A stretch of DNA of 23,102 nucleotides from positions 1 through 23,102 of IMG/VR virus record IMGVR_UViG_3300011115_000785, one strand, 5' to 3'. A program made the position numbers and the translations under genes. This document shows, piece after piece, positions 1 through 23,102 of this stretch. A model generated the notes under the pieces. That model made no database searches, was not told the origin of the DNA, and worked only from the letters and a program-made list of their open reading frames with translations. Each line of letters starts with the position of its first letter. Position 1 is the first letter of the stretch. Source of the stretch: a virus.

Positions 1-312
1 AAATCTGGAATGAAATTAAAAGAAGGATATGAAATGTGGCAGATTGCTCCAAAATTTGATTGGAAAAATCTTTGTGAAAATTATGTTTCTGGACAAATAT
101 TTAAAGAAGGTGATATTGTAGAAAATTTAAATACTGGAATTACTGGCACAGTCATTCGTAGAGGAACTAATTATTTAATTTATGTAACTGAAAATGATAT
201 TATGTTTAAATCTTGGATTAAAGATTTGAATGAATATACCGAAGTTAAAATGGAAAGAAATTTAAACAATTCAAATATTCATAGATTCATAAATAAATAT
301 AAGATAAAATAG
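1..312 (+). CDS. Hypothetical phage protein, C-terminal part (runs off the left edge)
   Basis: The reading frame is open back to base 1, so the ATG at base 10 is probably internal and the gene starts outside the window. About 103 residues are visible. They contain a compact segment (around residues 33-75 counted from the ATG) of the form GDIVENLNTG...VIRRGTNYL...MFKSWIKD, which looks like a small beta-rich, SH3/KOW-like fold, followed by a basic tail. I do not recognise a named family. Segments with this MFKSWIKD-type ending occur in hypothetical proteins of T4-like cyanophages as far as I recall, but I cannot confirm that here. It lies 14 bases upstream of the next gene on the same strand, so the two are probably co-transcribed with the virion-type genes that follow. 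Confidence 0.7.
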   Translation, partial: KSGMKLKEGYEMWQIAPKFDWKNLCENYVSGQIFKEGDIVENLNTGITGTVIRRGTNYLIYVTENDIMFKSWIKDLNEYTEVKMERNLNNSNIHRFINKYKIK

Positions 313-326
313 AATTCAAGGATATC

Positions 327-1793
327 ATGTATCAGAGTACTGGAATCTCCCTTTATGATATGGGAATGGTTTATAAAGAGATGATTGCTGAATCAGCAGT
401 TCCTGGTAAACCTGCAGAAAGACTTGGTGCAGTAACTGCTATTCCTACTGATGAAAGAGAAGCAGCAAAGCAAAGAACTCTTGAAAAGGCAGCAGCATTA
501 CGCAAGAAACGTGAAATGGGGGAAGCAAACGATGGTAATCTCGCAAATAATTATCCACCATTTGATAAAGTAACCAGAGGAGATGTAATTGCTGGTGCTA
601 CAGGTAAAGATCAAATGGGAGGCAAAAAGAAGAAGGGGAAGAAAATAAAAGAAGGTTTCTCAAACTGGAGAAATGATCTTCGTGAGGTAATTGATGGTGA
701 TTCAAAAGAATCAAATATTGAAATAATTACCGGACTTCCTCCAGGTAAAAAAAATAAAATTATTCCAAATCCTCCATTTGGAAGTCCTATGAAAGAAGCA
801 GTTGAGGGAATGGGGGGAGAGTTAATGGAAATGGTTGAAATTGATGATGAAAATCTTTATCTTAATGAATCTATTGATATTGCTTCGGAATATTTTTATG
901 AGCAAGGATTGAATGAATATGGTCTTGATATTTTGATAGAAGATATGGGTCTTGAAAATTTTGTTGATTTTGTATTTGAAATTTCTGAAGATTATAATTT
1001 ATTTGAAGCAAGAACTTTGATTGGAAAGAAAAAAAATCCACAAAAACTTCCAAAAGGAACTCAACCTACAACAGCAACTAAGCGCCAGGTTGCAACTCAG
1101 GGCACAACTAGAAGACTATCATCATTTAACCCATCATCTTCAGTTAAAAAGAAAACATCAGCAATTAAAACTGCTGTTGAAAAACAACCAGAAACTAATA
1201 CTCAAAAAAAATCTTCACCAATAAAAGATGCAATTGCTAGAGGTATTTTTGGTGCTGTAAGAGCATATCAAGCTGGTGTGCAACGTCATAACACTGCGAT
1301 GGGACTTGCTAAAGAAACTGGTAAAACCATTAGAAAGGCAGCGAATGTTGCTGGAGAAGCTGGAAGAAGAGCTAATAGTCATTTAAAAACTCATGGTTTA
1401 AAGGTTGCTAAAGAAGAAATAAATTATTCTAAATTGGAATTTGAAAATACTTTTAAATCTTTAAAAAAATATAGAGACTATTTTAAAGAGACTGCGACAA
1501 CAACACAAACACCACCAATTGATCCAAAACAAACACAACAACTTGCAAATCTACAAAAAATTCAAGCACAAAAATTAGCTCTTCAAAAACAAGGAAAACT
1601 TCCAATGAATGCTTCTTATCAACCAGAAGGTGAGCAGATTTTTGAAGTAGAACGACAGGATAATATCGAAATGAAATCTAAATTAATACAAGCAATGAAC
1701 ACTCCTGCGTTTGAAAAAGGGTGGAAGAATTCTCCCAGTAATCCTAATAGTCCTAACTATGATCCTAAAAAAGTTATGCATCCTAAAAAATAG
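327..1793 (+). CDS. Hypothetical phage protein, possibly virion-associated
   Basis: This is a 488-residue protein of low-complexity, strongly charged composition. The start is supported by AAGGA at 317-321, five bases before the ATG. It has an acidic-basic N-terminal helix-rich part (residues 40-65), a Lys-rich stretch near residue 100, the motif FSNWRNDLREVID near residue 110, an acidic region (about 165-230), and a Thr/Ser/Lys/Gln-rich C-terminal half without obvious catalytic residues. Proteins with an 'F/YSNWR.DL' motif recur in T4-like cyanophage structural modules from memory, which suggests a virion or head-assembly role, but that is inference. No signal peptide or membrane segment is visible. 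It is followed by a 50-base gap with a late-promoter-like motif, so transcription of the next small genes may be renewed there. Confidence 0.75.
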   Translation: MYQSTGISLYDMGMVYKEMIAESAVPGKPAERLGAVTAIPTDEREAAKQRTLEKAAALRKKREMGEANDGNLANNYPPFDKVTRGDVIAGATGKDQMGGKKKKGKKIKEGFSNWRNDLREVIDGDSKESNIEIITGLPPGKKNKIIPNPPFGSPMKEAVEGMGGELMEMVEIDDENLYLNESIDIASEYFYEQGLNEYGLDILIEDMGLENFVDFVFEISEDYNLFEARTLIGKKKNPQKLPKGTQPTTATKRQVATQGTTRRLSSFNPSSSVKKKTSAIKTAVEKQPETNTQKKSSPIKDAIARGIFGAVRAYQAGVQRHNTAMGLAKETGKTIRKAANVAGEAGRRANSHLKTHGLKVAKEEINYSKLEFENTFKSLKKYRDYFKETATTTQTPPIDPKQTQQLANLQKIQAQKLALQKQGKLPMNASYQPEGEQIFEVERQDNIEMKSKLIQAMNTPAFEKGWKNSPSNPNSPNYDPKKVMHPKK

Positions 1794-1811
1794 TTAAAAT
1801 TAGGTAAAATC

Positions 1812-1819
1812 TCTAAATA
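1812..1819 (+). promoter_or_regulatory. Late-promoter-like motif (TCTAAATA)
   Basis: TCTAAATA lies 25 bases upstream of the small gene starting at 1845. It resembles the T4-like late promoter core TATAAATA with a relaxed second base. In an AT-rich genome such an 8-mer can occur by chance, so the position upstream of a gene is the main support. Confidence 0.35.
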
Positions 1820-1844
1820 GAATTGTTGTAATAGAATTTTTAAA

Positions 1845-2018
1845 ATGGCAAACGTAGTAAATTTAATCAAACCAATTTTGTTTCAGTTTCTCAATTCTTG
1901 TCAGGTAAAGAAACTGGTTGTAGATTTGATTGACCGTTATGTAAAGACAACCGACAATGACATTGATGATGTAATTGCCTCTACCGTAAGAGTTGCTCTT
2001 CTGAAGAACTGTAAGTGA
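1845..2018 (+). CDS. Small conserved-looking phage protein (57 aa), unknown function
   Basis: The frame starts ATGGCAAACGTAG and encodes 57 residues beginning MANVVNLIKPILFQFLNSC and ending ALLKNCK. It is mostly helical, with two alternating hydrophobic/charged helices and two cysteines. No catalytic motif is visible. The codon pattern resembles its neighbours and its stop overlaps the next start (GTGA at 2015-2018), an arrangement expected for translational coupling and hard to explain by chance. I have a memory of short cyanophage proteins with this N-terminus, but I give no function. A late-promoter-like motif lies just upstream. There is no clear Shine-Dalgarno sequence; the leader is A/T-rich. 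Confidence 0.65.
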   Translation: MANVVNLIKPILFQFLNSCQVKKLVVDLIDRYVKTTDNDIDDVIASTVRVALLKNCK

Positions 2019-2167
2019 TTACTTGCTTTCTCACAAATTGGGGATTCACAGTTGCCTTTGGACTGTTATTCTCCCTATCAGAATATCTTGGACAAAATAA
2101 AAACATAAAATCAAATAGTGTTTATCAAGTTGTTAGAAATGTCTTGATGATTATTGCAAAAAAATAA
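2015..2167 (+). CDS. Small single-span membrane protein (50 aa), unknown function
   Basis: A GTG start overlaps the stop of the preceding small gene (GTGA). The 50-residue product has one hydrophobic segment (residues 4-22, TCFLTNWGFTVAFGLLFSL) followed by a polar and then mildly hydrophobic C-terminal tail ending in two lysines. The size and single membrane span are compatible with a small holin-like or inner-membrane protein, but nothing in the sequence proves this. Its stop codon lies inside the left arm of the following intrinsic terminator, so it is the last gene of its transcript. The coupled start, membrane segment and terminator together make it likely to be real although very short. 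Confidence 0.6.
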   Translation: MITCFLTNWGFTVAFGLLFSLSEYLGQNKNIKSNSVYQVVRNVLMIIAKK

Positions 2168-2195
2168 AGGGAGACTCTTTGGACTCCCTTTTTTT
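2166..2195 (+). terminator. Rho-independent terminator
   Basis: The arms AAAGGGAG (2166-2173) and CTCCCTTT (2184-2191) form an 8-bp stem with a 10-base loop, and the T run continues to 2195. It overlaps the stop of the 50-residue membrane protein and closes the upstream transcript. Confidence 0.9.
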
Positions 2196-2200
2196 AATTT

Positions 2201-2208
2201 CATAAATA
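2201..2208 (+). promoter_or_regulatory. Late-promoter-like motif (CATAAATA)
   Basis: CATAAATA sits between an intrinsic terminator and the gene starting at 2242, leaving a leader of about 28 bases that includes the ribosome site AGGA at 2230-2233. Position after a terminator and before a probable virion gene fits a T4-like late promoter. Confidence 0.6.
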
Positions 2209-2241
2209 TTCTTAGGATAACCAAGTTATAGGAAAAAAAGA

Positions 2242-2985
2242 ATGGCACTCTGGGGAATTTCAACCACAACGGAAACAGTTACAAACAATTTTGCTATTCC
2301 CAAATTTTTAAGTGATGTTGATAAGACAAGATTTCGTCACAATGGATTTGCTAGTAGTGAGGGATGGATTTATAGGCATTATGGTGATAATAAATTTTCT
2401 GGTCTTTCTACCAGTTATTATGATGAAGTTTTAGTTCCAGTATTCCCTTTGAGTGGTGCAGAAGCAGGTGACAATAAAACCGGATTGGGCGCTGCAACTC
2501 CAGTTGCTGTATTCTTTAAAGACGTGAATAATGGATCACCAATCAGTGTTGCGGGTGGATCAACAAGTTTCATCTCAACTGCAACAAGTGGTCAAGTTCA
2601 TCTTGTTTATAATGAACTTGTTTACTGTGGTGCTGGTGCAACATTAAGAGTCGATCAAGTTAATATATCTGGAGCAGTTGTTGCAAGTGTTGTTGCAACT
2701 GCAGCATCCACTGGTGTTTCACTTCCAAAGTATGGACATTTTGATGGGCAAATTACCAATAGAATTGCTTTTACATTCACTTCTCCTGGTGTGAGTGGAA
2801 TCAATTCTTCATTAGTTGTTAATTATGGTACTGCAGTTGTTGGCACAATTACTGATTTTAGTGGAACTAATGCAACTAAGGTAATTTCTGGTCAAGCAGC
2901 AATTCGATTTAATGTTGGTGGTGCAGGAACTATTGGCAATACATCTGCTGGACTTGGAGTTACTCATCTAACTGTTAAAGCATAA
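2242..2985 (+). CDS. Probable virion structural protein (beta-rich, 247 aa)
   Basis: The product begins MALWGISTTTETVTNNFAIP. From about residue 80 it is a Gly/Ala/Ser/Thr/Val-rich sequence with alternating hydrophobic residues, as in beta-sandwich decoration or fibre proteins. No enzyme motif, signal peptide or membrane segment is seen. Small cyanophage virion proteins starting 'MALWG' are familiar to me, which supports a head or tail decoration role, but the family is not identified. The start is supported by AGGA at 2230-2233, eight bases upstream. A late-promoter-like CATAAATA and an upstream terminator make it the first gene of a late transcript. Codon choice is richer in GGT/GCA than its neighbours, as expected for a highly expressed structural gene. 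Confidence 0.75.
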   Translation: MALWGISTTTETVTNNFAIPKFLSDVDKTRFRHNGFASSEGWIYRHYGDNKFSGLSTSYYDEVLVPVFPLSGAEAGDNKTGLGAATPVAVFFKDVNNGSPISVAGGSTSFISTATSGQVHLVYNELVYCGAGATLRVDQVNISGAVVASVVATAASTGVSLPKYGHFDGQITNRIAFTFTSPGVSGINSSLVVNYGTAVVGTITDFSGTNATKVISGQAAIRFNVGGAGTIGNTSAGLGVTHLTVKA

Positions 2986-2989
2986 TTGA

Positions 2990-3370
2990 ATGATATTTAC
3001 TGAATTGAATGATGAAAATTATATGATGTTTGCTATACAAAATTATAGCAATCCTCAGTCATCTACTAAAGATGACTTTCTTGATGATATGAAACGTTTT
3101 AAATATATTAAACGTCTCCTGAGAAGATATAAAAAAACCGGAAACTTGAAATATAGTTTGGTTATAAATCATTTTATTATTTTGTATAATATATTTCAAG
3201 ACGCTGCAACTCCACTTCTTTTCTATAAAATAGACAAGGATTTGTGGCCAGCAATGAAAAGTTTTATTTTATTCTTGAATAAACTTCCAGAATATCCAAA
3301 GTGTTATATTCACAATATACAAATTGATGAATTATGTTACACCTCTTTAAAGGTAAATTACGATGAATGA
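2990..3370 (+). CDS. Hypothetical phage protein (DUF7207-like)
   Basis: This is a 126-residue, mainly helical protein. It carries NYSNPQSSTKDDFLDDMKRFKYIKRLLRRYKKTG followed by LVINHFIILYNIF, then LWPAMKSFILFLNKLP (the first of these is split here as a core basic helix, FKYIKRLLRRY, residues 36-46). I associate this helix pattern with a T4-like and cyanophage family of unknown function (DUF7207), from memory only. The ATG lies four bases after the preceding stop and has no good Shine-Dalgarno sequence, so translation is probably coupled to the upstream gene. The last eight bases overlap the next gene. No catalytic residues can be pointed out. Confidence 0.75.
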   Translation: MIFTELNDENYMMFAIQNYSNPQSSTKDDFLDDMKRFKYIKRLLRRYKKTGNLKYSLVINHFIILYNIFQDAATPLLFYKIDKDLWPAMKSFILFLNKLPEYPKCYIHNIQIDELCYTSLKVNYDE

Positions 3371-3587
3371 GAATAAATTTAATAGGATTATTAATTTTAT
3401 TCGTGAAGAAATGGTTGCCAATGCCCCAGGAACTGGTGGAGGTGGTGGAAGTCAGACTGATCCTACCGGAAAAAATGGATTGGTTGGATTTGATCCTATA
3501 AATGGAAAAAACAAATTTGCAACTGGGGGAAGAGGATCTCGCAAACATTGGTTAAAATTTTTAAAAACTAAAAGTAAACCAAATTAA
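3363..3587 (+). CDS. Small hypothetical phage protein (74 aa)
   Basis: The 74-residue product has an N-terminal amphipathic helix (residues 1-20, NENKFNRIINFIREEMVAN), a poly-Gly linker around residues 24-30, and a basic C-terminus (GSRKHWLKFLKTKSK). That design, helix plus flexible linker plus cationic tail, suggests a protein that bridges or packs against something, such as a virion or DNA-associated peptide, but no family is recognised. The ATG overlaps the end of the previous gene by eight bases. A minus-strand frame covers the same bases but has no supporting start signal, so I favour this strand. Confidence 0.6.
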   Translation: MNENKFNRIINFIREEMVANAPGTGGGGGSQTDPTGKNGLVGFDPINGKNKFATGGRGSRKHWLKFLKTKSKPN

Positions 3588-3593
3588 AAAAAA

Positions 3594-4010
3594 ATGTCAG
3601 AAGAAATTGTAAAGGTTGCTGTATTGGAACAAAAGTTTGCTGATTTTGCAAGCATCGTCAATAAATTAGACGATGCGATTCAGAAGATGAGTGAAGTTAA
3701 TACTAATGTGATTAAAATGCTTGCAGTTCACGATGAAAGAATTGAATATGGGCAAAGAAATGATGACTTAATTATCAAAATGCTTGATGATTTTAAGGAA
3801 GAAAATAAAAAAGAGCATAAAAAAACATCAGATAGAATTGATAATTTGGAAGGGCAAGTTAGTGAAATCTCAAAAATTAAATGGATGACTGTTGGCACCG
3901 GAGCAGTTCTGACCGTATTAGTAGCACTTTTCGCAAGTTTGGCATCTGGATGGTTTACTCCAAGTGGAATGGAAGATCATCGTCGTATAGAACAGAGTCG
4001 TTTCAAATAA
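3594..4010 (+). CDS. Coiled-coil membrane protein, haemolysin XhlA-like
   Basis: The 138-residue protein has a long coiled coil (about residues 8-95, heptad-like with many Glu/Lys/Asp) followed by one strongly hydrophobic segment (residues 97-120, ending LFASLASGWF) and a short polar tail. This layout, helical coiled coil then a C-terminal membrane anchor, is that of XhlA-type proteins which accompany phage holins or endolysins. A lysis-related or membrane-tethering role is therefore possible but inferred from architecture only. It begins seven bases after the preceding stop, in an A-rich leader without a clear Shine-Dalgarno sequence. It ends just upstream of a sigma70-type promoter, so it closes the first gene block. 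Confidence 0.65.
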   Translation: MSEEIVKVAVLEQKFADFASIVNKLDDAIQKMSEVNTNVIKMLAVHDERIEYGQRNDDLIIKMLDDFKEENKKEHKKTSDRIDNLEGQVSEISKIKWMTVGTGAVLTVLVALFASLASGWFTPSGMEDHRRIEQSRFK

Positions 4011-4018
4011 ATTAAATC

Positions 4019-4046
4019 TTGACAAAACTGGATAATCTGTTATACT
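4019..4046 (+). promoter_or_regulatory. Sigma70-type (early) promoter upstream of primase
   Basis: TTGACA (4019-4024) and TATACT (4041-4046) are separated by 16 bases. Transcription would begin near 4053, just before the AAAGG ribosome site at about 4056-4060 and the primase ATG at 4069. Confidence 0.75.
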
Positions 4047-4068
4047 AATATTACTGAAAGGTTTTATT

Positions 4069-5037
4069 ATGGATTTTGTTGATGTAAAATACATCAATTT
4101 GATATCTTCTCGCTTCCAAAAGTTTAAAAGAGTCAAAAATAATCTTTATAACTTTCGTTGTCCGATTTGTGGAGATTCTCAAAAAAACAAAAGTAAGGCA
4201 CGAGGGTATTTGTATCAGGTTAAAAATAATACAAACTTCAAGTGTCATAATTGTGGTATCAACATCTCTTTTAATAACTTTTTAAAACAAATTGATATAG
4301 AGATTCATAAACAATATTCTTTTGAGAAGTTTAAAGAAGGGCACACCGGTAAAAACTTTGCAGTTGAAGAACCTAAATTTGAATTCAAGACTCCTGAATT
4401 CAAATCAAAGATAGATTTACCAAGAGCATCTCAAAACCCAAGTGCGTCTGGATATTTACTTGGAAGGAAGTTAAACCCTGATAAATTTTATTATGCTGAA
4501 AAATTTAAGGAATGGACAAACTCAATCAAACCCACATTCCCAAATACCAAATACGAAGAACCCAGGATTATTATTCCTTTATTCTATCAAAATACTCTTG
4601 TTGGGTTTCAGGGAAGATCACTGGGTATTAATAAGATTAAATATATTACTGTAATGCTCCACGAAGATGCACCAAAAATTTATGGACTTGATGATGTTAA
4701 AAAAGACGAAACTGTTTACGTTACTGAAGGACCGTTTGATTCCACATTCCTTTCAAATGCGATTGCTCTGTGCGGAGCTGATGGTGATATTAGTAAGTGG
4801 GGGATTTGCGATCCTGTGTGGATCTATGATAATGAACCACGAAATTCTGAAATTCACTCAAGAATCTCAAAGTGTATTGATCGTGGAGAAAAAGTTGTAA
4901 TCTGGCCCAATAATATTCAGGAAAAAGATATTAATGATATGATTCTTTCTGGACACAATGTTAAGGAAATGATAGAATCAAATACATACGCTGGATTAGA
5001 GGCAAAACTTAAATTTACTACCTGGAAAAAAATATGA
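4069..5037 (+). CDS. 61: DNA primase, T4 gp61-like
   Basis: This 322-residue protein is close in length to T4 gp61 (about 340). It makes RNA primers for lagging-strand synthesis together with a gp41-type helicase. A zinc-binding N-terminus has Cys31-x2-Cys34 and Cys59-x2-Cys62. A TOPRIM-type catalytic region follows: VYVTEGPFDS with Glu220, then WIYDNEPR with Asp254, then KDINDMI near the C-terminus. A sigma70-like promoter and the AAAGG ribosome site support the start. The stop overlaps the nrdA start by four bases (ATGA), so primer and dNTP synthesis are coupled in one transcript. Nothing is missing in the motifs. The main uncertainty is only whether it acts alone or needs a host or phage helicase partner outside the window. 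Confidence 0.9.
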   Translation: MDFVDVKYINLISSRFQKFKRVKNNLYNFRCPICGDSQKNKSKARGYLYQVKNNTNFKCHNCGINISFNNFLKQIDIEIHKQYSFEKFKEGHTGKNFAVEEPKFEFKTPEFKSKIDLPRASQNPSASGYLLGRKLNPDKFYYAEKFKEWTNSIKPTFPNTKYEEPRIIIPLFYQNTLVGFQGRSLGINKIKYITVMLHEDAPKIYGLDDVKKDETVYVTEGPFDSTFLSNAIALCGADGDISKWGICDPVWIYDNEPRNSEIHSRISKCIDRGEKVVIWPNNIQEKDINDMILSGHNVKEMIESNTYAGLEAKLKFTTWKKI

Positions 5038-6671
5038 GTAACGGTCTTAAGGTTAAAAAAAGAAGTGGTCACGTTGAACAAATAGATCTTGATAAGATGC
5101 ATGTGATGGTTGATGAGGCATGTAAGGGTCTTGCAGGGGTTTCTGCATCACAAGTTGAGATACAGTCTGGAATTCAGTTTTATGATGGCATTACAACTTC
5201 AGAAATTCAGGAGATTCTGATTCGTTCTGCATCAGATTTGATTGATTTGGAACATCCCAACTATCAATTTGTTGCTGCTCGTCTGCTTCTCTTTGCAATT
5301 CGTAAGCAACTTTATGGAAAGATGCAGGAACTTCCACACTTGAATCAACATATTATGGACTGCGTTTCCGCAGAAGTTTATGATTCTGATGTTTACAATA
5401 AATATTCCAAGGAAGAGATTGATACTGTAAATTCCTTTATTCGTCATGATCGTGATTATCTGTTTACCTACGCAGGATTGCGTCAGGTAGTTGATAAGTA
5501 TCTTGTACAGGATCGCAGTAGTGGTGGAGTATATGAGACTCCACAGTTTATGTACGTTATGATCGCACTCACAATATTTGCGGAATATCCCAAAGAAACC
5601 AGACTTTCATACGTCAAGAGGTATTATGACGCAATCTCAAGACACCGAATCAACATTCCCACACCAATCATGGCAGGGGTCAGAACCCCCCTTCGTCAAT
5701 TTGCATCTTGTGTTTTGGTTGATGTTGATGACTCCCTCGATAGTATCTTTAGCAGTGATATGGCTATTGGCAGGTATGTCTCACAAAGGGCTGGTATCGG
5801 TATCAACGCAGGCAGAATTCGTGGCATCAACAGTAAAATCCGAGGTGGAGAAGTTCAGCATACAGGTGTTATCCCATTCCTCAAAAAGTTTGAGTCAACT
5901 GTTAGGTGTTGTACACAAAACGGGATTCGTGGTGGAAGTGCTACTGTCCACTTTCCAATCTGGCACCAAGAAATAAATGATATATTAGTTCTCAAAAATA
6001 ACAAAGGAACCGAAGACAATCGTGTTCGTAAGTTAGATTATTCAATTCAGATTAGTAAAATATTTTATGAAAGATTTATTCAAGATGGTGAGATTACGCT
6101 TTTCTCCCCGCATGATGTACCTGGACTATATGATTCTTTCGGAACAATTGAGTTTGATTGTCTCTACCTTGGATACGAAAATAACCCTAATGTTTCAAAG
6201 AAAACAATAAAGGCACAGGAACTTATTCTCAATCTTCTCAAAGAAAGAGCAGAAACGGGTAGAATCTATATTATGAATATAGATCACTGTAATACTCATA
6301 GTTCTTTTATTGATAAGATTGAGATGAGTAACCTTTGTGTTGCTGGTGATACTCAAATTACAATTGAGTTTTATTATGGAAAAGATTATGTAAGAAAAAC
6401 AATTAGCATCAAAAACTTGGATGGTTATATTGATGATCCAAACTATAAAGATCTAAAAGTTCTTTCTTACAATATTGAATCCAATCAAGAAGAATGGAAA
6501 CCAATTACTGCTTTTGCTGAAACCTCTCCAAAAGCAAAGGTAATGAAAATTACTGATGAAGAAAGTGGTAAGAGTATTGTGGTTACACCAGAGCACAAAG
6601 TATTCACAAAAAATCGTGGATATGTAATGGCAAAAGACCTAACCGAAACAGATGAGTTGGTAATCATCTAA
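5034..6671 (+). CDS. nrdA: Ribonucleotide reductase class Ia large subunit, N-half fused to split-intein N-fragment
   Basis: Residues 1-434 are the N-extein of NrdA, which reduces ribonucleoside diphosphates with NrdB. An ATP-cone covers about residues 5-95, and RQFASCVLVDVDDSLDSI carries Cys226, matching redox Cys225 of E. coli. After EMSNL the chain enters an intein at Cys435 (CVAGDTQI, block A). Block B is TPEH with His521. The frame ends LVII, so the intein N-fragment is 111 residues long and ends with its own stop. The partner half starts at 7399. The two must meet and trans-splice to make a 765-residue enzyme, near the T4 length. The sequence closely resembles the NrdA-1 type of split intein described from marine metagenomes ('fractured genes'). 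The start overlaps the primase stop. Confidence 0.95.
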   Translation: MSNGLKVKKRSGHVEQIDLDKMHVMVDEACKGLAGVSASQVEIQSGIQFYDGITTSEIQEILIRSASDLIDLEHPNYQFVAARLLLFAIRKQLYGKMQELPHLNQHIMDCVSAEVYDSDVYNKYSKEEIDTVNSFIRHDRDYLFTYAGLRQVVDKYLVQDRSSGGVYETPQFMYVMIALTIFAEYPKETRLSYVKRYYDAISRHRINIPTPIMAGVRTPLRQFASCVLVDVDDSLDSIFSSDMAIGRYVSQRAGIGINAGRIRGINSKIRGGEVQHTGVIPFLKKFESTVRCCTQNGIRGGSATVHFPIWHQEINDILVLKNNKGTEDNRVRKLDYSIQISKIFYERFIQDGEITLFSPHDVPGLYDSFGTIEFDCLYLGYENNPNVSKKTIKAQELILNLLKERAETGRIYIMNIDHCNTHSSFIDKIEMSNLCVAGDTQITIEFYYGKDYVRKTISIKNLDGYIDDPNYKDLKVLSYNIESNQEEWKPITAFAETSPKAKVMKITDEESGKSIVVTPEHKVFTKNRGYVMAKDLTETDELVII

Positions 6672-6675
6672 TATG

Positions 6676-6729
6676 ATAGGAAGTATAATTTCTTTATTTT
6701 ATAAATAGTTATGAGATTACACTTCCTAT
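6676..6729 (+). promoter_or_regulatory. Hairpin with late promoter in its loop, controlling the endonuclease start
   Basis: Arms 6676-6692 and 6713-6729 pair over 17 positions with one A-C mismatch and one G-U pair (outer arm ATAGGAAGT with ACTTCCTAT). The loop holds TATAAATA at 6700-6707. A late transcript would begin near 6713, losing the left arm, whereas read-through transcripts from nrdA keep the whole hairpin, whose right arm ends one base before the endonuclease ATG. This is the layout known for T4 I-TevI, where early translation is blocked by a hairpin and late transcription bypasses it. Confidence 0.75.
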
Positions 6730-6730
6730 A

Positions 6731-7405
6731 ATGAAAACATATATTGTTTATAAAATTACTAATAAGAAAAATGGAAAGTTTTATGTGGGAAAAACTGAAT
6801 ACTCATTAGAACATCGTTGGAACCGTCATTTATCATCGGCAAGAAATGGGTCAAAATTTAGATTTCATTCTGCGATTAGAAAATATGGTGAAGATTGTTG
6901 GAACTTGTCTGTGATTGAAACATACCAAACTGAAGATGAAAATTTAATCAACCAAAAAGAAACACACTTTATCAAACTCTTTGAGAGTGATACTAAAAAA
7001 GGATATAATGCCACTTCAGGTGGAACTGGTGGATGGATGCTTCCCAGATGCTCGCAAGAGATTCAGGAAGAGTGGAGAAACAATATTTCTGTAAGAACTA
7101 CTGGTTCCAACAATCCAAACCATTCTGGATATACTGATGAGCAACTTATAGAGGTTGGAGTGAAGTTTTCTGAAAAATATGGATTTATTGGTGGAAGAAA
7201 AAGAATAGTTGAGTTTGCTCTTAACGAATTGAATATAAAGTTTCCAAAACATTTTTCTAAAAATAGATTTGGAGGAAACCATCAAAACTTTTATAAATGT
7301 ATTGAAGAGCAGACTGGATTGGTGTATAATTCATATTATAGAGACGAAACTCAAAGAACACTTGCTAAACAACTTTTAGAACAAAACAGGAGAAAAAAAT
7401 GCTAA
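6731..7405 (+). CDS. Free-standing GIY-YIG homing endonuclease between the nrdA halves
   Basis: The 224-residue protein starts with a complete GIY-YIG nuclease domain: YIVYKITNKKNGKFYVGKT (residues 4-22), Arg29/Arg32 in LEHRWNRHL, and the likely metal-binding Glu77 in NQKETHF. GYNATSGGTGG follows, and the C-terminal half is a presumed DNA-binding part with a helix-rich, Lys/Asn-rich sequence. It probably cuts an unfractured nrdA allele and so spreads the split-intein insertion, although the target is not shown by the sequence. It has no Shine-Dalgarno sequence of its own; a hairpin with an internal late promoter ends one base before the ATG. Its stop overlaps the start of the nrdA C-half (ATGCTAA). 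Fractured genes often carry Vsr-like endonucleases, so a GIY-YIG enzyme here is noteworthy. Confidence 0.88.
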   Translation: MKTYIVYKITNKKNGKFYVGKTEYSLEHRWNRHLSSARNGSKFRFHSAIRKYGEDCWNLSVIETYQTEDENLINQKETHFIKLFESDTKKGYNATSGGTGGWMLPRCSQEIQEEWRNNISVRTTGSNNPNHSGYTDEQLIEVGVKFSEKYGFIGGRKRIVEFALNELNIKFPKHFSKNRFGGNHQNFYKCIEEQTGLVYNSYYRDETQRTLAKQLLEQNRRKKC

Positions 7406-8493
7406 AGATTGAATATCTTGAAGAAGAAATCCCAGTCTATGATATTACTGTAGAAGGAACACATAATTTCTTTGCAAATAATATTCTGGTCCATAATTGT
7501 CAAGAAATCACATTACCAACAGTTCCGATTCAGCATATTGATGAGACCACAGGAGAAATCGCACTGTGTATTCTTTCTGCCATCAATGTGGGTAAAGTCA
7601 AGTCCGATGATGAACTCGAAGAACTTTGTGAACTTTCTGTCCGTGCTCTCGAAGAACTGATAGATTATCAAAAGTATCCTGTACTGGCAGCAGAAGTTGC
7701 CACAAAGGCACGGAGATCTCTTGGAATCGGTTATATTGGTCTGGCACATTATCTTGCTAAACTGGGGTTCAAATACGACTCTCAAGGAGCATGGGATGCA
7801 GTTCACGGACTTTCAGAATCCTTTCAATATTTTCTTCTCAAGGCATCAAATAAAATTGCTCAAGAAAAGGGATACTGTGAATCTTTTGGACGCACCAAGT
7901 ATTCTCAAGGTCTACTCCCGATTGATACCTATAAGAAAGATGTGGATGAAATCTCTTCAGTCAAACTTCAACACGATTGGGAAGGACTCAGAGCATCGAT
8001 TCTGAAACACGGTCTCAGACACTCCACACTGTCCGCACAGATGCCCTCCGAGAGCAGTTCTGTGGTATCTAACGCAACTAATGGTATCGAACCTCCTCGC
8101 GGATTTCTGTCCATCAAGAAATCCAAGAAGGGTCCACTGAAACAAATTGTTCCTCAATACGCAACACTTAAAAATAATTATACGTTGCTCTGGGATATGA
8201 AAAGTAATGATGGATATATTAAAATTGTTGCGATGATTCAGAAATTTTTTGACCAGGCCATCTCTGGAAACTGGTCTTATAATCCAGAAAATTATCCAGA
8301 TAATGAAGTTCCTGTAACTGTGATAGCAAATGATTTTTTGACTACATATAAGTATGGGTGGAAGACTTCATATTATCAAAATACATACGACATTAAAACT
8401 GATGAGGTTGAGGAGTCAAAACCCACTTTGTCTGAATTGGTTGACGAATTAAGTAAAGTAGTAGAAGGGGAGTGTGAATCCTGTGCAATTTAA
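7399..8493 (+). CDS. nrdA: Split-intein C-fragment fused to the C-half of NrdA
   Basis: Residues 1-33 are the intein C-fragment: block F PVYDITVEGTHNFFANN and block G ILVHN with the terminal His32-Asn33. Cys34 is both the +1 splicing nucleophile and the start of the C-extein (CQEITLPT); it matches Cys439 of E. coli NrdA, the thiyl-radical residue. Cys57 in GEIALCILSA matches Cys462. The radical-transfer pair is Tyr325-Tyr326 in SYYQNT, and the C-terminal redox pair is Cys359/Cys362 in GECESCAI. The start is supported by AGGAG at 7388-7392, six bases upstream, and it overlaps the endonuclease stop. All catalytic residues of a working enzyme are therefore present once the two halves are spliced. 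The gene ends within the start region of nrdB. Confidence 0.95.
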   Translation: MLKIEYLEEEIPVYDITVEGTHNFFANNILVHNCQEITLPTVPIQHIDETTGEIALCILSAINVGKVKSDDELEELCELSVRALEELIDYQKYPVLAAEVATKARRSLGIGYIGLAHYLAKLGFKYDSQGAWDAVHGLSESFQYFLLKASNKIAQEKGYCESFGRTKYSQGLLPIDTYKKDVDEISSVKLQHDWEGLRASILKHGLRHSTLSAQMPSESSSVVSNATNGIEPPRGFLSIKKSKKGPLKQIVPQYATLKNNYTLLWDMKSNDGYIKIVAMIQKFFDQAISGNWSYNPENYPDNEVPVTVIANDFLTTYKYGWKTSYYQNTYDIKTDEVEESKPTLSELVDELSKVVEGECESCAI

Positions 8494-9661
8494 AATTCTT
8501 AATGACGGAGAACACACGCAAATACAAGGAATGACTGTTTTTAATACGGAACAAGTCAATACTAAAAAGCAACCAATGTTCTTCGGTAAACCTTTGGGAA
8601 TTCAAAGGTATGATTCATATAAATATCCAATTTTTGATAAATTAACAACTCAGCAATTGGGGTATTTTTGGAGACCTGAAGAGATCTCCTTACAAAAAGA
8701 TCGTGGAGATTATCAAACTCTTCGTCCTGAGCAAAAACATATTTACACTTCAAATTTGAAGTATCAAATTATGCTTGATAGCGTACAAGGAAGAGGTCCA
8801 GGTATGGCATTTCTTCCATATTGCTCTTTACCAGAACTGGAAGCATGTATGACTGTCTGGGAGTTCATGGAGATGATTCATAGTCGTTCTTATACGTACA
8901 TAATCAAAAACATATACTCAGATCCATCTGAAGTGTTTGATACAATTATTACTGATGAGCGCATTCTTGAACGCGCTAAGAGTGTTACAGAATCATATGA
9001 TGATTTTATAAACGCAGCACAAAATTATGGATCATCCAATCAATGGATGTATCAACTTGAAGAAGTTCCATCAGCAAAAGAGACTCTCAATGATGTCAAA
9101 AGAAAGATATACAGAGCAGTTGCAAATGTTAACATTCTTGAAGGTATTCGGTTTTACGTTAGTTTTGCTTGTAGTTTCGCATTTGGTGAACTTAAGCTTA
9201 TGGAAGGATCAGCTAAAATCATTAGCCTTATCGCAAGAGACGAAAATCAACATCTAGCACTTACTCAAAATATTATGAATAAGTGGAGAGAAGGTGATGA
9301 TCCCGAAATGCAACAGATTGCAAAGGAAGAAGAAGAGTGGGTTTATGCAATGTTTGATCGTGCCGTCAACGAAGAGAAAAGATGGGCTGACTATCTTTTC
9401 AAGGATGGTAGTATGATCGGATTAAACGATAAACTTCTTCAGCAATATGTTGAGTGGATTGCAAACCGAAGACTCAAGGCAATAGGATTAAAACCGCAAT
9501 ATGATATTGCAGCAAACAACAATCCACTTCCTTGGACTCAGCACTGGATTTCCTCTAAAGGACTTCAGGTGGCACCCCAGGAAACGCAGGTACAGTCTTA
9601 TGTGGTTGGTGGAATCAAACAAGATGTGAAAAAAGACACATTCAGCGGTTTCAAACTTTAA
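8483..9661 (+). CDS. nrdB: Ribonucleotide reductase class Ia small subunit
   Basis: This subunit carries the di-iron tyrosyl radical used by NrdA. Counting from the GTG at 8483, Asp99 (LDSVQG), Glu130 and His133 with radical Tyr137 (MEMIHSRSYTYII), the Glu of NILEGIRFY, and the Glu/His of RDENQHLAL match the E. coli ligands. The start is uncertain. GTG at 8483 has AAGGGGAG ten bases upstream and overlaps nrdA by 11 bases; GTG 8474 is too close to that site; ATG 8531 best fits the usual N-terminus (TVFNT...PMFFG) but has a poorly spaced ribosome site. The C-terminus ends in KKDTFSGFKL, the peptide that normally docks on NrdA. The last 36 bases of the gene are repeated at 10746, after an inserted endonuclease module. 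Confidence 0.93.
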   Translation: MQFKILNDGEHTQIQGMTVFNTEQVNTKKQPMFFGKPLGIQRYDSYKYPIFDKLTTQQLGYFWRPEEISLQKDRGDYQTLRPEQKHIYTSNLKYQIMLDSVQGRGPGMAFLPYCSLPELEACMTVWEFMEMIHSRSYTYIIKNIYSDPSEVFDTIITDERILERAKSVTESYDDFINAAQNYGSSNQWMYQLEEVPSAKETLNDVKRKIYRAVANVNILEGIRFYVSFACSFAFGELKLMEGSAKIISLIARDENQHLALTQNIMNKWREGDDPEMQQIAKEEEEWVYAMFDRAVNEEKRWADYLFKDGSMIGLNDKLLQQYVEWIANRRLKAIGLKPQYDIAANNNPLPWTQHWISSKGLQVAPQETQVQSYVVGGIKQDVKKDTFSGFKL

Positions 9662-9662
9662 T
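9625..9662 (+). repeat. nrdB 3'-end direct repeat, copy 1
   Basis: This 38-base stretch is the end of nrdB and its stop codon. It is repeated at 10746-10783 with a single C/T difference (37 of 38 identical). The two copies bracket 1,083 bases holding an endonuclease and a passenger gene. Confidence 0.95.
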
Positions 9663-9668
9663 TATGCT

Positions 9669-9719
9669 TAAGACTGAAGTTGAATTTTATATAAATAATA
9701 TTGAACAACTTCAGTCTTA
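9669..9719 (+). promoter_or_regulatory. Hairpin with late promoter in its loop, before the second GIY-YIG gene
   Basis: Arms 9669-9682 (TAAGACTGAAGTTG) and 9706-9719 (CAACTTCAGTCTTA) pair perfectly over 14 bp. The 23-base loop contains TATAAATA at 9690-9697. A late start near 9703 would drop the left arm. The right arm ends two bases before the ATG at 9722, so a full-length read-through RNA from nrdB would bury the start region. The design is the same as at 6676-6729, but the arm sequences differ. Confidence 0.8.
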
Positions 9720-9721
9720 TA

Positions 9722-10336
9722 ATGAATAATTATATTCTTTACTATTACTTAAGGGAGGACTTTAGTTCTCCCTTTTATGTTGGTTATGGAAAACCAAGAA
9801 GAATAAATGCAAAGCATTTGAGAAGTAATGGAGCAAACTTATTACCACCAAGAGAAAGAAGGTGGATTGTAAAATCTGAATTATCTAAAGAAGAAGCAGT
9901 AGAGTTGGAAATAAAACACATAGCACTTTGGAAAAGAGAGTGTGATGGAGGAGTTTTATTAAATCAAAATCTTGGTGGAGAGGGAAAACCTGGAGGACAA
10001 AAAACAAAAGGATTTGGCGGAAGAAAGCATAGTGAAGAAGCAAAAAGAAAAATAAGTGAAAAAGTTACTGGTAAAAATAATCCAAGATATGGTATTAGAT
10101 TATCTCAAGAAATAAAAACTAAAATAAGTGAAAATATAACACCAAAGTTTGGTAAAGACAATCCAAACTCTAAAACTTGGAAGATTGTCTCTCCAGAAAA
10201 TAAAGAGTATATTATTACTGGGACATTAAAGGAATTTTGCGAGTCTCAAAATATTTCATATGCAACTATGTCGGCCGCAATCAAATATAATAGAAAAGGA
10301 CCAAGAAAAAATGGATGGGGTATTGAGAAAGTTTAG
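9722..10336 (+). CDS. GIY-YIG homing endonuclease inserted after nrdB
   Basis: From the ATG at 9722 the protein has 204 residues. A GIY-YIG domain opens with NNYILYYYLREDFSSPFYVGYGKPRR, here shown only in part by its YILYYYL and FYVGYG motifs. A Glu in AVELEIKHI is the likely metal ligand. Two NUMOD3-type DNA-binding repeats follow (GRKHSEEAKRKISEK and YGIRLSQEIKTKISEN, each ending near a K-N-P or D-N-P turn), then a NUMOD1-like helix-turn-helix (TLKEFCESQNISYATMSAA). A TTG farther upstream lies inside the regulatory hairpin, so the ATG is preferred. The element sits between nrdB and a copy of its 3' end, the mark of insertion at that site. The stop overlaps the following passenger gene in another frame. 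Confidence 0.87.
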   Translation: MNNYILYYYLREDFSSPFYVGYGKPRRINAKHLRSNGANLLPPRERRWIVKSELSKEEAVELEIKHIALWKRECDGGVLLNQNLGGEGKPGGQKTKGFGGRKHSEEAKRKISEKVTGKNNPRYGIRLSQEIKTKISENITPKFGKDNPNSKTWKIVSPENKEYIITGTLKEFCESQNISYATMSAAIKYNRKGPRKNGWGIEKV

Positions 10337-10724
10337 AATATCACTACCAGAAGATGAGTGTGTGATAAAACTTCAAGAGTATTGTAAGTTTTCTCATATT
10401 CTATTAAAAGTCTATGTAGTATCTAAACCTATATGTGCCGACGCAAACTGCCACAATAATGTAAATCATTATGTGAATACCTATGGTGGAGAAAAAATAA
10501 GTGGATATTATTTAATCACAGATGTTGATGATGAAACTTGTGGATGTGCAATATATCATAGTATTTGGAAAAATACTTATGGGGATTTGATAGATATAAC
10601 ACCATTTAAAGATGGTAGAGAATATAATATATTTTCTGTTTTGGATACTGTAGAATATTACTCTGGAGTTGTTTATGACGGAAAGGTTTATAAAATATTG
10701 GAATCAGGACTTAATATTATTTAA
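10311..10724 (+). CDS. Passenger protein in the endonuclease insertion, possible Cys-His-Asp papain-like fold
   Basis: This is a 137-residue protein of unknown function. The ATG at 10311 lies inside the end of the endonuclease gene (26-base overlap in another frame); TTG at 10323 is an alternative start. Ordered motifs suggest a catalytic triad: Cys47 in ANCHNNVNHYV, His83 in AIYHSIWKN, and Asp95 in LIDITPF. A Cys...His...Asp series with a 'CH.N' helix and 'H-S-x-W' strand is seen in papain/transglutaminase-like folds, so a hydrolase or transferase is possible, but I cannot name a family. Extra cysteines (41, 77, 79) could bind metal. It lies wholly inside the repeat-bounded insertion after nrdB, so it travels with the endonuclease. 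Confidence 0.65.
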   Translation: MDGVLRKFRISLPEDECVIKLQEYCKFSHILLKVYVVSKPICADANCHNNVNHYVNTYGGEKISGYYLITDVDDETCGCAIYHSIWKNTYGDLIDITPFKDGREYNIFSVLDTVEYYSGVVYDGKVYKILESGLNII

Positions 10725-10745
10725 TTTTTTAACGCAACAAAATAG

Positions 10746-10783
10746 TGTGAAAAAAGACACATTTAGCGGTTTCAAACTTTAAT
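10746..10783 (+). repeat. nrdB 3'-end direct repeat, copy 2
   Basis: This copy repeats the last 36 bases of nrdB plus the next two, with one synonymous C-to-T change (TTC to TTT in the Phe codon). It is followed directly by what looks like the original nrdB terminator, so it probably marks the old gene end from before the insertion. Confidence 0.95.
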
Positions 10784-10796
10784 ATCAAGTATAGAT

Positions 10797-10824
10797 AGGG
10801 GAGTAATCAACACTCCCCTTTTTT
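10797..10824 (+). terminator. Rho-independent terminator, probably the original nrdB terminator
   Basis: The arms AGGGGAGT (10797-10804) and ACTCCCCT (10812-10819) make a perfect 8-bp stem with loop AATCAAC, followed by a T run to 10824. It lies 14 bases after the duplicated nrdB end. Confidence 0.93.
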
Positions 10825-10989
10825 ATGCCTAGAAATGAAATGAGTAAAGACGAACTCAAAGTTCGTGTATTGAAATTAAAACATAAGTTATATGAAGATC
10901 AAGTAAATCAACTTATTACGAATCCCAAGGTTCTGGCTCATAAATATTTGGACGAAGTTATTAACATTATTGATGAGTATAGGTATTAA
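10825..10989 (+). CDS. Small helical phage protein (54 aa), unknown function
   Basis: The frame encodes 54 residues with MSKDELKVRVLKLKHKLYED and a C-terminal NIIDEYRY. It is almost entirely helical and charged. The first ATG (10825) falls on the end of the terminator T run; the second in-frame ATG at 10840, giving a product starting MSKDEL, may be the true start. I recall small cyanophage proteins of this shape (LK..LY...DEYR), without a function. The stop overlaps by four bases the end of the convergent minus-strand endonuclease gene. Confidence 0.6.
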   Translation: MPRNEMSKDELKVRVLKLKHKLYEDQVNQLITNPKVLAHKYLDEVINIIDEYRY

Positions 10990-11684
10990 ATTAAAAATAT
11001 AATACCCTCCTCTAATTGTTTCTTATATTTTTGAAATCCCACTTTATTGTCTTTCATCCATTCAGTTACACTTTTCCAAGTTTTAGTTCCATCACTAATC
11101 TTATGTCTCCTGGAATTTAAAAGTTTATTTTTATGCTCTTCTGATAGTTTTGTTCCATACATAGGATTTCCTTCACCAGAATACATTTCACTCAATTTTT
11201 GTCTAACATCTGGTCTTTTAGCAGGATTGTTATCGCCAGTCATAAGTTTTCGTTTATCTTCTCTATACTTATCATTTCTCAAAACAACCTCATAAATTCC
11301 TGCTCTTTCGCTTACAAAAAATCTACCCTCAATATTTGTGTTATAATAATCATCAGTCATTAGAACATCTCTTTTGAATTGTTCCATAGTTTCATAATAA
11401 GACATAGATTTTTTATGAGGGCATAAGTAAAGTATTTCTCTTAAGAATTTATCTCCTCCTAAAAGTTTTACATCTTCATTTAATTCATCACAGGAACCAA
11501 AATAATTTTTCCAATCACTTTCTTTTGTTTTTCTGCGACCAGTTTTTCTATCTTTTCTTCTTGACCAAAAAGATTTTTTACCAATATATTTTCTATCATT
11601 TGTTAAATTTGTTATCAGATAAACAAATCCTTCTATGCCTTTAGGAGCATCTATAAAATCTTCGTCGTTATATTTCCAAGTCAT
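10986..11684 (-). CDS. GIY-YIG homing endonuclease on the minus strand
   Basis: The 232-residue product (from the second Met, 11684) has a GIY-YIG core, GFVYLITNLTNDRKYIGKKS, a basic segment (SRRKDRKTGRRKTKES), and NUMOD3-type repeats (NNPAKRPDVRQKLSEMY and NPMYGTKLSEEHKNKL) for DNA binding. An earlier ATG at 11702 would lie almost at the predicted late transcription start (motif at 11709-11716), making the RNA leaderless. The ATG at 11684 instead has GGAAGAAAG seven bases upstream, so I chose it. It is the only minus-strand gene in the window, is convergent with a 54-residue gene, and looks like an independent insertion. Its target is unknown; nearby nrdB or the small genes are candidates. 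Confidence 0.85.
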   Translation of the reverse strand: MTWKYNDEDFIDAPKGIEGFVYLITNLTNDRKYIGKKSFWSRRKDRKTGRRKTKESDWKNYFGSCDELNEDVKLLGGDKFLREILYLCPHKKSMSYYETMEQFKRDVLMTDDYYNTNIEGRFFVSERAGIYEVVLRNDKYREDKRKLMTGDNNPAKRPDVRQKLSEMYSGEGNPMYGTKLSEEHKNKLLNSRRHKISDGTKTWKSVTEWMKDNKVGFQKYKKQLEEGIIFLI

Positions 11685-11708
11685 AGAAATACTTTCTTCC
11701 ATTAAAAT

Positions 11709-11716
11709 TATTTATA
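11709..11716 (-). promoter_or_regulatory. Late promoter motif for the minus-strand endonuclease
   Basis: TATAAATA reads on the minus strand (TATTTATA on plus). A start about six bases downstream falls near 11703. Unlike the other endonuclease genes, only a weak all-AT inverted repeat surrounds it. Confidence 0.6.
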
Positions 11717-11722
11717 CTGAAA

Positions 11723-11989
11723 ATGTTTTTAAAATTTATTAAAAAAATCCTAAAGCACTTGACTGAAGAACCAAGTGCTCCTATAGTGGAGAAACCTGCT
11801 TTAGAAAAGACTACTATGAACGCAATGACTGAAGATATTGTTTCCCATATAAGAGAATGGTCGATTGAAAGAGTTGCAGATAAAAGTGTTTCAAGAGAGG
11901 ATGCTCGTGCGGTTCTTGAGGAGTTTTACGAGTGGATTGAACCTGAAGACAAAGAAATAGAAATTGTCTCTCTTGAACCAGATTCTTGA
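11723..11989 (+). CDS. Hypothetical phage protein (88 aa)
   Basis: The product has a basic N-terminal helix (MFLKFIKKILKHL), a Pro/Glu linker, and an acidic helical C-terminal part (SHIREWSIERVADKSVSREDARAVLEE split around residues 40-66, ending in an acidic tail). An internal ATG at 11818 could give the C-terminal helical domain alone. No family is recognised. It stands divergent from the minus-strand endonuclease (21 bases apart). Its stop TGA lies within the -35 hexamer of the following promoter. Confidence 0.6.
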   Translation: MFLKFIKKILKHLTEEPSAPIVEKPALEKTTMNAMTEDIVSHIREWSIERVADKSVSREDARAVLEEFYEWIEPEDKEIEIVSLEPDS

Positions 11990-12014
11990 CAAAACCTAAA
12001 TAATCTCATATAAT
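11986..12014 (+). promoter_or_regulatory. Consensus sigma70 promoter
   Basis: TTGACA (11986-11991), a 17-base spacer, and TATAAT (12009-12014) match the consensus in every position. Transcription would begin around 12020-12022, at the left arm of a terminator-like hairpin. Confidence 0.85.
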
Positions 12015-12020
12015 GCTTAA

Positions 12021-12046
12021 GCAATCCTTAAAAAGATTGCTTTTTT
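12021..12046 (+). terminator. Terminator-like hairpin directly at the transcription start
   Basis: GCAATC (12021-12026) pairs with GATTGC (12035-12040) around an 8-base loop, followed by six T. It closes the upstream transcript and also lies at the expected start of the RNA from the promoter at 11986. It may therefore attenuate that promoter or produce only a very short RNA. Confidence 0.75.
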
Positions 12047-12078
12047 ATTATGAGATTTTGACGTGACAACCTAGAGCC

Positions 12079-12798
12079 GTGGAAGATGCCCTTCGAGAGA
12101 GGTGGTATACCCCTCTTCTATACGGATGCCGAATTCTATTAAACTTAATGCTATTTTCAACAATTACACTCCTTTCAGTTTTAACTGCGTTTAATTCACC
12201 ACTACTAATACCAGTGAGTGCGCCACCAGTTCCTGAGAAAGAAAGTTTAGAACTAACAATTCAAGACTTCTCGAATCAGAAAGACACCAAATCTGAAAAA
12301 CTAAACATTACCGAAACGAAGGTCGAAAATAAAGAAAAGATTTGGAAATGTAAGGGGTGTAATCAAACAGAAACTTATGCTTTGAATTTCTTACAAAAAC
12401 AAGGAATTAAAGATAAGAATGCTCTTGCCACCATTATGGGAAACATAAAACAGGAATCTGGATTTGTTCCCAATATTTGTGAAGGTGGTGCAAGAATAAA
12501 ATATGAGTCTTGTGGAAGTGGAGGATATGGATTAATTCAGTGGACAGATTCTTCACGATATAATGGTTTAGGAAATCATGCTGCCCGTCTTGGTGGTAGT
12601 CCATCTTCACTTGATACTCAACTCAACTATATGTTGAATGAGAGTGACTGGAAGATGATTGAGAGGGGAATGAAGACCCCTGGAAGATCCATTGACAGTT
12701 ATATGGGTCTTGCATCAAGATGGATACGTTGGGGGCATCATGGTGCTCGCACTGATTATGCATATCGTTATGCTAACAAGATGATACTTGATAGTTAA
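12079..12798 (+). CDS. Membrane-anchored phage tail lysozyme-like protein
   Basis: The C-terminal domain (about residues 95-235) resembles the phage tail lysozyme family: LATIMGNIKQESGFVP with likely catalytic Glu126, then GSGGYGLIQWTDSSR and SRWIRWG. It should cleave peptidoglycan during entry or release. Before it come one hydrophobic segment (residues 24-46), a Lys/Glu-rich linker and a Cys-x2-Cys (91/94). The 239-residue frame opens with GTG at 12079, which has no ribosome site. ATG at 12148, directly before the membrane segment, is an alternative start. The first 23 codons lie in a more GC-rich stretch that also reads well in another frame, so the N-terminus is uncertain. A terminator follows the gene. 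Confidence 0.8.
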   Translation: MEDALRERWYTPLLYGCRILLNLMLFSTITLLSVLTAFNSPLLIPVSAPPVPEKESLELTIQDFSNQKDTKSEKLNITETKVENKEKIWKCKGCNQTETYALNFLQKQGIKDKNALATIMGNIKQESGFVPNICEGGARIKYESCGSGGYGLIQWTDSSRYNGLGNHAARLGGSPSSLDTQLNYMLNESDWKMIERGMKTPGRSIDSYMGLASRWIRWGHHGARTDYAYRYANKMILDS

Positions 12799-12806
12799 CT
12801 AAATAT

Positions 12807-12831
12807 GGGAAGACTGGCCATCTTCCCTTTT
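12807..12831 (+). terminator. Rho-independent terminator
   Basis: GGGAAGA (12807-12813) pairs with TCTTCCC (12821-12827), the loop contains TGGCCA, and TTTT follows. It lies between the lysozyme-like gene and the next start at 12832. ACTAAATA at 12798-12805, just before it, could serve as a late promoter. Confidence 0.85.
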
Positions 12832-13248
12832 ATGAAATTTGATTTTCAGTTTGGTAAAAAGAAATCAAGTATTTTTAGATATGCGATTATAGGAGTCATA
12901 TTGACTTCCGTTGTAACGGGAATATCACAATGCACTCATATTCCCGAAGAACAAATTTACGATATTGTCGATCAAATTCAAAGAAAAATACCAGGAAAAC
13001 CTTTGAATGATTGGATTATTACTGACCCAATTCTTTTAGATCGCAGAATCAAAGGAGATGTGAACAGGGCAATCGATGCCGTAAATCCAGAGTATAATCG
13101 TATTATTTCCGATTATGATAAAAAATACGAACAAAGGTATATCGAATATCCAATAGACAAATCCGTGTGCTATACTGATGAATGTAAAAAACTTGGAGGA
13201 GAAATGAGAATCTGTGCCCCCTGGATTGACTCGTGCCCCTTGCCGTGA
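12832..13248 (+). CDS. Small single-span membrane protein with Cys-rich tail
   Basis: The 138-residue product starts MKFDFQFGKKKSS and has one membrane segment (about residues 15-33) after a basic N-terminus, so the rest should face the periplasm. Cys34 follows the span, but the lipobox rule is not met (I-S-Q-C), so it is probably not a lipoprotein. The middle is helical and charged, and the C-terminus has four cysteines (KSVCYTDECKK...RICAPWIDSCPLP) that could form disulfides. An ATG at 12805 lies inside the terminator stem and is rejected as start. Its place after a lysozyme-like gene suggests a lysis-accessory or spanin-like role, which is speculation. The end of the gene contains the -35 box of the tRNA-Arg promoter. 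Confidence 0.7.
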   Translation: MKFDFQFGKKKSSIFRYAIIGVILTSVVTGISQCTHIPEEQIYDIVDQIQRKIPGKPLNDWIITDPILLDRRIKGDVNRAIDAVNPEYNRIISDYDKKYEQRYIEYPIDKSVCYTDECKKLGGEMRICAPWIDSCPLP

Positions 13249-13254
13249 TATGAT
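13226..13254 (+). promoter_or_regulatory. Sigma70-type promoter for tRNA-Arg
   Basis: TTGACT (13226-13231), a 17-base spacer and TATGAT (13249-13254) place the start near 13261, two bases before the tRNA. The -35 and the spacer lie in the end of the preceding gene. Confidence 0.8.
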
Positions 13255-13262
13255 GGGTTTAT

Positions 13263-13335
13263 GGGCATATAGTGAAGTGGACTATCACACGGCTCTTCTA
13301 AAGCCTTATCCCTGGTTCGAATCCAGGTATGCCTG
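13263..13335 (+). tRNA. tRNA-Arg (anticodon TCT)
   Basis: The acceptor arms GGGCATA/TATGCCT (a G-U first pair), D-stem GTGA/TCAC, anticodon loop CTTCTAA with TCT, and T-arm CCTGG-TTCGAAT-CCAGG form a full cloverleaf. The outer pair of the anticodon stem is a C-T mismatch. It reads AGA, a codon common in this AT-rich window. CCA is not encoded. Confidence 0.93.
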
Positions 13336-13362
13336 TTATACTAACATATGTGTAAGGTGTTG

Positions 13363-13384
13363 GTCTTATAAATAACTATAAGAC
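13363..13384 (+). promoter_or_regulatory. Hairpin overlapping a late promoter, before the PD-(D/E)xK endonuclease
   Basis: GTCTTATA (13363-13370) and TATAAGAC (13377-13384) form a perfect 8-bp stem with loop AATAAC. TATAAATA spans 13367-13374, in the upper left arm and loop. A late start near 13380 would remove the left arm. It is a smaller version of the devices at 6676 and 9669. Confidence 0.65.
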
Positions 13385-13395
13385 ATTTGGATATT

Positions 13396-13830
13396 ATGAG
13401 AGAACATCATACTAAAAATAAAGGAGATTTGGGAGTTTTAAAAGCACAACTTGATTTATATGAAAAAGGTTATTTAATTCTTACTCCACAAACTGAGCAT
13501 TCTCCGTTTGACCTTGTTGGATATAAGAATGGAAAATTTTTAAGAATACAAGTTAAATACAGGACTGCGAAAGATGATAAAATAGTAGTCGCATTTAGCA
13601 CCTGTTGGGCGGATAAAAATGGCACTCATACTCAAGATTATGATAAAAATGAAATTGATGTAATGTGTATATACTGTCCTGATACTGATAAGTGTTATTA
13701 TGTAAATCCAAAAGATTGCGATAAATGTTTTAATTTAAGATTGTCCACCCCTAAAAATAATCAAAAAATTGGAATACATTTAGCTGAAAATTATATCGAA
13801 ATTCCGTCGATACTTGACACCATCTCATAA
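13396..13830 (+). CDS. I-Ssp6803I-like PD-(D/E)xK homing endonuclease
   Basis: The 144-residue protein matches the I-Ssp6803I group of homing endonucleases (PD-(D/E)xK fold), known from a group I intron in a cyanobacterial tRNA-fMet gene. Visible features are KNKGDLGVLKAQLDLYEKGY, then TEHSPFDLVGY with Asp39, and FLRIQVKYR with Gln52-x-Lys54, the metal-binding core. Four cysteines (MCIYC...KCYY...DKCF) might bind zinc. ATG 13396 is preferred; TTG 13387 is a possible earlier start. Here the gene is free-standing, between tRNA-Arg and the tmRNA, with no intron seen around it. A hairpin with a late promoter precedes it, as for the GIY-YIG genes. Its end contains the -35 box of the tmRNA promoter. 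The target may be a tRNA or tmRNA gene. Confidence 0.85.
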   Translation: MREHHTKNKGDLGVLKAQLDLYEKGYLILTPQTEHSPFDLVGYKNGKFLRIQVKYRTAKDDKIVVAFSTCWADKNGTHTQDYDKNEIDVMCIYCPDTDKCYYVNPKDCDKCFNLRLSTPKNNQKIGIHLAENYIEIPSILDTIS

Positions 13831-13845
13831 ATCGTGCTATAAATA
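13814..13845 (+). promoter_or_regulatory. Combined sigma70 and late-type promoter for the tmRNA
   Basis: TTGACA (13814-13819) is 18 bases before TATAAA (13838-13843), and the same bases begin the late motif TATAAATA (13838-13845). Both would start RNA near 13850-13851. The -35 lies inside the endonuclease gene. Confidence 0.75.
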
Positions 13846-13849
13846 TTGA

Positions 13850-14068
13850 CGTTCAAGAGGATAAGAATTCTGATGCTTCGGACAGCGGTTCGACTCCGCT
13901 CATCTCCATTGCACGGGGATGCCAAGGTTTCGACGGGGTATAAAGGTTTTATCTGTTGACGGAACAAACAAACAAACGCAAACAAAATTGTTGCATTTTC
14001 GAGGACTTCTGTACCTTCTTTGGTATAGAACTCTGACGAATCTCAAGGGGGCATTCGTGCCCCTTTTC
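13850..14068 (+). ncRNA. ssrA: Circularly permuted two-piece tmRNA (transfer-messenger RNA)
   Basis: The acceptor piece comes first, as in cyanobacterial permuted genes. T-arm AGCGG-TTCGACT-CCGCT (13884-13900) leads to CATCTCC and discriminator A (13901-13908). Six bases (13909-13914) separate it from the coding piece, which opens GGGGATG (13915-13921) and pairs fully with CATCTCC. The third pair is G13917-U13905, the G3-U70 alanine identity element. The D-arm region has GGTTTCGACGGGG. P2 is 13860-13871 with 13942-13953 (two mismatches). After the tag frame a P5-type hairpin surrounds its end, and a candidate pseudoknot lies at 14036-14063, with ACGAAT/ATTCGT and GGGGC/GCCCC interleaved. This second structure is strained and may form only partly. 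The 5' end is inferred from the promoter; the 3' end is approximate. CCA is not encoded. Confidence 0.9.
13978..14028 (+). other. tmRNA tag-peptide reading frame
   Basis: The resume codon GCA at 13978 opens the peptide ANKIVAFSRTSVPSLV, ended by TAG at 14026-14028. The Prochlorococcus tag known to me is ANKIVSFSRQTAPVAA: the same 16-residue length, 9 identical positions, and an aligned proline. The last three residues differ: SLV instead of VAA, which is the part recognised by ClpXP-type proteases. Confidence 0.88.
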
Positions 14069-14071
14069 TAT

Positions 14072-14143
14072 GCCCTTGTAGCTCAGTGGTAGAGCAACGC
14101 TTTTGTAAAGCGAAGGTCATCGGTTCAAATCCGTTTGAGGGCT
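14072..14143 (+). tRNA. tRNA-Thr (anticodon TGT)
   Basis: Acceptor arms GCCCTTG/TGAGGGC, D-arm GCTC-AGTGGTA-GAGC, anticodon loop TTTGTAA, and a T-arm with TTCAAAT are all present. The gene begins right after the tmRNA and has no promoter of its own, so the two probably share a precursor. It reads ACA. CCA is not encoded. Confidence 0.95.
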
Positions 14144-14144
14144 C

Positions 14145-14173
14145 TTGACAAACACAATGAAATAATTTATGAT
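14145..14173 (+). promoter_or_regulatory. Sigma70-type promoter for tRNA-Gly
   Basis: TTGACA (14145-14150), a 17-base spacer and TATGAT (14168-14173) lie between tRNA-Thr and tRNA-Gly and place the start just before 14182. Confidence 0.82.
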
Positions 14174-14181
14174 TACTTTAT

Positions 14182-14253
14182 GCGAAATTAGTTCAGTGGT
14201 AGAACGCTATCCTTCCAAGTTAGATGTCAGCGGTTCAAATCCGCTATTTCGCT
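14182..14253 (+). tRNA. tRNA-Gly (anticodon TCC)
   Basis: Acceptor arms GCGAAAT/ATTTCGC pair perfectly. D-arm GTTC-AGTGGTA-GAAC, anticodon loop CTTCCAA, and T-arm AGCGG-TTCAAAT-CCGCT complete the cloverleaf. It reads GGA, a frequent Gly codon in this window. CCA is not encoded. Confidence 0.95.
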
Positions 14254-14257
14254 TTCC

Positions 14258-14265
14258 CATAAATA
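14258..14265 (+). promoter_or_regulatory. Late-promoter-like motif (CATAAATA)
   Basis: CATAAATA lies between tRNA-Gly and the Dps-like gene (ATG 14279), a position fitting late expression of that gene. Confidence 0.45.
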
Positions 14266-14278
14266 AAAGAAAAACCTG

Positions 14279-14716
14279 ATGGACGACTTATATCAATTGC
14301 TTCATAAAGCACAAACAAGTCTTTTTTGTTTATTTCAAAAAACTTGGGTGTATCATTGGAATGTTGTAGGGTCAGATTTTTATCAACTTCATACAGTTTT
14401 TGGTGAACAATATAATACGATGTTTGAAGAGATTGATCGTCTCACTGAAAATATGAGATACTTAAGAATGAAAGCAATTTCACCAATTAGTAAAGTTGTT
14501 GAAACTTCTGAAATTCCAGAAGCAACTCATAATCCAACAGCACAATCTATGATTAGTCAACTTTTTGAAGATAATAAACAAATATGTGAAATATTTTCTA
14601 AAGTATCTGAAGAAGCAGAAAAGCAAAAACAATATGCAACCACAAATTTAATTCAAGATTTGATGGAATCTCATGGTAAAAATGTTTGGATGCTTAGATC
14701 ATTTCTAAAAGAATGA
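14279..14716 (+). CDS. Dps-like ferritin-family protein
   Basis: The 145-residue protein has the Dps signature YHWNVVGSDFYQLHTVFGEQY followed by IDRLTEN (the first is written here as two halves: YHWNVVGSD and FYQLHTVFGEQY). Dps forms 12-subunit shells that bind DNA and oxidise Fe(II) with peroxide. The ferroxidase ligands H26, H38, D53 and E57 keep the spacing of E. coli H51, H63, D78 and E82. The position of E. coli D67 is Gly42, with Glu43 next to it. There is no Lys-rich N-tail for DNA binding. It follows tRNA-Gly with a late-type motif between, and its stop overlaps the next start (ATGA). A role in protecting phage DNA or holding iron during infection is plausible but not shown. Confidence 0.85.
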   Translation: MDDLYQLLHKAQTSLFCLFQKTWVYHWNVVGSDFYQLHTVFGEQYNTMFEEIDRLTENMRYLRMKAISPISKVVETSEIPEATHNPTAQSMISQLFEDNKQICEIFSKVSEEAEKQKQYATTNLIQDLMESHGKNVWMLRSFLKE

Positions 14717-14874
14717 GAAAGAAATTTTTTAAAAAATTGATACAAAAACCTCTTCGGTTTCATCACCAAGACATACATGAAGAATTGGAAATTATTAAAG
14801 GAATGTTGATCGATGTTAACAATACGCTGCAAAAACTGCAACAAAGAATTGAAAAGTCACCCGACACAAACTAA
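14713..14874 (+). CDS. Small basic/coiled-coil protein (53 aa)
   Basis: The ATG overlaps the Dps-like stop (ATGA). The product starts with a strongly basic stretch (MRKKFFKKLIQKPLRFHH) and continues as a heptad-like helix (ELEIIKGMLIDVNNTLQKL). No family is recognised. Its last 62 bases overlap the next gene in another frame, so one of the two starts may be misplaced, but the overlap start signal and helical pattern favour a real gene. Confidence 0.5.
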   Translation: MRKKFFKKLIQKPLRFHHQDIHEELEIIKGMLIDVNNTLQKLQQRIEKSPDTN

Positions 14875-15064
14875 ATGTTGTGGGTGCTCAAATATGGTAA
14901 CAGTTTGTAATGATAAAATTACAGCACTTGATTTGACTCGTGTGATTATGGTTGAATCCAATCAAGAAACACAAAAGTCAAAAGTGTTTTCTGATGATGA
15001 CCTTGCTTTTCAAGAAGCAAGAAGAAATCGTAAGATTCGTAAACTGGAATTTGAGATACGATAA
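14813..15064 (+). CDS. Small zinc-ribbon protein
   Basis: The 83-residue protein has an N-terminal zinc ribbon, IRCKNCNKEL...KCCGCSNM, with two Cys-x2-Cys pairs, then a VCNDKITALDLTRVIMV strand-helix segment and a basic C-terminal helix (EARRNRKIRKLEFEIR). Small proteins of this type (ribbon followed by 'D..A.DL.RV.M') are common in T4-like cyanophages from memory; function is unknown, possibly nucleic-acid or polymerase binding. AAAGGA about ten bases upstream supports the start at 14813. It overlaps the preceding small gene by 62 bases and ends six bases before tRNA-Ser. Confidence 0.72.
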   Translation: MLTIRCKNCNKELKSHPTQTKCCGCSNMVTVCNDKITALDLTRVIMVESNQETQKSKVFSDDDLAFQEARRNRKIRKLEFEIR

Positions 15065-15070
15065 TATTAT

Positions 15071-15152
15071 GGAAAATAGCACCAATGGTCGGTAAATCGT
15101 CTTGAAAACGATGCCAGGTAAAAGCCTGATAGTTCGATTCTATTATTTTCCG
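15071..15152 (+). tRNA. tRNA-Ser (anticodon TGA)
   Basis: The acceptor arms GGAAAAT/ATTTTCC pair perfectly. The anticodon stem ATCGT/ACGAT holds loop CTTGAAA with TGA. A long variable arm (CAGG-TAAAA-CCTG type) and a T-arm with TTCGATT identify a class II serine tRNA. It reads TCA. No separate promoter is seen. Confidence 0.93.
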
Positions 15153-15162
15153 TTTCAACCTC

Positions 15163-15191
15163 TTGACTTTCAATTTCATTTCTCATATAAT
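15163..15191 (+). promoter_or_regulatory. Sigma70-type promoter at the head of the glycan operon
   Basis: TTGACT (15163-15168), a 17-base spacer and TATAAT (15186-15191) precede the gene at 15214 and could drive the tightly packed genes to the window end. Confidence 0.8.
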
Positions 15192-15213
15192 TAGTAGGTA
15201 ATTAACCAAAGCA

Positions 15214-15429
15214 ATGTCACTCGTTTCAAAGTTTAAAAAAGACATCAGCATCCTTCGCTCAGCAGCAAATGGTGAAATATTTCTTGATGTAAAGAATCCA
15301 AAACTTTTCAAAAAAATTCGTCGCTATTATCAAAATGAAGGAGTAATTTTTTCTGAAGATCCATTAGATAATTATGACATTCTGATTGAATGTATTGCTC
15401 AGGATCTTGAGACTGTTGGCGTGGTATGA
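15214..15429 (+). CDS. Hypothetical phage protein (71 aa)
   Basis: The 71-residue acidic-basic helical protein starts MSLVSKFKKDISILRSAANG and has the core FLDVKNPKLFKKIRRYYQNEG before an acidic C-terminus. I recall similar short cyanophage proteins of unknown function. No catalytic motif is visible. It lies 22 bases after a sigma70-type promoter without a clear ribosome site, and its stop overlaps the next start (ATGA), so it is the first gene of the glycan operon transcript although it does not look sugar-related. Confidence 0.68.
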   Translation: MSLVSKFKKDISILRSAANGEIFLDVKNPKLFKKIRRYYQNEGVIFSEDPLDNYDILIECIAQDLETVGVV

Positions 15430-16094
15430 AAAAAGAATTTGTTATATCTAATTGGAAATCTGATCTTGAATGGATAAAAATATCAAACTTTTCAAAAGAA
15501 AATATAACAATTTATGATAGAAGTGAAAATCTTAAAGATTGGTCTCATCTTGGAAAATTTTATTATAGTCCTAATGTTGGGGAAAATATCTATGATATGT
15601 TTAGATTTGTTATAGAAAATTATGATAATCTTCCAGATGTTACTATTTTCATGAAAGGAAATATGATTCATTCTGAAATAAATGGAGAATATTATTATTG
15701 TGATGTTGATAGATTAAAAAGAGCATTTAAAGTTAATACATTCTATCCTATAGAGAGGTATCATAGTCAATGCATTTATCCTAGAGTAAATAGTGGAATG
15801 TATATGGAAAAAAATGATAATGGATTTACTCGCAATGGAATGGATAGAAAATACTATAATACTTACAATGAATTTTTAGAAGATAATTTTGTTGATCCAT
15901 TTTTTCCAGATTATATTCGATTTGCTCCTGGTGGGAATTATGTTGTGCCCAAACAAAACATTCTTTCATATTCAAAGAAATTTTATGAAAAACTTCAATC
16001 GTATGTTTCTTACACAATTGTTCCTTTAGAGGCACACATTTTGGAGAGAGCATTGTATACTTTATGGACATGTAATTACGAAGAAAAATTATGA
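15426..16094 (+). CDS. DUF3431-like protein, probable glycan-related enzyme
   Basis: The 222-residue protein shows the pattern of the DUF3431 group: a central IYDMFRFVIENYDNLPDVTIFMKG and a C-terminal RFAPGGNYVVPKQNILSYSKKF then PLEAHILERALYTLW (each shown in part: YDNLPDVTIFMKG; FAPGGNYVVPKQNI; EAHILERALYTLW). Members lie in polysaccharide clusters and are thought to be glycosyltransferase-like, though no reaction is established to my knowledge. No signal peptide or membrane span is seen, so it should be cytosolic. It overlaps both neighbours by four bases (ATGA), which places it in the operon with the epimerase that follows. Family assignment is from memory of motif shape. Confidence 0.68.
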   Translation: MKKEFVISNWKSDLEWIKISNFSKENITIYDRSENLKDWSHLGKFYYSPNVGENIYDMFRFVIENYDNLPDVTIFMKGNMIHSEINGEYYYCDVDRLKRAFKVNTFYPIERYHSQCIYPRVNSGMYMEKNDNGFTRNGMDRKYYNTYNEFLEDNFVDPFFPDYIRFAPGGNYVVPKQNILSYSKKFYEKLQSYVSYTIVPLEAHILERALYTLWTCNYEEKL

Positions 16095-16909
16095 AATATT
16101 CTATTTACGGTGGCACTGGTTTTGTTGGTGGAAATTTTTGCAGAATGTATTCTGATGTATCATTACCAATTTTAAGAGATTCCAGAGAACCTTTAACAGA
16201 TAAAATTATCTATTTTATTTCCACAATTCACAATTATAATGTCTATAATGATTTACATTTGGATATTGATACAAACTTAAAAGTATTGGTGGATATTTTG
16301 GATAAATGTCGAGATAAAAATATTACATTTAATTTTATTAGTTCTTGGTTTGTTTATGGACGATCAAGACTTCCAGCAAGAGAAACCGATACTTGTGATC
16401 CTACAGGATTTTATTCGATTACTAAAAGAGCAGCAGAGCAATTATTAATTTCTTTTTGTGAAACTTTTGATATTAAATATAGAATTCTTCGTTTATGTAA
16501 TGTTTATGGAAACGGAGATAAAAAATCATCTGCGAAAAAAAACGCAATTCAATATATGATTGATTTAATTAAAACTGGAGATGATGTTAATCTTTATGAG
16601 GGTGGATATGTTTTGAGAGATTTAATGCACGTAAATGATGTTTGTCGTGCAATTAAACTCGTGTGTGAAAGGGGAGAATTGAATACAATTTATAATATTG
16701 GTAGTGGACAACCAGAAGCAATTCGTGATATAATTGAGCAAGCAAAACAACATCTAAATAGTCCGAGCAAATTAAAGAGTATTGAAACTCCTAGATTTCA
16801 TGATATAGTGCAGTCTCGTGATTTTTATATGGATGTTTCTAAACTTAAATCTCTTGGGTTTACACAAACAATATTACTTGATGAGGGTATTAAACAGTTA
16901 TGTCTTTGA
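16091..16909 (+). CDS. NAD-dependent sugar-nucleotide epimerase/dehydratase (SDR)
   Basis: The 272-residue protein is an extended short-chain dehydrogenase/reductase. The NAD-binding turn is YGGTGFVGG (Gly7-Gly13), and the active site has Ser84/Ser85 in FISSWFVYG and Tyr108-x3-Lys112 in FYSITKRAAE. Later motifs RLCNVYG and RDLMHVNDVC fit enzymes acting on dTDP-, UDP-, GDP- or CDP-sugars. It is somewhat shorter than typical 4,6-dehydratases (about 320), so an epimerase or 4-reductase is also possible. The following gene, an RfbH/E1-type dehydrase, suggests a deoxysugar pathway. The start overlaps the previous stop, and the end overlaps the next gene by ten bases. Confidence 0.88.
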   Translation: MKYSIYGGTGFVGGNFCRMYSDVSLPILRDSREPLTDKIIYFISTIHNYNVYNDLHLDIDTNLKVLVDILDKCRDKNITFNFISSWFVYGRSRLPARETDTCDPTGFYSITKRAAEQLLISFCETFDIKYRILRLCNVYGNGDKKSSAKKNAIQYMIDLIKTGDDVNLYEGGYVLRDLMHVNDVCRAIKLVCERGELNTIYNIGSGQPEAIRDIIEQAKQHLNSPSKLKSIETPRFHDIVQSRDFYMDVSKLKSLGFTQTILLDEGIKQLCL

Positions 16910-18222
16910 ATAATTTAATTTCAGAATTTATTAGTAATGCAAAAAAGGAAGATAGTAATTTATTTCCTTTTATAGCGAATAAAAAATCTTTTGATAAAGA
17001 AAAAGATTCAGTATATTACTCTGGTCCATATTGGGATGATAGTGAAGTTGAAGCACTTCTTTATAGCATTTTTAAGGGAAAGTGGCTTTCTGCTGGAGAA
17101 TCTGTCAATAAGTTTGAGAAAGAATTTTCAAAGAAATTTAATAAAGACCATTCTGTAATGGTTAACTCTGGATCATCAGCAAATCTTGTGATGATTGCAG
17201 CACTTAAAAAATATTTTGATTGGTCAGATCGTGATGAAATTATTGTTTCTTGTGTAGGATTCCCGACTACAATTGCACCAATTGTCCAGAATGGTTTGGT
17301 GCCTGTGTTTGTAGATATCTCATGGGATGATTTGAATTGGGATTTGAATGAGATTGGAAAGAAAATTACTCCCAAAACAAGAGCAGTATTTTCTTCTCCT
17401 GTGCTTGGAAATTCCTATGATATTGAAAAACTTAATCAGATTTGTGAAAAGTATTCTCTTGAATTGATTGCGGATAATTGTGATAGTCTTGGTAGTAAAT
17501 GGAATGGAAAGTATCTAACAGACTATGCAGTTGCTTCTTCTTGCTCATTCTATCCTGCACACCACATCACTACGATTGAAGGTGGAATGGTATCCTCCAA
17601 TATCAAAGAGATTATAGATCTTGCTCGCAGTTTTGCTTGGTGGGGTCGTGCATGTTATTGTGTTGGGCAACAGAATCTTCTTTCCAATGGAGTTTGTGGT
17701 AAGAGATTTGATACTTGGTTGAGTGGATATAATGAGACTGTGGATCATAAGTATGTCTTTTCAAACATGGGTTATAATTTAAAACCCACTGATTTTCAAG
17801 GTGCCATTGGATCTGTGCAACTTCAAAAGTTTGATTTGATACATGAAATTCGTCGATCAAATAAAGAAAGGTTGGATGAAATTTTTCAACGCATTCCTGG
17901 TATTCGCACATTAAAAGAGTTACCAGGTGCGGAAACAAGTTGGTTTGGCACACCGTTTGTTTGCGACTCAGCATATCTTAAGAGAGATCTTGTTAAACAT
18001 CTTGAAAAAAATAGAGTGCAGACTAGAAATTATTTTGCAGGAAATGTTTTGATGCATCCAGGATACAAATATTTGGATGATTATATTGATTATCCAAATG
18101 CTAATAAAGTCCTAGATTTTGTATTCTTTATTGGATCATCTCCAACAATTAATGATGACATGATTTTGTATATTGAGGAAGTAGTTGATAAATTTATTAC
18201 CGTCGCACATCATCCAGTATGA
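16900..18222 (+). CDS. rfbH: RfbH/E1-type PLP-dependent sugar 3-dehydrase (DegT family, His in place of Lys)
   Basis: The 440-residue protein belongs to the DegT/AHBA family. In FYPAHHITTIEGGM the Schiff-base Lys is replaced by His221, as in E1 (CDP-6-deoxy-hexulose 3-dehydrase, RfbH/DdhC) and ColD, so it should dehydrate C3 of a 4-keto-6-deoxy sugar rather than transaminate it. Asp192 (ADNCDS) should hold the PLP ring. WGRACYCVGQQ...NGVCGKRF matches the [2Fe-2S] segment of E1, with Cys252, Cys254 and Cys266, but one of the usual four cysteines is missing, so cluster binding is uncertain. DHKYVFSNMGYNLKPTD is also typical of RfbH. It probably makes a 3-deoxy or 3,6-dideoxy sugar with the SDR beside it. 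The sugar nucleotide is not known. Confidence 0.87.
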   Translation: MSLNNLISEFISNAKKEDSNLFPFIANKKSFDKEKDSVYYSGPYWDDSEVEALLYSIFKGKWLSAGESVNKFEKEFSKKFNKDHSVMVNSGSSANLVMIAALKKYFDWSDRDEIIVSCVGFPTTIAPIVQNGLVPVFVDISWDDLNWDLNEIGKKITPKTRAVFSSPVLGNSYDIEKLNQICEKYSLELIADNCDSLGSKWNGKYLTDYAVASSCSFYPAHHITTIEGGMVSSNIKEIIDLARSFAWWGRACYCVGQQNLLSNGVCGKRFDTWLSGYNETVDHKYVFSNMGYNLKPTDFQGAIGSVQLQKFDLIHEIRRSNKERLDEIFQRIPGIRTLKELPGAETSWFGTPFVCDSAYLKRDLVKHLEKNRVQTRNYFAGNVLMHPGYKYLDDYIDYPNANKVLDFVFFIGSSPTINDDMILYIEEVVDKFITVAHHPV

Positions 18223-19052
18223 AAATATACGATTGCTTTCAATTCTTTAATGAATTGGATCTTCTTGAGATTCGACTTAACATTATGAATGATTATGTTG
18301 ATTATTTTGTTTTAACAGAATCGACAGTTACATTCTCTGGTCTTGATAAACCACTCTATTATCAGGAAAATAAAGATCAGTTTAAAAAATTTAATAACAA
18401 AATTATTCATGTGATTGTGGATGATACTCCAGACAAAAATCCATTTGAAAGGGATGTTTTTCAAAAGAATGCAATCATTCGTGGTCTTCAAAATTGTGAA
18501 GATGCTGATATTATTATTACAAGTGATATTGATGAAATTCCAGATCCAGAAATTTTTGACCAATTAGTAGATGATTGTGAAGATGATAAAGTTTATCATT
18601 TTGCACAAGATCTTTTCTATTACTATCTGAATTTAAAAGAAGTCTCTGGAAATCTTAATTCTTATACTGGTGAGTTTAATAATGTGAAAGAGAAGAAGTG
18701 GCTTGGATCTAAGATGTGTAAGTATCAGTTTCTCAAACAACATTCTGTAAATGAGTTGAGATCACCTAATATGAAAGAGTGTGGATATCGTATTTCTCCT
18801 GGTGGTTGGCATTTTACATATGTGGGAAGTGATGGTAGTATGACTCCAGAGCAAAAGATTGCTTATAAGATTGAGTGTGCTGCACATCAAGAATTTAATA
18901 ATGATGCAGTAAAAAGTAAAATTGTTGAGAATGTGAAATCCAATAAAGATATTTTTTATCGACCATCACAATTTGAAGTTGTTGAAATAGATGGATCATT
19001 TCCTCAATATATTAGAGATAACCAAGAAAAGTATCAGTATATTATCAAATGA
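18219..19052 (+). CDS. Glycosyltransferase family 17
   Basis: The 277-residue protein starts KIYDCFQFFNELDLLEIRL and continues VDYFVLTESTVTFSG, the hallmark of GT17 (N-acetylglucosaminyltransferase III-like, GT-A fold). The metal-binding motif is SDIDEIPDP (Asp103-x-Asp105), followed by PGGWHFTYVG toward the C-terminus. It should transfer a sugar from a nucleotide donor to a glycan acceptor; donor and acceptor cannot be read from the sequence. No membrane segment is present. It overlaps both neighbours by four bases. GT17 genes are common in giant viruses and marine phages from memory, so its presence here fits a virion- or surface-glycan operon. Confidence 0.87.
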   Translation: MKIYDCFQFFNELDLLEIRLNIMNDYVDYFVLTESTVTFSGLDKPLYYQENKDQFKKFNNKIIHVIVDDTPDKNPFERDVFQKNAIIRGLQNCEDADIIITSDIDEIPDPEIFDQLVDDCEDDKVYHFAQDLFYYYLNLKEVSGNLNSYTGEFNNVKEKKWLGSKMCKYQFLKQHSVNELRSPNMKECGYRISPGGWHFTYVGSDGSMTPEQKIAYKIECAAHQEFNNDAVKSKIVENVKSNKDIFYRPSQFEVVEIDGSFPQYIRDNQEKYQYIIK

Positions 19053-19942
19053 TTATTAATGAAATTAAGCATGGACAAGGGTTGGGAAACCAACTCTTTT
19101 GTTATGTGACCACTCGATCTATTGCCAAAGACAAAGGATATGACTTTGGATTTCTTGGCACTGAAAACTTAGGTGATCCAAGATTTAATTCTAATGGATT
19201 ATACTTTATGAATTTAGATCTTGGTAAAGATCTTGTAGAAGTTAAAAATACTTACACAGAAAAATCGACAAGAATTAAATTAAATACTTGTCACCATGAC
19301 ATGACACATGGTTGTGACGTGAGTTTGTATGATTTCGATCTTGCAAATGTTTCTGATAATACTTTAATTGACGGTATTATGCAAGACGAAAGATATTTCT
19401 ATCATCATCTTGACGAGATCAAAGATTGGTTAAAAATTAAACCAGAGTATGATACTTATGAGTTTCATCAAGATGATATTTGCATTATGAATCTTCGTGG
19501 TGGAGAATATCGCAACCTTCATGAATTATATCTTACCAGAGACTATTGGGTAAATGCAATTCAACATATGATGAAAATCAATCCAGAGATGGATTTTAGA
19601 ATTGTGACCGAAGATGTTGCAGCAGCAAATGCAATGTTTCCTGAGATTGAAGCATATCATTTTGATATCGCAAAAGATTATGCAATTATCAAAAATGCAA
19701 AATATTTAATTCTTTCTAATTCCACTTTTGGGTGTTTTCCTGCATTTACAAGTGAGACTGTAGAATATGTAATTGCACCAAAGTATTGGGCTCGTCACAA
19801 TGTATCTGATGGGTATTGGGCAACAGGTCAAAATCTATATCAAAATTGGATGTGGCAGGATCGTGAAGGGTTGCTTTTTGATTATGAGCAATGCTATAAT
19901 GAATTTGAAAAATATAAAGTAAAATCAAATACATATGCTTGA
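19049..19942 (+). CDS. GT11-like (alpha-1,2-fucosyltransferase family) glycosyltransferase
   Basis: The 297-residue protein has GQGLGNQLFCYV at the N-terminus, as GT11 enzymes do, NLRGGEYR (residues 148-155) at the place of the HxRRGD donor-binding motif, and LSNSTFGCFPAF near residue 230 at the place of SNSSFSWW. It therefore keeps the family plan, but the second Arg of the donor motif is replaced by Gly, so the donor may not be GDP-fucose. It lies in a four-base-overlap chain of glycosyltransferases. A second, more canonical GT11 gene follows at 20596, which suggests two different linkages or one divergent duplicate. Confidence 0.8.
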   Translation: MIINEIKHGQGLGNQLFCYVTTRSIAKDKGYDFGFLGTENLGDPRFNSNGLYFMNLDLGKDLVEVKNTYTEKSTRIKLNTCHHDMTHGCDVSLYDFDLANVSDNTLIDGIMQDERYFYHHLDEIKDWLKIKPEYDTYEFHQDDICIMNLRGGEYRNLHELYLTRDYWVNAIQHMMKINPEMDFRIVTEDVAAANAMFPEIEAYHFDIAKDYAIIKNAKYLILSNSTFGCFPAFTSETVEYVIAPKYWARHNVSDGYWATGQNLYQNWMWQDREGLLFDYEQCYNEFEKYKVKSNTYA

Positions 19943-20603
19943 CCTATCTAAAGTAACATTAGTTGCAATCACTTCTGTAGATTTTGATGATCATATTGTT
20001 TCACTTCAAAAAAGTATGCAACATGCAAAGTTTGCAAGAGTGGTTTTAGCAACTCACGAAAAACCAGAAAATCTTCCTGATGATATTGTCTGGGAAGATA
20101 CTGGCCGTAAATTAAATTATGAGCAGTTTAGTGAATACTGCATTTATCATATGACAAAGCATGTGCATACAGATTTTTGTCTGCATGTACACGCAGATAG
20201 TTGGATCATTCGTCCAGATCTATGGACTGATGAATTTCTTAATTATGATTATATTGGTGCTCCATGGCCTTTAAGTTATGAAGCATTTGTGGATCCTTTT
20301 GGAAGACACATTCGTGTTGGTAATGGTGGATTTTCTCTTCGTAGTAAAATGCTTTTAGATGTTCCTTCAAATATTATTATTCCATTTGAAGTCAATGAAG
20401 GAAACTACTACAAACACATGAATGCTGGGTCATATAATGAAGATGGAAATATTTGCGTACATAATAGACATCTTTATGAATTAATGGGATGTAAGTTTGC
20501 ACCTGTAGAAGTTGCTGCTAAATTTTCTTTTGAAAATCCTGTGCCAGAGACTGTCGAATCTTTTGGTTTTCATAAACACTTACCTTCTTGGGCAAATGCT
20601 TAG
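19935..20603 (+). CDS. DUF5672-type predicted glycosyltransferase
   Basis: The 222-residue protein has the DUF5672 motifs: VTLVAITSVDF at the start, DFCLHVHADSWI (residues 80-91, probably the metal/donor site), DYIGAPWP (105-112) and VGNGGFSLRS (128-137). The family is predicted to be GT-A-like and is common in polysaccharide clusters; its reaction is not established as far as I know. The gene overlaps the GT11-like genes on both sides by eight bases, so all three should be made together. No membrane span or signal is present. Confidence 0.82.
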   Translation: MLDLSKVTLVAITSVDFDDHIVSLQKSMQHAKFARVVLATHEKPENLPDDIVWEDTGRKLNYEQFSEYCIYHMTKHVHTDFCLHVHADSWIIRPDLWTDEFLNYDYIGAPWPLSYEAFVDPFGRHIRVGNGGFSLRSKMLLDVPSNIIIPFEVNEGNYYKHMNAGSYNEDGNICVHNRHLYELMGCKFAPVEVAAKFSFENPVPETVESFGFHKHLPSWANA

Positions 20604-21345
20604 TTTTAATAATCTTGGAAGATTTGGAAGACTTGGAAATCAACTCTTTCAATATGCATCTTTAAGGGGTATTGCATCTCATAATAAAGAAACCTTTATC
20701 ATTCCCGAAACAGAATTGTTTAATGTTTTTGAAATGCCTGGTGTAACAATTGGTCAACAAAATATTCAAACAATTCAAGAAAGTTTTTTTCATTTTGATG
20801 AAAGTCTTTTCAGTGACTGTAAGAATAAAGACATTGTTGGATATTTTCAATCGGAAAAATATTTCAAGCATATTGAAGATGAAATTCGTCAAGATTTTTC
20901 TTTTAAGAAGCACATCTATGATCCATGCTGGGAAATGATCAAAGAAATCCCAGAAAGAATAAGTTTACATGTGAGAAGAGGTGATTATCTTAAAAAACCA
21001 GACTGTCATCCACCATGCACAGTTGAATATTATCAACAAGCACTTTCTAAGTTTGATGATACCATTCCCGTATTAATCTTTGGTGATGATCCTCAGTGGT
21101 GTAAAGATCAAGAAATATTTTCTTCTGATCGTTTTATGATTTCTGAAGGAAACGTTGTTGAAGCTGATTTGTGTTTAATGGCAATGTGTCAAAATCATAT
21201 TCTTTCTAATAGCTCACTTGCTTGGTGGGGTGCTTGGTTGGCAAATAGTCAGTCGGTTATTGCACCAAAGAGATGGTTTGGTGCGTCTCTTCCACATAAT
21301 ACTGATGATCTTTATTTGAGTCATTGGGAGTTGATAGATGCCTGA
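20596..21345 (+). CDS. GT11 alpha-1,2-fucosyltransferase-like protein
   Basis: From the ATG at 20596 the protein has 249 residues. It keeps the GT11 motifs: GRLGNQLFQYASLRG (11-25), HVRRGDY (125-131), which binds GDP-fucose in the family, and LSNSSLAWWGAW near residue 205. An upstream in-frame ATG lies within the previous gene and gives no family-like N-terminus, so it is rejected. The start overlaps the preceding stop by eight bases. It probably adds L-fucose (or a related deoxysugar) from GDP to a glycan. Nothing in the window makes GDP-fucose for certain, so the donor may come from the host or from genes beyond the right edge. Confidence 0.87.
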   Translation: MLSFNNLGRFGRLGNQLFQYASLRGIASHNKETFIIPETELFNVFEMPGVTIGQQNIQTIQESFFHFDESLFSDCKNKDIVGYFQSEKYFKHIEDEIRQDFSFKKHIYDPCWEMIKEIPERISLHVRRGDYLKKPDCHPPCTVEYYQQALSKFDDTIPVLIFGDDPQWCKDQEIFSSDRFMISEGNVVEADLCLMAMCQNHILSNSSLAWWGAWLANSQSVIAPKRWFGASLPHNTDDLYLSHWELIDA

Positions 21346-22063
21346 ATTTTCAATTTGCATTCCTACTTACGAATATAATGGACGAGGTGTAGAATTTCTT
21401 TCTCATCTTTTTGATACTTTAGAGAAGCAAACTTTTACAGATTATGAAGTAATTGTTTCTGATCATAGTCAAGATATGGAAATTTATAATTTTTGCGAAA
21501 AATCTGGAGACAGATTTGATTTAAAATATCTAAGAAATTCTCAGCAAAGGGGAAGTCTATCACAAAATACAAATATGTGTTTTAGAGTTGCTCAAGGAAG
21601 AATCTTAAAACCAGTATATCAAGATGATTTCTTTTATGATAATGATACTCTTTTAAAAATTAAAGATGTTTTTGATACGACATCTTGTAAGTGGGTGGTA
21701 ACTGCATGTAATCATTATGATGATAACTCAAAAACTTTTTATCGAGATTTTTATCCAAATTTTGATAATCCATCTTCTACTTTATTTGGAGAAAATTTAT
21801 TGAGTTGTCCTACAGTAATTGCATTACTTAAAACTTCAATGATTGAGTTTGACGAAAATTTAAAAATGTTGATGGATTGTGAGTTTTATTATAGAATGTA
21901 TATTGAATATGGTATGCCATTTCTACTGAATGAAATTCTAATGACAAATAGATCACATTCTGGGCAAAGTCAACAGCAACAAGAGTTTAAAAATTCAATT
22001 GAATCTGAAAAAGAATATTGCTATCACAAACATGTCGCACAAAATAATTATCTGGGGTCATAA
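21338..22063 (+). CDS. Glycosyltransferase family 2
   Basis: The 241-residue protein is a GT-A enzyme of family 2: FSICIPTYEYNGRG at the N-terminus, DYEVIVSDHSQD, and the metal-binding QDD at residues 95-97 (PVYQDDFFY). A later MLMDCEFYYRMY segment probably helps place the acceptor base. No membrane segment is visible, so it should work on soluble or membrane-bound acceptors from the cytosolic side. It overlaps the previous gene by eight bases and the next by 32 bases. Donor and acceptor are unknown. Confidence 0.88.
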   Translation: MPEFSICIPTYEYNGRGVEFLSHLFDTLEKQTFTDYEVIVSDHSQDMEIYNFCEKSGDRFDLKYLRNSQQRGSLSQNTNMCFRVAQGRILKPVYQDDFFYDNDTLLKIKDVFDTTSCKWVVTACNHYDDNSKTFYRDFYPNFDNPSSTLFGENLLSCPTVIALLKTSMIEFDENLKMLMDCEFYYRMYIEYGMPFLLNEILMTNRSHSGQSQQQQEFKNSIESEKEYCYHKHVAQNNYLGS

Positions 22064-22889
22064 ACTCCACAGCCACACACATTCATATATTCACAATTCA
22101 TATTTCAAAGCATTTAAGTCTTTGGGATATGAAGTTTTTTGGTTTGATCAAACCGATGATATTTCTCAATTTGATTTTTCTAATAGTATTTTCTTTACTG
22201 AAGATCAAGTTAAATGGGGAATGCCATTAAGAAATGATTGTAAATATATTGCACATCACATTCAACCAAGTTTTTTCAATGGTATTGATTCTGTTTTAAA
22301 TCTTGGTAACTATATTGTTGATGTTGAAAAGTTTGTCAAAGTTAAAGATCAAACTTATTTTGATTCTAAAACTAAAACACTATATCAATGTTGGGCAACA
22401 GATTTACTTCCCGATGAAATTAATTTAGATGACTTTTGTGTATATGATAAATCTAAACAATATGTTAATTATGTTGGATCTCTATATGAGGAAGGACTTG
22501 AATTTGCACAAGAGTTTGGATCAATTCTAAAGGACAATCAAAAAGAGCTTCGACTTTATCATGGTGTAAGTGATGAAGAAAATCGACAACTCATAAGAGA
22601 TTCTTTTCTGTGCCCAGATTTTAGAAATTATCATCACATTAAAGTTGGATATATTCCCTGTCGTATTTTTAAAACAATTAGTTATGGACAAATAATTGGC
22701 ACAAATTCGATAAATGTCAAAAGAGTGTTTGGAGATTATGTTGTATTTGGATCAAATCCAAATGATTTATATGATAATATGGTTGAAGCAATTTTAAATC
22801 AAACGATAGATATGAAGGAAGCAATGTTATTTGTAAAGAATAATCATACTTATATAAATCGAGTTAAAACTATTTTGGAGGTATTATGA
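22032..22889 (+). CDS. Probable glycosyltransferase (GT-B-like)
   Basis: From ATG 22032 the product has 285 residues. It starts KIIIWGHKLHSHTHSYI, with a Rossmann-like strand and a His-rich turn, and ends with a region around VGYIPCRIFKTISYGQIIGTN (in part: IPCRIFKTISYGQ), which resembles the donor-binding half of GT-B enzymes, where the nucleotide sugar is held by a Glu/Ser-Gly-x-x-like loop. No DxD motif is present, as expected for GT-B. ATG 21999 also opens the frame but extends far into the previous gene. The stop overlaps the next start (ATGA). The role is inferred mainly from context and fold-like pattern. Confidence 0.65.
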   Translation: MSHKIIIWGHKLHSHTHSYIHNSYFKAFKSLGYEVFWFDQTDDISQFDFSNSIFFTEDQVKWGMPLRNDCKYIAHHIQPSFFNGIDSVLNLGNYIVDVEKFVKVKDQTYFDSKTKTLYQCWATDLLPDEINLDDFCVYDKSKQYVNYVGSLYEEGLEFAQEFGSILKDNQKELRLYHGVSDEENRQLIRDSFLCPDFRNYHHIKVGYIPCRIFKTISYGQIIGTNSINVKRVFGDYVVFGSNPNDLYDNMVEAILNQTIDMKEAMLFVKNNHTYINRVKTILEVL

Positions 22890-23102
22890 GATCTATAGTT
22901 ACGGGTGGACTTGGATTTATAGGATCAAATCTTGTTGATAGATTGATAGATCTTGGGCATGAAGTATTGGTAATTGATAATAAATCATCTAAAAGTAATG
23001 AAAATTATCATATAAATGAAAAAGCACAAAATTTTCATATAGATTTGTCAAATAAGAATAGTTTCCCAATTGTAAAGGAATTATTTGCTGATATGGATTA
23101 TG
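22886..23102 (+). CDS. NAD-dependent sugar-nucleotide epimerase/dehydratase, N-terminal part (cut by right edge)
   Basis: Seventy-two codons are visible before the window ends. They begin RSIVTGGLGFIGSNLVDRL, the GxxGxxG NAD-binding turn of extended SDR enzymes, and then HEVLVIDNKSSKSN, where the Asp at the end of the second strand favours NAD. GGAGG four bases upstream is a strong ribosome site, and the ATG overlaps the preceding stop. It is probably a UDP-glucose 4-epimerase or dTDP/GDP-sugar dehydratase; the catalytic Tyr-x3-Lys lies beyond the edge. It is the second SDR of this operon. Confidence 0.88.
   Translation, partial: MRSIVTGGLGFIGSNLVDRLIDLGHEVLVIDNKSSKSNENYHINEKAQNFHIDLSNKNSFPIVKELFADMDY

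What the first reader, a model, noticed from the sequence alone, without database searches (positions are those of the whole stretch)
6336..7500. nrdA fractured at its radical cysteine by a split intein with a GIY-YIG gene between the halves
Seen: the intein N-fragment starts at codon 435 after EMSNL and ends at its own stop. The C-fragment (33 residues, ending VHN) opens the second gene, and its +1 residue is the catalytic Cys of CQEITLPT. All splicing blocks (A, B, F, G) and RNR residues are present. Known: fractured genes with split inteins, including NrdA types, were reported from marine metagenomes, with a Vsr-like endonuclease family. Here a GIY-YIG enzyme fills that place. RNR is inactive until trans-splicing, so splicing could gate dNTP synthesis.
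Basis: partly seen in the sequence, partly recalled or inferred. Interest (0 to 1): 0.72.

Follow-up and report, generated by a model that had tools for sequence, protein, structure and literature searches.

The report
Split-intein nrdA carrying GIY-YIG homing endonuclease
A marine-type phage carries its DNA-building-block enzyme gene broken in two at the catalytic cysteine, with protein-splicing halves to rejoin the pieces and a selfish DNA-cutting gene in the gap; this arrangement is a known kind, but its control region appears to copy the gene's own target site.

Summary
nrdA is split into 5034-6671 and 7399-8493 at the radical cysteine (Cys439 of E. coli NrdA). Each half carries its part of a complete split intein, and a GIY-YIG gene (6731-7405) lies between. 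This is a 'fractured gene', a kind reported in 2009 and including NrdA. Isolated phages carry it at the same codon with HNH (Yersinia TG1) or, one codon on, distant GIY-YIG (Klebsiella KP13-7) genes.

The close GIY-YIG relatives found in IMG/VR (74 at 67% identity or more) all lie in this nrdA intein. Intein and GIY-YIG have spread together: synonymous divergence is 0.3-0.45 against 0.6-0.8 in flanking nrdA; presence is patchy; one phage pair (L028/L156) differs by exactly this insert plus four clustered flanking changes.

The leader before the GIY-YIG gene is a conserved hairpin with a T4-late-promoter-like box in its loop. Its arms copy the intein-free nrdA codons just after the cysteine (E-I-T-L-P-T): top site of 12,000 tested, beyond all 200 shuffles, reproduced by KP13-7. 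I infer I-TevI-like control: late expression, and autorepression through a copy of the homing site. Splicing, cleavage and repression are untested. dNTP gating is speculation.

The parts
5034..6335 (+). nrdA 5' half: N-extein (434 aa; ATP cone, all-alpha domain, start of barrel), ending ...EMSNL
6336..6671 (+). IntN (111 aa + stop), begins with Cys1 at the Cys439 position; blocks A and B
6676..6692 (+). 5' arm of the leader hairpin; its reverse complement reads GAAATTATACTTCCTAT, a second, inverted copy of the E-I-T-L-P codons (one base off in this window)
6700..6707 (+). TATAAATA, T4-late-promoter-like box in the hairpin loop (exact in 40 of 43 distinct leaders)
6713..6729 (+). 3' arm of the hairpin / putative operator GAGATTACACTTCCTAT, copy of nrdA codons after Cys439 (E I T L P T)
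6731..7405 (+). free-standing GIY-YIG homing endonuclease gene (224 aa); I-TevI-like catalytic domain about 1-95, separate C-terminal domain about 135-224
7388..7392 (+). AGGAG Shine-Dalgarno-like sequence for the second nrdA gene, inside the GIY-YIG ORF (6-nt spacing)
   Evidence: direct reading
7399..7497 (+). IntC (33 aa, MLKIEY...ILVHN); its ATG and the GIY-YIG stop overlap (7 nt)
7498..8493 (+). nrdA 3' half: C-extein (331 aa), first residue is the Cys439 equivalent

Best explanation
A mobile element made of a split intein plus a free-standing GIY-YIG homing endonuclease has settled in the Cys439 codon of a T4-like (cyanophage-like) nrdA. Inferred working: the two NrdA halves are translated separately, the second from its own Shine-Dalgarno sequence; IntN and IntC associate and splice in trans, giving the 765-residue subunit. 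On transcripts reading through from nrdA the leader hairpin closes off the start of the GIY-YIG gene. Late in infection a promoter in the hairpin loop makes a short transcript lacking the 5' arm, so the nuclease is made. The nuclease recognises the conserved codons just 3' of Cys439 in intein-free nrdA of a co-infecting phage and cuts nearby; repair from the element-bearing copy inserts intein and GIY-YIG together. The leader carries two inverted copies of the same codons flanking the promoter, so the nuclease probably also represses itself, as I-TevI does. Shown by sequence: anatomy, catalytic residues, hairpin, promoter-like box, leader/target match, joint spread, exact empty site. Inferred: splicing, cleavage, timing, autorepression.
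For: Anatomy and catalytic residues. The contiguous-intein model best matches the NrdJ-1 split intein 8ubs; the GIY-YIG model best matches the I-TevI catalytic domain 1ln0, E 1e-4. No known intron RNA in the gap. All 74 close GIY-YIG relatives kept and all 75 leader-pattern stretches lie in this intein; where one flank is missing the contig ends there. Synonymous p-distance steps from 0.6-0.8 in exteins to 0.3-0.45 at the intein ends. Element presence needs 26 changes on the nrdA tree, shuffled mean 28.0. L028/L156 empty-site pair. Identical GIY-YIG genes in L075/L124 with nrdA pS 0.67. Leader/target match: 13.06 of 16 at Cys+6 over 77 intein-free alleles, first of 12,000 positions, above 200 shuffles; KP13-7's different leader picks the same site. 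Hairpin 95.9% paired with 3 compensated pairs. Precedents for late promoter, hairpin and operator: I-TevI, Aeh1 mobE (PMC2988022).
Against: No activity shown. No strong Shine-Dalgarno sequence lies between the hairpin and the GIY-YIG ATG (in I-TevI the ribosome site itself is in the hairpin), so the translation-block step is weaker here. The leader/nrdA match rests on amino-acid-forced positions; wobble positions match no better than expected from codon usage, so it could be a captured exon fragment rather than a selected operator. In L002 and L071 the operator is degraded or absent. Loci are related, so nominal p-values overstate independence. The L028/L156 pair fits loss by conversion as well as gain.
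Confidence: 0.8

Rival explanations
1. The GIY-YIG cassette is the only mobile part: it invades an existing contiguous mini-intein at the linker and so fractures it; the intein itself does not move.
For: Contiguous mini-inteins at the same codon exist (L008, L026, L035, L054, L061, L069, L079, L080). Cis and split alleles interleave on the intein tree (6 changes, at least 4 forced). L050 (split) and L054 (cis) are 96.8% identical through IntN. L075/L124 share an identical GIY-YIG with unlike IntN.
Against: The divergence step lies at the outer intein ends, not at the cassette. L028/L156 shows intein plus GIY-YIG present or absent together. The leader copies the extein codons, not the cis linker. 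Both processes may operate, with recombination between cis and split alleles.
Confidence: 0.15
2. Trans-splicing is a domesticated switch that gates dNTP synthesis in the phage's interest.
For: The break is at the radical cysteine, so unspliced halves should be inactive (inference). IntC and GIY-YIG are under purifying selection.
Against: Nearly identical phages lack the element altogether (L028/L156), and presence is scattered as if at random over the nrdA tree. Nothing points to regulated splicing.
Confidence: 0.05
3. The leader inverted repeat is only an RNA hairpin; its likeness to nrdA is a relic of how the cassette was captured and has no operator role.
For: Compensated pair changes. Wobble positions show no extra match.
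Against: Both arms keep the forced positions of E-I-T-L-P-T in most leaders. KP13-7, with only 35% GIY-YIG identity, keeps the same codons with other wobble bases.
Confidence: 0.3
4. The break is an assembly artefact or a dead gene.
For: The contig is metagenomic.
Against: Same order on dozens of contigs and in isolates; open, conserved frames; purifying selection.
Confidence: 0.01

Closest known systems
Fractured genes with split inteins (Dassa et al. 2009, doi 10.1093/nar/gkp095; NrdA types; text not held, known here via PMC3653736 and from memory)
   Same: Conserved phage enzyme gene broken by a split intein with a free-standing endonuclease gene between the halves; 7 nrdA cases from ocean metagenomes.
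   Different: From memory the best-known endonuclease there is Vsr-like; here it is GIY-YIG with an I-TevI-like leader. Whether any of those nrdA loci held this same GIY-YIG could not be checked.
Yersinia phage vB_YenM_TG1 nrdA (KP202158)
   Same: IntN stop, endonuclease gene, IntC, same Cys439 codon; hairpin with TATAAATA in the loop.
   Different: Annotated HNH endonuclease, unrelated leader sequence; IntN 35% identical.
Klebsiella phage KP13-7 nrdA (OP617745)
   Same: Split intein at the active-site cysteine with a GIY-YIG gene and a leader hairpin copying E-I-T-L-P codons.
   Different: GIY-YIG 35% and IntN 32% identical; inserted one codon later (SNLC|C); the gene is broken at further sites too.
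I-TevI (T4 td intron) and its late promoter/operator/hairpin
   Same: GIY-YIG catalytic domain, late promoter, hairpin over the start, promoter-overlapping copy of the homing site (PMC2988022).
   Different: I-TevI sits in a group I intron, not a split intein; its hairpin hides a Shine-Dalgarno sequence.
Aeh1 nrdA-a / mobE / nrdA-b
   Same: nrdA broken by a hairpin-regulated homing endonuclease (PMC2988022, PMC3653736).
   Different: HNH enzyme, no intein; the halves work as separate chains.

Membership tests
Fractured gene with split intein | Conserved enzyme gene in two ORFs, together full length | tested here: met
   434 + 331 aa cover E. coli NrdA with Cys439 at the join
Fractured gene with split intein | IntN and IntC complementary, with blocks A, B, F, G and +1 nucleophile | tested here: met
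Fractured gene with split intein | Free-standing endonuclease gene between the halves | tested here: met
   GIY-YIG ORF 6731-7405
Fractured gene with split intein | Trans-splicing activity | not testable with these tools
   needs co-expression
GIY-YIG homing endonuclease (I-TevI-like) | GIY-YIG domain with conserved catalytic Tyr/Arg/Glu | tested here: met
   Pfam E 1e-12; Y7, Y18, G20, R29, E77 do not vary in 22 sequences (assignment as catalytic by position is inferred); fold match 1ln0
GIY-YIG homing endonuclease (I-TevI-like) | Mobility into element-free alleles | tested here: inconclusive
   Empty-site pair, divergence step, patchy tree: strong but indirect
GIY-YIG homing endonuclease (I-TevI-like) | Site-specific cleavage | not testable with these tools
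   needs biochemistry
I-TevI-type control element | Late-promoter box and hairpin before the ORF | tested here: met
I-TevI-type control element | Promoter-adjacent copy of the homing site | tested here: inconclusive
   Leader/nrdA match tops all positions, but that this nrdA site is the homing site is inferred
I-TevI-type control element | Hairpin sequesters a Shine-Dalgarno sequence | tested here: not met
   No Shine-Dalgarno sequence in the 3' arm; the hairpin ends 1 nt before the ATG
Vsr-like endonuclease loci | Vsr-like domain in the inserted gene | tested here: not met
   Only GIY-YIG found

The most novel reading that the evidence does not exclude
In this split-intein family one inverted repeat does three jobs: its arms are two copies of the endonuclease's homing site (autorepressor operators), they flank the late promoter, and in RNA they fold into a hairpin over the start codon. 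The homing site is the set of codons following the radical cysteine, so the control region is tied to the active site of the host enzyme, and the same rule holds in distant phages such as KP13-7.
Probability: 0.55. Interest if true: 0.6.

Novelty: new member of a known kind. Interest (0 to 1): 0.5.

Why it matters
Dozens of related loci in four states (intein-free, contiguous mini-intein, split intein with GIY-YIG, intein plus a second break) give a natural series for studying how split inteins arise and spread. The leader/target match predicts a homing site and an operator from sequence alone, so homing and autorepression of an intein-linked endonuclease become directly testable. The family also holds many naturally varied split-intein pairs of possible use in protein engineering.

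Tried and rejected
Group I/II intron in the gap: no Rfam match. Leader pattern or close GIY-YIG outside nrdA: none found. Operator match to the contiguous-intein linker: none beyond chance. Extra wobble-position match of host codons to the operator: none. Difference in operator match between split and free alleles as an immunity mark: none (p 0.41). Same operator reasoning for the second GIY-YIG gene at 9724: best nrdA site (LPIDTYKKD codons) not above shuffles. TG1 HNH leader: no match at the nrdA site. Isolated phages with this same GIY-YIG: none above 60% identity. Intact second nrdA: none on this contig or on 14 longer relatives, all fragments. The 2009 fractured-gene paper is not in the held library.

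Full report
WHAT IS THERE. The window is a whole 23,102-bp viral contig. NrdA is up to 84% identical to Synechococcus phage NrdA over the extein stretch tested, gene order primase-nrdA-nrdB is as in cyanophage S-MbCM6, and a cyanobacterial-type tmRNA is present, so a T4-like cyanophage is likely. nrdA is two genes: 5034-6671 (434-aa N-extein, 111-aa IntN, stop) and 7399-8493 (33-aa IntC, 331-aa C-extein). The IntN first Cys and the IntC +1 Cys both align with Cys439 of E. coli NrdA. Between them lies a 224-aa GIY-YIG gene, 6731-7405, whose end overlaps the ATG of the second nrdA gene; that ATG has its own AGGAG at 7388-7392.

RELATIVES. IntN relatives in IMG/VR: 153, of which 80 loci were read. 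Most have the same order; others have a contiguous mini-intein at the same codon, or that plus a second break 13 codons on. A GIY-YIG search gave 83 relatives: 74 of the 80 kept are at least 67% identical and all lie in this split intein, the rest fall to 37% or less. The scan relies on conserved peptides, so it favours close relatives. A leader pattern gave 75 stretches, all in this intein. L072 holds a broken GIY-YIG frame.

THE ELEMENT MOVES. Over 529 pairs with diverged nrdA, synonymous p-distance is mostly 0.6-0.8 in both exteins and mostly 0.3-0.5 across IntN, GIY-YIG and IntC, with the step at the intein ends (the IntN alignment is uncertain in its first half and at its end). On a tree of 94 nrdA exteins the split state needs 26 changes, at least 17 forced by well-supported branches, against 28.0 for shuffled labels. 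L028 (split) and L156 (intein-free) are 99.9% and 99.3% identical over 3.1 and 2.5 kb of flank, joined exactly at the cysteine codon. Within 1.5 kb either side they differ at 8 positions, four of them at -13, +3, +9 and +12: the mark of a short conversion tract, direction unproven. The codon before the intein is CTT in 27 of 34 split but 19 of 77 free alleles (nominal p 8e-8; codons further upstream do not differ). GIY-YIG genes are identical in L075 and L124, whose nrdA pS is 0.67 and whose IntN differ, and cis and split inteins interleave on the intein tree, so recombination inside the intein also occurs.

THE LEADER. Between the IntN stop and the GIY-YIG ATG all but a few loci carry ATAGGAAGTGTAATTTC-loop-GAGATTACACTTCCTAT, with TATAAATA in the loop in 40 of 43 distinct leaders. 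The RNA fold of the window's leader is stronger than shuffles (z -4.3). In 33 distinct sequences 95.9% of cells pair and three pairs show compensated changes (2 of 500 shuffles as high); relatedness weakens that control. The 3' arm matches 18 of 20 bases of L156 just after Cys439. Over 77 distinct intein-free alleles the window's 16-mer GAGATTACACTTCCTA matches 13.06 of 16 on average at Cys+6, first of 4,560 nrdA positions and strands (first of 12,000 in the wider scan), next best 10.4; 200 shuffled 16-mers reach at most 11.8. It meets all 10 bases forced by E-I-T-L-P-T but no more wobble bases than codon usage predicts, as fits a nuclease reading conserved codons. The 5' arm is an inverted second copy. 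KP13-7, whose GIY-YIG is 35% identical, has the arm GAAATCACACTACC, with other wobble bases, yet picks the same site first (11.17 of 14; 40 shuffles at most 9.8).

HOW IT PROBABLY WORKS. T4 endonucleases I-TevI and segB and Aeh1 mobE are held back by a hairpin on early transcripts and made from a late promoter; I-TevI also binds a promoter-overlapping site resembling its homing site (15 of 20) and represses itself (PMC2988022). The leader here has the same layout. One feature differs: no Shine-Dalgarno sequence sits in the 3' arm. The GIY-YIG model resembles the I-TevI catalytic domain (1ln0, E 1e-4; mean pLDDT only 69); its C-terminal domain comes in two types. The contiguous-intein model resembles NrdJ-1 (8ubs, E 3e-8). 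None of splicing, cleavage, repression or timing is shown.

WHAT IS KNOWN. Fractured nrdA with split inteins was reported from ocean metagenomes (7 nrdA cases, cited in PMC3653736); the original paper is not held. TG1 carries an annotated HNH gene, KP13-7 a GIY-YIG gene, and Campylobacter phage IBB_35 an unassigned ORF within the intein at this part of nrdA. So the arrangement is a new member of a known kind. The inverted homing-site copies in the leader were not found described for intein-linked endonucleases in the library searched, which is limited.

Noticed in passing
window 9669-10336: Second free-standing GIY-YIG gene after nrdB, preceded by a perfect 14-bp inverted repeat (TAAGACTGAAGTTG) with TATAAATA in the loop, unrelated in sequence to the first leader; L170 carries a close copy. 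Its arm's best nrdA match (LPIDTYKKD codons) is not above shuffles.
   Followed up: partly
window 10986-11702 (-): Third endonuclease gene, SegE-like GIY-YIG (Pfam E 7e-38), with TATAAATA just upstream of its start but no hairpin.
   Followed up: no
window 13819-14119: Phage-borne tmRNA gene of cyanobacterial type (Rfam 99.9 bits; a permuted-tmRNA model also matches), near tRNAs Arg, Thr, Gly and Ser.
   Followed up: no
L035 5966-7013; also L039, L054, L055, L057, L059, L058, L061, L079: Contiguous mini-intein at Cys439 plus a second break 13 codons downstream: a different ORF (L035 6172-6936, no Pfam match) separates the nrdA pieces with no intein seen, reminiscent of Aeh1 mobE.
   Followed up: partly
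IntN of all split loci (window about 6350-6500): The first half of IntN is hypervariable in sequence and length while the second half, GIY-YIG and IntC are strongly conserved; several unlike IntN types carry near-identical GIY-YIG genes.
   Followed up: partly
L013 and L017: Identical N-half and IntN and nearly identical GIY-YIG, but diverged IntC and C-half (pS 0.55): a recombination break near the GIY-YIG/IntC border.
   Followed up: no
L006 8015-9364 and L061 9544-9636: Further intein-like fragments near C-extein residue 185, i.e. a second intein site in the same nrdA.
   Followed up: no
L300 (Klebsiella phage KP13-7) 1529-7059: nrdA in four pieces with an HNH gene, the GIY-YIG split intein, and a second split intein before TSSQISNS; annotated mostly as hypothetical proteins.
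   Followed up: partly

Follow-up and report, generated by a model that had tools for sequence, protein, structure and literature searches.

Hairpin around a late-promoter motif probably silences a putative homing-endonuclease gene behind nrdB until late infection

Why does a perfect inverted repeat close around a late-promoter-like motif immediately before the start codon of an endonuclease gene? The arrangement occurs in the window, the whole stretch of 23,102 bases analysed here, whose nrdA–nrdB region has its nearest counterparts in phages of Synechococcus and Prochlorococcus. On the plus strand, a 5′ arm at 9669–9682 (TAAGACTGAAGTTG) and a 3′ arm at 9706–9719 (CAACTTCAGTCTTA) are 100% complementary over 14 pairs and enclose a 23-nt loop, which holds the late-promoter-like TATAAATA at 9690–9697. 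Two bases (9720–9721) separate the end of the stem from the ATG at 9722–9724. The repeat finder and the sequence itself give these features exactly as a preliminary description of the locus had claimed. When the two copies may be separated by up to 80 nt, the window contains 14 inverted pairs, of which the 14-bp repeat is the longest perfect one. The RNA of 9650–9760 is predicted to fold at −24.6 kcal/mol, compared with −11.9 ± 2.7 kcal/mol for shuffled versions (z −4.7; 0 of 200 equal or better). By itself, TATAAATA is mildly enriched in the window, with 6 occurrences found versus 2.8 expected; what is non-random is the layout, not the motif alone.

The hairpin belongs to an insert behind nrdB, the gene of the ribonucleotide reductase small chain (8474–9661, plus strand; Pfam Ribonuc_red_sm, 4e-58). 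As delimited by the empty sites of two relatives (L245 and L248), the insert spans 1,121 bp (9662–10782, plus strand); it comprises, besides the hairpin device and the endonuclease gene, another ORF and a duplicate of the nrdB 3′ end. In both empty relatives the nrdB stop leads directly into tatcaagtatagatagg, found in the window after this duplicate, and tatcaagtatag and an intrinsic terminator come immediately after that stop. The corresponding terminator of the window lies at 10798–10824 (plus strand), and the sequence between nrdB and the inserted gene contains none. The nrdB terminator has thus been displaced past the new genes, so nrdB transcripts should read through them.

The inserted gene (9722–10336, plus strand) matches NUMOD3 (1.4e-10) and the homing endonucleases of phrog_314 (9.4e-15), has a GIY-YIG-like start as judged by eye, and is linked by blastp to SegE-type GIY-YIG genes (family F0). 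Pfam yields no GIY-YIG match for it, one relative (L105) matches LEM-3_GIY-YIG at 2.3e-8, and the AlphaFold model is poor (mean pLDDT 51.8); on these sequence matches we regard the product as a putative homing endonuclease. The second ORF of the insert (10311–10724, plus strand) matches phrog_37148, of unknown function, over 10314–10724 (1.1e-6). The first copy of the nrdB 3′ end lies within the gene (9623–9661, plus strand), and the second, 38 bp long (10745–10782, plus strand), forms the downstream edge of the insert. Such a second copy flanks the insert in 12 of 47 loci examined at an alignment score of at least 16 (L008, L018, L023, L028, L032 and others); in several relatives this copy apparently extends over the beginning of the following gene, which would leave both genes whole.

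How would the hairpin act on a gene placed in this way? It is quite likely, in our estimation, that the device is a switch for late-only expression of the inserted gene, like that of T4 I-TevI or Aeh1 mobE. With the gene inserted between nrdB and its terminator, each nrdB transcript would read through it, and only these read-through transcripts would carry the 5′ arm. On such RNA, as folding predictions suggest, the 14-bp stem two bases from the AUG would shut the ribosome landing site. Late in infection a gp55-type RNA polymerase would, judging by the motif, start at TATAAATA within the loop, giving an mRNA whose 5′ end we take, from T4 promoter spacing, to lie at about 9703. Because it starts inside the loop, this late mRNA would lack the 5′ arm; the 3′ arm would be part of a leader without partner, and the ~19-nt leader would stay open. 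The hairpin thus probably silences the endonuclease gene until late infection, and cutting by the endonuclease would, by analogy with T4, be postponed to that stage. Predicted opening costs are consistent with this reading: the 9722 start region requires 15.5 kcal/mol on the read-through RNA versus 5.5 kcal/mol on the late mRNA. Family medians for read-through and late RNA are 8.9 and 3.0 for endonucleases compared with 4.9 and 3.5 for others, the median cost difference is 6.8 in endonuclease families (n = 21) and 1.0 in others (n = 56; p 9e-8), and a difference of at least 5 kcal occurs in 12/21 versus 5/56. With the stem beginning 7 nt past the nrdB stop, ribosomes that terminate there may open it. 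Inspection of the 9706–9719 arm revealed no Shine–Dalgarno-like word, so the T4 mechanism is not literally transferable; the cyanophage stem would cover a start region free of Shine–Dalgarno (SD) sequence instead of hiding one. Of the 150 sites of the GIY/SegE family, 5 carry an SD-like word, in contrast to 16 of 23 in T4.

Is the hairpin maintained in relatives? From IMG/VR we retrieved 80 relatives, 79 of them with the start and upstream sequence and together representing 40 distinct upstream regions. TATAAATA, with predicted late-promoter activity, is kept in 77 of the 79, and a stem of at least 8 bp enclosing NATAAATA in 75; the four exceptions have shortened stems (L008, L023) or changed promoters (L063, L064). 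Among 24 chosen sequences of the nrdB-GIY family, 91% of cells pair, compared with 21–51% for slid partners, 7 of the 14 pairs show two-sided changes, and the covariation score was reached by 0 of 500 shuffles. Another GIY family, found behind nrdB in L285, has a related loop and exchanged arms. Ten sequences drawn from both GIY families pair in 98.9% of cells, with two-sided changes in 3 of 9 pairs, and a single pair appears across the two families as C-G, A-U, G-C and G-U. Selection preserves pairing rather than bases, and the earlier suggestion that the layout was kept while its bases changed is borne out. The layout is also kept in 58/65 members of the intein-GIY family, to which the hairpin at 6676 belongs, and 55/76 of the SegE family, of which L230 and L235 lack the 5′ arm; neither family shows two-sided changes.

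Does the device mark endonuclease genes in particular? Clustering at 60% identity gave 186 clusters downstream of TATAAATA, 47 of endonucleases and 139 of other genes. A stem of at least 9 bp encloses the motif in 15 of the former versus 4 of the latter (p 2.8e-7), leaving 32 of the 47 endonuclease clusters without a device. The preliminary description had held that an equal frequency before ordinary genes would speak against it, and this is not what is seen; the alternative it raised, repeated origin of the layout, agrees with the mutually unlike arms of the 15 endonuclease clusters, which point to repeated origin or replacement. Families give a similar picture. The loci fetched by then, most of them chosen for holding endonuclease genes, provided 488 distinct TATAAATA sites with an ORF start within 60 nt, in 85 protein families. 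The median stem p, from single-base shuffles of the flanks, is at most 0.06 in 7 of 14 Pfam-recognised endonuclease families versus 3 of 66 others (Fisher 1e-4), and in 8 of 21 versus 2 of 59 (2e-4) once classes assigned by eye are added; F4 is the only one of the seven by-eye families to reach this value. Pfam covered 80 of the 85 family representatives at first (with the 14 endonuclease families) and three more later, all except F55, an ORF inside nrdB, and F83. No stem is evident in the big structural families (median p 0.57–0.75).

A strict search required a stem of at least 9 bp, NATAAATA in the loop and, within 13 nt, an ATG opening an ORF of at least 80 aa. Applied to six cyanophage records including S-SM2 and B23 (~1,100 ORFs of at least 80 aa; ~1.6 kb of S-SM2 lies outside the scan), it found 8 distinct devices, compared with 0 in ten dinucleotide shuffles. 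Nuclease genes of GIY type account for four of these cases and those of HNH type for three, the one in L414 being judged by eye only; the eighth precedes a psbD-like gene. Three of the seven nuclease cases come from the query family. S-SM2 has no such endonuclease by Pfam and no device. The psbD-like gene, on the minus strand of L434 near 19339, is preceded by a 9-bp stem whose loop contains GATAAATA and whose 3′ arm contains AGGAGG; it is possible that this is an SD-hiding switch of a photosynthesis gene, or it may be chance. Near 12070 in L012 and 9717 in L206, endonuclease genes apparently (by eye) stand behind tRNA genes; their hairpin is downstream of TATAAATA and therefore within the late leader itself. 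Taken together, covariation, unrelated arms and the excess before endonuclease genes support the earlier notion of selection on the device itself.

The window contains further devices, and all four, the fourth being weaker, precede endonuclease genes. Device 2 (6676–6729, plus strand; arms 6676–6689 and 6716–6729, TATAAATA at 6700–6707) stands before the GIY-YIG gene at 6731–7405, and its arms are indeed unlike those at 9669–9682 and 9706–9719, as described before. Device 3, on the minus strand (11685–11730), has an imperfect stem (11719–11730 with 11685–11696) and TATAAATA at 11709–11716, ahead of a SegE-type GIY-YIG gene whose start we take as 11684. Device 4 (13363–13384, plus strand), a weak 7-bp hairpin overlapping TATAAATA at 13367–13374, follows tRNA-Arg and precedes a PD-(D/E)XK gene (13396–13830, with its ATG at 13396). 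Devices 3 and 4 were absent from the preliminary description. The PD-(D/E)XK gene sits between tRNA-Arg and a permuted cyanobacterial tmRNA, here phage-borne amid tRNA genes (13837–14063; Rfam RF01851, RF04321). At 6471–7500 a split intein breaks nrdA, with the GIY-YIG gene, and thereby device 2, between its halves. Fractured genes with split inteins and free-standing endonucleases were reportedly described by Dassa in 2009; the nrdA arrangement resembles those systems, a likeness that bears on device 2 only.

How does the device relate to known systems? The kind of switch is already known from T4: late-promoter hairpin switches are in print for T4 I-TevI, I-TevII, I-TevIII and segB and for Aeh1 mobE (PMC2988022, PMC3014915). 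According to the available parts of these papers, the stem there is confined to early or middle read-through RNA, the late promoter lies inside it and the endonuclease gene is directly downstream. The window device likewise has arms flanking a late-promoter sequence, that sequence in the loop and a putative homing endonuclease downstream. However, the stems of I-TevI, II and III, as described in those same parts, hide a consensus Shine–Dalgarno ~8 nt before the AUG, whereas the window device has no SD, its stem ends two bases before the AUG, its arms are unrelated, and the cyanophage layout also occurs before HNH, Endo VII-like and PD-(D/E)XK genes. As its stem hides no Shine–Dalgarno, we consider the device a variant working alike and not a strict member of the T4 type.

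The available text of PMC3014915 also reports start-site hairpins for the ordinary T4 late genes e, soc and 49. Gene e resembles our device in that TATAAATA lies towards the upstream side of the stem that closes the start site; unlike the inserted gene, however, e, soc and 49 are there ordinary, non-mobile late genes with an SD. When T4 is ranked by the same opening-cost measure, two sites before the lysozyme gene e come first, followed by the apparent I-TevII ORF at 45638, and the layout is present at 8 of 23 T4 sites, with gene e first. Our strict stem scan of T4 finds gene e and misses I-TevI, so strict counts are conservative. Because ordinary T4 late genes such as e use the layout and also score, it is not endonuclease-specific everywhere; the endonuclease bias holds for these cyanophages.

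As far as the available parts of PMC2984593 go, NATAAATA is the reported late promoter of cyanomyoviruses, and g55 is present in all cyanophages sequenced by 2010. The same source and PMC3037559, again in part, describe a cyanophage free-standing homing endonuclease near psbA with an antisense RNA, CfrI (Zeng 2009; Millard 2010). That system resembles ours in joining a cyanophage endonuclease gene to proposed RNA-level control, and differs in that the control is an antisense RNA; no start-site hairpin with a late promoter is described in these parts. The word "hairpin" does not occur in the available portions of PMC2984593, PMC3037559 and PMC10448857, and we found no published description of the switch in cyanophages in the open-licence literature, a scope that leaves absence unproven. 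New are the cyanophage spread, the SD-less form, the recurrence over several nuclease classes and a compound form.

In the compound form, the stem encloses an intrinsic terminator together with the late promoter. It is present in the isolates B23 (L451), MA01 (L452) and S-CREM2 (L453), and S-SRM01, ACG-2014f, RN05-S and S-N03, examined likewise, have no compound stem. We had supposed stems to be absent where a terminator stands upstream of an endonuclease gene (p 0.108 under the stricter rule, 0.023 under a relaxed second rule) and abandoned this idea: once the 5′ arm may lie as far as 130 nt upstream, long stems around terminator and promoter emerge in 6 of the 10 seemingly stemless clusters with a terminator (L029, L088, L405-11321, L412, L413, L430+3279). 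Allowing a distant 5′ arm, a stem is found in 18/47 endonuclease clusters versus 2/139 others, with 0 and 1 in shuffled controls. A stem of at least 9 bp surrounds NATAAATA in 44 of the 63 distinct upstream regions obtained from relatives of the B23 gene, and the compound stem was located in 59 of 77 upstream regions, with 37 distinct arms. Own arms pair at 99.1% of the nine core positions, compared with 48% (maximum 57%) when swapped between loci. For the small hairpin around the 5′ arm, pairing with its own flank likewise exceeds that after swapping (7.41 versus 6.05, maximum 6.47 in 300 swaps); specific pairing of this hairpin's 5′ strand with the start region was rejected (own 4.62 bp, swapped 4.48, maximum 4.74).

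Across 538 loci (5.15 Mb) there are 58 distinct compound elements, 46 from the B23-gene scan and 12 from loci outside it, versus none in one shuffled set; 57 precede one NUMOD3/GIY-type cluster, and one precedes L430+3279, which has no Pfam match. Compound devices with stems of 8–15 bp were seen in L088 near 1361, L405, L412, L413, L394, L029, L430 (+3279), L451–L453 and many of L461–L540. No Rfam family was recognised in the 8 compound loci scanned: the elements of L461, L478, L484, L513 and L029 gave no gathering match, and L451, L452, L453 and L455 gave a single far sub-threshold match (E 1). L029 and L053 carry closely similar genes with exchanged arms. L473 and L498, two devices on one contig, have common arms; on account of this pair we dropped avoidance of cross-talk as an explanation for differing arms within a genome, although arms do differ on several contigs. 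Tentatively, and with considerably more doubt than belief, we propose that the terminated 3′ UTR of the upstream gene, presenting the 5′ arm in a hairpin loop, may act as a trans antisense RNA against the endonuclease leader, that read-through RNA may lock in cis, and that only late mRNA would escape, making this a modular, fast-changing lock.

Could the hairpin of the window be something other than a late-only switch? The mild enrichment of TATAAATA alone might suggest a chance inverted repeat in AT-rich DNA. This reading is refuted by the controls (z −4.7; 8 devices versus 0 in ten shuffles) and by conservation and covariation, and retains next to no probability. Strong hairpins between two genes may also be terminators or RNA-processing or stability elements. 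We consider this very unlikely for the present one, as TATAATGAATAA and no T run directly follows its 3′ arm, which is not what an intrinsic terminator would show, the late promoter lies within the stem in 75/79 relatives, and the stem mostly ends at or near the start codon.

At the DNA level, the endonuclease might bind the palindrome as an operator and repress its own late promoter, as I-TevI does, and a palindrome would likewise show two-sided changes. The I-TevI operator over its own late promoter resembles the homing site in 15/20 positions, according to the available part of PMC2988022; our hairpin shows no operator-like resemblance to the empty nrdB site, the best 20-nt match being 14 with a shuffled mean of 13.05 and maximum of 16. 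Compound arms, moreover, differ between the closely similar endonucleases of L029 and L053, which would be odd for a protein binding site. An excess of G-U pairs over A-C mismatches would favour RNA over DNA pairing, but the strand test counted 17 versus 10 columns, a margin too narrow to decide between the two. Overall, we regard the operator as unlikely. That the 5′ arm acts in trans, with the mRNA of the upstream gene as antisense to the endonuclease leader, is suggested by the compound form, in which a terminator separates 5′ arm and promoter and a second covarying hairpin holds the arm in its loop. The common arms of the two devices on one contig (L473 and L498) argue against it, and the window device, which contains neither a terminator nor a second hairpin, needs no more than folding in cis; for this locus we hold trans action to be highly improbable. 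A late-only switch that folds in cis is the reading we prefer.

In conclusion, cyanophages make recurrent use of a switch familiar from a few T4-type endonucleases, and its unrelated arms before several unrelated nuclease classes suggest that selection acts on timing itself. The layout provides a sequence test for mobile endonuclease genes, including some missed by Pfam, and its dozens of distinct arm pairs are natural variants for studying RNA closure of SD-less starts. Given that the lock folds in cis, why should it carry a terminator and a second hairpin as well? If the proposed trans role is true, the compound form would represent a previously undescribed class of RNA whose arms are free to change while matching.
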